Source: Saccharothrix syringae (lineage in GTDB: Bacteria > Actinomycetota > Actinomycetes > Mycobacteriales > Pseudonocardiaceae). From it: a stretch of DNA of 64,000 nucleotides. The stretch spans positions 10,354,001-10,418,000 of the forward strand of contig NZ_CP034550.1 in the NCBI RefSeq assembly GCF_009498035.1, written 5' to 3'. The translations under genes and the position numbers were made by a program. Below the pieces are notes generated by a model. That model did no database searches, had not been told where the DNA came from, and worked only from the letters and a program-made list of their open reading frames with translations. Every line of letters begins with the position of its first letter. Position 1 is the stretch's first letter. Shown piece by piece: positions 1-64,000 of the stretch.

Positions 1-357
1 GCGCTGCTCGGAGCCTGCCAGCGCGTCCTGGCCCGCCTTCTTGTCCTGGTTGTGCTGGTCGTACTTCTTGTGACCGTCGTCGTAGGACTTCTTCGCCTGG
101 TCGTAGGCGTTGTTCAGGCGGTCCTCGGAGCTGTCCGACCACGGCATCGCGTTGGAGAACGACTGGCCGAAGCCGTCGCCCCACGAGACGTCGTAGTCGT
201 CGAGGTACTCCTCCAGCTCGTCGTTGTGCGTGCCGCCGAGGATGTTGCCCTCGGCGTCGGCCACGTAGTAAGCCTCCAGCAGGGCCTTCTTCTGGTCGTG
301 CGGGACCGACGGGTCGTCGACGACCTTCTTGACGTCTTCCCAGGAAGGCGCGCCCAT
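1..357 (-). CDS. Partial unknown protein, probable T7SS-related, N-terminal 119 residues
   Basis: The gene runs off the left edge; only residues 1-119 are visible, from an ATG at 357. This start overlaps the stop of the EspC-like gene by one base (TGATG), so the two are translationally coupled. The visible part is hydrophilic and rich in D, K, Q and Y, with a predicted helical stretch (NNAYDQAKKSYDDG) and no signal peptide or membrane segment. I do not recognise the family. Being coupled to a small WXG100/EspC-like gene suggests a larger secreted partner or effector of that pair, which is inference only. Confidence 0.6.
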   Translation of the reverse strand, partial: MGAPSWEDVKKVVDDPSVPHDQKKALLEAYYVADAEGNILGGTHNDELEEYLDDYDVSWGDGFGQSFSNAMPWSDSSEDRLNNAYDQAKKSYDDGHKKYDQHNQDKKAGQDALAGSEQR

Positions 358-665
358 CACTGGTTCCCGGTGTTCGCGAAGGTGCCGGCGTTGCCCTGGT
401 CGGACCAGTCGTAGCCGTTGGCCGACTCGCGGAGCTTGTCGGCCAGGCCGCGCACCGCGGCCGCGTGCGCGCCGATCGCCTCGGCGATCTTCGGCAGGCC
501 GGCGAGGTAGCGGGAACCACCGGCGGTGTGCTCACGGCCGAAGTCCTTGGCCGTGACCGCGCTGGAGGTCACCTTGTTCTTGTACTCCTCGATGTCGCCC
601 GCGACGCCTTGGATCGTCGTCGCGGACGACATCATCTCGCCCGCGTTCGCCTGGTAGCCCGACAT
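357..665 (-). CDS. EspC/WXG100-like small T7SS substrate
   Basis: This 102-residue protein has no cysteine, signal peptide or membrane segment and is predicted to be almost entirely helical. The size and composition (N-terminal SGYQANAGEM, then helices with Ala, Lys and Glu, then GLADKLRESANGYDWSDQ) resemble the EspC/DUF2580 and WXG100-like substrates of actinobacterial type VII secretion. A canonical central WxG is absent; the only Trp (YDWSDQG) is near the C-terminus. It lies downstream of glmM and is coupled to a larger gene at the left edge. Family assignment is by resemblance, so moderate. Confidence 0.55.
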   Translation of the reverse strand: MSGYQANAGEMMSSATTIQGVAGDIEEYKNKVTSSAVTAKDFGREHTAGGSRYLAGLPKIAEAIGAHAAAVRGLADKLRESANGYDWSDQGNAGTFANTGNQ

Positions 666-792
666 GCGCTGGTGCCTCCCCTTCGTCCCCGGTCAGACGC
701 GACCGTGCCGTTCCGGGTTCCGACCCAGGATCGCAGGCGGGGCCGGCGGGCAAGGGCCGTTCGGCGGAGTTGGTTGCCTTAGCGAAGCAGGC

Positions 793-1155
793 TCAGCCCT
801 GGTGGGGCGGCTGACCGGGCTGGTCCGGGCCTTGGCCCGGGTAGCCGGGGCCCTGGCCGGGCTGGGGCGGACCGTAACCCGGCTGACCGGGCCCCTGCTG
901 CCCGTACCCCTGCTGCGGGTAGCCCTGCCGGCCGTACCCCGGCGGCGGCCCGTACCCCGGCGGCGGCCCGTAACCGGGTGGCGGCCCGTAGCCCGGCTGC
1001 TGGGGACCGCCCTGCGGCGGGTACGGGTGGTGCCCCGGCGGGAACTGCTGCCGCCCCCGCTTCCTGGTGGTCACCACGACCACCACGACCGCGACCACGG
1101 CCAGCACGAGTACGAAGACGAGCAGCTCAGTCGGTCCGATGTTCGGCATCGGCAC
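793..1155 (-). CDS. One-helix membrane protein, TatA-like N-terminus, Pro/Gly/Tyr-rich tail
   Basis: 120 residues. Residues 5-11 read IGPTELL, followed by a long hydrophobic helix (to about 29) and a basic TTRKRGR stop-transfer. That N-terminus looks like TatA/TatB, but the FG hinge and amphipathic helix are missing. Instead the tail (about 40-120) is built of PGYG, PPQ and QGYG repeats, as in many actinobacterial membrane proteins with disordered cytoplasmic tails. The start could be M1 (1155) or M3 (1149). It begins 15 bases after the glmM stop, so it is probably co-transcribed with glmM. It is unlikely to be a functional Tat component; the role is unknown. Confidence 0.6.
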   Translation of the reverse strand: MPMPNIGPTELLVFVLVLAVVAVVVVVVTTRKRGRQQFPPGHHPYPPQGGPQQPGYGPPPGYGPPPGYGPPPGYGRQGYPQQGYGQQGPGQPGYGPPQPGQGPGYPGQGPDQPGQPPHQG

Positions 1156-1170
1156 ACCCCCGTTCGGGGT

Positions 1171-2502
1171 TCAGCGTACCGAGGAGACGACCCCCGCGAG
1201 CCGCTGCGCGGTGGCCTCCGCCAGCTCGTGCGTCGGCGCCTCGACCATCACCCGCACCAGCTGCTCGGTGCCCGACGGGCGCAGCAGCACCCGGCCGGTG
1301 TCGCCCAGCTCGGCCTCCACCGCGGCCACGGCCTCCGCGACCTCGGCGGCCCGCGCCACCGCGGCCTTGTCCGACACCACGACGTTGACCAGCACCTGCG
1401 GCAGCCGGCGCAGCACGCCCGCCAGCTCGGCCAGCGACCGGCCGGTCTCGGCCATGCGCGCCATCAGGCGCAGCGCGGTCAGCAGGCCGTCGCCGGTGGT
1501 GGCGTGCGCGGGCAGCACCACGTGCCCCGACTGCTCGCCGCCCAGCGCGTAGCCGCCCGCGCGCAGCTCCTCCAGCACGTACCGGTCGCCGACCGCGGTG
1601 GTCCGCAGCGCGATGCCCGCCTCGCGCATCGCGATGTGCAGGCCCAGGTTGCTCATCACGGTGGCGACCAGGGTGTTGTCGGTCAGCTCGCCCGAGTCCT
1701 TCATGGCCAGCGCCAGCACGGCCATGATCTGGTCGCCGTCGACGACCTCGCCGTTCGCGTCCACGGCCAGGCAGCGGTCGGCGTCGCCGTCGTGCGCGAT
1801 GCCCAGGTCGGCGCCGTGCTCGACCACGGCCGCGCGCACCTGGTCCAGGTGGGTGGAGCCGCAGCCGTCGTTGATGTTGAGGCCGTCCGGGGCGGCGTGG
1901 ATCTCGACCACCTCGGCGCCCGCGCGGCGGTAGGCGTCCGGCGCGGCCGCGAACGCGGCGCCGTTGGCGCAGTCCACCACGACCTTCAGGCCCTCCAGGC
2001 GGTGCGGCGTCACCTTCAGCAGGTGCTGCACGTACTGGCCCTCGGCGTCCTCGACGTCGCGCACCCGGCCGACGCCCGCGCCGGTCGGGCGGACCCGTTC
2101 GCCCATCTTCTGCTCGATCTCGTCCTCCACGGCGTCGGGCAGCTTGTGCCCGCCCGCGGCGAAGAGCTTGATGCCGTTGTCGGGCATCGGGTTGTGCGAG
2201 GCGGAGATCATCACGCCCAGGTCGGCGCCCAGCGCGGACACCAGGTACGCCACGGCGGGCGTGGGCAGCACGCCGGCGCGCAGCACGTCGGCGCCCGCCG
2301 ACGCCAGGCCCGCCACCACGGCGGCCTCCAGCATCTCGCCGCTGGCCCGCGGGTCGCGGCCGACCACCGCGACCGGGCGGTGCGAGCGGTCGTGCTCGGC
2401 CAGCACGCGCGCCGCCGAGGCGGCGATGGACAGCGCGAGCTCGGGGGTCAGGTCCCCGTTGGCGAGTCCGCGTACGCCGTCGGTGCCGAACAGGCGGGCC
2501 AT
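1171..2502 (-). CDS. glmM: Phosphoglucosamine mutase
   Basis: 443 residues, the usual size. It converts glucosamine-6-phosphate to glucosamine-1-phosphate for UDP-GlcNAc and so for peptidoglycan. The start [12 protein letters not shown] is the family signature. The phospho-accepting Ser102 lies in ISASHNP and the metal-binding DGDADR is near residue 243. The C-terminal RPSGTE motif (phosphate binding) is present close to the end. A reading frame continues six codons upstream, but the ATG at 2502 matches the family and has GGAGGT 10 bases before it. It lies after rpsI, as in Mycobacterium, with an intrinsic terminator in between, so it may rely on read-through or its own promoter. Confidence 0.97.
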
Positions 2503-2548
2503 GATCGCCGTGACCTCCACGTGAAATGCGCGACAGGGGGAGAAAAAG

Positions 2549-2595
2549 CACTGCGGGAGCAGCAGTTCGACGAAGAACTGGCTGCTCCCGCAGTG
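2549..2595 (-). terminator. Intrinsic terminator after rpsI
   Basis: A 20-bp stem (2549-2568 with 2575-2595) with one bulged base and a 6-base loop lies 26 bases past the rpsI stop. On the minus strand it is followed by CTTTTTCTCC, a real T-tract, which is rare at this GC content. It ends rplM-rpsI transcription before glmM. Confidence 0.85.
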
Positions 2596-2620
2596 TGGTG
2601 CTCGCCGGACCCGGTGGGGG

Positions 2621-3175
2621 TCAGCGCTTGCTGTACTGAGGCGCCTTGCGGGCCTTCTTCAGACCGTACTTCTTCCGCTCCTTGACCCGGGGGTCGCGGG
2701 TGAGGAAGCCGGCCTTCTTCAGCACCGGGCGGTCCTCGGAGTCCACGGCGACCAGCGCGCGGGCGATCGCGAGGCGCAGCGCACCGGCCTGGCCGGTGGT
2801 GCCGCCGCCGCGCAGGTTCGCCACGACGTCGAAGGTCTCGGGCTTCTCGGTGGTCACCAGGGGCTCGCGGATGAGCTGCTGGTGCACCTTGTTCGGGAAG
2901 TACTGCTCCAGCGACTTCCCGTTCAGGGTGAACTTGCCGGTGCCCGGGATGAGCCGGACGCGGACGACGGCCTCCTTGCGGCGGCCCACGGTCTGCGCCA
3001 GGTGGTGCGCACCCGCGTTGAGAGTGTGGCGGACGACGGGCGCCGCCTCCTCCTCGGCCTCGACGGCCTCGGCGTCGGTGGTCTCGTCGACATCGGTCGT
3101 CTCGACGACGTCGGCGTCGAAGTCGGCCTCGGGGGTGGTCACGTCGATGTCCTCGGTCTGCTGCGGCTCGGTCAC
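2621..3175 (-). CDS. rpsI: 30S ribosomal protein S9 with acidic N-terminal extension
   Basis: 184 residues. The C-terminal ~130 residues are S9: [16 protein letters not shown], then the Arg/Lys-rich end ([14 protein letters not shown] ... QYSKR) that reaches toward the P-site tRNA. Residues 1-48 are an acidic extension rich in D, E and T ([12 protein letters not shown]...), also common in actinobacterial S9 but long here. The start overlaps the rplM stop by 4 bases (ATGA), the usual coupled pair. The gene is followed by a strong terminator. Confidence 0.97.
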
Positions 3176-3615
3176 TGGGCGACCTTCTTGATCTCGAACG
3201 GCTGCGGCTGCTGCGCAGCGTGCGGGTGGTCCGGGCCCGTGTAGACCTTGAGCTTGGCCGCCATCGCGCGACCGAGGCGGTTCTTGGGCAGCATGCCCTT
3301 GATCGCCTTCTCGACCAGCCGGTCGGCACGGGTGTCGAGCACCTCGCCGAAGGACCGCTGGCGCAGGCCACCGGGGAAGCCGGAGTGGTGGTACACGAAC
3401 TCCTGATCGCGCTTCTTGCCGGTCAGCGCCACCTTGTCCGCGTTGATGACGATGACGAAGTCACCGGTGTCAACGTGGGGGGCGTAAGTCGGCTTGTGCT
3501 TGCCGCGCAGCAGCGTCGCGGCCTGGGTGGCGAGCCGACCGAGCACCACGTCCTGGGCGTCGATCACGTGCCAGGCTCGGGTCACCTCGCCGGGCTTCGG
3601 GCTGTACGTGCGCAC
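3172..3615 (-). CDS. rplM: 50S ribosomal protein L13
   Basis: 147 residues, standard size. L13 is an early 50S assembly protein that binds 23S rRNA. Recognised from [39 protein letters not shown], the [20 protein letters not shown] segment and the [11 protein letters not shown] motif. It is the first gene of the rplM-rpsI pair, downstream of a consensus promoter at 3743-3771, with a leader of roughly 110-120 bases. Confidence 0.97.
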
Positions 3616-3742
3616 GGGTCTACCTCGTCGTCACTTGCGTCTGGGGTCATTGCGGCGGTTGCTCAGGCCGGAGACCCCAGGTGGGCAGAAGACCAGAACA
3701 CAGGCGCGCTAGTGCGCACCGAGTACCGCACAACAACGTAGG

Positions 3743-3771
3743 AAGATACCGGGTGGGTCGGGGAGGGTCAA
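3743..3771 (-). promoter_or_regulatory. Promoter of rplM-rpsI
   Basis: Reading the minus strand: -35 TTGACC (3771-3766), 17-base spacer, -10 TATCTT (3748-3743). This fits the principal vegetative sigma factor. The flanking motif CCGTTTTGACCCT is identical to that at the rpsL promoter (57750-57779). Confidence 0.75.
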
Positions 3772-4124
3772 AACGGGCCCCGTTATAGAGCGGGGTGACG
3801 CCTCGGATCCGCCCGGAAGTGAGCCGCGCCACACCCGGCGGTGGAGCCGTTCAGCCGTCGGGCGGGCGACTCGTCGGGGGCTCGCCGGGAGACGGCGGCA
3901 CCGGGCGGGCCAGCAGTGACACCGGGCAGCAGCGGCACCGGGCGACGGCGTGCCCCGCGCGCGCTCCCGCGAGGGGACCGGCGCGCCCAGCGGCGGACCC
4001 CGCCGGGTCCGCGGACCCCGCGGCCCACCTCGGGCGCGCCCCTCGCGGGAGCACCGGCGAACACACGCGGGCCCCGGGACCCGATCCGGGTCCCGGGGCC
4101 CGCGGAACGCCCGCGGCGGAGGGC
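3772..4124. other. Gene-free stretch between the rplM promoter and esxA, with strong RNA structures
   Basis: No credible gene was found here. The stretch holds a 14-bp inverted repeat with arms 3963-3976 and 4039-4052. Between them is a second hairpin (GCGGACCC/GGGTCCGC). An 18-bp perfect hairpin follows at 4066-4104. Read from the minus strand, all of this is the 3' region of the esx transcript. Confidence 0.6.
4066..4104 (-). terminator. Terminator after esxA
   Basis: A perfect 18-bp stem (4066-4083 with 4087-4104) with a 3-base loop lies 20 bases past the esxA stop. No T-tract follows, as is usual for high-GC actinobacterial terminators. A second, larger inverted repeat follows immediately downstream (4052-3963). 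Confidence 0.75.
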
Positions 4125-4424
4125 TCAGCCGCCCCAGCGGCTGGTGTTCTTCTGCTCGGCGGCCTGGTACGCCTCGCCGGCCTGCTGCACGGCCACACCG
4201 ATGGTCGCCATGACCTGCTGGAGGCCGGCGGCGGCCTCGTCCCACGCCTGCTGCGCGGCCTGGTACGAGCCGGACGCGTTACCGTCCCACTGGGCGATGA
4301 CCGGGGCCAGGCGGCTCTTCAGGTTGTCCAGCTCGGACTGGACCTGGTTGGCCTGGCTGGTGATGTCGGAGGCCGCGCTGGCCATGTCGGCGAAGCTGAC
4401 CTTGATGAGGTTGGCGTCAACCAT
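4125..4424 (-). CDS. WXG100 protein, ESAT-6-like (EsxA/EsxT type)
   Basis: 99 residues forming a helix-turn-helix hairpin. The WXG turn is W-D-G (QWDGNAS, about residues 46-48) and the C-terminal tail has a YxxxE secretion signal (YQAAE, near residue 88). Such proteins leave through EccC as helical heterodimers. Its partner is the WXG100 gene 70 bases upstream. By position, directly before rplM, it corresponds to the esx pair of the mycobacterial ESX-4 locus (esxT/esxU); exact orthology is inferred from synteny. Confidence 0.9.
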   Translation of the reverse strand: MVDANLIKVSFADMASAASDITSQANQVQSELDNLKSRLAPVIAQWDGNASGSYQAAQQAWDEAAAGLQQVMATIGVAVQQAGEAYQAAEQKNTSRWGG

Positions 4425-4473
4425 GATGTCCCCTCGGAAGTGAAGTCAGGAAGTCGAAACGGGTGGAGTGGAA

Positions 4474-4495
4474 ACGGGTGGTGAATTTCACCCGT
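4474..4495 (-). promoter_or_regulatory. Small hairpin in the WXG100 intergenic gap
   Basis: ACGGGTG and CACCCGT (7-bp arms, 8-base loop) lie at the stop codon of the upstream WXG100 gene. A direct repeat of GGAAACGGGTG-type sequence lies just beyond (4466-4480). It could protect the upstream message or lower expression of the second gene. Weak evidence. Confidence 0.35.
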
Positions 4496-4806
4496 CAGTT
4501 GCCGAGGCGGCCCAGGATGGTGGACATCTCCTGCGACTGCTGCTCTTCCTGCTCCATGTAGGTGGCCGCGGTGCCGCTCATCTGCTCGGCGATGTCCAGC
4601 AGCGCCTTCTGGAGCTTCGCGGCGTCGGCGTTGAAGCGCTCCATCAGCTTGTCGAACGCGATGCGGGCGCTACCGGACCAGGTGCTGGCCAGGGCCTCGA
4701 CGGTGCCCTCCAGGTTGTTCAGGATGCCCTGGACGTTCCCGTTCGTGTCGACGATGTCCTTGCCCGCCTGGACGAGCTCTTCATGTCCAGTGGAGAAACC
4801 GGCCAT
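4495..4806 (-). CDS. WXG100 protein, CFP-10-like (EsxB/EsxU type)
   Basis: 103 residues. The helical hairpin has its WXG turn as W-S-G (STWSGSA, about residues 43-45) and a YxxxE-type tail signal (YMEQE, about residue 83). As the first gene of the esx pair it is likely the partner that carries the export signal read by EccC. The start ATG at 4806 is preceded by AGGGGG. A 140-base gap separates it from the next upstream gene, so a promoter for the pair could lie there. Confidence 0.9.
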   Translation of the reverse strand: MAGFSTGHEELVQAGKDIVDTNGNVQGILNNLEGTVEALASTWSGSARIAFDKLMERFNADAAKLQKALLDIAEQMSGTAATYMEQEEQQSQEMSTILGRLGN

Positions 4807-4946
4807 GGGTGCGACCCCCTAGGTCTTCGAAGGCGTTCTTGGTTGGTACGCCTCATCCGACGCAGACCCTGCCACGACCGGTTCCACCCTGTCGCGACTT
4901 TCCCGGAAGTAGTTGCGCTCGTAAACGTTTCTGACCGCAAACGGCG

Positions 4947-5369
4947 TCAGTAGAGGATTCGCGCTTGCGAAAAGTCCTCGTCATCGGGGGTGTCGACGGG
5001 CAGTTGCCCCTTCGGCCCGGCCGGCGGTCGAGAACCGAGCCGCGGCGGCGGGGGTGCCGAATTTGCATTCGCGTCCATTTGCTCTCGCGATTTCGGCGGG
5101 GAGAGCAGTTCGGCGGCGGGCGGCAGCGCCTCCACGGGCAGGCCGCGGTCCCGGCGGAACCCGTCGGCGACGCGCTGGACGTCCGCCGACGTGGCCGCGT
5201 GGTCCCCTGGTCGCACCGCGCGCCCGCGCGCCCGCTCGGCGAGCCCGCGGTTGCGCTCGCGCTGGGCGGCGGTCCGGTCACCGGCCGCCGCGGCGGCGCG
5301 GCGGGCCCTGGTGACGGCGGCGTCGAGGTCGGCGCGGAACCTGGCCGCGGCGTCCGAGATGGCGCTCAT
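4947..5369 (-). CDS. Unknown small helical protein of the T7SS locus
   Basis: 140 residues. The first ~90 are Ala/Arg-rich and predicted helical (FRADLDAAVTRARRAAAAAG). The last ~45 are disordered and Pro-rich, with an acidic end (DTPDDEDFSQARILY). There is no signal peptide, membrane segment or WXG. It starts 18 bases after the Hsp70-like gene stops, so it is likely in the same operon, and precedes the WXG100 pair. It could be a cytosolic adaptor or chaperone for the WXG100 pair, but no family was recognised. Confidence 0.55.
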   Translation of the reverse strand: MSAISDAAARFRADLDAAVTRARRAAAAAGDRTAAQRERNRGLAERARGRAVRPGDHAATSADVQRVADGFRRDRGLPVEALPPAAELLSPPKSREQMDANANSAPPPPRLGSRPPAGPKGQLPVDTPDDEDFSQARILY

Positions 5370-5387
5370 CGTCCTCCCTGCGAGGGT

Positions 5388-7169
5388 TCAACTGGTCACG
5401 GTCAGCGTGCGGACGACCTGCTCGCACGCGGGGCGCACCCGGTCGCCCCCGTCCCGGGGGTACTGGCAGCCGACGCTGACCTGGAAGGCGTCCTGGAACA
5501 GCACGTACCAGTCGATGGTCGTCGTGCCGGCCGTTTCCCGGTAGTAAACGACATCCTTGCCCGCGAAGGTGGCGGAAGGGTCGAAACCGGACAGACCCGT
5601 GCCCTTGTCGTAGAGCCGGCGCAGCTCGTCGCGGGCCCGCTCGGGTTCCCGGGAGGAGTCGTAGCTGAGCTTCTGCTCCTGCACCGCGATGGCCTCCAGG
5701 TCCGCACCGCCGGACTCCGGTTCCAGCAGCACCTTGCGGGTCTCCACCTGCCCGCCGGTCTGCTCCCAGCCCGCCGGGGCGGTGAAGCTGTAGTCGTACT
5801 GCGCGACGGTCTTCCCCGCGTTCGACGCGGACGTGGTGGTCGGCCCGGGCGTGCCCTCCTCGCCCCGGCTCAGCGCGTAGGCCACGGAACCGCCGATCGC
5901 GGCCAGCAGCACCACCGAGCCCGCCACCACCAGCGGCACCCGGCTGCGGCGCGGCGGCGGCGCGGGTGGCAGCGGCGGCGGGAAGTGGCCCTGCGGCGGG
6001 AACGCGGTCCGCGGCGCGGTCAACCGCCGGGTGATCTTGCGGGTGCTGTCCTCGGTGATCCGCTGGGTCACCTCGCCCGGCGGCGGCAGGGCGCCGGTGC
6101 GCATCGGGTCCGCGCCCACCGCCCGCAGCGCGCCGCGCGCCACCACGGTCTCCGGCTGGTCGATGCTCGTGGGCACCACCCCGGACTGCTCCAGCACCAG
6201 CCGCGCCACCAGCGGGATGCGGCTGGACCCGCCGACCAGGAACACGGCCGCCAGCTCGCGCGGCTCCAGGCCCGCGTCGCGCACCGCGCCGACCACCAGC
6301 GCGGCGGCCCGGGTCAGCGGCGCGGTGACCAGGCGCTCCAGGTCGGTGCGGGTGACGTGCGCGTCGGGGAACGGCGGCGGCATCGGCACGTCGGTGTAGG
6401 CGTGCCGGGACAGCGTCTCCTTGGCGCCGCGCACGTCCTGCCGCAGCACCCGGCGCTTGCGGCGGTCGGCCAGCTCGCGGCCCTCGACCAGCCGCCGCCA
6501 CGCCTCCGGGTCGTTCGGCGCGACCAGCGAGCCGACGTGCTCCAGCAGCGCCTGGTCGACGTCCGCGCCGCCGAACCCGGGGTCGCCCTTGGTGGCCAGC
6601 ACCCGGAACGCGCCGCCGCGCCGCACCACCACGCTCGCGTCCACCGTGCCGCCGCCCAGGTCGAGCACTGCCAGCGCGGCACCGTCCGGCACGGCGTGGG
6701 TGGCCGAGTGGTGGACCGCCGCCGCGACCGGCTCGGGCACCAGCCGCACCTCCTGGGCCAGGCCGCGGGCGGCTTGCAGCAGCACGCGGGTGCGCATCGC
6801 GCCCCAGTCCGCGGGGTGGGTGAGCACCAGCAGGTCGACCCGGTCGCGGCCGGCCACCCGGCGCGCCTCGCCCACCGCCCGCGCCAGCACCGCCCGCACC
6901 ACCTCCGCCACCGGCAGCACGCTGGTGCCCAGCAGCAGCTCGCCCTCGTCGACCCGGCGCTTGGGGTGCGGCTCGTAGCGCGAGGGGTCCACCGCCGCCT
7001 GGCGCTCGGCCTCCTGGCCCACGAACAGCGTGCCGTCGGCCGCGGCGAACACCGCCGACGGCACGATCGGCTGGCCGTCGACCACCACCACCTGCGGCTC
7101 GCGCCCGTCCAGGGACATGGCGACGCAGGTGCTGGACGTGCCGAAGTCCACCGCCACGCGCAAGCTCAT
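5388..7169 (-). CDS. Hsp70-like ATPase fused to an extracytoplasmic T7SS-associated domain
   Basis: 593 residues. Residues 1-350 are an Hsp70/actin-fold ATPase: phosphate-1 DFGTSS (8-13), phosphate-2 DLGGGT (170-175), adenosine motif VGGSSR (312-317). There is no Hsp70 substrate-binding domain. A Pro-rich linker (388-408) leads to one membrane helix (411-433). An outside domain of ~155 residues with two cysteines follows. That domain (YSFTAPAGWEQTG, later DWYVLFQDAFQVSVGCQYP) resembles the C-terminal domain of the Rv3446c family of type VII secretion-associated proteins. Rv3446c occupies the same slot in ESX-4, beside the esx pair. Inference: an ATP-driven cytosolic module coupled through the membrane to the secretion channel. 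Confidence 0.8.
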   Translation of the reverse strand: MSLRVAVDFGTSSTCVAMSLDGREPQVVVVDGQPIVPSAVFAAADGTLFVGQEAERQAAVDPSRYEPHPKRRVDEGELLLGTSVLPVAEVVRAVLARAVGEARRVAGRDRVDLLVLTHPADWGAMRTRVLLQAARGLAQEVRLVPEPVAAAVHHSATHAVPDGAALAVLDLGGGTVDASVVVRRGGAFRVLATKGDPGFGGADVDQALLEHVGSLVAPNDPEAWRRLVEGRELADRRKRRVLRQDVRGAKETLSRHAYTDVPMPPPFPDAHVTRTDLERLVTAPLTRAAALVVGAVRDAGLEPRELAAVFLVGGSSRIPLVARLVLEQSGVVPTSIDQPETVVARGALRAVGADPMRTGALPPPGEVTQRITEDSTRKITRRLTAPRTAFPPQGHFPPPLPPAPPPRRSRVPLVVAGSVVLLAAIGGSVAYALSRGEEGTPGPTTTSASNAGKTVAQYDYSFTAPAGWEQTGGQVETRKVLLEPESGGADLEAIAVQEQKLSYDSSREPERARDELRRLYDKGTGLSGFDPSATFAGKDVVYYRETAGTTTIDWYVLFQDAFQVSVGCQYPRDGGDRVRPACEQVVRTLTVTS

Positions 7170-7295
7170 CCGTCATCCCCTCGCCGGCCGGGGTCGCCCT
7201 GCCCGCACATGCATACCCCACCAACGCCCCGCCGCGTCGGCTGGTCACGCCATCCCACCGGCCGGCGCCCGGCGGCGGCACCGCCCCCGCGCCGG

Positions 7296-10010
7296 TCACC
7301 CCAGCGCCTCCAGCCGCGCGCGCACCTCCTCGGCGTGCGGGTGGCGCAGCTCCTCGAACGCGGCCAGCGCGTTGCGCAGCGCCTCGCGCGCCGCGCCCGG
7401 GTCGCCCAGGCGCCGGTGGGTCTCGGCCAGCCCGCTCCACGCGCCCGCCTCGTAGTAGCGGTCGCCCGACTTCGCGAACAGCTCCAGCGCGCGCCGCTGG
7501 GACACCACCGCCTCCTCCAGCCGCCCCAGCTCGCGGTGGGCCAGGCCCAGGTTCTCCAGGGCGGCGGCCTGGCCGGGCAGGTCGGTGATGCTCTCGTACA
7601 GCTCGATCGCGGCCTCCGCGTACCGCACCGCCTCGTCGAGGTTGCCCAGCTCGTGGTGCAGGTACCCGATGGCGGTGAACGCCCGCGCCTGCCCCGGCAC
7701 GTGCCCCAGCTCGCGGAACAGCTCCAGCGCGCGCAGGTCCAGCGGCAGCGCCTCGGCGGGCCGGGACCTCAGCTCCAGGCTCCCGGCCAGGTTCACCAGC
7801 ACGTACGCCTCCCCGGCCCGGTCGCCGACCTCCCGGAACAGCTCCAGCGCCGCGCCCAGCCGCTGCTCCGCCTCGGCCCAGTTGTGCAGCAGCGCGTTGG
7901 CCCGCCCCAGGCCGCGGTGCATGTGCGCGCTGCCGTGCGCGTCGCCCAGCCGCCCGGCCGCGGCCAGGCCGGCGCCGCACACCTCCAGCCACTCCGGCCA
8001 GTGGCCGCCGGAGTGCAGGAACGTCGCCATGCACAGGGGTATCCGCCACGCGTGGCCGTCGAAGCCGTGCTCGGCGGCGTACCCGACCACCGCGATCAGC
8101 GTGCGCAGCTCGCCCCGGAACCAGGTCAGCGCCTCGGCGTGCGAGCCGACGCGCTCGGGCACCACGCCGTCGGCCGCCGGGGGCAGGTCCACCGGCTCGC
8201 GCTGCGGGTAGAGCACCCGGTCCACGTGCTCGGCGGTGTGCAGGAAGTGGTCGAGCAGCCGGAGCCGGGCCGCCCGGACCTCGGCGCCGGTCAGCTCGGC
8301 CGCGGCCCGGTCGGCGGCGTAGGCGCGCAGCAGGTCGTGCGCGGTGTACCGGCCGGGCGCGTGCTCGGTGACCAGGTGGGCCTGCGCCAGCTCGGCCAGC
8401 GCCCGGCGGGCCTCGCCGACCGGCAGCGCGGCCAGGCTCGCGGTGGCGGGCAGCGAGATGTCCGGACCTGGGCTCAGGCCCAGCAGCCGGAACACGCGCG
8501 CCGCCGCGTCGCCCAGGTGCTGGTAGGACCAGGAGAAGACGTCGCGGACCGCGGTGAGCCGGTCGCCGGTGTCCAGGACGTCCAGCGGGCCGCAGCACTC
8601 CAGCTCCTCGACCAGCGCCCGCAGCGACGCGACCGGTGAGGTGGCCGTGCGGGCGGCCACCACCGCCAGGGCCAGCGGCAGGCCCGCGCACCGGGCGACG
8701 AGCTGGTCGACCGCCTCCGGCTCGGCCGCGGTCCGGCCCGGGCCCGCGGCCGCCTCCAGCAGCTGGGCGGACTCCTCGGGGCTGAACAGGTCCAGGCGCA
8801 CCGGCCGGGCGCCCTCCTGCACCACGAGCCCGATGAGCCGGTCGCGGCTGGTGACCAGGGCCAGGCAGCCCGGCGAACCCGGCAGCAGCGGCCGGACCTG
8901 GTCGACGTCGCGGGCGTTGTCCAGCAGCACCAGCACGGCCCGGTCGGCGAGCAGGCTGCGGTAGAGCGAGGCGCGGGCCTCCAGCGCGGCCGGGATGCGG
9001 CCGGGCGGCACGTCCAGCGCCTCCAGGAAGGAGCCCAGCACGTCGGACGGCGACACCGGCTGCCCGGACGGGTCGAAGCCGCGCAGGTTCGCGTAGAGCT
9101 GCCCGTCCGGGTAGCGGCCGGCGGCCCGGTGCGCCCAGTGGACCGCGAGCGCGGTCTTGCCGACGCCCGCCGGACCGCTGATCGCCGCGATGACCATCGC
9201 CGGGCCGGCCGCGGCGGCGTCCAGCTCGCGCAGCGCCCGCTGCCTGCCGACGAACACCCGCGGCGCCGCGGGCAGCCCGCGCGGCACGCCCGGTCGCGGC
9301 GGCACGACCGCACCGGTGCCCAGCACCTGCCGGTGCGCCTCCCGCAGCGCGGGCCCCGGCTCGACGCCCAGCTCGCGGGCCAGGTGCGCGCGCACCTCCT
9401 GGTACGCGGCCAGCGCCTCGGCCTGCCGGTCGGCGCGGTGCAGCGCGGTCACCAGCTGCGCCCAGAAGCTCTCGCGCAGCGGGTACCGCCGGGTCAGCGC
9501 GCGCAGCTCCTCCACCACCTCGCGGGCCCGCCCGGCGGCCAGGTCGGCCCCGACGCGCTTCTCCAGCACGTCCAGGCGGTGCTCCAGCAGCGGCGCGACC
9601 TCCTCGCGGTGCAGCAGGTCCGACCGCACGTCCGGCAGCGGCTCGCCCCGCCACACCGCCAGCGCCTCGGCGTACCGCCCGCGCGCCACCAGGTCCCGGT
9701 AGCGGTGCAGGTCCAGGCTCCCCGGCGGCACGTCGGCGACGTAGCCCGCGCCGGCCGTGCGCACCACGTTGACCTCGCCCAGCGCCTGCCGCAGCCGGGT
9801 CACCACCATCTGCAGCGTCGCCCTGGCCCGCCGCGGGTTGGGCGGCGCGTCGTCCCACAGCCACTCCACCAGCCGGTCGGCCGGCACGACCTCGTCGGCG
9901 TGCAGCAGCAGCGCGGCCAGCAGCACCCGCACCCGGCCCGCGGGCACCGGCACCACCCGGCCGTCCACCTTCACGCACAGCGGACCCAGGACACCGAACT
10001 CAACCGCCAC
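7296..10010 (-). CDS. SARP/AfsR-type regulator with STAND ATPase and TPR repeats (copy 1)
   Basis: 904 residues from a GTG with GGGGGAG just upstream. Order: winged-helix DNA-binding domain (about 5-90, VLGPL ... RVLLAALLL ... LVEWLW ... VVTRLRQALG), bacterial transcriptional activation domain (about 95-245), NB-ARC/STAND NTPase (Walker A GPAGVGKT near 280; LVLLDNAR Walker B-like), then TPR repeats (about 620-890, GEAYVLVNLAGSLELRSR-type units). Such proteins sense a signal through the TPR/STAND part and activate transcription at direct repeats. It is the nearest of three paralogues to the Hsp70-like gene, 126 bases away. Confidence 0.92.
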   Translation of the reverse strand: MAVEFGVLGPLCVKVDGRVVPVPAGRVRVLLAALLLHADEVVPADRLVEWLWDDAPPNPRRARATLQMVVTRLRQALGEVNVVRTAGAGYVADVPPGSLDLHRYRDLVARGRYAEALAVWRGEPLPDVRSDLLHREEVAPLLEHRLDVLEKRVGADLAAGRAREVVEELRALTRRYPLRESFWAQLVTALHRADRQAEALAAYQEVRAHLARELGVEPGPALREAHRQVLGTGAVVPPRPGVPRGLPAAPRVFVGRQRALRELDAAAAGPAMVIAAISGPAGVGKTALAVHWAHRAAGRYPDGQLYANLRGFDPSGQPVSPSDVLGSFLEALDVPPGRIPAALEARASLYRSLLADRAVLVLLDNARDVDQVRPLLPGSPGCLALVTSRDRLIGLVVQEGARPVRLDLFSPEESAQLLEAAAGPGRTAAEPEAVDQLVARCAGLPLALAVVAARTATSPVASLRALVEELECCGPLDVLDTGDRLTAVRDVFSWSYQHLGDAAARVFRLLGLSPGPDISLPATASLAALPVGEARRALAELAQAHLVTEHAPGRYTAHDLLRAYAADRAAAELTGAEVRAARLRLLDHFLHTAEHVDRVLYPQREPVDLPPAADGVVPERVGSHAEALTWFRGELRTLIAVVGYAAEHGFDGHAWRIPLCMATFLHSGGHWPEWLEVCGAGLAAAGRLGDAHGSAHMHRGLGRANALLHNWAEAEQRLGAALELFREVGDRAGEAYVLVNLAGSLELRSRPAEALPLDLRALELFRELGHVPGQARAFTAIGYLHHELGNLDEAVRYAEAAIELYESITDLPGQAAALENLGLAHRELGRLEEAVVSQRRALELFAKSGDRYYEAGAWSGLAETHRRLGDPGAAREALRNALAAFEELRHPHAEEVRARLEALG

Positions 10011-10205
10011 GAGCTCCCCCGTCCCGCGCGAGCGCGCCGCGAGGGGGCCGCGGGGCCGCCCCCGGCACGTCGAACCCGATCACGCGACCGCCGCCCGGTG
10101 CCCCGCGAGCGCGACCAGGACCGCCATCCCACTCCCCCCTTGAGAGTGGTGAGTTTACGTCCGGTGGCGGGTCGCGCGCGTTCCGTTATCCACCCCGGGG
10201 CCGGC

Positions 10206-12932
10206 TCACGGCGCCGCGGCCAGCTTCCCGCGGACCCGCTCGACCGCGCTGTGCCCGATGTCCTCCAGGATCGCCAGCGCGTCCGCCCACGTCCGCCGCG
10301 CCTCGGCCCGGTCGCCCAGCACCTCGTGGGTGTCGCCGAGCCGTTCGAGCGTCGCCGCCTCCTCGAACCGGTCGCCGCTGACCCGGTACAGGGGCAGCGC
10401 GGCCCGGTAGCACCGCACCGCCTCGTCCAGGTCGCCGAGGTGGTGGTGGACGTAGCCCAGGCTGTCCCAGGTGGCCGCCTCGCCGAGCACGTCGTTGAGC
10501 TGCTGGAACAGCTCCAGCGCCCGCTCGCAGTCGGCCAGCGCGCGCCGGTGGTCGCCCACGGTGGCGCGGTTCCAGCCGATCGCGTTGAGGGACCTGGCGC
10601 ACCCCGCCCGGTCGCCCAGCTCCCGGAACAGCTCGAACGCCTGCTCGGTGTGGTGCAGCGCCTCCACGGCCCGGTCGGCGAACTCGTACAGGCCGCCCAG
10701 GTGGCGGTGGATGTTCGCGCGCACCCGCCGGTCCCCCAGCTCCCGCGCCAGGTCGAGCGCGATCCGCAGGTGGTGCTCCGCCACGTCGAGGCGGCGCAGC
10801 ATGATGTTCATCCGGCCCAGGCCGCGGTGGGCCGACATCACGCCGACCGGGTCGTCCAGCAGCCGCGCCGCCTCCAGGGCCACGAGCTGGCACCCGGCCT
10901 GCTCGTGCCAGTGGCCGCGCAGCCGGGCGAACGCGGTGGTCGCCCACGGCACCTGCCAGGCGTGGCGGTGGAACCCCGTCTCGTGGGCCCACGACACCAG
11001 CGCGCACAGCACCGGGTACTCCAGCTGGAACCACGCCATGGCCTCGGCCCGGGAGGCGAACCCGCGCACCGCCGCGCCGGGCTCGGGCGGCGGGAGCGCG
11101 ATCTCGTCGCGGTGCGGGTAGAGCACGCGGTCCGCGGCGTCGGCGGAGTGCAGGTAGTGGTCGAACATCCGGGCCAGCCCGGGGCGCACCGCCTCGGCCG
11201 AGACCAGCTCGCGGGCGTAGGCGCACACCAGGTCGTGCTGGGAGAAGCGGCCGGGCGCGTGCTCCACGACCAGGTTCACCCGGCGCAGCTCGGCCAGGGT
11301 CGTCCGGGCCTCGCGCGGCTCGACGCCCGCCAGGCTCGCCGCGGCCGCGACCGACACCTCCGGGCCCGGGTGCCACCCGAGCAGGCCGAACAGCCGGGCC
11401 GCCGCCGGGCTCAGCCGCTCGTAGGACCAGGAGAACACCGCCCGCACGCTGGTCGTGGTGTCGCCGGTGTCCAGCGCGGCCAGCCGCGTCCGCTCGTCGG
11501 CCAGCTCGTCGGCGAACACCCGCAGCGGGAACTCGGGGTGCGTGGCGGCGCGAGCGGCCACCACCGACAGCGCCAGCGGCAGCCCGGCGCAGTGCCGGAC
11601 CAGGTCGCGCACGGCGCCCGGCTCGGCGGCGACCCGGTCCGCGCCGAGCTGGTGGGCCAGCAGCGCGGTGGACTCGACGTCGTCGAGCACGTCCACGGCC
11701 AGCGACCGGGCGCCCTCCCGGACCACCAGCCCGTCGAGCCGGCGCCTGCTGGTCACCACGGCCAGGCAGGCCGGGCCGCTGGGCAGCAGCGGCCGCACCT
11801 GCTCGCTGTCCGCGGCGTTGTCCAGCACCACCAGCACCCGCCGGTCGGCCAGCAGGCTCCGGTACAGGGCCACCTGCTCGTCCGCCGTGGGCGGCACCCG
11901 CTCGCGCGGCACGCCCAGCGCGCCCAGGAAGCCGCGCACCGCCACGTCCGGCGGCACCGGCACCGCGGCCGGGTCGAACCCCCGCAGGTTGACGTAGAGC
12001 TGGCCGTCGGGGAACCGCTGCCGGTTGCGCGCCGCCCAGTGCAGCGCCAGCGCGGTCTTGCCGATGCCCGGCGCGCCGCTGATCGCCGAGATCACCACCG
12101 CGCCGCCGGCCGGGCCGCCCGGGTCGAGCAGGTCCGCCAGCGCGGCCAGCTCGCGGTCCCGGCCGATGAAGAACGGCGTGTGCAGGGGTAGCTGGCGGGG
12201 CACCGGGGCGCCGCCGGCCGCCGGGTCGGGCGCGTTGGTCAGGATCCGCTGGTGCAGCTCCCGCAGCCGCGGGCTCGGGTCGACGCCCAGCTCCTCCACC
12301 AGGTGGGCGCTGAGCGCCTGGTAGGCGGCCAGCGCCTCGGACTGCCTGCCCGACCGGGTCAGCGCGGTCATCAGCTGCGCCCAGAACCGCTCGCGCAGCG
12401 GGTGCTCCCCGGTCAGCGCGCGCAGCTCCGGCACCAGCTCCGCGGCCCGGCCCGCGGCCAGGTCCGCGTCGACGCGCTGCTCCAGCACGGCCAGCCGCTC
12501 CTCCAGCAGCGGCGCGACCTCCTCGGCGTGCAGCGCGTCGGAGCGCACGTCGGACAGCGGCGCGCCGCGCCACAGGTCCAGCGCCTCGGCGAACCGGCCG
12601 GTCGCCGCGAACCGGCGGAAGCACTCCAGGTCCAGGGTGCCGTCGGGCACGTCGGCCAGGTAGCCGTTGGTGGCGGTGCGCACCACGTCCACCTCGCCCA
12701 GCGACCGGCGCAGCCGGGTCACCACCATGTGCAGGCCCGCCCGCGACCGCTCCGGCGCCGACGCGCCCGGCCACAGCACGTCGACCAGCTCGTCGACCGG
12801 GACGACCCGGTTGGCGCGCAGCAGCAGGACGGCCAGCAGCACCCGCGCCTTGCCCGCGGGCAGCGGCACCGGGCGGTCGTCGTGCCACACCTCCAGCGGT
12901 CCGAGCACCTTGAACGCAGTGGCCATGCCCAT
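10206..12932 (-). CDS. SARP/AfsR-type regulator with STAND ATPase and TPR repeats (copy 2)
   Basis: 908 residues, or 906 from the second ATG (MATAFKVLGPLEV). Domain order is the same as in its two neighbours: winged helix, BTAD, NB-ARC with Walker A GAPGIGKT, a winged-helix-like STAND segment, and a TPR tail. It is most like copy 3 in the BTAD region (PELRALTGEHPLRERFWAQLM). The three genes are separated by only 195 and 77 bases and read the same way, which is consistent with tandem duplication followed by divergence. Confidence 0.92.
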   Translation of the reverse strand: MGMATAFKVLGPLEVWHDDRPVPLPAGKARVLLAVLLLRANRVVPVDELVDVLWPGASAPERSRAGLHMVVTRLRRSLGEVDVVRTATNGYLADVPDGTLDLECFRRFAATGRFAEALDLWRGAPLSDVRSDALHAEEVAPLLEERLAVLEQRVDADLAAGRAAELVPELRALTGEHPLRERFWAQLMTALTRSGRQSEALAAYQALSAHLVEELGVDPSPRLRELHQRILTNAPDPAAGGAPVPRQLPLHTPFFIGRDRELAALADLLDPGGPAGGAVVISAISGAPGIGKTALALHWAARNRQRFPDGQLYVNLRGFDPAAVPVPPDVAVRGFLGALGVPRERVPPTADEQVALYRSLLADRRVLVVLDNAADSEQVRPLLPSGPACLAVVTSRRRLDGLVVREGARSLAVDVLDDVESTALLAHQLGADRVAAEPGAVRDLVRHCAGLPLALSVVAARAATHPEFPLRVFADELADERTRLAALDTGDTTTSVRAVFSWSYERLSPAAARLFGLLGWHPGPEVSVAAAASLAGVEPREARTTLAELRRVNLVVEHAPGRFSQHDLVCAYARELVSAEAVRPGLARMFDHYLHSADAADRVLYPHRDEIALPPPEPGAAVRGFASRAEAMAWFQLEYPVLCALVSWAHETGFHRHAWQVPWATTAFARLRGHWHEQAGCQLVALEAARLLDDPVGVMSAHRGLGRMNIMLRRLDVAEHHLRIALDLARELGDRRVRANIHRHLGGLYEFADRAVEALHHTEQAFELFRELGDRAGCARSLNAIGWNRATVGDHRRALADCERALELFQQLNDVLGEAATWDSLGYVHHHLGDLDEAVRCYRAALPLYRVSGDRFEEAATLERLGDTHEVLGDRAEARRTWADALAILEDIGHSAVERVRGKLAAAP

Positions 12933-13009
12933 CCCCCTCGCCGCGGTCGTGCCTGCCCGTACCCACCGTCACCGCGCGCGGACCCCGACCGGCGCGCGGG
13001 AGCCCCCGG

Positions 13010-15715
13010 CTACGGCTCCGCCAGGCGGGCGCGGACCCGGTCCGCCGCCGCCGAGCCCTCCGGCAGCAGGGCCAGCGCCGCCGCCCAGCTCGCCCTGGCC
13101 CCGGTGACGTCGCCCTTGGTAGTCAACGCGCGGGCCAGGTTCTCCAGTACCGCGGCCTCGGTGGACTGGTCGCGCGCCTCCGCCGCGCGGGCGCGGGCCA
13201 GCCGGTACGCGGCCACCGCCTCGTCCACCCGCCCGGCGGCGGCCAGCGCGTTGCCGTGGTTGTCCAGCACCCGGCCCTCCACGACCAGGTCGCCCGAGCC
13301 CTCCACCAGCCGCAACGCCCTGCTGCTCGCCTCGACCGCCTCCTCCACCCGCCCGAGCCGGGCCAGCACGCCCGACAGCGTGTTCAGCGTGATCGCCTCG
13401 CCGTGCTGGTCGCCGACGGCCACCAGCAGGCGCCGCGACTCCTCCAGCATGTCGACCGCGGTGGCGTCCCGGCCCAACTTGAGGTGGCAGATGGCCAGCG
13501 CGTTGAGCGCCAGCCCCTCGCCACGCCGGTCGCCCGCGCGCCGGTGCACCTCCAGGGCCACGTGGTGGCTGCGGATCGCGTCCTCGGGCCGGTCGGCGTC
13601 GCTGTAGGTCATGGCCAGCGCCCGCGCGGTCAGCGTCAGCGCCCGCGGGTCGCCGACCTCCCGGGCCGCCCGGGCGGCGAGCTCCAGCGCGGGCACGGTC
13701 TCGGCGAACCGCTTGGTGAGGTCGAACAGGGACCACTGGGCGATCGGCAGCCGCCACGCGTGCTCGGCGTGCCCCGAGCGGGTCGCGTGCGACGTGGCCG
13801 CGCACAGGTTCGCCCGCTCGACCTCCCACCACTCCAGCGCCTGGTCGCGGTCGGCGAACCCGAGCGCCCGCTCGCGGGCCACGCCGGTGCTGACGTCGGG
13901 GCGGACGGACCGGACGGCCGCCGCGGCGTTGAGCGCGGTGTCGACGTAGAAGTCCAGCAGCCGGCGCAGGGCGGCGTGCCGGGTGGCCTCGTCCTCCTCC
14001 TCGGCGGCCAGGCCGGCGGCGTACTCGCGCAGCAGGTCGTGCAGCGCGAACCGGCCCGACCGCTCGGAGACCAGGCTCGCGGCGGCCAGCCCGCGCAGCA
14101 GCCGCTGCGCCTCGCGCACCTCGACGCCGAGCAGCGCGGCCGCGGCCGCGGTCGACACGTCGTCGCCGGGCACCAGGCCGAGCAGCCGGAACGCGGCCCG
14201 CGCCTCGGCGTCCAGGCCCACGTAGGACGAGTCGAACGCGGCGCGCAGCGCGAACTCCTCGTCGCCGATGGCCAGCGCCTCCAGCCGGTCCTCCCGCCGC
14301 AGCTCGGCCACGTAGCCGGCGAGGTCGGGCACGGGCCGGGAGGCCAGGTTCACCCCGGCGATGCGCAGCGCCAGGGGCCAGTGCGCGCAGGTCTCGGCCA
14401 GCGCGGCGGCCGCCTCGGGCGCGGCGTCGAGCACCGCGTCGCCGAGCACGCCGCGCAGCAGCGTCAGCGACTCGTCCCCGTGCAGCGGCTCGACGTCGAA
14501 CCGCCGGGCCCCGGACCCCCCGACCAGCCCCAGCAGGCAGTCCCGGGTGGTCATCACCGCCGCCGAACCCGGGTGGCCGGGCAGCAGCAGCTCCACCGCC
14601 TCGTCCCGGGGCACGTTGTCCAGCACCACCAGCACCCGGCGGCCGGCCAGCAGCGACCGGTACCGCGCCGCCTGCTCCTCCCGGTCGCCGGGCACGTCCT
14701 CGGGCGCCACGCCCAGGGCGCGCAGGAACCGCGGCAGCACCACCGACACGGTGACCGCGGACGACGGCGCGTAGGCGCGCAGGTCCGCGAACAGCTGGCC
14801 GTCGGGGAACCGGTCGCGCAGCAGGTGCGCCACGTGCACCGCCAGCGCGGTCTTGCCGATGCCCGGCGGGCCCGCCACCACCGCGCACGACGGGTGATCG
14901 CCCGTCCCGGCCAGCTCGGCCGCCAGCTCGGCCACCAGGTCGGCCCGCCCGGCGAAGTCGACCGGCGGCGGGAGCTGGCGCGGCACCACGGCGGGCGGGG
15001 CACCGGGCGGGGGCTGCACGCCCGCCAGCAGCCGGGCGTGCAGCTCGCGCAGGGCCGGCCCGGGCGCGATGCCCAGCTCGTCGGCCAGGTGCGCGCGCAC
15101 CGCCTCGTACACGGCCAGCGCCTCGGCCCACTGGTCGGCCGCCTGCAGCGCCCGCATCAACTGGGCCCAGAACCGCTCGTGCAGCGGGTGGCGGCGGGTC
15201 AGCGCGCGCAGCTCCGGCACCAGCTCCGCCGCCCGGCCCGCGGCCAGGTCCGCGTCGACGCGCCGCTCCAGCACGGCCAGCCGCTCCTCCAGCAGCGGCA
15301 CGACCTCCTCGCGGTGCAGCGAGTCCGACCGCACGTCCGCCAGCGGCTCGCCCCGCCACAGCTCCAGCGCCTCGGCGAACCGGCCCCGCGCGGCCAGCTC
15401 CCGGTACCGGTGCAGGTCCAGGCTGCCCGGCGGCACGTCGGCGACGTAGCCCTCCGCGGCCGTGCGCACCACGTTCGCCGGACCCAGCGCCTGCCGCAGC
15501 CGGGTCACCACCATGTGCAGCGTCGCCCTGGCGCGCGAGGCGTTCGGCGGCGCACCGTCCCACAACCGGTCCACCAGCCGGTCGGCGGGCACCACCTCGT
15601 TCGCGCGCAGCAGCAGCGACGCCAGCAGGACCCGGGCCCGGCCCGCGGGAATGGGCACGGGGCGGTTGTCCAACCGCACCTCAAGGGGCCCGAGGACGCA
15701 CAGCTCGACCGACAC
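13010..15715 (-). CDS. SARP/AfsR-type regulator with STAND ATPase and TPR repeats (copy 3)
   Basis: 901 residues. The frame stays open for 310 codons upstream, but homology to the other two copies begins at the GTG at 15715 (VSVELCVLGPLEV), which I take as the start. The domains are as in copies 1 and 2: winged helix, BTAD, NB-ARC (Walker A GPPGIGKT; the Asp-rich VLVVLDNVP segment is Walker B-like), TPR tail. This copy is the first of the three in transcription order and would head the cluster if they share a transcript. Confidence 0.9.
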   Translation of the reverse strand: MSVELCVLGPLEVRLDNRPVPIPAGRARVLLASLLLRANEVVPADRLVDRLWDGAPPNASRARATLHMVVTRLRQALGPANVVRTAAEGYVADVPPGSLDLHRYRELAARGRFAEALELWRGEPLADVRSDSLHREEVVPLLEERLAVLERRVDADLAAGRAAELVPELRALTRRHPLHERFWAQLMRALQAADQWAEALAVYEAVRAHLADELGIAPGPALRELHARLLAGVQPPPGAPPAVVPRQLPPPVDFAGRADLVAELAAELAGTGDHPSCAVVAGPPGIGKTALAVHVAHLLRDRFPDGQLFADLRAYAPSSAVTVSVVLPRFLRALGVAPEDVPGDREEQAARYRSLLAGRRVLVVLDNVPRDEAVELLLPGHPGSAAVMTTRDCLLGLVGGSGARRFDVEPLHGDESLTLLRGVLGDAVLDAAPEAAAALAETCAHWPLALRIAGVNLASRPVPDLAGYVAELRREDRLEALAIGDEEFALRAAFDSSYVGLDAEARAAFRLLGLVPGDDVSTAAAAALLGVEVREAQRLLRGLAAASLVSERSGRFALHDLLREYAAGLAAEEEDEATRHAALRRLLDFYVDTALNAAAAVRSVRPDVSTGVARERALGFADRDQALEWWEVERANLCAATSHATRSGHAEHAWRLPIAQWSLFDLTKRFAETVPALELAARAAREVGDPRALTLTARALAMTYSDADRPEDAIRSHHVALEVHRRAGDRRGEGLALNALAICHLKLGRDATAVDMLEESRRLLVAVGDQHGEAITLNTLSGVLARLGRVEEAVEASSRALRLVEGSGDLVVEGRVLDNHGNALAAAGRVDEAVAAYRLARARAAEARDQSTEAAVLENLARALTTKGDVTGARASWAAALALLPEGSAAADRVRARLAEP

Positions 15716-16059
15716 CGCTCCCCCTACCGTCCCCGAAGGAGCATAGGGGAGTCCGGATTCCCGTGACAGCGAGGCGTGAGCCGAGTGTGAGGCCCACCGG
15801 GCACAGTGGGCACCGTCCACCGAGGTCCGGGGGAACCGGGTGGGCGCGCGGCGGCCGAGGCAGGAGGGGGGCCCACCGCGTGCGCACCGGGCGGGCCCGT
15901 CCCAGGGGGAACCGGGGGCCGGGGCCCGGGTGGACACCCGTGACACGCGGTCGCCGGGGCGCTCTCCCGCCCCGGTGACCGCGCGTCGCGCCACACTCCG
16001 TCGACGCGAAGGGCCCCACCGGGGGCTGTCCGGGCGAGCGGGCCCTCTTGTTACCGGGG
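15716..16059. other. Gene-free gap upstream of SARP copy 3
   Basis: 344 bases between the start of SARP copy 3 and the stop of the next minus-strand gene. The long frame that crosses it has no homology upstream of 15715. It presumably contains the promoter for the SARP cluster; no clear -35/-10 pair was found. Confidence 0.5.
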
Positions 16060-16980
16060 TTACGTCGCGGCTGCCCCCTCCCGGACCTCCAGGACCGTGC
16101 AGTTGTGGAGCTGTCGCACTAGCTTCGAGGCTAGGGTCCAGCGAATCGCGGGGGCGATGAAGGAGACGAGTTCGTTCTCGACGGGAACGGGCCGCCCCGC
16201 CCCTGCGCGGTACCGGAAGCCCTCGACCCCGTGGACCGGGCACGAGGCCGCCTGCGCGACGAGGTGCCCCTCGTCGCGCAGAGCGGGGCAGACGCGGGTC
16301 GCCAAGGCCAGGCAGGATTCGCAGACCGGGGGCTCGCTGACGAGCATCCCCTCGGGCCAACCGCGCCAGTCCCCCGTGCGGTTGCGCAGGAGCCAGAGAA
16401 CGCCCCTGTCGTCGCCGTGGGCTGGTCGACCGCAGACCTGGCACAGCAGTTTCCGCATGGCGCGCCGCTGACGGTGAACGTGGATCTTGGCGAACTGCGG
16501 CTTGCCGCGTCCGGAGGCGACCGTCGCCCGGTCCCAGAGGACGCCCCGGCTGTCGCGGTCGCCGAGGATCTCGTCCGCATACGCGATGCCCGCTCCGCCC
16601 CGACGTTCCACGAGCTGCGGCTCCCGCACCGCCTCCTCGCTCCACATGGCGATGTAGGGGACGACGGGCTTCGCCCTGTCCTCCTCCACGCCTGTGGAAT
16701 CCGCCGGCGAGGGCTCTGCGGTTCGTGTCGCCGGCATGGTTCCACTCTCACCCATTGGGGAAGCGTTCCGAAAAACGCGCTCGGCGGTCTCGCGAACCTC
16801 GGGCAGCGCCTCGGCGAGGACCTCGTGGAACTTCTCCACAGCCTCGGGAAGCAGATGCAGGCTCACCACTCCGTCGAAGTCCGCCACGAAGTCGCCGTTG
16901 TCCTCGACTCGGGATTCGAATGTGGCGTCACCCCAAATCCGTATTCGCGAACTGTGTTCCACTCCGTTTTCGGGCCGCAT
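16060..16980 (-). CDS. Unknown two-part protein with a Cys-rich, probably zinc-binding C-terminal half
   Basis: 306 residues from the ATG at 16980; the frame is open further upstream (to 17142), and GTG 16995 is another possible start. Residues 1-70 are acidic, with predicted strands and a helix (DFDGVVSLHLLPEAVEKF). After a Pro/Thr/Ser-rich linker, MPATRTAEPS could be the start of a separate protein. The second half has CQVCGRPA, CESCLALATRVCP and a CPVHG motif, suggesting a zinc-binding fold. I do not recognise the family. It is divergent from the broken XRE gene. The second half could be an independent gene if the inner ATG is used. Confidence 0.6.
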   Translation of the reverse strand: MRPENGVEHSSRIRIWGDATFESRVEDNGDFVADFDGVVSLHLLPEAVEKFHEVLAEALPEVRETAERVFRNASPMGESGTMPATRTAEPSPADSTGVEEDRAKPVVPYIAMWSEEAVREPQLVERRGGAGIAYADEILGDRDSRGVLWDRATVASGRGKPQFAKIHVHRQRRAMRKLLCQVCGRPAHGDDRGVLWLLRNRTGDWRGWPEGMLVSEPPVCESCLALATRVCPALRDEGHLVAQAASCPVHGVEGFRYRAGAGRPVPVENELVSFIAPAIRWTLASKLVRQLHNCTVLEVREGAAAT

Positions 16981-17320
16981 CACCACTTCTGGCACATCCC
17001 TTCGTTTCCCGTGCCGGGCCGAGGTCGGTCCTGTCGCCCGCCACGTCAGCCCGTGGCGGTTCACCGCCCCTCTGCGCCGAGGCCGCGAGGCGCGACTCAC
17101 GCCGCAGTCGGCGGGGCGGGCCCGGCGGGCGGCGCGGGGCATGGACGGTCAACGCCAGGAGCAGTCCGTGCCCCCCAGAAGCGCGATCACCATTCCGAGT
17201 CACTTCCTGCGAACTGGACAAGGAGATATCCGCATCAGCGGCAGTGGTTCACCCCGTCTGCACCCTGACACCGACAGACGCTTCGGATACCTGTCCTGGC
17301 GTTGCCCACGGAGGCGAACC
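16981..17320. other. Intergenic gap between the zinc protein and the XRE pseudogene
   Basis: About 340 bases between two divergent starts, with lower GC than the flanks. The far left may encode extra N-terminal residues of the zinc protein. A good Shine-Dalgarno (GGAGGCG at about 17310) belongs to the XRE gene. I see no other gene. Confidence 0.45.
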
Positions 17321-17958
17321 GTGTCCCACCAGGGGGAGCTTCTGCGAGCCGCACGAAGCGCGGCTGGAATGACCCTTGCCGCCATGTCCACCAAGTCCAA
17401 CTTCGACAAGGGCTACCTGAGCAAGGTCGAACGCGGTCTACGTCCGGCATCATCGGATGTAGTGGAGGCATACGAGCGTGTGCTCGGTGTAGGCGGATTG
17501 GATGATGAGGTGGACCGTAGGCAGTTTCTCTCCGTAGTCGGAATAGCGGCGGCCAACGCTCGATTGGCGGCCGAACCGACGGCCGGCATCGCCTGCGGGG
17601 ACGCTGTCCCCCTCACCACCGTGCAGACGACGTGCGGCGTGGATCGGGCCCCATCGCTCGCGTGAACGCGACGGGCATCCTGGCGAAGCTCCCCGGACAA
17701 CACGAGGCCGATCGGACAGTCGGCATCCTGAAGCGGGACAGAGAGGTCCGACAGGGCTACCTGACCGTCGTCGTGTCCCGCGCGTGCTCACTCGACTGGG
17801 CCACCGCCCAGTCGGTGGTGATCAACCCCGAGTCGTTTCCACATCCCCGGCCGGCCGCCGAGCGACTCACCCCAGAGGTCTTGAATCCCGCGGACGCAGG
17901 CGCCCGCTGGTGCTCTGCCACGATGCTCCAGCTTCTCAGCCCACGACCATGGAGGTAG
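17321..17958 (+). pseudogene. XRE-family regulator broken by a frameshift
   Basis: The N-terminal half starts at GTG 17321, 4 bases after GGAGGCG. It has a helix-turn-helix (LLRAARSAAGMTLAAMS ... GYLSKVERGLRPAS) and an RRQFLSVVGIAAANA segment, then stops at 17665 after 114 residues. A second frame from about 17632 to 17958 carries what looks like the rest (RVNATGILAKLPGQ ... LNPADAGARWCSATMLQ). The frame changes between about 17600 and 17660, and sequence may also be missing there. The last codons run into the GGAGG of the DUF296 gene, so the two were one operon. A sequencing error would give the same picture. Confidence 0.75.
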
Positions 17959-17964
17959 CCGGCG

Positions 17965-18294
17965 ATGTTCGTGCTCGAAGTCAACGACGGCGAACTGATC
18001 GCCGCCATCGAGGAGCAGGCAGCCGAGCACGGCATCGAGAACGCCGCGATCGTCAGCCTCATCGGCGGCGTGGACAGCTTCGTCGTCTCCACCATGCCGT
18101 CGGACGCCCCGTCCAAGGATCTGATCAGCAGCTACGCCATGCCCGGTGAGATGCACGGCGCCGGGGAGATCCGGAACGGCAAGGCCCACGTCCACGTGAC
18201 GATGGGCGTGCAGGGCGATCGCGGTGTGGCCGGGCACCTGCACAGCGCCGAGGTCGGGCACTGGTTCGCCAGGGCTTACGTCATCCCCTGCTGA
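17965..18294 (+). CDS. PPC/DUF296 domain protein
   Basis: 109 residues comprising a single PPC (DUF296) domain. The signature is GEIRNGKAHVHVTMG, then GHL, with conserved His residues on a strand. The domain forms trimers in other bacteria; in plants it is attached to AT-hooks. Its start is 6 bases after the stop of the XRE frame and its Shine-Dalgarno (GGAGG) overlaps that stop, so it was translated together with the regulator. The biochemical role of the stand-alone domain is not established. Confidence 0.8.
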   Translation: MFVLEVNDGELIAAIEEQAAEHGIENAAIVSLIGGVDSFVVSTMPSDAPSKDLISSYAMPGEMHGAGEIRNGKAHVHVTMGVQGDRGVAGHLHSAEVGHWFARAYVIPC

Positions 18295-18330
18295 CGTAGT
18301 CCGGTACGACGACAGTCCCCTAACTCCACG

Positions 18331-18362
18331 AAGGGCCCCACCGGCGAACCGGCGGGGCCCTT
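18331..18362. terminator. Bidirectional terminator between the DUF296 gene and eccC
   Basis: AAGGGCCCC pairs with GGGGCCCTT (9 bp) and, after a one-base A/C mismatch, CCGG pairs with CCGG around a small loop. It lies 36 bases after the plus-strand stop and 31 bases after the minus-strand eccC stop, so it can serve both. Confidence 0.8.
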
Positions 18363-18393
18363 CGCGTGCACCGGGGGGCGGCCCCGGCGGCGG

Positions 18394-21300
18394 TCACTCC
18401 GGGTCGATCCAGGCCACCTGGATGCGCTGCTGGCCGTGCTTGCGGGTGACCAGCGTGCCCCGGCCCGGCGGCTGCGGCGAGGGCTTGAGGTTGCCGACGA
18501 TCGCCCCCTCCTCCTTGGAGCCCGAACCGATCATGATCGGCGCCGCGATCTCCTTGAGCTTGCCCAGGATCGGGTCGTACATGGCGCGCGAGGCGCCACC
18601 CATGCGGCGGACCACGACGATGTGCAGGCCGACGTCCTTGGCCTGCGGGATGAACTCGGCCAGCGGCTGGAGCGGGTTCACCCCGCCCTGCGGCGCGACC
18701 AGGTCGTAGTCGTCGACCACGACGAACAGCTCCGGGCCCTTCCACCAGGACCGGTTCTTCAACTGCTCCTGGGTCACGTCCGGGCCGGGCAGCCGGCCGG
18801 TCATCGAGGTGCGGACGTCCTTGATCATGTCGCCGAGCTGGTTGCCCGACACCGCGTAGGACAGCAGGTGGTCGGTCTCGATGTAGCCGAGCATGGTGCG
18901 CCGGTAGTCGACCAGCAGGATCAGCGCCTCGTTGGAGGTGTAGCTGTTCATGATGCCGCGCACGATGGTGCGCAGCATGTTGGTCTTGCCCGACTCGCCG
19001 TCGGCCAGCGCCATGAAGTGCGGGTCCGCGTCGAAGTCCAGGTAGACCGGCGCCAGCTCGTCCTCGTTGACGCCCAGCGGCACCAGGTGGCCCCGGTTCG
19101 GGTTGGTCTGGTGCACCTGGGTCATCAGCTCGGCGTGCGGCAGCACGTCCGGCAGCAGGCGGACCTGCGGCGCGGGCCTGCCGCGCCAGGAGCCGCGGAC
19201 CTTGGCGATCATGTCCTGCACACCCGCGGCCACGTTCTCCGCGTCCGACGAGGCGTCGATGCGCGGCAGCGCGGTCAGGAAGTGCAGCTTCTGCGGCGAC
19301 ACACCGCGACCCGGCCGGCCCGCCGGCACGTTGACGGCGACCTTGCGGTCCACCTCGGACTCGCTCGGGTCACCCAGCCGCAGCTCGAACCGGGTGCCCA
19401 TCAGGTCCTTCATCGCGGGCCGGATCTCCGCCCACCGGTTGGCCGCCACGACCACGTGCACGCCGAACGACAGGCCCTGCGCGGCGAGCGCCTGGACCAT
19501 CGGCTCCAGCACCTCGAACTCCTGCCGGAAGTTCATCCAGCCGTCGACGACCAGGAACGCGTCGCCGAACTCGTCGTCGCGGATCTCGCCGCGCCGCTTG
19601 CGGTTGCGGAACTCGACCATGGAGTCGATGCCCTGGGCGCGGAACCGCTGCTCGCGCTCGGAGATCAACCCGGTCAGCTCGGCCACCATGCGGCGCGCCT
19701 TGTCCACGTCGAGCCGGCTGGCGAACCCGCCGACGTGCGGCAGGTTCTCCAGCGCGGCGAGCGTGCCGCCACCGAGGTCGAGGCAGTAGAACTGCACCTC
19801 CTCGGGGGTGTGCGTCAACGCCATCGACGTGATCAGGGTCCGCAGCAGCATCGACTTGCCCGACTGCGGGCCGCCCACGAACGCGCCGTGGCCCGCGGCA
19901 CCGGAGAAGTCGGCCCACAGCAGGTCGCGGCGCTGCTCGAACGGCTTGTCCACCACGCCCAGCGGCACCTGGAGCTTGCCGTTGGCGAAGAACCCGGGCG
20001 CGGTCAGGCCGCGGTCCTCGGTCGCCTGCAGCGGCGGCAGCAGGGTGTCCAGCGACGGCGGCTCGTTCAGCGGCGGCAGCCACACCTCGTGCGCGGGCGG
20101 GCCCTGGCCCACCAGGCGCCCGACGATGACCTCCAGCTCGCTGGGCTCGTTGGAGTCCTCTTCCTTCTTCTGCTGCACGACCGGCTCGACCGGCCGGATC
20201 GGCTCCTTGGGGATCTCGATGTAGTCCGGCACGAAGAAGCGGGGCCGCTTGTCGCTGGTCACCGGGGCGGACGGGCCGCCGACCTGGAGGCCGGCCGGGC
20301 GGTACGGGCCGGACACGTACAGCGCCTTGAACCGGGTCAGCGGCGAGCCCTGGACGGCCAGGTAGCCCGAGCCCGGGATGGGCGGCAGCTCGTAGGCGTC
20401 CGGCACGCCGATCGCGGCGCGCGACTCGGCGGCGGAGAACGTCTTCAGGCCGATCCGGTAGGACAGGAACGTGTCCAGGCCGCGCAGCTTGCCCTCCTCC
20501 AGGCGCTGCGAGGCCAGCAGCATGTGCATCTGGAGCGACCGGCCGACGCGGCCGATCTGGAGGAAGATGTCGATGAAGTCCGGCTTCGCGGTCAGCATCT
20601 CGGAGAACTCGTCGATGCAGATGAACAGCGCCGGCAGCGGGTCGAGGTCGGCGCCGTTCTCGCGCGCCTTCTCGTAGTCCCACACGTTCTTGTAGTTGCC
20701 CTTGGCCAGGACCTCCTGGCGGCGGGCCACCTCGCCGGCGATGGCGTCCTTCATGCGGTCGACCAGGGTGAGGTCGCCGGACAGGTTGGTGATGACCGCG
20801 GCGACGTGCGGCGCCTTGTCCAGGCCGAGGAACGTCGCACCGCCCTTGAAGTCGACCAGGATCATGTTGAGCGAGGTCGACGAGTGCGTGGCCAGCATGC
20901 CCAGCACGAGCGTGCGCAGGAACTCGGACTTGCCGGAACCGGTGGCGCCGATGCACAGGCCGTGCGGGCCCATGCCCTCCATCGCCGCTTCCTTGATGTC
21001 CAGCTCCACCTGCTGGCCGAACTCGCCGATGCCGAACGGCACGCGGTAGCGGTCGCGCACCGGGCGGGGCCGCCAGGCGCCCTGCACGTCGAAGGTCATC
21101 GGGTCGCCGGGGATGCCCAGGAACTCCAGCAGCGGCGGGTTGTTGCTCATCGACAGCGGGTCCTCGTCGCTGCCGCCCGCGTCCACGCCGCCGATCCGGT
21201 ACGGCGACAGCCGCCGCGCCAGCGCCTCGGCCTCGACCACGCTGAGCCAGTCCGGCGAGCCGAACCACTCCACGCCGCTGGCGCTGCGCGCGCCCAGCTT

Positions 21301-22398
21301 GCCGTCCTCGATGACCAGCCGCAGGCCGCGGCGCGCGGTCAGGTTGCCCAGCGACTCGGACAGGTCGAGCAGGGTGACGCCGACCAGGCCCTCCTCCAGG
21401 ATGATCTGCTCTTCCCGGGTCACGTCGCCGTCGTCGATGAGGATCACGACGTGCGGCTGGTCGGCGGGCGGCGGCGCGTTGCGGGTGAACCGCTGCCGGT
21501 CGCGCAGCTGCTCGTCCAGCATCTGCTCGACCTCGGTCAGCGAGCCGGCCATCATCCGCATCTGGCCGATGCCGTCGACGATCGCGGGGTGCTGCACGTG
21601 CGGCAGCCACTTCATCCACTCCCACTCGGCCTTGGTGCGGCCGGTGGTGACCACGGCGATGAGCAGGTCGTCCGGCGAGTGGAAGGTCGCCATCTGCGCG
21701 ATCAGCGCGCGGGCCAGGCCGCGCTTCTCCTCGGTGCCGCCGAGCAGGCCGACCGCGGCGAACCCGCGCAGCGCGATCGAGATCGGCAGGTCGGGCACGA
21801 GCGAGTGGGCGCGCACGAAGCGGCGCAGCGCCAGCGTCGCGATGGGCTCCAGCTCCTCGACCGGGCCGGTCTGCGGCGGCACCAGCCGGGTGGCCAGGCG
21901 CTGCGAGCCGCGGCCCGCGCGCAGGTGGCAGAAGTCGGGGTCGTTCTGCCGGCGCTCCCACATGCGCCGGGTGGTGGCCAGGGACCACAGCGCCTGCGGG
22001 TCCGGGTGGACCCACTCGCGCTCGGCGCGCTGCTCGTTCGCCGCCTCGCGGGCGCGGTCGCGCATCTGGCCCAGGTACCGCAGGTAGTCCTTGCGGTCCT
22101 CGTTCATCTCGGCCTTCTTCTGGCCCTTGCCACCGCCCATGCCGCCCGCCATCATGCCGATGGTCGAGACCAGCATCATGCCCGGCATGATCATCGCGGC
22201 CGGGCTGCGGCCGCTGTAGGTGAACATCAGGACCATCATCCCGACGGAAGACACGATCATGACGACGGGCATCGCCTTCATCATGATGTTGCCGGGAATG
22301 ACGCGGGGCACCTCGGGCGGCGGTTCGAGGTGGACCTCACCGCCTGGCGGGCGGGGGGCAGCGAGGCGCGCCGTGCGCTTGAACTGCAGCGTGCTCAC
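18394..22398 (-). CDS. eccC: Type VII secretion ATPase EccC (EccCa-EccCb in one chain)
   Basis: 1334 residues, the full single-chain form. The N-terminus has two membrane helices (about 38-60 and 68-90, Met-rich) followed by the DUF domain. Three FtsK/SpoIIIE-type ATPase domains follow: GATGSGKS near 482 with the Walker B CIDEF; GPQSGKS near 845; DGESGKT near 1136. The second and third Walker B segments read LVVDGW and VVVDDY, as usual for this family. EccC powers export and recognises the substrate tail signal. It is divergent from eccD and mycP, as in mycobacterial ESX-4. Confidence 0.97.
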   Translation of the reverse strand: MSTLQFKRTARLAAPRPPGGEVHLEPPPEVPRVIPGNIMMKAMPVVMIVSSVGMMVLMFTYSGRSPAAMIMPGMMLVSTIGMMAGGMGGGKGQKKAEMNEDRKDYLRYLGQMRDRAREAANEQRAEREWVHPDPQALWSLATTRRMWERRQNDPDFCHLRAGRGSQRLATRLVPPQTGPVEELEPIATLALRRFVRAHSLVPDLPISIALRGFAAVGLLGGTEEKRGLARALIAQMATFHSPDDLLIAVVTTGRTKAEWEWMKWLPHVQHPAIVDGIGQMRMMAGSLTEVEQMLDEQLRDRQRFTRNAPPPADQPHVVILIDDGDVTREEQIILEEGLVGVTLLDLSESLGNLTARRGLRLVIEDGKLGARSASGVEWFGSPDWLSVVEAEALARRLSPYRIGGVDAGGSDEDPLSMSNNPPLLEFLGIPGDPMTFDVQGAWRPRPVRDRYRVPFGIGEFGQQVELDIKEAAMEGMGPHGLCIGATGSGKSEFLRTLVLGMLATHSSTSLNMILVDFKGGATFLGLDKAPHVAAVITNLSGDLTLVDRMKDAIAGEVARRQEVLAKGNYKNVWDYEKARENGADLDPLPALFICIDEFSEMLTAKPDFIDIFLQIGRVGRSLQMHMLLASQRLEEGKLRGLDTFLSYRIGLKTFSAAESRAAIGVPDAYELPPIPGSGYLAVQGSPLTRFKALYVSGPYRPAGLQVGGPSAPVTSDKRPRFFVPDYIEIPKEPIRPVEPVVQQKKEEDSNEPSELEVIVGRLVGQGPPAHEVWLPPLNEPPSLDTLLPPLQATEDRGLTAPGFFANGKLQVPLGVVDKPFEQRRDLLWADFSGAAGHGAFVGGPQSGKSMLLRTLITSMALTHTPEEVQFYCLDLGGGTLAALENLPHVGGFASRLDVDKARRMVAELTGLISEREQRFRAQGIDSMVEFRNRKRRGEIRDDEFGDAFLVVDGWMNFRQEFEVLEPMVQALAAQGLSFGVHVVVAANRWAEIRPAMKDLMGTRFELRLGDPSESEVDRKVAVNVPAGRPGRGVSPQKLHFLTALPRIDASSDAENVAAGVQDMIAKVRGSWRGRPAPQVRLLPDVLPHAELMTQVHQTNPNRGHLVPLGVNEDELAPVYLDFDADPHFMALADGESGKTNMLRTIVRGIMNSYTSNEALILLVDYRRTMLGYIETDHLLSYAVSGNQLGDMIKDVRTSMTGRLPGPDVTQEQLKNRSWWKGPELFVVVDDYDLVAPQGGVNPLQPLAEFIPQAKDVGLHIVVVRRMGGASRAMYDPILGKLKEIAAPIMIGSGSKEEGAIVGNLKPSPQPPGRGTLVTRKHGQQRIQVAWIDPE

Positions 22399-22530
22399 CT
22401 GACAGGCACCTCTTCAAACTCGTTCGTAGACCCTCGACCACGTGCGGGCGCGGCCGGTCGCAACCGACACTATGGCGCATCGGGACAACCCGCGAGAGTG
22501 GGTCCGGGAAATAGGCCGTCAAGATGTGTT

Positions 22531-22545
22531 GCACACGTGTTGTGC
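22531..22545. promoter_or_regulatory. Possible operator between eccC and eccD
   Basis: GCACACGTGTTGTGC: arms GCACA/TGTGC around CGTGT, with ACACGTGT forming a second palindrome. It lies 133 bases upstream of eccC and 123 bases upstream of eccD, suited to controlling both divergent genes. No regulator can be assigned from the sequence. Confidence 0.4.
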
Positions 22546-22667
22546 GGAACGGCCCTGTCCAGACGCCCGGTGCGGCCATACTTGGGTCCGCCGGAGGGAC
22601 CGCCGACCGGACCAATAAAGTCGGCTCGACCCGCAGCACACACTGATCAGGACTTGAGGGGGCGCTG

Positions 22668-24062
22668 GTGGCGACCGGGACCACGGTGTTCAGCCGAGTG
22701 ACGGTGGTTGCGCCGCGGACGCGCATCGACGTCGCGCTGCCCGCCGACGTGGCGGTGGCCGACCTGCTGCCGATGCTGCTGGACATGGCCAAGGAGGCCA
22801 CGCCGGACGGCGGCGTGCGGCACGGCGGGTGGGCGCTGGCCAAGCTCGGCGACGGCCCGCTGGACCCCAGCCGCACGCTGGCCTCGCTCGGCGTGGTCGA
22901 CGGCGAGCTGCTCCAGCTGCGCAAGCGGAACGAGAACCCGCCCCCGCCGCTGTACGACGACGTGGTCGACGCGATCGCGGAGTCCGAGCCGGACAGCTTC
23001 CGGCCGTGGACCAAGGACACCGCGCGCAAGTACGGGCACCTGGCGGGCGCGCTGGCGCTGGTCGCCGCCGCGTTCGCGGTGCTGCTGGCCGGCCCGCTGG
23101 CGGGTGGCGGCAGCCTGGCGCCCGCCATCAGCGCGGGCGTGGTGGCCATCGCGGCGCTGGCCGCGGGCGCGGTCATCGCCCGCTCCTACAACGCCACCGG
23201 CACCGGCGTGCTGATCGCCGCGGCGGGCGGCCTGCCCATGGCGTACGTGGCCGGCCTCTACACCGTGCCCGGCGCGATCGGCCGGCCGAACCTGCTGCTG
23301 GCCAGCGTGCTGGTGCTGATCTTCGCCTCGGCGGCGATCCTGCTCATCGGGCGCGGCATCACGGTGTTCATCGCCGCCGCCACCGCGGGCGCGCTCAGCG
23401 GCCTGGCCTTCCTCATCGGCATCTTCGTCGACCACCCCGTCGAGGGCATCGCGGCGGCCACCGCGGCGGTCTCCCTGGCGGCGCTGTCGGTGCTGCCGCG
23501 GCTGACCATCCAGCTGGCCAAGCTGCCGCTGCCGACCGTGCCGGGCAGCGCCGAGGACCTGAAGGAGGACACCGGCTTCCCGGAGTACTCCGTCATCGAG
23601 CGGCGCACGGCCAACGCGCACGAGTACCTGACCGGCATGATCATCGGCTGCGGCGGCATCGCCGCGGTGTTCGGCGTGATCGCCGCCTCCGACGGCACCA
23701 TCTGGGGCCCGCTGCTGGCGATCGCGGTGACGCTGGTGCTGCTGCTGCGCGGCCGCTCCTACGCCAACGGCGCGCAGGCCGTGGCGCTGCTGGCGAGCGG
23801 CATGGTGGCGGGCGCGGGCGTGCTCGTCGGCTGGCTGGTGCAGTCCTCGCCCGGCGACCGGCTGCTGTACGTGTTCGGCGCGCTGGTCCTGGTCGGCGCG
23901 GTGGCGCTGGTCCTCGGCGTGATCTTCCCCAACCAGAAGTTCTCGCCGGTGCTGCGCCGCACCGTGGACGTGCTGGAGGCGATCCTGATCGCCGCGGTGC
24001 TGCCGCTGGCGCTGGCCGTGATGGACCTGTACGTCACCATGCGCCAGCTCATCCCCGCGTGA
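22668..24062 (+). CDS. eccD: Type VII secretion integral membrane protein EccD
   Basis: 464 residues from a GTG preceded by GAGGGGG. Residues 1-85 form a ubiquitin-like cytosolic domain (VTVVAPRTRIDVALPADVAVADLLP ... LGVVDGELLQLR). A linker and about 11 membrane helices follow (from residue ~125, GHLAGALALVAAAFAVLLAG, to the end). EccD dimers form the central membrane vestibule of the ESX complex and hold EccC. It is divergent from eccC and is followed closely by mycP (stop at 24060-24062, mycP ATG at 24076). Confidence 0.95.
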   Translation: MATGTTVFSRVTVVAPRTRIDVALPADVAVADLLPMLLDMAKEATPDGGVRHGGWALAKLGDGPLDPSRTLASLGVVDGELLQLRKRNENPPPPLYDDVVDAIAESEPDSFRPWTKDTARKYGHLAGALALVAAAFAVLLAGPLAGGGSLAPAISAGVVAIAALAAGAVIARSYNATGTGVLIAAAGGLPMAYVAGLYTVPGAIGRPNLLLASVLVLIFASAAILLIGRGITVFIAAATAGALSGLAFLIGIFVDHPVEGIAAATAAVSLAALSVLPRLTIQLAKLPLPTVPGSAEDLKEDTGFPEYSVIERRTANAHEYLTGMIIGCGGIAAVFGVIAASDGTIWGPLLAIAVTLVLLLRGRSYANGAQAVALLASGMVAGAGVLVGWLVQSSPGDRLLYVFGALVLVGAVALVLGVIFPNQKFSPVLRRTVDVLEAILIAAVLPLALAVMDLYVTMRQLIPA

Positions 24063-24075
24063 GGCGTTGAAGAAG

Positions 24076-25506
24076 ATGCGGATCCGGAAGCTCGCCGCGC
24101 TGACCGCGGTGGCCGTCACCCTGGTCACCGCGCCCGGCGCGCACGCCCAGCCGACCACGACCGCCAAGCCGAGCCGGCCGAACTCGCAGCCACCCGCGGT
24201 GGACCGGAAGTTCCTGCCCGCGTTCGCCGAGCCCAAGGAGGACGTCGACTACAAGAAGAAGGTCGAGTGCGTCACCTCGGGCACCGGTGACCGCACCATC
24301 GAGAACAAGCCGTGGGGCCAGATGCAGCTGCGCCTGGAGGAGGCGCACCGCTTCGCCACCGGCAAGGACGTGAAGCTGGCGATCATCGACACGGGCGTCA
24401 ACGCCGAGCACCCGCGGCTCAAGGGCCGGGTCATCGCGGGCGGCGACTACGTCGAGACCGCCGAGAAGGGCGCCAAGGACTGCGACGGCCACGGCACCGG
24501 GGTGGCGGGCGTCGCCGCGGCCAGCCGGGACGACCGGACCGGCTTCGTCGGCGCCGCGCCCGACGCGCAGGTCATCTCGATCCGGCAGACCAGCAACCGC
24601 TACGCGTTCGAGGACAAGGCCAACCCGGCCAACAGCCGGCCCAGCGCGGGCCGGGTCGGCACCCTGGCGCAGGCCATCGTGGCCGCGGTGCGCCAGGGCG
24701 CGCAGGTCATCAACATCTCGCTGACCTCGTGCGCGCGACCGCAGGAGCCGAGCACCCAGGAGCGCGAGCTGCAGGCCGCGATCGACTGGGCGGTCAACGA
24801 CGAGGACGTGGTCGTGGTCACCGCGGCCGGCAACATCGACGCGAACAGCGGCTGCGAGGCGCAGAACGACAACGAGGACACCAACAACGTCAACGTGGTC
24901 GCGTCGCCGCCGTGGTACGCCGACAACGTGCTGTCGGTGGCGTCGATCAGCCAGGTCGGCGAGGTGTCGGCGTTCTCGGTGTGGGGCCCGTGGGTCAGCG
25001 TGGCCGCGCCCGGCGAGGAGATCACCACCCTCGACCCGGCGGGCCAGGGCCTGACCAACGCCAACGTCGACACGAACGGCCGGACCACCGCGATCCAGGG
25101 CACCAGCTTCGCGTCCCCCTACGTGGCGGGCGTGGCGGCGATGGTGCGCGAGCGGTTCCCGGACCTGACCGCGCGCCAGGTGATGGACCGGATCAAGGCC
25201 ACCGCCCAGCACCCGGGCAACCCGACCGGGCGGGACCGCAAGGTCGGCTTCGGCATGGTCAACCCGGTGGCCGCGCTGACCGCCGAGCTGCCGATGGAGC
25301 GGCCGGGCGCCAAGCCCGCGGCCCCCGAGCAGGTCATGACCAGCCTCGACCCGCTGAACCCGCCGGACCGGACGCCGATGGTGGTGGCGCTGTCCGGCAC
25401 GGGCGCGGGCGTCGGCCTGCTGCTGCTGACGCTGTTCATCGTGCACACCGTCAACCGCAACCGGGCCCGGCGCGCGGCGGTACCGGTAAAAAGATCGGTG
25501 CTCTGA
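24076..25506 (+). CDS. mycP: Mycosin, T7SS-associated subtilisin-like serine protease
   Basis: 476 residues from the ATG at 24076, which has GAGGCG 9 bases upstream; a TTG nine bases earlier is less likely. Signal peptide 1-25 (ALTAVAVTLVTAPGAHAQ). The S8 triad is Asp105 (IIDTGVN), His139 (GHGTGV) and Ser344 (GTSFASP). There is no classical propeptide. A C-terminal membrane anchor (about 435-460, GAGVGLLLLTLFIVH) ends in a basic tail. Mycosins stabilise the ESX membrane complex and cleave some substrates in the periplasm. It lies directly downstream of eccD and ends at a terminator. Confidence 0.95.
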   Translation: MRIRKLAALTAVAVTLVTAPGAHAQPTTTAKPSRPNSQPPAVDRKFLPAFAEPKEDVDYKKKVECVTSGTGDRTIENKPWGQMQLRLEEAHRFATGKDVKLAIIDTGVNAEHPRLKGRVIAGGDYVETAEKGAKDCDGHGTGVAGVAAASRDDRTGFVGAAPDAQVISIRQTSNRYAFEDKANPANSRPSAGRVGTLAQAIVAAVRQGAQVINISLTSCARPQEPSTQERELQAAIDWAVNDEDVVVVTAAGNIDANSGCEAQNDNEDTNNVNVVASPPWYADNVLSVASISQVGEVSAFSVWGPWVSVAAPGEEITTLDPAGQGLTNANVDTNGRTTAIQGTSFASPYVAGVAAMVRERFPDLTARQVMDRIKATAQHPGNPTGRDRKVGFGMVNPVAALTAELPMERPGAKPAAPEQVMTSLDPLNPPDRTPMVVALSGTGAGVGLLLLTLFIVHTVNRNRARRAAVPVKRSVL

Positions 25507-25520
25507 CCCGCTGACGTGAC

Positions 25521-25549
25521 AAGGGCCGCCCGGATTCCGGGCGGCCCTT
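25521..25549. terminator. Terminator between mycP and the T7SS substrate gene
   Basis: A perfect 13-bp stem (25521-25533 with 25537-25549), loop ATT, followed by CTTCC. It lies 14 bases after the mycP stop and 17 bases after the opposing gene's stop. Usable in both directions. Confidence 0.85.
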
Positions 25550-25565
25550 CTTCCTGATCCGGTGG

Positions 25566-26672
25566 CTAGTCCTCGCCGAGGACCGGCGGTGCGCTCTTCT
25601 TGGGCTTGCCGAAGACCTGCTCGGTGCTGCCGGCGAGCTGGAACCTCGACTTGTGCTCCTTGTCCCCGCCCTGCTGGCCGCCCGCGCCTGCGCCGGCGCC
25701 CATGGGCATCATGCCGCCGCCCACCATGCCGGTGCCCGACGACGTGCCCGAGGGGCCCGCGGGAGCCGCCGCCGCAGCCGCCGGGCGTGCCGCGGGCTCG
25801 GTGTAGCCGGGTTCGGAGATGGTCGTCGAACCGCCCTGGCCCAACCGCTCGGGCGCGCCGGCCGGCGAGCCGCCGCCGAGCGGGCCACCACCGACACCGC
25901 CACCACCGCCGGGCAGACCACCGCCGCCACCGCCGACACCACCACCGACACCACCACCGACGCCACCACCACCGACTGCCGCCGCGGGCTTGACCTCACC
26001 CGGCCTGGGCTCCACCGGCTCGGGCTCCGCGGTCGGGCCGGACTTGACCGGCTCGCTGTAGGTCCAGTTCCGCTCGGGGTAGCGGTGCTCCACCTCGACG
26101 CCGCCGAACTCGTCCGAGCCCCCCACGCCCTCGCAGAGCCGGACGAACGCCTCCAGCACGTCACGCACCGCCTCGTACAGCTCCCTGGCCGGGTCGTGCA
26201 GCTCGTCCAGGACCTCCACCACGCGCCGGTCGCCGTCCAGCGGCAGGGCCGCCGCGCCGGACACCGCGTCGGCGGCGTCGGCGAACACCCGCGACATGTC
26301 CTCCACGATGCCGCGCACGCCCTCGGCGGTCTGGTCCAGCGCCTCGCCCATGGCGTGCATGGCGTCGGACACGTCCTGCCCGGCCAGGCCCACCTGTCGC
26401 ATGTGGTCGACGAACGAGTCGGCGTCCCTGCCCTGCCACGCCGAGTCGAGCCTGCCCAGCGGCCCGGTCAGGTCGCGCGTCACGTGTTCGAGCACCACGC
26501 CGGCCCGGCGCCACCGCCGCGCCTCGTCCTGCAACGCGCTCCACTCGCCCAGCACCGGGGTGAAGTACTCCGCGACCAGGTCGCGCACGCCGAGCCTGCG
26601 GCTGATCCCGGACAGGTAGTCCAGCTCCGGCCCCACCTGCGCGGCGAGGTGCCTGCCGTCCCGCTCGCGCAT
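25566..26672 (-). CDS. WXG100-like domain protein with long Gly-rich tail, probable T7SS substrate
   Basis: 368 residues from the ATG at 26672, which overlaps the previous stop (TGATG). Residues 1-200 are helical with a W-Q-G turn at 79-81 (LDSAWQGRDA), typical of WXG100/PPE-like cargo. Residues about 235-320 are Pro/Val/Gly repeats (GGGVGGGVGG). The end (STEQVFGKPKK ... APPVLGED) resembles the acidic C-terminal tail seen on many actinobacterial T7SS substrates. There is no signal peptide. With its coupled upstream gene it forms a likely exported pair, comparable in layout to PE/PPE or WXG/LXG pairs. Confidence 0.75.
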   Translation of the reverse strand: MRERDGRHLAAQVGPELDYLSGISRRLGVRDLVAEYFTPVLGEWSALQDEARRWRRAGVVLEHVTRDLTGPLGRLDSAWQGRDADSFVDHMRQVGLAGQDVSDAMHAMGEALDQTAEGVRGIVEDMSRVFADAADAVSGAAALPLDGDRRVVEVLDELHDPARELYEAVRDVLEAFVRLCEGVGGSDEFGGVEVEHRYPERNWTYSEPVKSGPTAEPEPVEPRPGEVKPAAAVGGGGVGGGVGGGVGGGGGGLPGGGGGVGGGPLGGGSPAGAPERLGQGGSTTISEPGYTEPAARPAAAAAAPAGPSGTSSGTGMVGGGMMPMGAGAGAGGQQGGDKEHKSRFQLAGSTEQVFGKPKKSAPPVLGED

Positions 26673-27037
26673 CAGCCCACCCCGTCCAGCCGCCGGTCGG
26701 CGGCGCGGAGCAGCGCGATCGCCTCGTCGTCCCGGCTGCCGTAGTGCCCGGCCACCTCGTGCAGCCCGTGCGCGGCGGCGGTCAGCACCTCGCACGCCCG
26801 GTCCAGCTGCCCGTTGAGCACGCCCGCGGCCCGCCGGTACGCCTCGGAGCTGCGCAGCGCCCGCCCCACCTCGCCGAAGCCGTGCGGCGGCACGGGCGCC
26901 CGGCGCAGCTCGTCGCGCGCCCGGGACAGCTCCTCGGCCGCCTCCTCGACGCGCCGGGCGTACAGCTCGATCCACCGCGGGTCGACCTCGACCCGCCCGG
27001 CGCCCGTACCCGCGGACCCGGCCCTGAGTTCGTCCAC
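26672..27037 (-). CDS. Small WXG100/EspC-like partner protein
   Basis: 121 residues from a GTG start. It is all-helical, beginning with a short Gly/Ala-rich stretch, then DPRWIELYARRVEEAAEELSRARDEL, and an AYRRAAG ... GLHEVAGHY second half. It has no membrane segment or cysteine. It is translationally coupled (TGATG) to the larger WXG-like gene that follows. The size, helicity and coupling fit the small half of a heterodimeric T7SS substrate or its chaperone. There is no clear WxG, so the family is inferred. Confidence 0.6.
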   Translation of the reverse strand: MDELRAGSAGTGAGRVEVDPRWIELYARRVEEAAEELSRARDELRRAPVPPHGFGEVGRALRSSEAYRRAAGVLNGQLDRACEVLTAAAHGLHEVAGHYGSRDDEAIALLRAADRRLDGVG

Positions 27038-27095
27038 CAGGCCACCTCCCGCACCCTGTGACGGGGACCGGCGCGCGCCGGTTCCGCCGTCCGGC

Positions 27096-28733
27096 TCAGC
27101 CGCCCTGCTTCTGCTGCTGCTCGGGCAGCAGGCCGATGTCCTTGGGCACCGGGATCGAGTCCCAGCTGCGGGAGGCGTCGGTCCGGTTGAGCTGCGGCCC
27201 GTTGGGCAGCAGCCGCAGGATCGACTCGGGACCGGGGGTGAACCCGTTCTGGCCCAGGCCCAGCGCGCCCGCGGTGACCGTGTCGGGGATGCCGTACTTC
27301 ACCCCGCGGCCGGTGATCAGGTGGATCGGGCCGGTGGCGAAGTCCTGGGTGGACGTGGCGCTGCGCACCACGGCCGCCTTGCCCGGCGCCATCGCGAACT
27401 GGCTGACCACCTCGCCGGTCGCGCCGACCTGGTTGATGCTCACCGGCGCGACGTCGCCCGGGATGGGCAGCGACGGCGAGATGGTCACCCTGGTGTGCTG
27501 CGACTTGTTGCCCGAGTTGACGTCCTTCGCCTGCCAGCCCAGGCACACGACCCGGTTGTTCTGGTTGGCCTCCAGCACGTCCGGCACCTCGGACGGGTAG
27601 TCGGCGAAGTCCAGCACCTCGACCTTCTGCGCGTTGTTGATCCGGGCGATGTCCACCTGCCGCGGCTTCGCGCCCTGCGCGTACTTGGCGCGGATCAGGT
27701 CGCCGACCGCCCGGCTGATCTCCTGGAGCCCGTTGCCCAGCGCCACGTAGAACACCGGGTCGTCACCGGTGCGCGCCACCTCGATGACGTCGCCGACCCG
27801 CAGGTTCTCGCCGGAGACGTAGGTCACCGGCTGGTCGCGGCCCGTGATCTCGGGCGCCACCAGCGGCTTCGCCTCGGGGATCGCGTTGAGCAGGCCGGAG
27901 CTGATCGCCCGCGGCCGCCTGCCGTTGAGGTTCAGCGCGGTGACGACCTCGGCCCGGCTCAGGTCGACCTTGGCCCGCACCGTGGAGGTCGAGGTGATCT
28001 TGGAGTTCACCGGCGCCTTGTAGATCAGGTACGCCTGCTTGTCGTCGGTGCCCGCGCGCACCAGCAGGGCCTGGTTGCCGTCCAGCACCTGGTCGCCGCC
28101 GCTGTAGCCGGCGAGCACCGTGGTGGTGAACCGGCCCGGCGACGACGGGTCGTTGAGCGATTCGTCGAGGGAGAGCTCGTCGCACACCGACCAGTCCGCG
28201 CCGATCCGGTCCGCGGGCGCGGGCAGCACGTCCGGGCCGTCCGGGATGCCGGTGAGCCTGCCCTTGGGCAGCTTGGCCAGCGCCTTCTCGCTCACCAGCT
28301 TCGGCTCGCCGCCCGCGACCTGCGGCGCGCCCTGGGTGGCCGAGCCCGCCGGCGCGTCCGAGCCGCTGGCCCCGGCCTGGCTCTTGTCGGGCTGCTGCTG
28401 CGCCAGCAGGAGCAGCCGCGCGGAGGCCAGGTTCGTCATCGGGATCAGCGTGCGCGGCTCGCCCTCGCGCACCACGTAGACCTGGCCCGTCTCCTTGGAG
28501 ATGGCGATCCTCGTCTCACCGTCGACCTGGGGGTCCGGGGAGAAGAACCCGAAGATCAGGAAGCCGATCATGCCGATGATGCCCAGCAGGACACCCACCG
28601 CGGTGGCGCGCGAGTGCGTGCGCATGGGGTCGTGCAGCATCACCGCGTCCCGGCGCACCAGGGCGGACTGCATCCGGCGCAGCACGAATCGGTACGCCTG
28701 GACCTGTGACTTGGTGGTGGGTGTTGATGCCAT
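27096..28733 (-). CDS. eccB: Type VII secretion membrane protein EccB
   Basis: 545 residues from the ATG at 28733. The N-terminal MASTPTTKSQVQAYRFVLRRM is the EccB signature and marks the start even though the frame stays open further upstream. One membrane helix at about 45-64 is followed by a large extracytoplasmic region of repeated domains (VYVVREGEPR, TNLASARLLL, ... VLLDGN-type strands) with two cysteines (CDEL, VCLGW) that probably pair. EccB is the main periplasmic component of the ESX complex. It is divergent from eccE. Confidence 0.95.
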   Translation of the reverse strand: MASTPTTKSQVQAYRFVLRRMQSALVRRDAVMLHDPMRTHSRATAVGVLLGIIGMIGFLIFGFFSPDPQVDGETRIAISKETGQVYVVREGEPRTLIPMTNLASARLLLLAQQQPDKSQAGASGSDAPAGSATQGAPQVAGGEPKLVSEKALAKLPKGRLTGIPDGPDVLPAPADRIGADWSVCDELSLDESLNDPSSPGRFTTTVLAGYSGGDQVLDGNQALLVRAGTDDKQAYLIYKAPVNSKITSTSTVRAKVDLSRAEVVTALNLNGRRPRAISSGLLNAIPEAKPLVAPEITGRDQPVTYVSGENLRVGDVIEVARTGDDPVFYVALGNGLQEISRAVGDLIRAKYAQGAKPRQVDIARINNAQKVEVLDFADYPSEVPDVLEANQNNRVVCLGWQAKDVNSGNKSQHTRVTISPSLPIPGDVAPVSINQVGATGEVVSQFAMAPGKAAVVRSATSTQDFATGPIHLITGRGVKYGIPDTVTAGALGLGQNGFTPGPESILRLLPNGPQLNRTDASRSWDSIPVPKDIGLLPEQQQKQGG

Positions 28734-28862
28734 TCTCGGCTCGCTGCTCTCCCAGTCGCGGTACGGTCTGCACGATAGCCGGACGGCGGGTGGTTCGGGT
28801 GCGGGTTGGTCAGACCCGCCTGGTCCACCCGGCGCACGCCGACGGAAAGAGAACCAGACCGG

Positions 28863-30218
28863 ATGTCCGTCACCACGCCACGACCGGGTACCGCACCACA
28901 ACCGGGCCCGCCCAACCCTGCCACAGCCCGTGCCCAGGCCGCCGGAAACGCCGTGCGCGCCGCGCTGCTGCGCGCGCGCAGGCGCACCGCGGGCGCCAGC
29001 CTCGGCGCGCTGCCGGTCGCCAACCTGGTGGTGCTGGAGGTCGGCGTCGCCGTCGCGCTGGTCCTGTTCGCGATCGGCGCGACCGGGGACGGCGTCGCAC
29101 CCGTGCCCCTGTACGTCGGCGGCGGTGTGGTGCTGATCGCGCTCATCCTCGCGTTCACCCGCTCCAGGGGCCGCTGGCTGACCCAGTGGCTCGTCCTGGT
29201 GGTGCGCTACAGCTTCCGCTCGCACAGCCGCACCGCCAAGCGCACCGGCCCGGTGGAGGCCAAGCCTCCGTCGGAGGAGGAGACCTCGGTCATCGGCCCG
29301 GACGACCCGCGGGTGGCGCTGCTGCGGCTGGCCGTGCCGGACCTGGTGATCGCCCGGGGCGCCGACCACGAGCGCCGCCCGCTGGGCCTGGCCTGGCACC
29401 AGGGCGCGTGGACCGCGGTGCTGCTGGTCGACCCGGCGCCGGGCCTGATCACGGCCGTGGGCAGCGCGCCGTCGCTGCCGCTGGGCGCGCTGGCGCCCAC
29501 GCTGGAGGACCGCGGCGTGGTCCTGGACGCCATCTCGGTGATCTGGCACTGCTACCCCGGCAGCGCGGCGCTGCCGGCGAACTCCCCGGCGCTCAACTCC
29601 TACCTGGAGGTGCTGGGCCCGCTGCCCGCCGCGGCGCGGCGCACCACGTGGATCGCGGTGCGGCTGGACCCGCGGCGGTGCCAGGCGGCGATCCGGGAGC
29701 GCGGCGGCGGCGTCGTGGGCGCCCACCGCGCCCTGATCGGCGCGCTGTCCCGGGTGCGCAACGCGCTGGAGTCCACCGGCGTGGCGATCCGGCCGCTGGA
29801 CCCCGACGAGCTGATCCGGGCGGGCATCTCCGCCGCCGAGCTGACCTCGGTGGCCGGGTCGAACACCTCGGTGTCGCTGCGGGAGAAGTGGTCCGGGGTG
29901 ACCGCGGGCGGCGTCGGCCACGCCAGCTACGCGATCACCGGCTGGCCCGCCAAGGGCGTGCGCAACGACCTCAACGCGCTGACCGGCGTGCGGGCGCTGT
30001 CGTCCACGCTGTCGCTGACCATCTCGCCGAGCACCGAGCAGGGCCAGGTCGGCCTGCGCGGCATGGTGCGGGTCAGCGCGCGGACGCCGGGCGAGCTGGA
30101 CCGCGCCGACGACCGGCTCAAGGCGTTGGCGGACAAGCTCGACATCACCCTGACCCCGCTCAACGGCCTCCAGGTCTCCGGCCTGTCGGCCACCCTGCCG
30201 CTGGGGGGTGTGGCGTGA
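28863..30218 (+). CDS. eccE: Type VII secretion membrane protein EccE
   Basis: 451 residues from the ATG at 28863; the frame is open 19 codons upstream, but this ATG has GGAAAGAG before it and a typical start (MSVTTPRPG). After a Pro/Ala-rich N-terminus, two membrane helices (about 52-73 and 84-99) precede a cytosolic domain with the family's LAWHQGAWTAVLLV-type strand. EccE sits at the periphery of the ESX complex. The mycobacterial ESX-4 lacks EccE, so its presence marks this as the fuller, older form of the locus. Its stop overlaps the start of the next gene. Confidence 0.9.
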   Translation: MSVTTPRPGTAPQPGPPNPATARAQAAGNAVRAALLRARRRTAGASLGALPVANLVVLEVGVAVALVLFAIGATGDGVAPVPLYVGGGVVLIALILAFTRSRGRWLTQWLVLVVRYSFRSHSRTAKRTGPVEAKPPSEEETSVIGPDDPRVALLRLAVPDLVIARGADHERRPLGLAWHQGAWTAVLLVDPAPGLITAVGSAPSLPLGALAPTLEDRGVVLDAISVIWHCYPGSAALPANSPALNSYLEVLGPLPAAARRTTWIAVRLDPRRCQAAIRERGGGVVGAHRALIGALSRVRNALESTGVAIRPLDPDELIRAGISAAELTSVAGSNTSVSLREKWSGVTAGGVGHASYAITGWPAKGVRNDLNALTGVRALSSTLSLTISPSTEQGQVGLRGMVRVSARTPGELDRADDRLKALADKLDITLTPLNGLQVSGLSATLPLGGVA

Positions 30219-30937
30219 CCAACCCGAGGCTGATGAACTCGCGCGGCGCCGGCGTGGCACCGGAGTTCCTGGTGTCGCCGCAGATGCTGGACGTGGTGAG
30301 CCCGTCGGGCGACCGCGGCGGCATGGTGCTCGGCTCCGGCCTCCAGGGCGAGCCGCTGACCATCTCGGTGCTGCGGTCCGCGCCCACCCGCATGGTGGTC
30401 GTGGGCGGGCTGTACCTGGCGCGGCAGATCGCGCTGCGGGCCATGGCGACGGGCGCGTGGATCACCATCGCCACCGGCCGCCCGGCGGCCTGGCAGCCGG
30501 TGGTGCGCGCGGCGGGCATGGGCCCCGACGGCCGCCCCTCGCCGCTGGTGCAGCTGCGCCGGCTGAGCCCGGTGGAGCTGCCGCGCCCGTCGGAGGACAG
30601 CCCGCTGCTGGTCGTGCACGACGGCGGCCACGTGCCGCAGGAGCTGTTCCCGCCGCGGTCGCCGTGGCAGACCACCATGTACGTGTTGCCGTATTTGCAC
30701 CCCCAGGCGGCCACCACCGCGAATTCCGCCGACCTGGTGCTGCTCCAGCGGCTGCCGATCGGGCAGGCGCAGCTGGCGTCCCAGATCTGGCGGTTGCCGC
30801 CGCAGATGGCGCACCAGCTGACCACCCTGAAGGACGACCAGGTGATCGCCCTCGGTACGAACCTGTGGCGGCCGTTGCGCCTGGTCACCACCCCCGGCGA
30901 GCAGCAGATCCTGGGCGCCGTCCGCCGCGGCGACTGA
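30215..30937 (+). CDS. T7SS-locus protein coupled to EccE, possibly a degenerate FtsK/HerA-like ATPase fold
   Basis: 240 residues; the GTG at 30215 overlaps the eccE stop by 4 bases (GTGA). No signal peptide, membrane helix or cysteine. Around residues 48-80 the pattern TRMVVVGGLYLARQIALRAM ... TIATGRPAAW looks like a Walker A strand-loop-helix with the GxxxxGKT residues replaced. Later come strands resembling an ATPase core (LLVVHDGG where Walker B would be; DLVLLQRL). I infer a non-hydrolysing ATPase-like module that may dock with EccC or EccE. Its family name is not known to me. Confidence 0.6.
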   Translation: MTNPRLMNSRGAGVAPEFLVSPQMLDVVSPSGDRGGMVLGSGLQGEPLTISVLRSAPTRMVVVGGLYLARQIALRAMATGAWITIATGRPAAWQPVVRAAGMGPDGRPSPLVQLRRLSPVELPRPSEDSPLLVVHDGGHVPQELFPPRSPWQTTMYVLPYLHPQAATTANSADLVLLQRLPIGQAQLASQIWRLPPQMAHQLTTLKDDQVIALGTNLWRPLRLVTTPGEQQILGAVRRGD

Positions 30938-30954
30938 GCGTTGCCGGCTTGGCC

Positions 30955-30983
30955 GTGCCCCCGGACCCGCGGTCCGGGGGCAC
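30955..30983 (+). terminator. Terminator of the eccE operon
   Basis: A perfect 13-bp stem (30955-30967 with 30971-30983), loop CGC, followed by ATTTGTC. It lies 17 bases after the stop of the gene following eccE. Confidence 0.85.
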
Positions 30984-31182
30984 ATTTGTCGGAACCGGTC
31001 CAGGCACTCTTGGAACCAATTCCTTCACACCTCGAAAAATCTGTTGAGGAGTCATTGGTCTCCTGTTTCGGGGAATTTCTTGCGCGGGCACGCGGGGCGA
31101 ACTAGGAACGAATCACCGTGTTCGGTCGGTAGCGAGGGCAACACCGTCCGAACACATCCCCTGCGAAGAGGAGACCCTGCAC

Positions 31183-32742
31183 ATGGGAGAGGTTCGCTCG
31201 TCCTGGACCAGGAGGCTGTCCACGGCCGGCCTGGCGACCGGCACCGCGTTCGCGGTCACGGCGGCGCTGAGCACCTTCACCGCGGTGGCGGAGGGCGACA
31301 TCCGCGGGCTCGGTGCGCCGAACTCGGTCAAAGACAGCTACATCGTCGTGCTCAAGGACGTGGGCACGAGCAGCGTGAGCGCGTTGAGCGACAAGTACCA
31401 GGCCAAGGTCAAGCACACCTACACGCACGCGCTGCACGGCTTCTCGGCCACCATGACCGAGGCGCAGGCCCGCAAGCTGGCCGCCGACCCGTCGGTGTCG
31501 TACGTGCAGCAGGACGGCGAGGTCACCATCTCCGGCACGCAGGCGCCGACCCCGTCGTGGGGCCTGGACCGCATCGACCAGGCCGCGCTGCCGCTGGACA
31601 ACTCCTACACCTACCCGAACGAGGGTGAGGGCGTCACCGCCTACATCATCGACACGGGCATCCGGTTCACCCACTCCGACTTCGGCGGGCGCGCCACGTC
31701 CGGGCGCGACACCGTGGACAACGACAACGACGCCACCGACTGCAACGGCCACGGCACGCACGTGTCGGGCACGGTCGCGGGCACCTCGTACGGCGTGGCG
31801 AAGAAGGCCAAGCTCGTCGGCGTGCGCGTGCTGAACTGCTCGGGCTCCGGCACGTACGCGGGCGTCATCGCCGGCATCGACTGGGTGACCGCCAACGCGA
31901 TCAAGCCGGCCGTGGCGAACATGTCGCTGGGCGGCGGCGCGGACGCCACGGTCGACCAGGCCGTCCGCAACTCCATCGCCGCGGGCGTCACCTACGCCAT
32001 CGCCGCGGGCAACAGCAACGGCGCGGACGCCTGCAACTACTCCCCGGCGCGCACCGCGGAGGCGATCACGGTCGGCTCCACCACCAACACCGACGCCCGG
32101 TCGTCGTTCTCCAACATCGGCACCTGCGTGGACATCTTCGCGCCGGGCTCGTCGATCACCTCGGCCTGGTACACCAACGACACGGCCACCAACACCATCA
32201 GCGGCACCTCGATGGCCACCCCGCACGTGGCCGGCGCGGCGGCGGTCTACCTGGCCGCCAACCCCACCTCCACCCCGCAGCAGGTGCGCGACGCCCTGGT
32301 CAACGGCGCGACCAACGGCGTGGTCGGCAGCCCGGGCACCGGTTCGCCGAACAAGCTGCTGAAGGTGGTCGGCGGCACGAGCCAGCCGCCCACGGGCTGC
32401 GCGCCGCAGACCAACGCCACCGACGTGGCCGTGCCGGACCTGGGCACCGCGTCCAGCCCGATCACGATCTCCGGCTGCGCCGGCAAGGCGGGTGCCTCGG
32501 CCACGGTCGAGGTGCACATCAAGCACACCTACCGCGGTGACCTGGTGATCGACCTGATCACGCCGAGCAACGCGGTCAAGCAGCTGAAGGTGCAGTCCGG
32601 TTCGGACAGCGCGGACAACGTCGACGCGACCTACACGGTGAACCTGTCGGCGGAGGACGCCAACGGGACCTGGCAGCTGCGCGTGCGCGACGCGTACAGC
32701 CAGGACACCGGCTACATCGACTCCTGGACCCTCGACCTCTGA
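31183..32742 (+). CDS. Secreted subtilisin-like protease with C-terminal P domain
   Basis: 519 residues, ATG at 31183 with GAAGAGGAG upstream. Signal peptide about 1-36 (TAGLATGTAFAVTAALS). An I9-type propeptide (SYIVVLKDVG ... VSYVQQDGEV) covers about 50-120. The catalytic domain is of proteinase K type, with triad Asp157 (IIDTGI), His190 (GHGTHV) and Ser343 (GTSMATPH). A proprotein-convertase P domain (about 405-519: IKHTYRGDLVIDLITP ... YIDSWTLDL) ends the protein. It is a secreted protease unrelated to mycosins. It lies just outside the secretion locus, convergent with truA. Confidence 0.93.
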   Translation: MGEVRSSWTRRLSTAGLATGTAFAVTAALSTFTAVAEGDIRGLGAPNSVKDSYIVVLKDVGTSSVSALSDKYQAKVKHTYTHALHGFSATMTEAQARKLAADPSVSYVQQDGEVTISGTQAPTPSWGLDRIDQAALPLDNSYTYPNEGEGVTAYIIDTGIRFTHSDFGGRATSGRDTVDNDNDATDCNGHGTHVSGTVAGTSYGVAKKAKLVGVRVLNCSGSGTYAGVIAGIDWVTANAIKPAVANMSLGGGADATVDQAVRNSIAAGVTYAIAAGNSNGADACNYSPARTAEAITVGSTTNTDARSSFSNIGTCVDIFAPGSSITSAWYTNDTATNTISGTSMATPHVAGAAAVYLAANPTSTPQQVRDALVNGATNGVVGSPGTGSPNKLLKVVGGTSQPPTGCAPQTNATDVAVPDLGTASSPITISGCAGKAGASATVEVHIKHTYRGDLVIDLITPSNAVKQLKVQSGSDSADNVDATYTVNLSAEDANGTWQLRVRDAYSQDTGYIDSWTLDL

Positions 32743-32757
32743 AGGTCCCGGTAACCC

Positions 32758-32795
32758 GCGGCCCCCTCACCACCTTCCGCCGGTGAGGGGGCCGC
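32758..32795. terminator. Terminator after the subtilase
   Basis: A 14-bp perfect stem (32758-32771 with 32782-32795), 10-base loop, followed by TTCG. It lies 15 bases past the subtilase stop. It could also catch read-through from truA on the other strand. Confidence 0.8.
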
Positions 32796-33018
32796 TTCGC
32801 GTTTCACCTGGTCAAGTTATGCGGTTGACCGCCGGGACAGCGGCAGGGTGCTGCGGCGACGACCGGCACGCACACCCCCGACGCCTGGCCGGCGGCTCCC
32901 GCCCCCGAAGGCGCCCCGCACACCGAACCGGTCTTCGGCCACCTCCGCCAGAGCCCCGCCCACCGGCTCGCCAAGGCCCCGGTCACCGCGGACCTGAACG
33001 CCCCGCGGCCGGTAACCC

Positions 33019-33807
33019 TCAGGCCGGCGCACCGCGCACGTTGCGCGTCACCGCGGCCCGGGCCGCCAGCTCGCCGTCGGCCGGGTAGTCCACCCGCACC
33101 AGCGACAGCCCGTGCGCCGGCGCCACCGCGACCTCGCTCGACCGCCCGCTCAGCGACAGCAGCGACGCGGGCCACCCGGCGGGCTTGCGCCCCTCCCCCA
33201 CCGCCAGCAGCGCGCCCACCAGGCTGCGCACCATCGAGTGGCAGAACGCGTCCGCCGACACGAACGCCGTCAGCAGCTCCCCCTCGCGCACCCACTCCAA
33301 CCGCTGGAGCTCGCGGATCGTCGTCGCGCCCTCCCGGCGCCGGCAGAACGCGCAGAAGTCGTGCTCGCCCAGCAGCAGCGCCGAGGCGTCGTTCAGCGCC
33401 GCCACGTCCAGCGGCCGGGGCCAGGCCAGGGTGTCGAGCCGCCGCAGGGGGTGGGCGCCGTGCGGCGCGTCGGTGACCCGGTACTCGTAGTGGCGCCGCA
33501 GGGCGGCGAAGCGGGCGTCGAACTCCGGCGGCACCACCCGCGCGGAGAACACGCGCACGTCCGGCGGCAGGGCCCGCGCCAGCCGCCGGGGCAGGCCGTC
33601 GACGTCCACCGACGCCGGCAGGTCGGCGTGCGCGACCTGACCCGAGGCGTGCACGCCCGCGTCGGTGCGACCGGCCACGGTCAGGGCCACGTCGGACCTG
33701 AGCACCGTGGACATGGTGTCCTCCAGGACACCGCACACCGTGCGCCTGCCGGGCTGCCGCGCCCAGCCGGAGAAGTCCGTGCCGTCGTAGGCCAGGTCCA
33801 GGCGCAC
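33019..33807 (-). CDS. truA: tRNA pseudouridine(38-40) synthase
   Basis: 262 residues, normal size. It isomerises uridines 38-40 in the tRNA anticodon arm. The catalytic Asp49 is in [29 protein letters not shown] and FCAFCRR are further family landmarks. It follows rplQ as in other Actinobacteria, and the locus beyond it is the T7SS insertion, as in Mycobacterium (truA to rplM bracket ESX-4). It converges on the subtilase. Confidence 0.96.
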
Positions 33808-33866
33808 GCGAACGAGCCCGTCGCCCCCGGCGGGGGTGACGGGCTCGTCGGCGAAGTGGGAGTCCG

Positions 33867-34442
33867 TCAGGACTCGTCCTTCTTGGCCTGCGGCTCGGCG
33901 GACTCGTCGTCGGCGCCCTCGGCGGGCTCCTCGGTCGCGTCCTTCGTGGCGGACTCGGGCGCCTCGGCGTCCTGGTCCTCCACCTCCTCCGCCTTGACCT
34001 CGTCGGTCTCGGTGGCGGCGGCCTTGGGGGCCTCGTCCTTGGCGAACCGGGTCTTGCGGGCCCGCTCCGCCTCGGAGGTGACGGTCTGCTCCGCGACCAG
34101 CTCGATCACGGCCATGGGGGCGTTGTCGCCCTTGCGCGGCAGCGTCTTGGTGATGCGGGTGTAACCGCCGGAGCGCGCGGAGAACTGCGGGCCGATCTCG
34201 GCGAGCAGCTTGTGCACGACGTCCTTGTCGCGGATCACCTTCATGATCTCGCGGCGGTTGTGCAGGTCGCCGACCTTCGCCTTGGTGATCAGCTTCTCGG
34301 CGTACGGGCGCAGCCGCTTCGCCTTCGCCTCCGTGGTCGTGATCCGACCGTGGGTGAACAGGGACGTGGCCAGGTTGGCCAGCATCAGCCGCTCGTGGGC
34401 CGGCGAGCCCCCGAGACGGGGTCCCTTAGTCGGGGTGGGCAT
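33867..34442 (-). CDS. rplQ: 50S ribosomal protein L17 with acidic C-terminal extension
   Basis: 191 residues. Residues 1-120 are L17 ([41 protein letters not shown]). The last ~70 residues are an E/A/D-rich tail ([22 protein letters not shown]) longer than in most bacteria. It lies 59 bases after rpoA, the standard alpha-operon pair. Confidence 0.97.
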
Positions 34443-34501
34443 CGAATTGCTCCTCGGATTTCTTCCTGATCCTCTGCTCCGGCCCGGCCGCTAGGCGGCC
34501 C

Positions 34502-35557
34502 TCAGAGCTGCTCGGTCTCCGCGTAGTCCTGGCCGTCGTCGTGGGTGTCCACGGACGTGTCCGCACCCCAGCCACCGTCGGTGGGGTAGTCGGACGCGGC
34601 AGCCGAGGGGTCGAACCCGGGGGGGCTGTCCTTCAGCGCGAGGCCGAGGCCGACGAGCTTCATCTTGACCTCGTCGATCGACTTGGCGCCGAAGTTGCGG
34701 ATGTCCAGCAGGTCCGCCTCGCTGCGCGAGACCAGCTCGCCCACGGTGTGGATGCCCTCGCGCTTGAGGCAGTTGTAGGACCGCACGGTGAGGTCCAGGT
34801 CCTCGATCGGCATCGCGAACGCCGCGATGGTGTCCGCCTCGGCGGGCGAGGGGCCGATCTCGATGCCCTCGGCGTCGACGTTCAGCTCGCGCGCGAGGCC
34901 GAACAGCTCCACCAGCGTCTTGCCCGCCGAGGCGACGGCGTCGCGCGGCGTGATGGACGGCTTGGTCTCGACGTCGAGGATCAGCTTGTCGAAGTCGGTC
35001 CGCTGCTCGACACGGGTGGCCTCGACCTTGTAGGTCACCTTCATGACGGGCGAGTAGATCGAGTCGACGGGGATGCGGCCGATCTCGGCACCGGCCTGCT
35101 TGTTCTGCACGGCGGGGACATAGCCGCGACCGCGCTCGACCACGAGCTCGATCTCCAGCTTGCCCTTGCCGTTCAGGGTGGCGATGTGCAGGTCGGGGTT
35201 GTGCACGGTGACACCGGCCGGGGGCACGATGTCGCCGGCGGTCACCGCACCCGGCCCCTGCTTGCGCAGGTACATGGTCACCGGCTCGTCCTCCTCGGAG
35301 CTGACGACCAGCTCCTTGAGGTTGAGGATGATGTCGGTGACGTCCTCCTTCACACCGGGGACGGTCGTGAACTCGTGCAGCACGCCGTCGATGCGGATGC
35401 TGGTCACGGCCGCGCCGGGGATGGACGACAGCAGGGTGCGGCGGATCGAGTTGCCGAGGGTGTAGCCGAAGCCCGGCTCCAGCGGCTCGATGACGAACCG
35501 GGACCGGGTCTCGTTGACCGCTTCCTCGCTGAGCGAGGGGCGCTGGGAAATCAGCAC
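34502..35557 (-). CDS. rpoA: RNA polymerase alpha subunit
   Basis: 351 residues. The N-terminal dimerisation domain ([30 protein letters not shown]) is joined by a linker to the C-terminal domain (about 250-320: [23 protein letters not shown] ... [17 protein letters not shown]) that contacts UP elements and activators. The last ~30 residues are an acidic tail ([19 protein letters not shown]). It lies between rpsD and rplQ as in most bacteria. Confidence 0.97.
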
Positions 35558-35705
35558 GGGTTCTTTCCTCTTCTCCTACCCCGGCGCCCGCCATATGACG
35601 CCGTGGGATGCCAGTCGCGGAGACCGGCGAACGCGCGCGGCACACCATTCCGTGCCGCCGCGGGACCCGACCGGGGGAACGGCGGGCGCCGCTCCCCCGG
35701 GAGGA

Positions 35706-36311
35706 TCACTTCGAGTAGAGCTCGACGATGAGCTGCTCGGTGACGGGCGTGTCGATCTGCGCCCGCTCCGGGAGCTGGTGCACCAGGACCCGCAGGTTCG
35801 ACTGCACGACCTGGAGCCAGGCCGGGATCGGCCGGTCGCCGAAGGAAGCGCGCGCGGCCTCGAAGGGCAGCGTGGGCAGCGACTTCGGCTTCACGTCGAT
35901 GATGTCGAACTTCGACACCCGGTAGCTCGGGATGTTGACCTTCTGGCCGTTCACGATGAAGTGCCCGTGGCTGACCAGCTGGCGCGCCTGGCGGCGGGTG
36001 CGCGCGAGGCCCGCGCGGTACACCACGTTGTCCAGGCGGGACTCCAGGATCTGCAGCAGGTTCTCGCCCGTCTTGCCGGGGCGGCGGACCGCTTCCTCGT
36101 AGTAGCGGCGGAACTGCTTCTCCAGCACGCCGTACGTGTAGCGGGCCTTCTGCTTCTCCTGGAGCTGGAGCAGGTACTCCGACTCCTTGATGCGACCGCG
36201 GCCGTGCTGGCCGGGCGGGTAGGGGCGGCGCTCGAACGCCTGGTCCCCACCGACGAGGTCGACCTTCAGGCGACGCGAGATGCGCGTGGCCGGTCCGGTG
36301 TAGCGAGCCAT
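35706..36311 (-). CDS. rpsD: 30S ribosomal protein S4
   Basis: 201 residues, [15 protein letters not shown] start. S4 starts 30S assembly, binds the 5' domain of 16S rRNA and autoregulates the alpha operon in many bacteria. The zinc-binding CxxC of C+ forms is absent, so this is the zinc-independent (C-) type common in Actinobacteria. It contains the S4 RNA-binding domain ([25 protein letters not shown]). A 148-base gap separates it from rpoA. Confidence 0.97.
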
Positions 36312-36334
36312 GTGTGCTTACTCCTCCCCGTGCC

Positions 36335-36742
36335 TCAGACCCGGCGCCGCTTGGGCGGGCGGCAGCCGTTGTGGGGCTGCGGGGTCACGTCCTGGATCGT
36401 GCCGACCTCCAGGCCGGCGGCCTGCAGCGAACGGATCGCGGTCTCCCGGCCGGAACCGGGGCCCTTCACGAACACGTCCACCTTGCGCATGCCGTGCTCG
36501 GCGGCCTTGCGGGCGGCGTTCTCGGCGGCCATCTGCGCGGCGAACGGCGTGGACTTGCGGGAGCCCTTGAAGCCGACGTGGCCGGCGGAGGCCCAGCTGA
36601 TCACGTTGCCCATCGGGTCCGTGATGGACACGATGGTGTTGTTGAACGTGCTCTTGATGTGGGCCTGGCCGTGCGAGACGTTCTTCTTCTCCTTGCGCCG
36701 GACCTTCTTGACCCCGGCGCCCTGGCGGGACTTGGGTGGCAT
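36335..36742 (-). CDS. rpsK: 30S ribosomal protein S11
   Basis: 135 residues. S11 lies on the 30S platform near the mRNA exit. Family motifs: [57 protein letters not shown]. The basic N-terminus ([20 protein letters not shown]) is usual. It is in order between rpsM and rpsD. Confidence 0.97.
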
Positions 36743-36775
36743 GTCTGGGTGATCTCCTGGATTAGACGCGCGAGG

Positions 36776-37156
36776 TTACTTCTTGCCGGCCTTCTTCTTG
36801 CCCGCCACGGTCTTCTTCGGACCCTTGCGGGTGCGCGCGTTCGTCTTGGTGCGCTGCCCGCGGACGGGCAGGTTGCGACGGTGGCGCAGGCCCTGGTAGG
36901 TGCCGATCTCCATCTTGCGGCGGATGTCGGCCTGAACCTCGCGGCGGAGGTCACCCTCGACCTTGAAGTTGTTCTCGATGTAGTCCCGCAGCTTCGCGAG
37001 GTCATCGTCGCCGAGCTCCCGCACCCGGAGGTCCGGGGAGAGCTCGGTCGCCTTCAGCACTTCCTTCGAGCGCGTGCGCCCGATGCCGAAGATGTAGGTG
37101 AGCGCGATCTCCAACCGCTTCTCGCGGGGGAGGTCGACGCCAGCGAGTCGTGCCAT
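36776..37156 (-). CDS. rpsM: 30S ribosomal protein S13
   Basis: 126 residues, [26 protein letters not shown] start. S13 bridges the head to the 50S and contacts the P-site tRNA through its basic tail ([13 protein letters not shown]). Another landmark is [22 protein letters not shown]. It is separated from rpmJ by 213 bases holding a hairpin. Confidence 0.97.
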
Positions 37157-37280
37157 GCGGCGCTTGCTCCTGTCGGTTCGTCTCCAGGTCTGCTCCCCGC
37201 CCGGTCCCGGGACTGACTCGCTGCGTCATCCGGTCGCTCTCACGACCGGTGTCCCGGCCCCGGCCTGGAGTCCGGGGGTG

Positions 37281-37306
37281 TGCCGCACCGGGTTGGTGGT
37301 GCGGCA
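37281..37306 (-). terminator. Hairpin between rpmJ and rpsM
   Basis: TGCCGCACC and GGTGCGGCA (9-bp arms, 8-base loop) in the 213-base gap. Without a T-tract it may attenuate rather than end transcription, or stabilise the upstream message. Confidence 0.45.
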
Positions 37307-37369
37307 GGTGCGAAGAGGCTTGCTTACATGTCGCGTCCGTCGAAGACTCGACCCGTGCGGTGGTGCTGG

Positions 37370-37483
37370 TCAGCCCTGGCGCTGCTTGTGGCGCAGGTTC
37401 TCGCAGATCACCATGACCCGGCCGTGGCGGCGGATCACCTTGCACTTGTCGCAGATCTTCTTGACGCTCGGCTGGACCTTCAC
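37370..37483 (-). CDS. rpmJ: 50S ribosomal protein L36 (zinc-binding form)
   Basis: 37 residues from the GTG at 37483 (VKVQPSVKK). The full ICDKCKV ... [11 protein letters not shown] carries three Cys and one His that bind zinc (C+ type). It follows infA by 49 bases, as expected. Confidence 0.95.
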
Positions 37484-37532
37484 GCCTGAGCTCTCCTGCG
37501 TCAGCCGGCGCCCCGCTTGAGCGCGCCGGAGG

Positions 37533-37754
37533 TCACTTGTAGCGGTAGACGATGCGCCCGCGGGACAGGTCGTAGGGCGAGAGCTCCACGACAACCCGGT
37601 CCTCGGGGAGGATGCGGATGTAGTGCTGACGCATCTTGCCGCTGATGTGTGCCAAGACCTTGTGGCCGTTCTCCAACTCGACGCGGAACATCGCGTTGGG
37701 GAGCGGCTCGATCACGCGGCCCTCGACCTCAATGGCCCCGTCCTTCTTGCCCAT
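37533..37754 (-). CDS. infA: Translation initiation factor IF-1
   Basis: 73 residues, an OB fold starting [16 protein letters not shown]-1 blocks the A site during initiation. The frame is open 23 codons further upstream but this ATG gives the universal size. The motifs [24 protein letters not shown] and [23 protein letters not shown] are invariant. It heads the infA-rpmJ-rpsM-rpsK-rpsD-rpoA-rplQ run. Confidence 0.97.
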
Positions 37755-37903
37755 GTCCTCCGCGTTTCGTGACGGTGGGTACTTCTTCGGAGTGCGGGCA
37801 CGCGGCACCCCGACTCCGGACAAGGCCCTTGCGAACCCCTGTCACCCACCGGCTGAGGACCCGGGGCATGACGGAACCGGCGCGACGTGTGCGCCACCCG
37901 TCC

Positions 37904-37932
37904 ATAGTACGCGTGTTAACGCTTGAGCCCAA
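37904..37932 (-). promoter_or_regulatory. Probable infA promoter
   Basis: On the minus strand: -35 TTGGGC (37932-37927), 17-base spacer, -10 TACTAT (37909-37904). It overlaps the end of the DUF1707 gene and gives a leader of about 145 bases before infA. A plausible vegetative promoter, weaker match than those of rplM and rpsL. Confidence 0.5.
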
Positions 37933-38602
37933 ATCGGACGAGGTGGGCGGTGACGACCACGACGCCGAGGGGCCCCGCCACCCACAGCCACCAGGGGTAG
38001 ACCGAGGTCTCGGAGGTGCCGTTGACGATCGCCCAGATGAGCAGGTTGATGGCGCTGGCGAACAGCCAGAGCACGGTCAGGACGACCAGGAAGACGGTGG
38101 TCTTGCTCCGCTTGGCCGGCACCGGGGGCGGTTCGCGCCTCGGCGGCAGCGGCGGGAGGTCGGCGCCGATGTGGGCGGACGGGCGCTGGTGGCCGGCGCC
38201 GGGCCGGGGCGCGTCCTGCCAGACCGGCTCGGGCCGGGCGGCGGCCCGCGGCGGGGCGTCCTGCCGGACGGGCTCCGGGCGCGCGGTGCCCGGCGGTGGC
38301 GCGTCCTGCCGGGTCGGCCCCTGGTGGGCGTCCTGCCAGGTTGGGCGCTGGTCGTCAGCCGGCGGGGTGGGCTTGGCGGCCATGCTCGACGCGTCCTGCC
38401 ACACCGGGGCGGGCCGGGTGGGGTCGTCGGGCAGGTCCGCGGTGAGCCGGTGCAGCTCCGAGTAGGTGCGGGCCTCACCGATGGCCCGGTGCCGCGCGTC
38501 GTACTCGGCCCGGGTCAGCCTGCCCTCGGCGAGGGCCCTGGCCAGGCGCTCCGCCACGACCGACCGGTCGTCGTCCGCGGCCTTGAAGTGGGGCTCGGTC
38601 AT
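37916..38602 (-). CDS. DUF1707 membrane protein with WQDA/RQDA linker repeats
   Basis: 228 residues. Residues 5-55 are a DUF1707 domain (AERLARALAEGRLTRAEYDAR). The linker, about 65-135, contains at least five copies of a (V/T)(W/R)QDA motif separated by Pro-rich stretches. Two membrane helices (about 167-190 and 202-221) form a 2TM-like module. The gene lies between map and infA, where most Actinobacteria have nothing or a small unknown gene. Function unknown. Confidence 0.75.
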   Translation of the reverse strand: MTEPHFKAADDDRSVVAERLARALAEGRLTRAEYDARHRAIGEARTYSELHRLTADLPDDPTRPAPVWQDASSMAAKPTPPADDQRPTWQDAHQGPTRQDAPPPGTARPEPVRQDAPPRAAARPEPVWQDAPRPGAGHQRPSAHIGADLPPLPPRREPPPVPAKRSKTTVFLVVLTVLWLFASAINLLIWAIVNGTSETSVYPWWLWVAGPLGVVVVTAHLVRFGLKR

Positions 38603-38776
38603 GGCTGCGCACTTCCTCCGGGACGACGAGACCGGCCCTGTGGTGGGTTCCTGCCGGTACGCGGTCAGGTTACGCGGGTACCCAACCGGAGTAGGGCTCG
38701 TCCTCCACCCGGGACGACGGGTTCACGAAGCTGTTCTCGGCGCGTCGCCCCGACGAGCGGTCGTGACCCCGCCGGT

Positions 38777-39550
38777 TCACTCCTCCGGAGCAGTGAGCAC
38801 CCACGGACCGTCGTCGGTGATGGCCACCGAGTGCTCCCAGTGGGCGGCGCGCGAGCCGTCGGCGGTGACCACGGTCCAGCCGTCGTCCAGCTCGACCGTG
38901 CGCTCGCTGCCCAGCGTCAGCATCGGCTCGATGGCGATCGCCATGCCGACCTTCAGCCGCGGCCCCTTGCCGGGCTTGCCGTAGTTCGGCAGGAACGGGT
39001 CCATGTGCATCCTGGTGCCGATGCCGTGGCCGCCGTAGCCGTCGACGATGCCGTACTCCACGCCGTGCTCGTCGCCCGCCTGGATGGTGGCGGACTCGAT
39101 GGCGAAGGAGATGTCGCTGAGCTTGTTGCCCGGCACGGCCGCCTCGATGCCCGCGAGCATCGAGCGGCGCGTGGCCTCGGACAGCTTCAGCTCCGCCTCG
39201 GTCACCGCGCCCACCGGCAGGGTGATGGCCGAGTCGCCGTGCCAGCCGTCCAGGATGGCGCCGCAGTCGATCGAGATCAGGTCGCCCTCGGCCAGGACCT
39301 GGGTGCGGCTCGGGATGCCGTGGACGACCTGCTCGTTCACCGACGCGCAGATCGAGGCCGGGAAGCCGTGGTAGCCCTTGAACGACGGGATCGCCCCGGC
39401 GTCGCGGATCGACTGCTCGGCCAGCTCGTCCAGCTCGGCCGTGCTGACCCCGGCCTTGGTGTGCGCGGCCAGCAGCGACAGGGTGCGCGCCACGACCAGC
39501 CCGGCGGCCCTCATGGCCTGGAGCTGGTCGCGGCTCTTGATCTCGATCAT
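38777..39550 (-). CDS. map: Methionine aminopeptidase type I
   Basis: 257 residues from the ATG at 39550 ([14 protein letters not shown]); the open frame above is not needed. It removes the N-terminal Met from nascent proteins. Metal ligands are all present: Asp95, Asp106, His175, Glu208, Glu239 ([27 protein letters not shown]). No N-terminal zinc extension. It lies downstream of adk, as in the classic secY-adk-map-infA run. Confidence 0.96.
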
Positions 39551-39597
39551 GCGGTGCCGGCCGGGGACCACGCGCCGTAGTGCATCGACGACACCGT

Positions 39598-40148
39598 TCA
39601 CTTCACGTCGCGCAGCGCGCGCAGCGCGCGCTCGCTGACTTCCTCGACCTCGCCGACGGCGTCGATGGACACGACGATGTCGGCGTAGTGGTCGAGCAGC
39701 GGCGCGGTCTCCGTGCGGTACACCTGCTGGCGGTGCCGGATGACGTCTTCCTTGTCGTCGGTGCGCCCGCGGGCGAGCAGCCGCTCGACCACGACGTCCT
39801 CGTCGACCCGGAACTCCAGCACGGCGTCCAGCGAGTGGCCCGCCGCGGACAGCATCGCGGTGAGCACCTCGGCCTGGGCGACGTTGCGCGGGAAGCCGTC
39901 GAGCAGGAACCCGCCCTCGGCGTCGGCCTGCGCGAGCCGGCCCCGGACCATCTCGTTGGTCACCTCGTCCGGCACGAGCTCGCCGGAGTCCAGGTACTCC
40001 TGGACCTCCTTGCCGAGGTCGGTCTGCTGGCTGATGTGAGCGCGGAAGAGATCTCCGGTGGAGATGTGCGGCACGCCGAGCTTGCTGCTGAGGACCTGGG
40101 CCTGGGTGCCCTTGCCCGCTCCGGGCGGGCCGACGAGAACGAGTCGCA

Positions 40149-40149
<1 letters not shown>
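39598..40149 (-). CDS. adk: Adenylate kinase (short form)
   Basis: 183 residues from the GTG at 40149, which overlaps the secY stop by one base (TAGTG). P-loop GPPGAGKGT at about 7-15, NMP-binding and LID regions in short form ([22 protein letters not shown]), with no zinc-binding LID, as usual in Actinobacteria. It interconverts ATP + AMP and 2 ADP. It is coupled to secY and precedes map. Confidence 0.96.
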
Positions 40150-41459
<1,310 letters not shown>

Positions 41460-41812
41460 GCGAACCTCCATCAGCGTTGCCGGCCCGCCTGGGTCGGCAT
41501 CCTGCGGTACCGGCTGTGTTGCCGGCACAGTCTTGCGGTCGTGCCGCCGGCACACGCGCGCCGGCGGTGGCGGAAGCGACGGGTAGCCGCGACCGACCCG
41601 GAGGACATCCGGGTTCAGCCCGCGACTTTAACAGCCGCCGGGCGGATCGCCGTAGCCAGTCGTCCTGCACACTTGGTACCCGATCGACTACTCACGTTCG
41701 CAAGCCCCCGAACGGATCAAGTTCTCGGGGTTGCGCAACCGGTTCCGCGGGGCGTTTTGAGGGGTTGGTCGGGTATTGGGCGGGTGTGGGCCGGGGGCCG
41801 GTGGGGGTTGGG
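41460..41812. other. Gap between the LysE-type gene and secY
   Basis: 353 bases with no gene. It holds the secY leader, with GGAGG overlapping the alternative ATG. A strong consensus promoter for secY was not found, although secY must be transcribed from here or by read-through. Confidence 0.45.
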
Positions 41813-42418
41813 TCACGGCTTGGACACGGCGAGGGCGCCGGCCATGCCGAGGAGGACGGCGCCGGTGGCCTTGTCGAGGCGGGCCCTCGCCCGCCGGGTC
41901 AGGCCGGCCTTGCGGATGCCCGCTCCCACGGCCACGTAGGCGGTGCCGGCCAGCAGTTCGGCGGCCAGGTAGACGGCGCCCAGGACGGCCAGTTGGAGGG
42001 GGACGGGGGCCCTGGCGGGGTCCACGAACTGGGGGACGAAGGCGGTGAAGATCAGGATCGCCTTGGGGTTGGAGATCGCCACCAGGAACTCCTTGCGGCG
42101 CGGGTTGGCGCTGTGAGCTGGGGTTTTGGTGGTGGCTTCGGTCGTTCTGGCGGTGAGGACGCGGAGGGCCAGGTAGGCGAGGTAGGCGACGCCCGCCCAC
42201 TTGATGATCGTCAGGGCGAGGTGGCTGGCGGCCAGGACCGGGCCGAGTCCGGCGACTACCGCGACGACCATGATGGCGAAGGCGGCCAGGCGGCCCAGGA
42301 GGGCCGTGGCGGCTTTGAGCGGGCCGTGGTGGACGGCGTGGTGCATGCCCAGGAGGTTGTTCGCCCCCGGGGTCAGGGCCACCAGGACCGAGGCCCCGAA
42401 GAAGACGGCTAGCCACAT
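41813..42418 (-). CDS. LysE/RhtB-family exporter
   Basis: 201 residues with six predicted membrane helices (LAVFFGASVLVALTPGANNLL; AAFAIMVVAVVAGLGPVL; WAGVAYLAYLALRVL; AVLGAVYLAAELLAGTAYV; the last at the end). The N-terminal TPGAN and ISNPKAIL motifs mark the LysE/RhtB superfamily, which exports amino acids or similar small molecules. The substrate cannot be told from sequence. It is inserted between rplO and secY, breaking the usual spc order. Its upstream region is repeat-rich. Confidence 0.9.
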   Translation of the reverse strand: MWLAVFFGASVLVALTPGANNLLGMHHAVHHGPLKAATALLGRLAAFAIMVVAVVAGLGPVLAASHLALTIIKWAGVAYLAYLALRVLTARTTEATTKTPAHSANPRRKEFLVAISNPKAILIFTAFVPQFVDPARAPVPLQLAVLGAVYLAAELLAGTAYVAVGAGIRKAGLTRRARARLDKATGAVLLGMAGALAVSKP

Positions 42419-42507
42419 GCCTGGGACGCTAGTTGGGGCCGGTTGGGGGGTGAAGCGGATTTACGCCCTCCGCGAACGGGTCTCGTTTCGGGCCGGCCGG
42501 TAATAGT

Positions 42508-42598
42508 TAACGCTCTCGGGGGTTCACGGGATCTCTCGGTTGACGCTCTCGGGGGGTTCACGGGCTTCCGGTTGGCCGCATCGGGGTTCACGGGCGGG
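42508..42598. repeat. Three imperfect 32-33 bp direct repeats
   Basis: Units start at 42508, 42541 and 42573. The shared core is CTCTCGGGGGTTCACGGG (third copy GCATCGGGGTTCACGGG). They lie 90 bases upstream of the LysE-type start and could be regulatory. Confidence 0.7.
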
Positions 42599-42645
42599 CG
42601 CTCGCCGCTGGGCAGGCCGCCGGGGGGAAAAGCGGGCTCGTGCCC

Positions 42646-42748
42646 TCCCGCATGGCCTGCCGGAGGCAACCACCCTTGTCAAGGGCCCCGCGAAAAGCGT
42701 GCGGGACCCTTGACAAGCGCGGTAGGGCTGCGCCCAGGCCATACGGGA
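42646..42748. repeat. 103-bp nested inverted-repeat element
   Basis: Outer arms TCCCGCATGGCCTG (42646-42659) and CAGGCCATACGGGA (42735-42748), one mismatch. Inner arms CTTGTCAAGGGCCCCGC (42675-42691) and GCGGGACCCTTGACAAG (42701-42717), one mismatch, 9-base loop. It has no coding content. It could be a MITE/REP-like element or a structured RNA. Confidence 0.75.
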
Positions 42749-42811
42749 GACCACGAGCAACCCCCCAGTGAACGAACACGCCACTTCCTCGCGTGGTCAC
42801 GCTCCCACCGG

Positions 42812-43097
42812 CGAGTCATGCATCGAGGTCGCGCGAGTCATGCGTTGGGTCCGGGCGAGTCATGCGTTGGGGCCGGGCGAGTCATGCGTTGGGCACCGGC
42901 GTGTCATGCGTTGAAGCCGGGCGTGTCATGCGCTCAGAGCGCGCGAGTCGAACGTTCGGACCCGTCGTGTCGAACGTTCCGGGCCCCCGAGTTCTACGTT
43001 CAGCACCGGCGTGTCCTCCACTCAGGCACCGCGTGTCCTCCACTCAGGCACCGCGTGTCCTCCGGTCCGGCACCGCGAGTCCTCCGCTCCGGCACGT
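42812..43097. repeat. Array A: 13 degenerate tandem units of exactly 22 bp
   Basis: Units start at 42812 and every 22 bases to 43076. Each begins CGWGTC (one CGAGTT), has a variable 3-base word (ATG, GAA, CTC, CTA), then an invariant C, then mostly xTTCAG or xCTCAG and CACCG-like ends. Units 10 and 11 are identical. 22 is not a multiple of 3 and no frame spans it, so it is non-coding. The ATG-word units come first, then GAA, then CTC. There are no spacers, so it is not CRISPR. Confidence 0.9.
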
Positions 43098-43108
43098 CCC
43101 GAACGCGA

Positions 43109-43140
43109 AACGGCCCCCGGAGCGGGCTCCGGGGGCCGTT
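43109..43140 (-). terminator. Terminator of the spc-operon segment (after rplO)
   Basis: A 15-bp stem (43109-43123 with 43126-43140) lies 20 bases after the rplO stop. Array A starts 11 bases beyond it. Confidence 0.8.
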
Positions 43141-43159
43141 CGGTGGTGCTACCGCCGTG

Positions 43160-43603
43160 TCAGAGCTCGGCGGTGGTGCCGCCGGCGGCGGCGATCTTCT
43201 CGACCGCGCTGCCGGAGAACTTGTTGGCCACGACGTCGAGCTTGACGCCGTTCAGGTCGCCGTTGCCGAGGACCTTGACCGGCTGGTTCTTGCGCACCAG
43301 GCCGGCGTTCACCAGGGCGTCCACGTCCACCCGGCCACCTTCGGGGAAGAGGCGGGCGAGGTCGCCCACGTTCACCACCTGGTACTCGGTGCGGAACGGG
43401 TTGCGGAAGCCCTTCAGCTTCGGCAGGCGCATGTGCAGCGGCATCTGGCCGCCCTCGAAGCGCGGGGAGACGTTCTTCCGCGCGCCCGTGCCCTTCGTGC
43501 CTCGGCCGGCCGTCTTGCCCTTGGAGCCCTCACCGCGACCCACGCGGGTCTTCGCGGTCTTGGCGCCCGGGGCCGGACGAAGGTCGTGGATCTTGATGGT
43601 CAC
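43160..43603 (-). CDS. rplO: 50S ribosomal protein L15
   Basis: 147 residues: [38 protein letters not shown] start and the [21 protein letters not shown] segment. It is coupled to rpmD (stop/start overlap of 4 bases). Usually secY follows at once; here a terminator and the repeat-rich gap follow. Confidence 0.97.
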
Positions 43604-43785
43604 GACTGGACCTCCTCGACGACCACCAGGTGGCGCACGGCGTGGATCAGGCCGCGCACCTGCGGCGTGTCCTCACGGACCACCGACTGGCGGATCTTGC
43701 GCAACCCCAGGGTCCGGAGGGACTCGCGGTGGTTGTGCTTGGTACCGATGCTGCTCTTGACCTGGGTCACCTTGAGCTGAGCCAC
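43600..43785 (-). CDS. rpmD: 50S ribosomal protein L30
   Basis: 61 residues from the GTG at 43785 ([16 protein letters not shown]), one base after the rpsE stop; the open frame upstream lies in rpsE. Standard short bacterial L30 ([21 protein letters not shown]). Confidence 0.96.
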
Positions 43786-43786
43786 G

Positions 43787-44395
43787 TCACACCCCCGCAC
43801 CCGCGCGAGCGCGGAGCATGCCGGCGGGCGCCACGTCCTCCAGGGGCAGACCGCGGCGGGCGGCCACCTCCTCCGGACGCTGGAGGCCCTTCAGGGCCGC
43901 CACGGTGGCGTGCACGATGTTGATGGCGTTGTCCGAGCCCAGCGACTTGCTCAGCACGTCGTGGACACCGGCGCACTCCAGCACCGCGCGGACCGCGCCA
44001 CCGGCGATGACACCGGTACCGGCCGAGGCCGGGCGCAGCAGCACGACGCCGGCCGCCTTCTCGCCCTGCACCGGGTGAGGGATCGTGCCCGCGATGCGGG
44101 GGACGCGGAAGAAGTTCTTCTTCGCCTCCTCCACACCCTTGGCGATCGCCGCCGGCACTTCCTTGGCCTTGCCGTAGCCGACACCGACCATGCCGTCGCC
44201 GTCGCCGACCACGACCAGGGCGGTGAAGCTGAACCGACGACCACCCTTCACGACCTTGGAGACGCGGTTGATCGCAACCACGCGCTCCAGGTGCGGGGTC
44301 TTCTCCTGGGCCGCGCCGCCGCGGCCGCCGTCACGGCGGTCGCGACGCTCACCGCGCTCGCCCCCGCCGCCTTCGCGACGCGTGCGTCCTGGCAT
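43787..44395 (-). CDS. rpsE: 30S ribosomal protein S5
   Basis: 202 residues. The N-terminal ~30 are Arg/Gly/Glu-rich. The S5 RNA-binding domain follows ([31 protein letters not shown]) and the C-terminal domain ([24 protein letters not shown]). S5 guards decoding accuracy near the mRNA entry. Coupled closely to rpmD. Confidence 0.97.
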
Positions 44396-44429
44396 CAGGC
44401 GTCCCTCTCAATTCCGAAGATGTGCATTG

Positions 44430-44828
44430 TCAGAACTCCAGCCCCGCCTCGCGAGCGGCGTCGGCCAGAGCGGCGATCCGGCCGTGGTAGCGGTTGCCAC
44501 CGCGGTCGAACACGACCTTCGTGACGCCGGCCTCCTTGGCGCGGGCCGCGAGCAGCTCGCCCACCTTGGTGGCCTTGGCCTTCTTGTCGCCCTCCACCGC
44601 GCGGACGTCCGCCTCCACCGAGGAGGCGGCGGCCAGGGTGTGGCCCGCCAGGTCGTCGATCAGCTGGACGCTGATGTGCTTCGACGACCGGTGCACGGCC
44701 AGGCGCGGGCGCTCCGCCGTGCCGCTGACCTTCTTGCGGAGGCGGAAGTGACGGCGGGTCTTGGCGATGCGGCGAGTGGTCGAGATGTCCTTGCCCACCG
44801 GCTTGCGCTTCGTTGCAGTCTCGCTCAT
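44430..44828 (-). CDS. rplR: 50S ribosomal protein L18
   Basis: 132 residues. Binds 5S rRNA with L5. Motifs: [59 protein letters not shown]. It follows rplF by one base. Confidence 0.97.
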
Positions 44829-44829
44829 G

Positions 44830-45369
44830 TCACTTACCCGTCTTTCCGACCTTGCGGCGGATCTTCTCGCCCGCGTAGCGCACGCCCTTGCCCTTGTACG
44901 GGTCGGGCTTGCGCAGCTTGCGGATGTTGGCGGCGACCTCGCCCACGAGCTGCTTGTCGATGCCGGCCACGGAGAACCGGGTCGGGGTCTCCACCGCGAA
45001 GGTGATGCCCGCGGGGGCCTCCACCTTCACCGGGTGGCTGTAACCCAGCGCGAACTCCAGGTCGGAGCCCTTGAGCGCCACGCGGTAACCGACCCCGTGG
45101 ATCTCCATCTTCTTCTCGTAGCCCTGGGTCACGCCGATGACCATGTTCTGCACCAGCGTGCGCGAGAGGCCGTGCAGCGAACGGCTGCGGCGCTCGTCGT
45201 TCGGGCGCTTGACCTCGAGGGTGCCGTCCTCGGCCTTCTCGATGATGATCGGCTCGGCGATGGTCAGCGACAGGGTGCCCTTGGGCCCCTTCACGCTGAC
45301 CTCCCGGCCCGCGATGTTCACGTCGACCCCGGAGGGGACGGTGATCGGCAGCTTTCCGATGCGCGACAT
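44830..45369 (-). CDS. rplF: 50S ribosomal protein L6
   Basis: 179 residues: [19 protein letters not shown] start and the ending [27 protein letters not shown]6 sits near the factor-binding site. Coupled to rplR. Confidence 0.97.
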
Positions 45370-45385
45370 GCCTGGTCCCCCTCTC

Positions 45386-45784
45386 CTACCAGACGTAGGC
45401 GAGGACTTCGCCGCCCACGCCGGACTTGTTGGCCTGGCGGTCGGTCATGAGACCGCCAGAGGTCGAGATGATCGCGACGCCAAGACCGCCCAGGACCTTC
45501 GGCAGGTTCGTCGACTTCGCGTAGACGCGCAGACCGGGCTTGCTCACGCGGCGGAGGCCGGCGATGCTGCGCTCCCGGTTCGGGCCGTACTTCAGCTCGA
45601 TGACCAGGTTCTTGGCCACGTCGCCCTGCTCGTCGCGGTAGCTCGCGATGTAACCCTCGCGCTTGAGGATCTCGGCGATGTTGGCCTTCAACTTGGAGTG
45701 CGGCATCACGACCTTGTCGTGGTAAGCCGAGTTCGCGTTCCGCAGACGCGTCAGCATGTCTGCGATGGGGTCGGTCATCGTCAT
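45386..45784 (-). CDS. rpsH: 30S ribosomal protein S8
   Basis: 132 residues: [25 protein letters not shown] start and the [26 protein letters not shown] end. S8 binds 16S helix 21 and is the classic spc-operon autoregulator in E. coli. The 124-base gap to rpsN could hold such a site. Confidence 0.97.
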
Positions 45785-45908
45785 GGTGACCTGGTCAACC
45801 TTTCTCGCTGCGGTTCCCCAGTCAGGGTCCGCGACTCGCGTGCGAGCCGGGTCGTGAGCGGGCCTACAGCGAAGTGGAGTGGAAAAAACCTGCCGCCGTG
45901 CCGGCTGG

Positions 45909-46094
45909 CTACCAGCTGGACTTGCTCACACCGGGCAGCTCGCCCCGGTGCGCCATCTCGCGGAGGCAGATCCGGCACAGGCCGAACTTGCGGAACACCG
46001 AGTGCGGGCGCCCGCAGCGCTGGCACCGGGTGTAGGCCCGCACCTTGAACTTCGGCTTGGCCGCGGCCTTGTTGACTAGCGCCTTCTTGGCCAT
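45909..46094 (-). CDS. rpsN: 30S ribosomal protein S14, type Z (zinc-binding)
   Basis: 61 residues: [24 protein letters not shown]. Two CxxC pairs (C24, C27 and C40, C43) bind zinc, the C+ form. The ATG at 46094 overlaps the rplE stop by one base (TGATG). Confidence 0.97.
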
Positions 46095-46657
46095 CAGTTC
46101 TCCCGGAAGGGGAAGCCCAGGAGCTTGAGCAGCGCCCGACCTTCCTCGTCGTTGGTGGCGGTGGTGACGACCGTGATGTCCATGCCGCGGGGGCGGTCGA
46201 TGGCGTCGGGGTCGATCTCGTGGAACATCGACTGCTCGTTGAGGCCGAACGTGTAGTTCCCGTTGCCGTCGAACTGCTTGCCCGAGAGACCGCGGAAGTC
46301 CCTGATGCGCGGGAGCGCGATGGTCAGCAGCCGGTCCAGGAACTCCCACATGCGGTCGCCGCGCAGGGTCACGCGGGCACCGATGGGCATGCCCTCGCGC
46401 AGCTTGAACTGCGCGATGGACTTGCGGGCCCGGCGGACCTCGGGGCGCTGGCCGGTGATGATCGCCAGGTCGCGCACGGCGCCCTCGATCAGCTTGCCGT
46501 CGCGGGCGGCGTCGCCGACGCCCATGTTCACGACGACCTTCACCACGCCGGGGATCTGCATGACGTTGGCGTACTCGAACTGCTTGCGCAGCTCGGCCAC
46601 GATCTCCTCGCGGTAGCGGGTCTTCAGCCGCGGCACGATCTTCTCTGCGGTGGTCAT
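46094..46657 (-). CDS. rplE: 50S ribosomal protein L5
   Basis: 187 residues from the ATG at 46657 ([19 protein letters not shown]); the upstream open frame lies in rplX. L5 carries 5S rRNA into the 50S and contacts the P-site tRNA. Motifs: [32 protein letters not shown]. Confidence 0.97.
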
Positions 46658-46658
46658 G

Positions 46659-46973
46659 TCAGACGTCCTTCCCGTTGCGACGGGAAATGCGCACCCGCTT
46701 GCCCTCGTCGTTCGTCCGGTAACCAACGCGGGTCGGCTTGCCGTCCGAGTCGACCACCATCACGTTGGACACGTGGATGGGGGCCTCCTGGGTCACGATG
46801 CCGCCCGACTGCGCGCCGCGCTGGGTCTGCGTGATCCGGGTGTGCTTCTTGATCCGGTTGACGCCCTCGACCAGGACGCGGTTCTGCGCCGGGTAAGCCT
46901 GGATGACCTTGCCCCGGGCACCCTTGTCCTTGCCGGCGATGACCACGACGGTGTCGCCCTTCTTCACCTTCAT
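46659..46973 (-). CDS. rplX: 50S ribosomal protein L24
   Basis: 104 residues with a KOW motif near the N-terminus ([25 protein letters not shown]). L24 starts 50S assembly and lies at the exit tunnel. One base separates it from rplE. Confidence 0.97.
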
Positions 46974-46975
46974 GG

Positions 46976-47344
46976 CTAGAGCACCTCCGGCGCCAACGAG
47001 ATGATCTTCATGAACTTCTTGTCGCGCAGCTCGCGGCCGACCGGGCCGAAGATGCGGGTGCCGCGCGGCTCGTTGTCGTTCTTGATCAGCACCGCGGCGT
47101 TCTCGTCGAACCGGATGTAAGAGCCGTCGGGACGGCGCTTCTCCTTGACGGTGCGGACGACGACGGCCTTGACCACGTCACCCTTCTTCACGCCGGCGCC
47201 GGGGATGGCCTGCTTCACCGTGGCGACGATGATGTCCCCGATGCCCGCGTAGCGGCGGCCGGAACCGCCGAGAACACGGATGCAGAGGATCTCCTTCGCA
47301 CCGGTGTTGTCGGCGACGCGCAGCCGCGACTCCTGCTGGATCAC
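46976..47344 (-). CDS. rplN: 50S ribosomal protein L14
   Basis: 122 residues: [38 protein letters not shown]14 forms an inter-subunit bridge. Separated from rplX by 2 bases. The 64-base gap to rpsQ is the normal break in this operon. Confidence 0.97.
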
Positions 47345-47408
47345 TTACCTTCTCCTGACCATTCCTGGCCCGCCAGATTTCCGACCTGACGGGCTCGGTC
47401 TGATTGGC

Positions 47409-47693
47409 TTACTTGGCCTTCTCGAGGATCTCGACCAGGCGCCAGCGCTTGGTCGCCGAGAGCGGCCGGGTCTCCATCAGCAGGACGCGGTCGCCGATGC
47501 CGGCGCTGTTCTGCTCGTCGTGCGCCTTCACCTTGGTGGTGGAGCGCATGACCTTGGAGTAGCGGCGGTGCTTCTTGCGGTCCTCGACCGCCACCACGAT
47601 CGTCTTGTCCATCTTGTCGGACACGACGTAGCCCTCGCGGACCTTGCGGTAGTTGCGGCCCTCGGTCTCGGTCACTTCGTTGTTCTCGCTCAT
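47409..47693 (-). CDS. rpsQ: 30S ribosomal protein S17
   Basis: 94 residues, OB fold: [35 protein letters not shown]. Its start overlaps the rpmC stop by 4 bases. Confidence 0.97.
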
Positions 47694-47938
47694 GCCGCAC
47701 CCTCACCAGTGGAAACCGCGTCGGGGGAGGCCGAGAGGCCCAGCTCCCGCTCCCGCATCACGGTGTAGATCCGGGCGATCTCGTGCCGGACCGTGCGCAG
47801 GCGGCGGTTGTTGTCGAGCTGCCCGGTGGCCATCTGGAAGCGGAGGTTGAACAGCTCCTCCTTCGCCTCCCTCAGGCGCAGCACGAGCTCTTCCTCGGTG
47901 AGCTCACGCAGCTCGGAAGCGGTGGTACCCGCTGCCAT
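47690..47938 (-). CDS. rpmC: 50S ribosomal protein L29
   Basis: 82 residues: [42 protein letters not shown], a helical hairpin at the exit tunnel. A short acidic/Ser-rich tail follows. Overlaps both neighbours by 1-4 bases. Confidence 0.97.
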
Positions 47939-48357
47939 CAGAACTCACCACCCTCACGCGTGACGATGCGGCACTTCATCGGGAGCTTGTGGATCGCGCG
48001 GCGGAGCGCCTCGCGGGCCACGGCCTCGTTCGGGAAGCTCATCTCGAAGAGCACCCGACCCGGCTTGATGTTGGCCACCCACCACTCCGGGGAGCCCTTG
48101 CCGGAACCCATGCGGGTCTCGGCGGGCTTCTTGGTCAGCGGGCGGTCCGGGAAGATGTTGATCCAGACCTTGCCACCGCGGCGGATGTGCCGGGTGATGG
48201 CGATACGAGCCGACTCGATCTGCCGGTTGGTCACGTAGGCGGGCTCCAGGGCCTGGATGCCGTACTCGCCGAAGGTGACCCTCGTGCCGCCCTTGGCAGC
48301 ACCGGACCGGCCGGGGTGGTGCTGCTTGCGGTGCTTGAGCCTGCGTGGGATGAGCAC
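47938..48357 (-). CDS. rplP: 50S ribosomal protein L16
   Basis: 139 residues: [38 protein letters not shown]16 positions the A-site tRNA arm and completes 50S assembly. Coupled to rpmC; three bases from rpsC. Confidence 0.97.
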
Positions 48358-48360
48358 TAC

Positions 48361-49202
<842 letters not shown>

Positions 49203-49203
<1 letters not shown>

Positions 49204-49601
49204 TACCGGTTCCCCTTCGCGCTGGTCTTCTTGGGACGGCTCTCCACCTCGACGGTGATGTGGCTCGTCCGCTTGCGGATCCGGTAGGCGCGGCCCTGGG
49301 CGCGCGGGCGGAACCGCTTGAGGGTCGGACCCTCGTCCACGTAGACCTTGGACACCCACAGGGTGTCGGGGTCGAGGGACAGGTTGTTCTCGGCGTTGGC
49401 CACGGCGCTCGCGAGCACCTTGCGGACCGGCTCAGATGCAGCCTGCGGCGCGAACTGGAGCACGGCCAGGGCCTCGCTGGCGCTACGACCCCTGATGAGC
49501 TCGACGACGCGGCGCACCTTCATGGGCGTGTCGCGGACGTAGCGAGCCCGAGCCACGGCGCGCGGGTACTCCGGCGCTTCGGCTTCGTTGCGGGCGTTCA
49601 T
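49203..49601 (-). CDS. rplV: 50S ribosomal protein L22
   Basis: 132 residues: [34 protein letters not shown] and the loop reaching the exit tunnel ([24 protein letters not shown]), where macrolide-resistance changes occur. No insertion or deletion is visible there. Confidence 0.97.
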
Positions 49602-49638
49602 CGCTGCTTCCCCTTGCTCTGTTTCCTAGTTCGTCGCC

Positions 49639-49920
49639 TTAGCGGCGGCGCGACTTCCGGTCGTCCTTGATGTGGCCCTTGAACGTGCGGGTCGGCGCGA
49701 ACTCGCCGAGCTTGTGCCCGACCATCGCCTCCGTCACGAACACCGGGACGTGCTTGCGGCCGTCGTGGACCGCGATCGTGTGGCCCAGCATGTCGGGGAT
49801 GATCGTCGACCGGCGGGACCAGGTCTTGATCACGGTCTTCTTGCCCGACTCGTTGAGGACGTCCACCTTCTTGAGCAGGTGGTCGTCCACGAAGGGGCCC
49901 TTCTTCAGGCTACGCGGCAT
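49639..49920 (-). CDS. rpsS: 30S ribosomal protein S19
   Basis: 93 residues: [45 protein letters not shown]19 pairs with S13 in the 30S head. Confidence 0.97.
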
Positions 49921-49938
49921 CCTTCACTCCCTCCCTGC

Positions 49939-50772
49939 TCAGCGCTTCTTACCGGTGCGACGACGCCGGACGATGAGCTTGTCGCTTGCCTTGCGGCGGC
50001 GGGTGCGGCCTTCGGGCTTGCCCGCGGGGTTCACCGGGTGGCGACCACCGGAGGTCTTGCCCTCACCACCACCGTGGGGGTGGTCGACCGGGTTCATGGC
50101 GACACCGCGGACGGTGGGCTTCTTGCCCTTCCACCGCATGCGGCCGGCCTTGCCCCAGTTGATGTTCTGGTGCTCGGCGTTGCCGACCTCGCCGACCGTG
50201 GCGCGGCAGCGGACGTCCACGTTGCGGATCTCGCCCGAGGGCATCCGCAGCTGGGCGTACGGGCCGTCCTTGGCGACGAGCTGCACGCTGGCACCGGCCG
50301 AGCGGGCGATCTTGGCGCCGCCGCCGGGGCGGAGCTCGATCGCGTGGACAACGGTGCCGACGGGGATGTTGCGCAGCGGCAGGTTGTTGCCCGGCTTGAT
50401 GTCGGCCTTGGGGCCGTTCTCCACGACGTCGCCCTGCTGGAGCTTCGACGGGGCGATGATGTAGCGCTTCTCGCCGTCGACGTAGTGCAGCAGCGCGATG
50501 CGCGCGGTGCGGTTCGGGTCGTACTCGATGTGCGCGACCTTGGCCGGCACGCCGTCCTTGTCGGTGCGGCGGAAGTCGATCAGGCGGTAGGCCCGCTTGT
50601 GGCCGCCGCCCTTGTGGCGCGTGGTGATCTTGCCCGACGCGTTGCGGCCACCGCGGCCGTGCAGCGGGACGATCAGCGACTTCTCCGGCGTCGACCGAGT
50701 GATCTCGGCGAAGTCGGAGACGCTCGCACCGCGACGACCGGGGGTCGTCGGCTTGTACTTGCGAATGCCCAT
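49939..50772 (-). CDS. rplB: 50S ribosomal protein L2
   Basis: 277 residues. L2 supports the peptidyl transferase centre. The [22 protein letters not shown] segment and the [13 protein letters not shown] motif are present. Confidence 0.97.
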
Positions 50773-50794
50773 CTCTACGCAGTCCTCGTCGTCA

Positions 50795-51094
50795 TCAGGC
50801 GGCCGGGCCGCCGAAGATCTCGATCGGCTTGCTCTCGGCGGACAACGTCACGATGGCGCGCTTGGTGTCCTTGCGCTTGCCGAAACCCGTCCGGGTGCGC
50901 TTGCGCTTGCCCTGGCGGTTGATCGTGTTGACGCTGACGACCTTGACGCCGAAGACCTTCTCCACGGCAATCTTGATCTGGGTCTTGTTCGCGCCGGGCG
51001 CCACCAGGAAGGTGTACTTGTTGTCCTCCAGGAGCCCGTAGGACTTCTCGGAGATGACCGGCGCGAGCAGGATGTCCCTGTGGTCGGGGATCAC
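50795..51094 (-). CDS. rplW: 50S ribosomal protein L23
   Basis: 99 residues from the GTG at 51094 ([19 protein letters not shown]), overlapping the rplD stop by 4 bases. L23 is the docking site for trigger factor and SRP at the exit tunnel. Confidence 0.96.
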
Positions 51095-51777
51095 TTCGCG
51101 GCCTCCTCGTCCACCGCGGTCGCGGTCGCCTCGGCGGAGCCGGTGCCCTGCTGGGCCTTGCTCGCCAGGAAGACGTCGAGCGCGTCCTTGGTGAACACCA
51201 CGTCGTCGTTGACCAGCACGTCGTAGGTGTTCAGCTGGTCGGGGGCGATGATGTGCACGTGCGGCAGGTTCCGCAGGCTGACCCACGAGACGTCGTCGCT
51301 GCGCAGCAGCACGACCAGCACGCGGCGGGCCTGGGTCACCGACTCCAGCACCTTGCGGGCGCCCTTGGTCGACGGGGCGTCGCCCGAGACGAAGCCGCTG
51401 ACCACGTGCACCTGGCCGGCGCGGGCCCGGTCGGAGAGGGCACCGCGCAGGGCGGCGGCCTTCATCTTCTTCGGGGTCCGCTGGCTGTAGTCGCGCGGCT
51501 GCGGGCCGTGGACGGTGCCACCGCCGGCGAACTGCGGCGCGCGGGTCGAGCCCTGGCGGGCGCGGCCGGTGCCCTTCTGCCGGTACGGCTTCTTGCCGCC
51601 ACCGGAGACGTCGCCGCGGGTCTTGGTGGCGTGCGTGCCCTGGCGGGCCGCGGCCAGCTGGGCCACGACGACCTGGTGCAGCAGGGCCACGTTCGCCTGC
51701 GCGTCGAAGATCGCGGAGGGCAGCTCGACGGAGCCGTCGGCCTTGCCGTCCGGGGTGCGGATCTCAACGGAAGTCAT
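51091..51777 (-). CDS. rplD: 50S ribosomal protein L4
   Basis: 228 residues from the ATG at 51777 ([20 protein letters not shown]). The tunnel loop ([33 protein letters not shown]) is intact. A short Ala/Thr/Glu tail follows. Two bases after rplC. Confidence 0.97.
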
Positions 51778-51779
51778 GA

Positions 51780-52430
51780 TCAGGCACCACCCTTCGCAGC
51801 GGTCTTGATGAACACGGTGCCGCCCTTGGGACCGGGGACCGCGCCCTTGATGAGCAGCAGGCCGGACTCGGCGTCGACCTTGTGCACCTTGAGGTTCTGC
51901 GTGGTCACGCGCACGTTGCCCATGCGGCCCGCCATGCGCAGGCCCTTGAACACGCGGCCGGGCGTGGCGCACCCGCCGATGGAACCGGGCGAGCGGTGCT
52001 TGCGCTGGGTGCCGTGGCTGGCGCCGAGGCCGCGGAAGCCGTGGCGCTTCATGACACCCGCGGTGCCCTTGCCCTTGCTGGTGCCGACCACGTCGACCAC
52101 CGCGCCGGCCTCGAACACCTCTGCGGTGATCTCCTGGCCGACCGTGTACTCGGACGCGTCCGTGGTGCGCAGCTCCGCCAGCTGGCGGCGAGGCGTCACA
52201 CCGGCCTTGGCGTAGTGGCCCGCGACGGGCTTGTTCACCTTGCGCGGGTCGATCGCGCCGAAGGCCAGCTGCACGGCCGAGTAGCCGTCGTTCTCCTGGG
52301 TCCGAACCTGGGTGACCACGTTCGGCTCGGCCTTGACGACGGTCACCGGGACGACCCGGTTGTTCTCGTCGAAGACCTGAGTCATGCCGAGCTTGGTGCC
52401 CAGGAGGCCCTTAACCTGCCTGTCAGACAT
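51780..52430 (-). CDS. rplC: 50S ribosomal protein L3
   Basis: 216 residues from the ATG at 52430 ([24 protein letters not shown]). Landmarks: [12 protein letters not shown] and the long loop ([25 protein letters not shown]) that reaches the peptidyl transferase centre. Confidence 0.97.
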
Positions 52431-52482
52431 GAGTCTCTTTGCTCTCCGCCCCAAAAGGGATCAACACTGCCGCGTCCAACGC

Positions 52483-52788
52483 TTACTGGATGTTGACGTC
52501 GACGCTCGCCGGCAGGTCGATGCGCATGAGCGCGTCCACCGTCTTCGGCGTCGGGTCGAGGATGTCGATCAGACGCTTGTGCGTGCGCATCTCGAAGTGC
52601 TCGCGCGAGTCCTTGTACTTGTGCGGCGAGCGGATGACGCAGTAAACGTTCTTCTCAGTGGGCAGCGGCACAGGCCCGACGACCCGAGCGCCGGTGCGCG
52701 TCACGGTCTCGACGATCTTGCGCGCGGACGCGTCGATCGCCTCGTGGTCGTAGGCCTTGAGCCGGATGCGGATCTTCTGTCCCGCCAT
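52483..52788 (-). CDS. rpsJ: 30S ribosomal protein S10
   Basis: 101 residues: [46 protein letters not shown]. First gene of the S10 operon; S10 also works in NusB antitermination. Its leader (52789 onward) contains a small palindrome. Confidence 0.97.
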
Positions 52789-53117
52789 GATGGCTTGCCG
52801 TTCCTCTGCTTCTAGTACCGCCGCGGTGCGGGCACCTTTCGCGAGGTCGCGGGACCTCCGGCGCGCTCCGCCCCCTATTCAGGACTGACACCGAGCGGTG
52901 TCACGGTGCCCGGTCCACGCGGTCGGGCGTGTCGCCCGTCCGGCCAGGGACCGGTCCCACTGATGCAACCTGTGGGATTTTGTCTTGCCCGATCAAACCC
53001 CGCTCGTGACGGGGCGGCCGAGTCCAGAACTCGAACCGGCCGCCCCGACGAGCAACCCGTCAATAGTTGCACACCGGGGTGCGCAAGCCAAATCCGGGGG
53101 TGAGTTGTAGAGCTAGA
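52789..53117. other. Gap between tuf and rpsJ
   Basis: 329 bases without a gene. It contains a TGACACC/GGTGTCA palindrome (52886-52903) in the rpsJ leader and an 11-bp hairpin (53010-53047) closer to tuf. A promoter for the S10 operon is expected here, but no convincing -35/-10 pair was found. Confidence 0.5.
53010..53047 (-). terminator. Probable terminator after tuf
   Basis: CGGGGCGGCCG (53010-53020) pairs with CGGCCGCCCCG (53037-53047) around a 16-base loop, 70 bases beyond the tuf stop. No T-tract. Confidence 0.6.
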
Positions 53118-54311
53118 TCACTTGATGATCTTGGTGACCGAGCCCGCGCCGACGGTCCGGCCACCCTCGCGGATGGCGAACCGCAGACCCTCGTCCATGG
53201 CGATCGGCTGGATCAGCTTCACGGACATGGAGGTGGTGTCGCCCGGCATGACCATCTCGGTGCCCTCGGGGAGGGTCACGACGCCGGTCACGTCGGTGGT
53301 GCGGAAGTAGAACTGCGGGCGGTAGTTGTTGAAGAACGGCGTGTGGCGGCCGCCCTCGTCCTTGGACAGGATGTAGACCTGCGCCTCGAACTCGGTGTGC
53401 GGGGTGGTGGTGCCCGGCTTCACGATCACCATGCCGCGCTCCACCTCCTCGCGCTTGATGCCGCGCAGCAGGAGGGCGGCGTTGTCGCCGGCCTGGCCCT
53501 GGTCGAGGAACTTCTTGAACATCTCGATCGAGGTCACAGTCGTCTTGCGCGACTGCTCCTTGATGCCGACGATCTCGACTTCCTCGTTCACGTTGATCAC
53601 ACCGCGCTCGATGCGACCGGTGACCACGGTGCCGCGGCCGGTGATGGTGAACACGTCCTCGACCGGCATCAGGAACGGCCGGTCGACCTCGCGCTCCGGC
53701 TCCGGGATGTTCTCGTCGACCGCGTCCATCAGGCCGATGAGCTTCTCGCCCCACTCGGCGTCGCCCTCCAGCGCCTTCAGCGCGGAGACGCGGACCACCG
53801 GCAGGTCGTCACCCGGGAACTCGTACTCGGAGAGCAGCTCGCGGACCTCGAGCTCGACGAGCTCCAGGATCTCCTCGTCGTCCACCATGTCGGCCTTGTT
53901 CAGGGCCACCACGATGTAGGGCACACCGACCTGGCGGGCCAGCAGGACGTGCTCCTTGGTCTGCGGCATCGGGCCGTCGGTCGCCGCGACCACCAGGATG
54001 GCGCCGTCCATCTGCGCCGCACCGGTGATCATGTTCTTGATGTAGTCGGCGTGACCCGGGCAGTCGACGTGCGCGTAGTGGCGCTTGTCGGTCTGGTACT
54101 CGATGTGCGCGATCGAGATGGTGATGCCGCGCTGCTTCTCCTCCGGCGCCTTGTCGATCTGGTCGAACGGCGTGAAGGGGTTGAGGTCCGGGTACTTGTC
54201 GTGCAGGACCTTGGAGATCGCCGCGGTCAGCGTCGTCTTGCCGTGGTCGATGTGACCGATGGTGCCGATGTTGACGTGCGGCTTCGTCCGCTCGAACTTC
54301 GCCTTCGCCAC
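53118..54311 (-). CDS. tuf: Elongation factor Tu
   Basis: 397 residues. G-domain motifs: GHIDHGKT (G1), DCPGHAD (G3), NKAD (G4). Delivers aminoacyl-tRNA. Landmarks for domain 2/3: [15 protein letters not shown] and the RTTDVTG segment. Last gene of the str operon; the usual single copy here. Confidence 0.97.
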
Positions 54312-54341
54312 TGGATTGTCCTCCTGGACTTCTGTTGCTGT

Positions 54342-54376
54342 GCCCGGCGGGTGGATGTGGTGTCCACCCGCCGGGC
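54342..54376 (-). terminator. Hairpin between fusA and tuf
   Basis: A perfect 14-bp stem (54342-54355 with 54363-54376), 7-base loop, in the 143-base gap. It may part-terminate fusA transcription, leaving tuf to read-through or to a promoter of its own. Confidence 0.7.
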
Positions 54377-54454
54377 GTCACGTCAGGGTTGTGCGGACCC
54401 CAGGGACTAGCACCCCCGGAGAGCCCGCGTGGTGCTGCGGTGCTCCGGTTGGGG

Positions 54455-56557
<2,103 letters not shown>

Positions 56558-56611
56558 GGGTGTTTCCCCTGTCTTGAGCTCGCTGGTGGCAGGCTCACTA
56601 GGGCCGGGAGG

Positions 56612-56648
56612 CGCCAGGCGGGGTTCCTCGGGGTCCCCCCGCCTGGCG
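56612..56648 (-). terminator. Hairpin between rpsG and fusA
   Basis: CGCCAGGCGGGG (56612-56623) pairs with CCCCGCCTGGCG (56637-56648), 13-base loop, a few bases past the rpsG stop. Since fusA is normally in the same operon, this may be an attenuator or a processing site. Confidence 0.55.
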
Positions 56649-56653
56649 GCACG

Positions 56654-57124
56654 TCACCAGCGGTAGTGGGCGAAGGCCTTGTTGGACTCGGCCATCTTGT
56701 GGGTGTCCTCGCGGCGCTTGACGCTCGCGCCCAGGCCGTTGCTCGCGTCGAGCAGCTCGTTCATCAGGCGCTCGACCATGGTCTTCTCGCGGCGCTGCCG
56801 GGAGAAGCTGATCAGCCAGCGCAGCGCCAGCGTGGTCGCGCGGCCCGGCTTGACCTCGACGGGCACCTGGTAGGTGGCGCCACCGACGCGGCGGGACTTG
56901 ACCTCCAGCGCGGGCTTGACGTTGTCCAGGGCGCGCTTGAGCGTCACGACGGGGTCGGTGCCGGTCTTGTCGCGGGCACCTTCGAGGGCGCCGTACACGA
57001 TCCGCTCGGCCACGGAGCGCTTGCCGTCGACCAGCACCTTGTTGATGAGCTGGGTCACCAGCGGAGAGCTGTAGACCGGGTCGGAGATCAGCGGCCGCTT
57101 CGGGGCCGGTCCCTTGCGGGGCAT
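56654..57124 (-). CDS. rpsG: 30S ribosomal protein S7
   Basis: 156 residues: [45 protein letters not shown]7 starts assembly of the 30S head. Coupled to rpsL (TGATG overlap). Confidence 0.97.
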
Positions 57125-57498
57125 CAGCTCTTCTCCTTCTTCGCGCCGTAGCGGCTGCGAGCCTGCTTGCGGTTCTTCACGCCCTGCGTGTCCAGGGACC
57201 CGCGGATGATCTTGTAACGGACGCCGGGGAGGTCCTTAACGCGGCCACCGCGGACGAGCACCATCGAGTGCTCCTGGAGGTTGTGCCCCTCGCCCGGGAT
57301 GTAGGCCGTGACCTCGATGCCGCTCGTCAGCTTCACGCGAGCGACCTTGCGCAGCGCCGAGTTCGGCTTCTTGGGCGTGGTGGTGTAGACGCGGGTGCAC
57401 ACACCGCGCCGCTGCGGGCTGCCCTTGAGCGCCGCGGTCTTCTGCTTGGCGACCTTGTCCTGCCGGCCCTTCCGGACCAGCTGCTGGATCGTTGGCAT
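57124..57498 (-). CDS. rpsL: 30S ribosomal protein S12
   Basis: 124 residues from the ATG at 57498 ([15 protein letters not shown]). Decoding-centre lysines are wild type ([10 protein letters not shown] around Lys43; GRVKDLPG around Lys88), so no classic streptomycin-resistance change. First gene of the str operon, about 250 bases downstream of a strong promoter. Confidence 0.98.
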
Positions 57499-57935
57499 AC
57501 GCCGGCTGCTTCTTCCGTTCGCGTGCTCGTCGCGTGGACGGCGAGCTCTGTTTACTTGGTCCCTCTCTGCACCCGAGGTCGGGCGTGTCGCCGCCTTCGG
57601 CCGGGGCCGGGGCACGTCACGCGACTCCTCAGGTCCGCAGGCGACATCCCAGGATGCCCCTACGCGTGGAGGTCACCGCGGCCGGCTTTCCAGCACCACT
57701 GGCGCGTAGGCACGCGGAGCGGCCCGACATGGGTCGGGCACGAGTAACAAAGATACCCCGCTCGGTTCCCAAGGGTCAAAACGGATGCCGGTTCCCCTTG
57801 ACACCCACGACCCGTTCAACGCCACCCCCCGCCCGCGGGTTCCCGACCGGGCGGTGACGCGGCGCACCCGCCGCAGGTCAGCGGGGTTGCCGTGATCGAC
57901 CAGGCGCACCGGGTGGACCGGGCACACTGGAACGG
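57499..57935. other. Gap between rpsL and the APH-fold gene
   Basis: 437 bases with no gene. It contains the rpsL promoter (57750-57779) and a leader of about 245 bases; the plus-strand gene to the right must have its promoter here too, but I see only a TTGACA (57793-57798) without a clear -10. Confidence 0.6.
57750..57779 (-). promoter_or_regulatory. Promoter of the str operon (rpsL)
   Basis: On the minus strand: -35 TTGACC (57779-57774), 18-base spacer, -10 TATCTT (57755-57750). Its context CCGTTTTGACCCT is the same as at the rplM promoter (3743-3771). Confidence 0.75.
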
Positions 57936-58805
57936 GTGAACTCCGATCTCGTCGCGGGCATGGCGGCGCTGGTGGACCCGGCCGCGGCACCCGAGGTGCT
58001 GGCGGTGCGCGGGGACGTCGTGGTGGTCCGCGTCGGCGACGTGGTGCTCAAGGCGCACGAGCGCGGCACGGACCTCCCCGCGCTGACCGGGCGCCTCCGG
58101 CTGGCGGCCGACCCGCGCCTGGCCGGCCTGCTGCTGGCACCCCGGTCCGCGCCCGCGGTGGTGCTGGGCCGGGTGGTGACGGCGTGGCCGCTGGGCTCCC
58201 CGGTGCCGCAGGGCGAGCCGGAGGACCTGCCGATGGAGGCCGCCGGGCGGATGCTGGCGGAGCTGCACCGGTTCACCGCCGCCGACTTCGCGCCGCCCGT
58301 GCCGGCGGCCGGCGCGTGGCCCCGGATGCGGCGGGCGGTGCGGGACCTGACCCTCGGCACGCCGGCGGCCGCGCTGGTGCGGCGGGCGTTCGCGACGCTG
58401 CCGGAGGTGCCCGCCGGGTCGGTGCTGATCCACGGCGACTGGCACCTGGGCCAGCTCGTCCGGCGCGACGGCGGGTACCGGCTGATCGACGTGGACGACC
58501 TGGGCGCGGGCGACCCGGCCTGGGACCTGGCGCGCCCGGCCGCGCTGCACCTGGCGGGCGTGCTCGACCCGGTGGCGTGGGGCCGGCTGCTCGGGGCCTA
58601 CCACGAGGCCGGCGGGACGGGCGTGCCGCGGGACGACCCGTGGTCGGCGCTGGAGGTGCCGGCGCGGGCGCTGGTCGTCCAGATGGCGGCGCGTGCCCTC
58701 GTCGCTGCGGAGCGCGACGGCGTCGGGCTGAACGGCGCCCAGGAAGCTCTATTGGACGCGTGTGCCCGGATCGTGTCCACGCACGCACCCATGCGACGTG
58801 GCTAA
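57936..58805 (+). CDS. Aminoglycoside-phosphotransferase-fold kinase, substrate unknown
   Basis: 289 residues from a GTG. The APH/choline-kinase catalytic loop is H166-G-D168-W-H-L-G-Q173, with Gln where Asn is usual; the metal-binding segment is IDVDDLGAGDPAWDL (Asp187 or Asp188). The N-lobe is short and Val-rich. The family phosphorylates aminoglycosides, homoserine, macrolides, sugars and more, so resistance cannot be claimed. It is divergent from rpsL. Confidence 0.8.
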   Translation: MNSDLVAGMAALVDPAAAPEVLAVRGDVVVVRVGDVVLKAHERGTDLPALTGRLRLAADPRLAGLLLAPRSAPAVVLGRVVTAWPLGSPVPQGEPEDLPMEAAGRMLAELHRFTAADFAPPVPAAGAWPRMRRAVRDLTLGTPAAALVRRAFATLPEVPAGSVLIHGDWHLGQLVRRDGGYRLIDVDDLGAGDPAWDLARPAALHLAGVLDPVAWGRLLGAYHEAGGTGVPRDDPWSALEVPARALVVQMAARALVAAERDGVGLNGAQEALLDACARIVSTHAPMRRG

Positions 58806-58844
58806 TATCGGGCACATCGCGCAAGGAGCAGGAGGGCTCACACG

Positions 58845-59129
58845 ATGCAGTGCCCCAAGTGTCACGGGAATATGCGCACGTTCGACCGGATGGGCGTGCA
58901 CATCGAGCAGTGCGACGGCTGCCGCGGGGTCTTCCTCGACTACGGCGAGTTGGAGGCCATCACCCGCCTGGAGCAGCAGATGGCGCCCCCGCCCCCGCCT
59001 CCGCCGGTGGCCCCCGCGCCGCAGGTGCACTACGTGCAGCAGCCGCCCCCGCCGGCCTGGGGCTACGGCGGCGGCCACTACGGGCACCGCAAGCACCGCG
59101 GCCTCGGCGGCCTGTTCTTCTCGTCCTGA
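58845..59129 (+). CDS. TFIIB-type zinc-ribbon protein with Pro/Gly/His-rich tail
   Basis: 94 residues. CPKC near the start and CDGCRGVFLDYGELEAI at about 25-40 form a zinc ribbon of the zf-TFIIB (pfam13453) type; the LDxGEL motif is typical. A run of seven prolines and a Gly/His/Tyr/Arg-rich end (GYGGGHYGHRKHRG) follow. Start ATG with AGGAGCAGGAGG upstream. Role unknown. Confidence 0.85.
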   Translation: MQCPKCHGNMRTFDRMGVHIEQCDGCRGVFLDYGELEAITRLEQQMAPPPPPPPVAPAPQVHYVQQPPPPAWGYGGGHYGHRKHRGLGGLFFSS

Positions 59130-59136
59130 CCCGCGC

Positions 59137-59176
59137 GGGGGCGGCGGTTCCCGGTTGTCCCGGAACCGCCGCCCCC
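59137..59176 (+). terminator. Terminator after the zinc-ribbon gene
   Basis: A 15-bp perfect stem (59137-59151 with 59162-59176), 10-base loop. It lies 8 bases past the stop and isolates the next operon. Confidence 0.85.
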
Positions 59177-59181
59177 GGCGG

Positions 59182-59220
59182 TTGTCACTACCGAAAAACC
59201 GGGCAATAATCGGTAGTGAC
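59182..59220 (+). promoter_or_regulatory. Promoter inside an 11-bp inverted repeat (operator)
   Basis: -35 TTGTCA (59182-59187), 17-base spacer, -10 AATAAT (59205-59210). Perfect arms GTCACTACCGA (59184-59194) and TCGGTAGTGAC (59210-59220) overlap the -35 and the start region. This is the layout of an autoregulated toxin-antitoxin promoter. Confidence 0.75.
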
Positions 59221-59234
59221 TGAGGAGGGTCGTG

Positions 59235-59675
59235 ATGACCGTCGCCACCGAGGCAGCCCGCATCCGGGACCTGTTCGAGCAGGTCGCCGAGATCGAAGAG
59301 GTCGCGTCGAGCCTGTCCGAGGACGACGAGCGGCGCCGCAAGCTCAACGGCGTGGTGGCCAAGGCCCTGCGCGGCGCGCCCCCGGTGCGCCCCGTGGTCG
59401 CGGGCGAACTGCTCGCCCTGACCGAGAAGACGGTGAAGGCGTGGGCGCGCGAGGGCGTGCTCGCCATCCACAGCCAGGAGCCCCGGATGCTCCTGGACCC
59501 CACCCGGCTGCACGAGGTGCTGCACGTGGTGTCGGAGCTGCGCCGGGCGGGCCGGACCCGCGGCCTGCTCGACGAGGTGCACCGCAGGCTGAGCGACGCG
59601 GCCCTGCTGGAGCGCGCCGACCTGGCCACCAGCCTCGGGCAGATGAGCCGCGGTGAAGGGCGCGTGGTGCGCTGA
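59235..59675 (+). CDS. DNA-binding antitoxin-like protein
   Basis: 146 residues from the ATG at 59235, 6 bases after GAGGAGG (a GTG one codon earlier is possible). The middle (about residues 55-75) has a helix-turn-helix (VAGELLALTEKTVKAWAREGVL), like MerR/excisionase-type domains. N- and C-terminal thirds are helical and charged. It is probably the autorepressor that binds the inverted repeat just upstream. It is followed without gap by a RelE-like gene. Antitoxin identity is inferred from context. Confidence 0.65.
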   Translation: MTVATEAARIRDLFEQVAEIEEVASSLSEDDERRRKLNGVVAKALRGAPPVRPVVAGELLALTEKTVKAWAREGVLAIHSQEPRMLLDPTRLHEVLHVVSELRRAGRTRGLLDEVHRRLSDAALLERADLATSLGQMSRGEGRVVR

Positions 59676-60124
59676 TCGAGGTCGTCGAAACCCCGGTGGC
59701 CGGCCACCAGGCCGCCGGCCTGCGCGGTGCCGCCCGCGTCGCCTACGACCGCTTCCTGGACGAGCTGTCGCACAGCGGCTGCGCGGCCCTCGGCTACCGG
59801 GTGACGGGCCCGGAGCCCCTGCCCCGGCTGTGCGTCAAGCACCTGCGCGGCACCGACCGCGTGGTCGTCGCCTTCCCCTCCCCGCGCACCGCGTGGATCC
59901 TCCTGGTCGGCCCGCACGACGACGACCCGGGCCGCGACCTCTACGAAGCCCTCTACGAACTGGCCGGCGTCCGCCCGCGCCTGGACGAGCGGCGCACCAA
60001 ACCCCCCTGCTGCCGCGCCGCCTCCCCGTTCCCCGCCACTCCCCCGCTGGCCGACAGCGACCTGGTCGACGACCTGGTCGCCCGCGCCCGCTCCCTGGCC
60101 AAATCCCGCCGCCGCCTCCCCTGA
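59672..60124 (+). CDS. RelE/ParE-like toxin candidate, start uncertain
   Basis: 150 residues if translation begins at CTG 59672 (overlapping the previous stop as CTGA), or 142 from GTG 59696. The CTG start keeps the strand IEVVETPVAG that a RelE-like fold needs. The core (ARVAYDRFLDELSHSG ... VKHLRGTDRVVVAFPSPRTAWILLVGPHDDD) matches the RelE/ParE pattern of a helix pair followed by strands. A Pro-rich and basic tail is added. No ATG exists in frame near the start. Toxin activity is inferred. Confidence 0.6.
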   Translation: MIEVVETPVAGHQAAGLRGAARVAYDRFLDELSHSGCAALGYRVTGPEPLPRLCVKHLRGTDRVVVAFPSPRTAWILLVGPHDDDPGRDLYEALYELAGVRPRLDERRTKPPCCRAASPFPATPPLADSDLVDDLVARARSLAKSRRRLP

Positions 60125-60130
60125 CCCCCG

Positions 60131-60262
60131 CGTGTCCTCCACTCGGACACCGCGTGTCCTCCACTCAGGCCGGGCGTGTCATGCCTTCAGCACCCGCGAG
60201 TCGAACCTCCAGCACCCTCGTGTCGAACGTTCAGACCCCCCGAGTTCGACGTTCGCGGCGAA
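60131..60262. repeat. Array B: 6 degenerate tandem units of exactly 22 bp
   Basis: Same family as array A: units start at 60131, 60153, 60175, 60197, 60219 and 60241, each with CGWGTC (last CGAGTT), a variable word (CTC, CTC, ATG, GAA, GAA, CGA) and the invariant C. The first unit differs by only two bases from units 10-11 of array A. The last unit decays at its end. The array begins 6 bases after the toxin-like stop. Confidence 0.88.
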
Positions 60263-60280
60263 CGCGCAGCGACCCGGGCA

Positions 60281-60315
60281 CCCGGTCCGGGGCACCAGCA
60301 GCACCCCGGACCGGG
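60281..60315 (-). terminator. Terminator of the secreted-protein gene
   Basis: CCCGGTCCGGGG (60281-60292) pairs with CCCCGGACCGGG (60304-60315), 11-base loop. It lies 9 bases after the minus-strand stop at 60325. Array B starts 18 bases beyond it. Confidence 0.8.
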
Positions 60316-60324
60316 CCACCCCCG

Positions 60325-61056
60325 TCAGCCGGTGACCGCGAGGTGCCCGTCGACGGGCACCGGCCGCGGCGCCTTGCCGGGCGCGGGCGCCGCGGCGGGC
60401 GGGGTCGTCGTGCTCGTCGGCCGGGCGGCCGGCGGCTCCTGCGGCGCGCTCGGCACGGGCTCGGTCACGGCCGCGGCCTTCGCGCACGTGGCGGACGCGA
60501 TCTCGATCCGCTGGAGCCCCGGCACCTCGATCGCCACCGCGACCACGGTGAGCGACCCGTCGGCGCCGCGCCGCTGCTCGTTCAGCGTCACGGACGCCAC
60601 CCCGGGCACCCGCACCCCGGTGTTGGCACCGGGGTTCAGCTCCAGGGAGGTGTCGCCGAGCTTCGCGCCCGCGAGCGTGACGCCGCCCTCCCCGTTCTCG
60701 CACGACGCGCTGATCACCCGCGCGGACAGGTCCACGGGCAGCCGCACGACGCCGAGCCGGGCGCTGAGGTCGGCCACGCCCGCCCTCGCCCGCCCCGCGT
60801 CGACCTCGGCGTTGAGGGCACCGGCGGTCAGCACGGGCACGGGCCCCTCGGGCAGCGAGACCCGGGCCACCGAGGTCTGCCGGAACCCCTCGGCACCGCC
60901 CAGCGAGGCCAGCGGCCCGACGGTGAGGACCCCGGACGCGGACAGCGCGGTGGCCGACCCGCCCGGGGCCTTCGCCGCCGCCGAGGCGACCGGCGCCGCG
61001 GGGACGCCGACGAGGAACGCGCACAACACCGCCGCGGCGGTCTTCCGACAGGACAC
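60325..61056 (-). CDS. Secreted choice-of-anchor-type protein ending in LAVTG
   Basis: 243 residues from the GTG at 61056, 6 bases after GAGGGA. Signal peptide about 1-28 (AAAVLCAFLVGVPAAPVASA). The body (about 35-195) is strand-rich with alternating small residues (SASGVLTVGPLASLGG, SARVISASCENGEGG), resembling choice-of-anchor P-type domains. A Pro/Thr/Ala linker follows, and the last residues are HLAVTG. LAxTG is a class-E sortase motif, but no hydrophobic tail follows. Two cysteines could pair. Confidence 0.7.
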   Translation of the reverse strand: MSCRKTAAAVLCAFLVGVPAAPVASAAAKAPGGSATALSASGVLTVGPLASLGGAEGFRQTSVARVSLPEGPVPVLTAGALNAEVDAGRARAGVADLSARLGVVRLPVDLSARVISASCENGEGGVTLAGAKLGDTSLELNPGANTGVRVPGVASVTLNEQRRGADGSLTVVAVAIEVPGLQRIEIASATCAKAAAVTEPVPSAPQEPPAARPTSTTTPPAAAPAPGKAPRPVPVDGHLAVTG

Positions 61057-61076
61057 GGTCTTCCCTCTCTGGGGCG

Positions 61077-61847
61077 TCACTTGACGATCACCACGGTGCC
61101 GAGCGGCAGGGTGAGGAGGAGGTCCAGCGCGTCGTCCGGCACCCGGACGCACCCGTCGCTGGTGGCGGTGCCGAACGGCGTGTCGTCCGGCCAGCCGTGC
61201 AGCGCCACGGTGCCGGGGCCGCCGCCGAACGTCTCGTGCGTGTCGGAGTGGGCGCCCAGGGGCAGCACGTAGGGGCTGAACGTGGTCACGGTCTCCTTGA
61301 TGGAGGCCATGATGTAGGTGCGCCCGGTCGGCGTGGGGTGCTCGGCGGAGCCGGTGCCGACCGTCCACTGCCCGATCGACCGCCCCCGCTCCACCACCTC
61401 CATCCGGAACGCGGCCAGGTCGACGGTGACCAGGTAGTCGTTCTCGGCGCGCTCGAAGTCGTCACCGCCGGTGTGCACCCAGCCCGTGGAGCGGTTGGGG
61501 CGGGACGGCAGCAGCACCTGCGACCACCCGTCCTCGCGGGTGATCTCCGGGACCCACGTGGGCGAGCCGAGCTGGGTGGCGGGGAGCCTGGCGACGGCCC
61601 GGCCGCCGGGCGCCTCGTAGACCACGACGTCGTCCTCGGGCCGCAGCACCTGCCCCGCGGTCGGCGCGGTCTCGTGGTCCTGCGGCAGGGAGTCGATCTT
61701 CGCGAAGGTGGTCGCCTCGGGCAGCGCCGCGAACGACTGCCCGTCCACGGCGACGGGTCTGGCCCGGGGTTCGACGGTGGTGCCGCCGCACGCGGCGAGG
61801 GTTGCGGTGATCGCCGCGCACAGGGCGACCACGAAGGCACGGGACAT
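61077..61847 (-). CDS. L,D-transpeptidase lipoprotein (YkuD domain)
   Basis: 256 residues. Lipoprotein signal with lipobox LAAC, lipidated Cys20. The YkuD domain (about 140-256) has His217 and the catalytic Cys233 in TSDGCVRV. This domain makes 3-3 (or 4-3) peptide cross-links in the cell wall. A Pro/Thr-poor linker and an SH3-like region (VVVYEAPGGRAVARLPATQLGS) precede it. It is 21 bases upstream of the secreted protein gene, likely the same operon. Confidence 0.9.
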   Translation of the reverse strand: MSRAFVVALCAAITATLAACGGTTVEPRARPVAVDGQSFAALPEATTFAKIDSLPQDHETAPTAGQVLRPEDDVVVYEAPGGRAVARLPATQLGSPTWVPEITREDGWSQVLLPSRPNRSTGWVHTGGDDFERAENDYLVTVDLAAFRMEVVERGRSIGQWTVGTGSAEHPTPTGRTYIMASIKETVTTFSPYVLPLGAHSDTHETFGGGPGTVALHGWPDDTPFGTATSDGCVRVPDDALDLLLTLPLGTVVIVK

Positions 61848-62057
61848 GGGGGTTGTTCGATCCTTCTGCCGGGAGAAGCGGGCGAAGGCGCGGCGGTGCC
61901 CTCCGGACAGCGGTGCGCGGGTTCGCCGGTTCTCGGCGCCGCGACCAGCGGAAACCTATCTACCCCCCGGTAGCGTCGGCAAGAGGAGTAGCGGTTCTTC
62001 ACCTGGATACCGCAGCGCGCGTTACTCCTGGCAGCGGAGCGTGACCGGACAAGCGAG

Positions 62058-62090
62058 AAGGCCCCCGGAGCGAGGAGCTCCGGGGGCCTT
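62058..62090 (-). terminator. Terminator of rpoC
   Basis: A 14-bp stem (62058-62071 with 62077-62090), 5-base loop, 14 bases beyond the rpoC stop. Confidence 0.85.
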
Positions 62091-62104
62091 CCCAGCTACT
62101 GGCT

Positions 62105-64000
62105 TCAGCGGTAGTCGCGGCCGAAGTCGTAGTCGTCCAGCGGGACCGCGGCACCGGTGCCCGTGCCGAAGACGTCCGGCGTGTAGTAGCCGTCGTCGTA
62201 GCTCGGGATCGCGTACGCCGCCGCACGCGCCTCCTCGGTCGGCTGCACCTGGATGTTCCGGTACCGGTTGATGCCGGTGCCGGCCGGGATCAGCTTGCCG
62301 ATGATCACGTTCTCCTTCAGGCCGATCAGCTTGTCCGACCGGCCGTTGATGGCGGCGTCGGTCAGCACGCGCGTCGTCTCCTGGAAGGAGGCCGCGGACA
62401 GCCACGAGTCGGTCGCGAGCGACGCCTTCGTGATGCCCATCAGCACCGGGCGGCCGGCCGCGGGCTCGCCGCCCTCGGCCACCACGGCCCGGTTGCCCGA
62501 CTCGAACTCCGCGCGCTCGACCAGCGAGCCCGGCAGGAACTCGGTCGCACCCGAGTCGATGATCGTCACCCGGCGCAGCATCTGCCGGACGATGACCTCG
62601 ATGTGCTTGTCGTGGATCGCCACGCCCTGGGCCCGGTAGACCTTCTGGACCTCCTGCACCAGGTGCAGCTGGGCCTCGCGCGGACCCATGACGCGCAGCA
62701 CCTCGTGCGGGTCGGGCGTGCCCTCCAGCAGCTGCTGGCCGACGTGCACGTGGTCGCCGTCCTGCAGCGGGCCGGTCGGGGTGTTGGCCAGGCGCTGGCG
62801 CTTCGACAGCTTGTCGAAGACGATCTCCTCGGACCCGTCGTCCGGGATGAGGGTGATCTTCCAGAACCGGTCGCCGTCCTCGATGCGCACCCGGCCGTCG
62901 ACGTCCGCGATGGGCGCCTTGCCCTTGGGCACGCGGGCCTCGAACAGCTCCTGGACACGGGGCAGACCGGTGGTGATGTCGTCACCGGCCACACCGCCCT
63001 GGTGGAAGGTGCGCATGGTCAGCTGCGTGCCGGGCTCACCGATCGACTGGGCGGCCACGATGCCCACGGCCTCGCCGACGTCGACCAGCTTGCCGGTCGC
63101 CATCGAGCGGCCGTAGCAGGACGCGCACACGCCGACCGCCGACTCGCAGGTCAGCACCGAGCGCACCTTCACCCGGACCACGCCCGCCTCGACGAGCGTC
63201 GCCAGGGCCGGGTCGCCCAGGTCGTCGCCGCGGTTGAGCACCACGTTGCCGTTGGCGTCGGTGATGTCCTCGGCGATGGTCCGCGCGTAGACCGAGGTCT
63301 GCGCGAACTCGTGCAGGACCACCTTGTCGCCCAGGCGCTCGCCCACGGTCATGTTCACGCCGCGGGTGGTGCCGCAGTCGATCTCGCGGATGATCACGTC
63401 CTGCGAGACGTCCACCAGACGACGGGTCAGGTAACCCGAGTCGGCGGTGCGCAGCGCGGTGTCGGCCAGGCCCTTGCGGGCACCGTGCGTGGCGATGAAG
63501 TACTCCAGCACCGACAGGCCCTCGCGGAACGAGTTCTTGATCGGCCGCGGGATGTACTCGCCCTTCGGGTTGGTCACCAGGCCGCGCATGCCGGCCAGCG
63601 ACCGCACCTGGGTCATGTTGCCCGCCGCCCCGGACTTCACGATCATGCGGATCGAGTTGTCCTCGGGGAAGTTGGCCTCCATGACCTCGGCGACCTCTTC
63701 GGTGGCCTTGGTCCACACCTTGACCAGCTCGTTGTTGCGCTCCGCGTAGGAGAGCTGACCGCGCTGGTAGCGCTTCTCGACCGCGTCCGCCAGCTTCTCG
63801 TACTCGTCGAGGATGCCCTGCTTGGCCTCCGGCACGAGCACGTCGGAGATCGCGACGGTCACGCCCGACCGGGTGGCCCAGTAGAAGCCGGCGTCCTTCA
63901 GCTTGTCCAGCGTCCGGGCGACGGTGACCATCGGGTACCGCTCGGCGAGGTCGTTGATGATCGTGGCCTGCCGCTTCTTCGGCATGACCTCGTTGATGAA
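62105..64000 (-). CDS. rpoC: RNA polymerase beta' subunit, C-terminal 631 residues (gene cut by the window edge)
   Basis: The frame is open to base 64000, so the start lies beyond the window. Visible: the bridge-helix/trigger-loop region ([73 protein letters not shown] pattern is seen in order), the four-cysteine zinc site (CGTTRG ... [14 protein letters not shown]), and the C-terminal jaw/clamp strands. The final residues are YDFGRDYR. The trigger-loop motifs are intact. It is followed by a terminator and then the accessory genes, before rpsL. Confidence 0.96.

Follow-up and report, generated by a model that had tools for sequence, protein, structure and literature searches.

The window, a stretch of 64,000 nucleotides of the Saccharothrix syringae chromosome (a single contig of 10.93 Mb), contains an array of 22-bp direct repeats in the gap between two genes that point in the same direction. 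The end of the first gene, which we take to be rplO (ribosomal protein L15), faces the array, and the next gene downstream presumably encodes a LysE-like protein. These names, as well as metB, greA, dnaA, BI-1, thiolase and DUF2277, are our own readings of the sequences, and the genes were called with our own hexamer model and not taken from an annotation. The features are listed in Table 1.

Table 1. Features of the array, its surroundings and a second array in the window
Feature	Position	Strand	Basis
LysE-like gene, next downstream of rplO, same strand	41813..42418	-	own gene calls; name by our reading
22-bp array, 13 units, spacer-free	42812..43097	+	sequence reading, unit pattern matching
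Six units with the word ATG (CGWGTCATGC)	42812..42943	+	sequence reading, unit pattern matching
GAA module of a CGAGTCGAAC unit followed by a CGTGTCGAAC unit	42944..42987	+	sequence reading; order counted in 41 sampled arrays
Closing-type unit CGAGTTCTAC after the GAA pair	42988..43009	+	sequence reading; 41 sampled arrays
Four units with the word CTC (CGWGTCCTCC)	43010..43097	+	sequence reading, unit pattern matching
GC-rich hairpin between array and ribosomal-protein gene, read as that gene's terminator	43109..43140		sequence reading and congener comparison
rplO (L15) gene, end facing the array	43160..43603	-	own gene calls; name by our reading
Second array in the window, six units	60131..60262	+	pattern matching in the window

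An earlier note on this DNA had described thirteen degenerate units with an exact 22-bp period, and the unit starts, at 42812 and at every 22 bp from there, are all in phase, with the array ending at 43097. The first six bases and base 10, which the note called near-invariant, follow CGWGTCNNNC in 12 of the 13 units; the ninth unit (CGAGTTCTAC) deviates at base 6. Bases 7-9, here called the word of a unit, are limited to the four words that had been named: ATG in six units, CTC in four, GAA in two and CTA in one, the ninth. TCAG at bases 13-16 is present, but in only 4 of the 13 units, and to call it frequent was generous. The units follow each other head to tail with no spacers, as had been noted, and our gene calls show no coding gene over the array. 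A 22-bp period does not preserve a reading frame. The hairpin starts 11 bp past the array, at the distance given in the note, and hairpins orthologous to it precede arrays or empty sites in congeners. A search of region 42400-43200 against Rfam, up to an E value of 1, gave no match to the array; the sole match, RF02919 (15.5 bits, gathering threshold 95.9), covers a palindrome at 42651-42751.

Other repeats are present in these gaps. The palindrome at 42651-42751 is a diverged copy of a second dispersed element, about 150 bp in length and with long inverted ends. Near-identical copies of this element (TCGATTTGACATGGGG... to ...CCCATGTCAAATCG) directly precede several arrays, and it is also found before the arrays at positions 14483, 273535 and 332624 of the S. 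syringae genome and at L105 5694 and L112 18342. A repeat of 31-33 bp (GTTGACGCTCTCGGGGGTTCACGGG...) occurs in about three imperfect copies at 42506-42594, upstream of the LysE-like gene. The gaps of the array-free congeners G009, G011 and G017 that correspond to array sites contain a different palindrome (GTGTCATCC...GGATGACAC or a relative of it).

The array is not unique. The second array in the window starts about 6 bp after a stop codon and consists of units with the words CTC, CTC, ATG, GAA and GAA, closed by a CGAGTTCGAC unit. Further members are distributed along the chromosome.

Dispersed arrays at gene ends

A pattern of two adjacent units has 670 matches (352 + 318) in the S. syringae genome and the reversed pattern has three (1 + 2). 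In 1.02 Mb sampled from this genome there are 41 arrays with 222 units; the unit patterns vary between counts (CGWGTC, YGWGTC or looser) and the array totals vary accordingly. In 178 units, bases 1, 2, 4, 5 and 10 carry 1.75-1.85 bits of information, base 14 carries 1.47 and base 6 carries 1.29 bits, compared to 0.40-0.55 bits at bases 7-9 and 0.44-0.96 bits at most of bases 15-22. Base 3 is A or T. The order of units follows a simple grammar in the 41 sampled arrays. After a GAA unit that has A at base 3, the next unit is of the GAA type with T at this base in 24 instances. The T-type GAA unit is in turn succeeded by the closing unit CGAGTT 24 times, and the closing unit is the last one in 23 of the arrays. 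Many arrays are pairs that face each other around a short centre or hairpin.

In 624 kb of the S. syringae genome the cores are 22 bp apart in 111 cases and 44 bp apart in eight, and spacings of 20, 21, 23 and 24 bp do not occur. The corresponding counts are 181 at 22 bp, none at 21 and one each at 23 and 24 in congeners, and 92 at 22 bp and one each at 20 and 21 in Actinophytocola. At 30 loci from other genera of the bacterial family, 22 bp was found 104 times, 21 bp eight times and 23 bp once. The period, the loss of which in relatives the earlier note had named as evidence against its reading, is retained in the congeners and mostly in the other genera. Cores held in a constant 22-bp phase are what clustered binding sites would be expected to display.

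The arrays are concentrated between convergent genes. An array is present in 14 of 67 convergent gaps of S. syringae compared to 12 of 392 other gaps (p 1.3e-6). The same comparison gives 27 of 44 and 20 of 156 in Saccharothrix congeners (p 4.2e-10), 11 of 16 and 10 of 74 in Actinophytocola (p 2e-5), and 5 of 7 and 2 of 22 in other genera (p 0.0032), these three gap sets having been chosen because they contain an array. Divergent gaps with an array number 4 of 215 in all four samples together; S. syringae has one short-armed two-arm element in such a gap (locus L111).

The distance to the stop codon is short. Of 223 distinct arrays, cleared of repeats from overlapping loci, 165 have the end of a same-strand gene within 300 bp on the 5' side, and 100 of these 165 start no more than 20 bp past the stop codon, most commonly at 5 bp (23 arrays) or 4 bp (14 arrays). 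Stop codons lie within 20 bp of both arms in 20, of one arm in 22 and of neither in 8 of 50 two-arm elements, a set that may include repeats from overlapping loci. The edges of single-arm arrays (n = 97) are within 20 bp of a stop codon in 34 of 77 cases on the 5' side and 38 of 71 on the 3' side, and within 20 bp of a start codon in 2 of 20 and 0 of 26 cases, respectively. Strand preference is weak: arrays in tandem gaps are sense in 29 cases and antisense in 22, and a strict sense orientation to the upstream gene is not borne out by these counts. Gene ends set the position of an array more than strand does, which speaks for an element acting on DNA. The earlier note had also asked whether the units cluster beside terminators. 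Five of 41 arrays do have a perfect stem of at least 8 bp no more than 70 bp away (0.5% in shuffled flanks), and a separate hairpin lies beside the array in several orthologous gaps, but stop codons and convergent gene pairs are the stronger rule.

The gap between the genes read as BI-1 and thiolase has, in several congeners (e.g. L142 and L143), a short convergent open frame between the array and thiolase. This frame is often missed by the gene caller, and the closing unit is near its stop.

A dnaA-like gene begins at base 45 of the S. syringae contig. The chromosome half nearest to it holds 66 of 70 GAA-GAA-closing triples (p 1.7e-15), and convergent gaps have arrays in 14 of 53 cases near dnaA and in 0 of 14 far from it. 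With origins interpolated from two genes, 39 of 193 places in G015 and 10 of 28 in G022 are in the far half, the bias being weak in G022 (18 of 28 near); G003, with 22 of its 86 places listed, was left out of this comparison. The figures from S. syringae and G015 could suggest that the arrays serve as marks by which a nucleoid or segregation protein distinguishes the origin-proximal part of the chromosome, a role that SlmA, Noc and MatP sites play in other bacteria. We consider such an organiser very unlikely. The weak bias in G022 led us to reject a purely origin-proximal rule, and sister species exist that have no arrays. Furthermore, essential and core genes cluster near the origin in such chromosomes, as described in PMC4210621, so that the same picture, a bias of arrays toward dnaA, may follow from the genes.

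Mirrored arms

The two arms of an element tend to carry the same words. The comparison covered 38 two-arm elements. In the 32 that belong to the genus, pooled, word agreement between arms is 0.827 compared to 0.366 when shuffled (0 of 2000). Individually, agreement is 0.758 vs 0.393 in G018 (0 of 2000), 0.833 vs 0.496 in G015 (10 of 2000) and 0.875 vs 0.594 in S. syringae, where it is not significant (421 of 2000). For base 3 and for the tails, the agreement between arms in G018 does not exceed that of shuffles (459 and 1184 of 2000, respectively). Nor do the arms of one element pair better with each other than with foreign arms of the same words (-66.3 vs -73.4 in G018 and -70.6 vs -71.4 in G015), and co-evolution of arms at individual loci was rejected on this result. 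The words in G018 agree but base 3, tails and pairing do not; thus the arms of one element share their type and are not tuned to each other.

Two-arm elements fold as long hairpins, for example one of 180 bases at -136.2 kcal/mol. Such hairpins, in the 3' ends of transcripts, might serve as bidirectional terminators or stabilisers, and the arrays would then be RNA elements. The adjacency of the arms to stop codons and the agreement of words in G018 and G015 are consistent with this explanation, which is nevertheless unlikely. It would not account for arms that pair as well with foreign partners, for the unmatched base 3 and tails in G018 and the insignificant word match in S. syringae, or for the presence of arrays in both orientations relative to transcription. 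In addition, the folds of 30 single arrays are no more stable than those of shuffled sequences (mean z of -0.32 for the sense and 0.10 for the antisense strand, with z below -2 in 3 sense and 2 antisense cases). These values also rule out a self-folding unit of the REP type, and the compact hairpin followed by a U-run of an intrinsic terminator is not seen in single arms.

No clear target duplication was found at the edges of 46 two-arm elements. Direct identity is within about 1.5 sd of shuffles at lengths of 3-9 bp, e.g. 0.396 vs 0.377 (sd 0.013) at 5 bp and 0.249 vs 0.232 (sd 0.012) at 9 bp. The elements are not clear insertions, since the duplication expected at the edges of a MITE or an insertion-sequence remnant was not seen. 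Neither a coding gene nor a transposon end, the two origins that the earlier note listed as contrary to its reading, was seen.

Spread, shared sites and words

The genus comprises 25 genomes in our set, 15 with 31 to 702 matches to the two-unit pattern and 10 with five or fewer; the absence of arrays from these 10 genomes means that the system is dispensable. Among 390 genomes of the bacterial family, scattered genomes of other genera have tens to hundreds of such matches. The congeners are Saccharothrix, which fits the Pseudonocardiales named in the earlier note. All of 30 genomes picked for high counts contain three-unit matches, and matches to the control pattern are few or absent in them. 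The genera among the matches listed (80 of 85 stretches) include Saccharothrix, Actinophytocola, Amycolatopsis, Kutzneria, Kibdelosporangium, Lentzea and Labedaea. In a draw of 393 further genomes from the class, 391 lack the three-unit match; the remaining two have one match and six matches, the six being of another make. A genome of the class-level draw that belongs to another family (G744) has 22-bp repeats (CGAGTCGCCC...) with linkers unlike those of the present arrays.

The expansions are patchy within the family. Such a distribution would be expected of a selfish or passive interspersed repeat, the units and whole arms of which are copied or converted from one locus to another and multiplied by tandem duplication, gene ends being the places where they survive without harm. 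This explanation is possible but doubtful, and several findings speak against it. Mobile DNA usually accumulates in the chromosome half far from dnaA, which the S. syringae arrays avoid (4 of 70), and the 46 elements have no clear target duplication. Among 2.9 million viral contigs, three matching stretches were found on two contigs, and carriage by phages was rejected. The Y1 (RAYT) transposase, PF01797, is present in 63 of the 390 genomes of the family, some of them array-bearing (G013, G015, G019, G020 and G233 among others). It is absent from S. syringae and from G001, G005, G018, G080, G082, G104, G231, G243, G297, G301, G303, G342 and G399. A RAYT/REPIN origin was rejected because the transposase is missing from S. 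syringae and many of the array-rich genomes among the 390 searched.

Arrays recur in the same gaps of congeners. Nine sites are common to at least two species, with 51 site-by-species cases in total, and orientation at three single-arm sites is, in our reading, the same in all 16 species-by-site cases (8 of 8, 4 of 4 and 4 of 4). This sharing of sites and orientation also argues against a selfish repeat. In a tree of four proteins, onto which site presence was entered from our reading of orthologous stretches, most lineages have arrays and one clade of five species, with G009, G011, G016 and G017 in it, has none. The sites turn over, as a selfish repeat would: the greA site has arrays in four species and the rplO site in five, one of these being a suspect contig. 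Two species, G008 and G015, have gained about 66 bp between the hairpin and a conserved downstream string.

Two further observations concern rplO. Genome G010 has two copies of the gene, one of which, on the 20-kb contig C30 (L034), is 97% identical to the window's protein. The contig bears an array and appears to be contamination by a closely related organism; G010 contributes no within-species pair to the word-similarity test below. In G023 (L049) the region downstream of rplO has several copies of a perfect 13-bp tandem repeat (CGGCCGCGGGGGA) that is unrelated to the 22-bp units.

At the nine shared sites the words track the species and not the site. Word likeness is 0.795 within species between sites and 0.383 within a site between species, with 0.395 in shuffles, 0 of 5000 of which were as high. 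Nearly all words are CAA in G020 and CTA in G003, G008, G013 and G021; those of S. syringae are CTC, GAA and ATG. That every genome has its own dominant unit is what the selfish repeat would predict, each genome having been refilled from a few recent sources. The bases outside the word are informative in this respect. Units with the word CTA are species-specific at positions 1-3 (0.840 vs 0.672, 0 of 2000) and 20-22 (0.614 vs 0.551, 0 of 2000), slightly so at positions 11-14 (74 of 2000), and not at positions 15-19 (0.631 vs 0.633, 1050 of 2000). In GAA units the values are 1 of 2000 for positions 1-3, 23 of 2000 for 20-22 and 387 of 2000 for 15-19. Copying of whole units should mark positions 15-19 like the rest, and their unmarked state in CTA and GAA units rather resembles the pattern of a recognised stretch that runs from base 20 through about base 10.

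Homogenisation of units is nevertheless detectable, as a selfish repeat requires. The whole tail is weakly species-specific (13 of 2000 in CTA units, 8 in GAA units and 0 with all words), as are positions 15-19 when all words are pooled (22 of 2000), and copying can explain both. Adjacent tails in Actinophytocola are 0.884 alike compared to 0.759 between arrays, a sign of tandem duplication. One 36-base end piece recurs repeatedly in G015 among the first 100 of its 193 places. Selection for recognition and copying of units may both act, and the linker pattern is equally compatible with selection on DNA or on RNA.

Candidate factor and known systems

The explanation that we favour, tentatively and at slightly less than an even chance, is that the array belongs to a set of dispersed gene-end platforms, i.e. 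clustered, phased sites of a trans-acting, sequence-specific DNA-binding factor. Judged from sequence comparison, the species-wide change of core and word fits co-evolution with such a factor better than copying of whole units. The factor would read approximately bases 20-22 of one unit through bases 1-10, perhaps 14, of the next, with bases 15-19 as a linker, and the 22-bp period would place these recognition stretches on one face of the DNA. A cooperative protein with all cores on one DNA face had been proposed in the earlier note. The strict phase, conserved core, weak orientation and species-specific core and word agree with that proposal, but other genera are less strict (21 bp in the eight cases mentioned), and we infer the factor, its cooperative binding and its function. 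The factor would probably act on DNA where transcription units end, in most cases in convergent gaps, and the arrays might, for example, block colliding polymerases, serve as insulators or absorb supercoils. The presence of several words in one genome, ATG, GAA and CTC in S. syringae, counts against a single factor, and would require several factors or a loose reading of bases 7-9.

More speculatively, and with the odds against it, a DNA-binding system, perhaps of paralogous factors with one word each, might have co-evolved with the hundreds of phased arrays. A shift in the specificity of a factor would then change the word and flanking core in all arrays of a genome, and the linkers would drift freely. 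In the core of the chromosome, the arrays would physically separate convergent transcription units. In its pattern, such a shift would be a bacterial counterpart of PRDM9, the sites of which change fast. The family records genome-wide, base-by-base changes of words at inherited sites. It bears on the role of interspersed repeats between convergent genes and, in the same system, on whether a bacterial DNA-binding factor can shift its specificity simultaneously at hundreds of sites. Natural controls are provided by species that have or lack arrays, or that differ in their words.

The interspersed repeats known from bacterial gene ends are palindromic and are either propagated by Y1 transposases or have no known use. 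The arrays have a distinct build, with phased direct repeats, mirrored arms, a closing unit and anchoring at stop codons, and a search of the open-licence PMC literature found no comparable gene-end repeat family described. They resemble CRISPR arrays in having direct repeats at a fixed step and, sometimes, a deviating last repeat. The repeat, however, fills the entire period, and a CRISPR array is ruled out by units that are head to tail without spacers. The STRR sequences of cyanobacteria are dispersed short tandem arrays between genes and, like the present family, are limited to one bacterial group, but their units are heptamers and not 22 bp long. We know of no mirrored arms, stop-codon anchoring or words in STRR. 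Transposon ends of the Mu and Tn7 type contain transposase sites of about 22 bp that are repeated, and inverted at the two ends, as the units are in the two arms. Unlike these, the arrays do not enclose a cargo gene, and single-arm arrays are common; compared by the trait of target duplication alone, Tn7/Mu-like ends are disfavoured.

Sites of BldC are direct repeats of AATTXXXX(C) at promoters, according to PMC5859096, whereas the arrays are GC-rich, have a 22-bp step and lie at gene ends; the unit logo does not contain the BldC consensus given there. The arrays also resemble REP/BIME, of which PMC3733652 describes the GTAG and CGTC families. Their REP units are palindromes of 20-40 bp, the GTAG type being tied to Y1 (RAYT) genes. 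As with the arrays, hundreds of short extragenic copies form species-specific families, lie downstream of coding regions between convergent or same-direction genes, and often have units paired in opposite orientation (PMC3733652). The arrays conform to the REP/BIME location, being rare in divergent gaps. They differ in being direct repeats of a unit that is not self-complementary by folding, and S. syringae has no Y1 match. The unit logo begins with CGWGTC and lacks the terminal GTAG or CGTC tag defined in PMC3733652. The arrays thus make up a new interspersed family of repeats at gene ends, which is analogous to REP/BIME without belonging to it.
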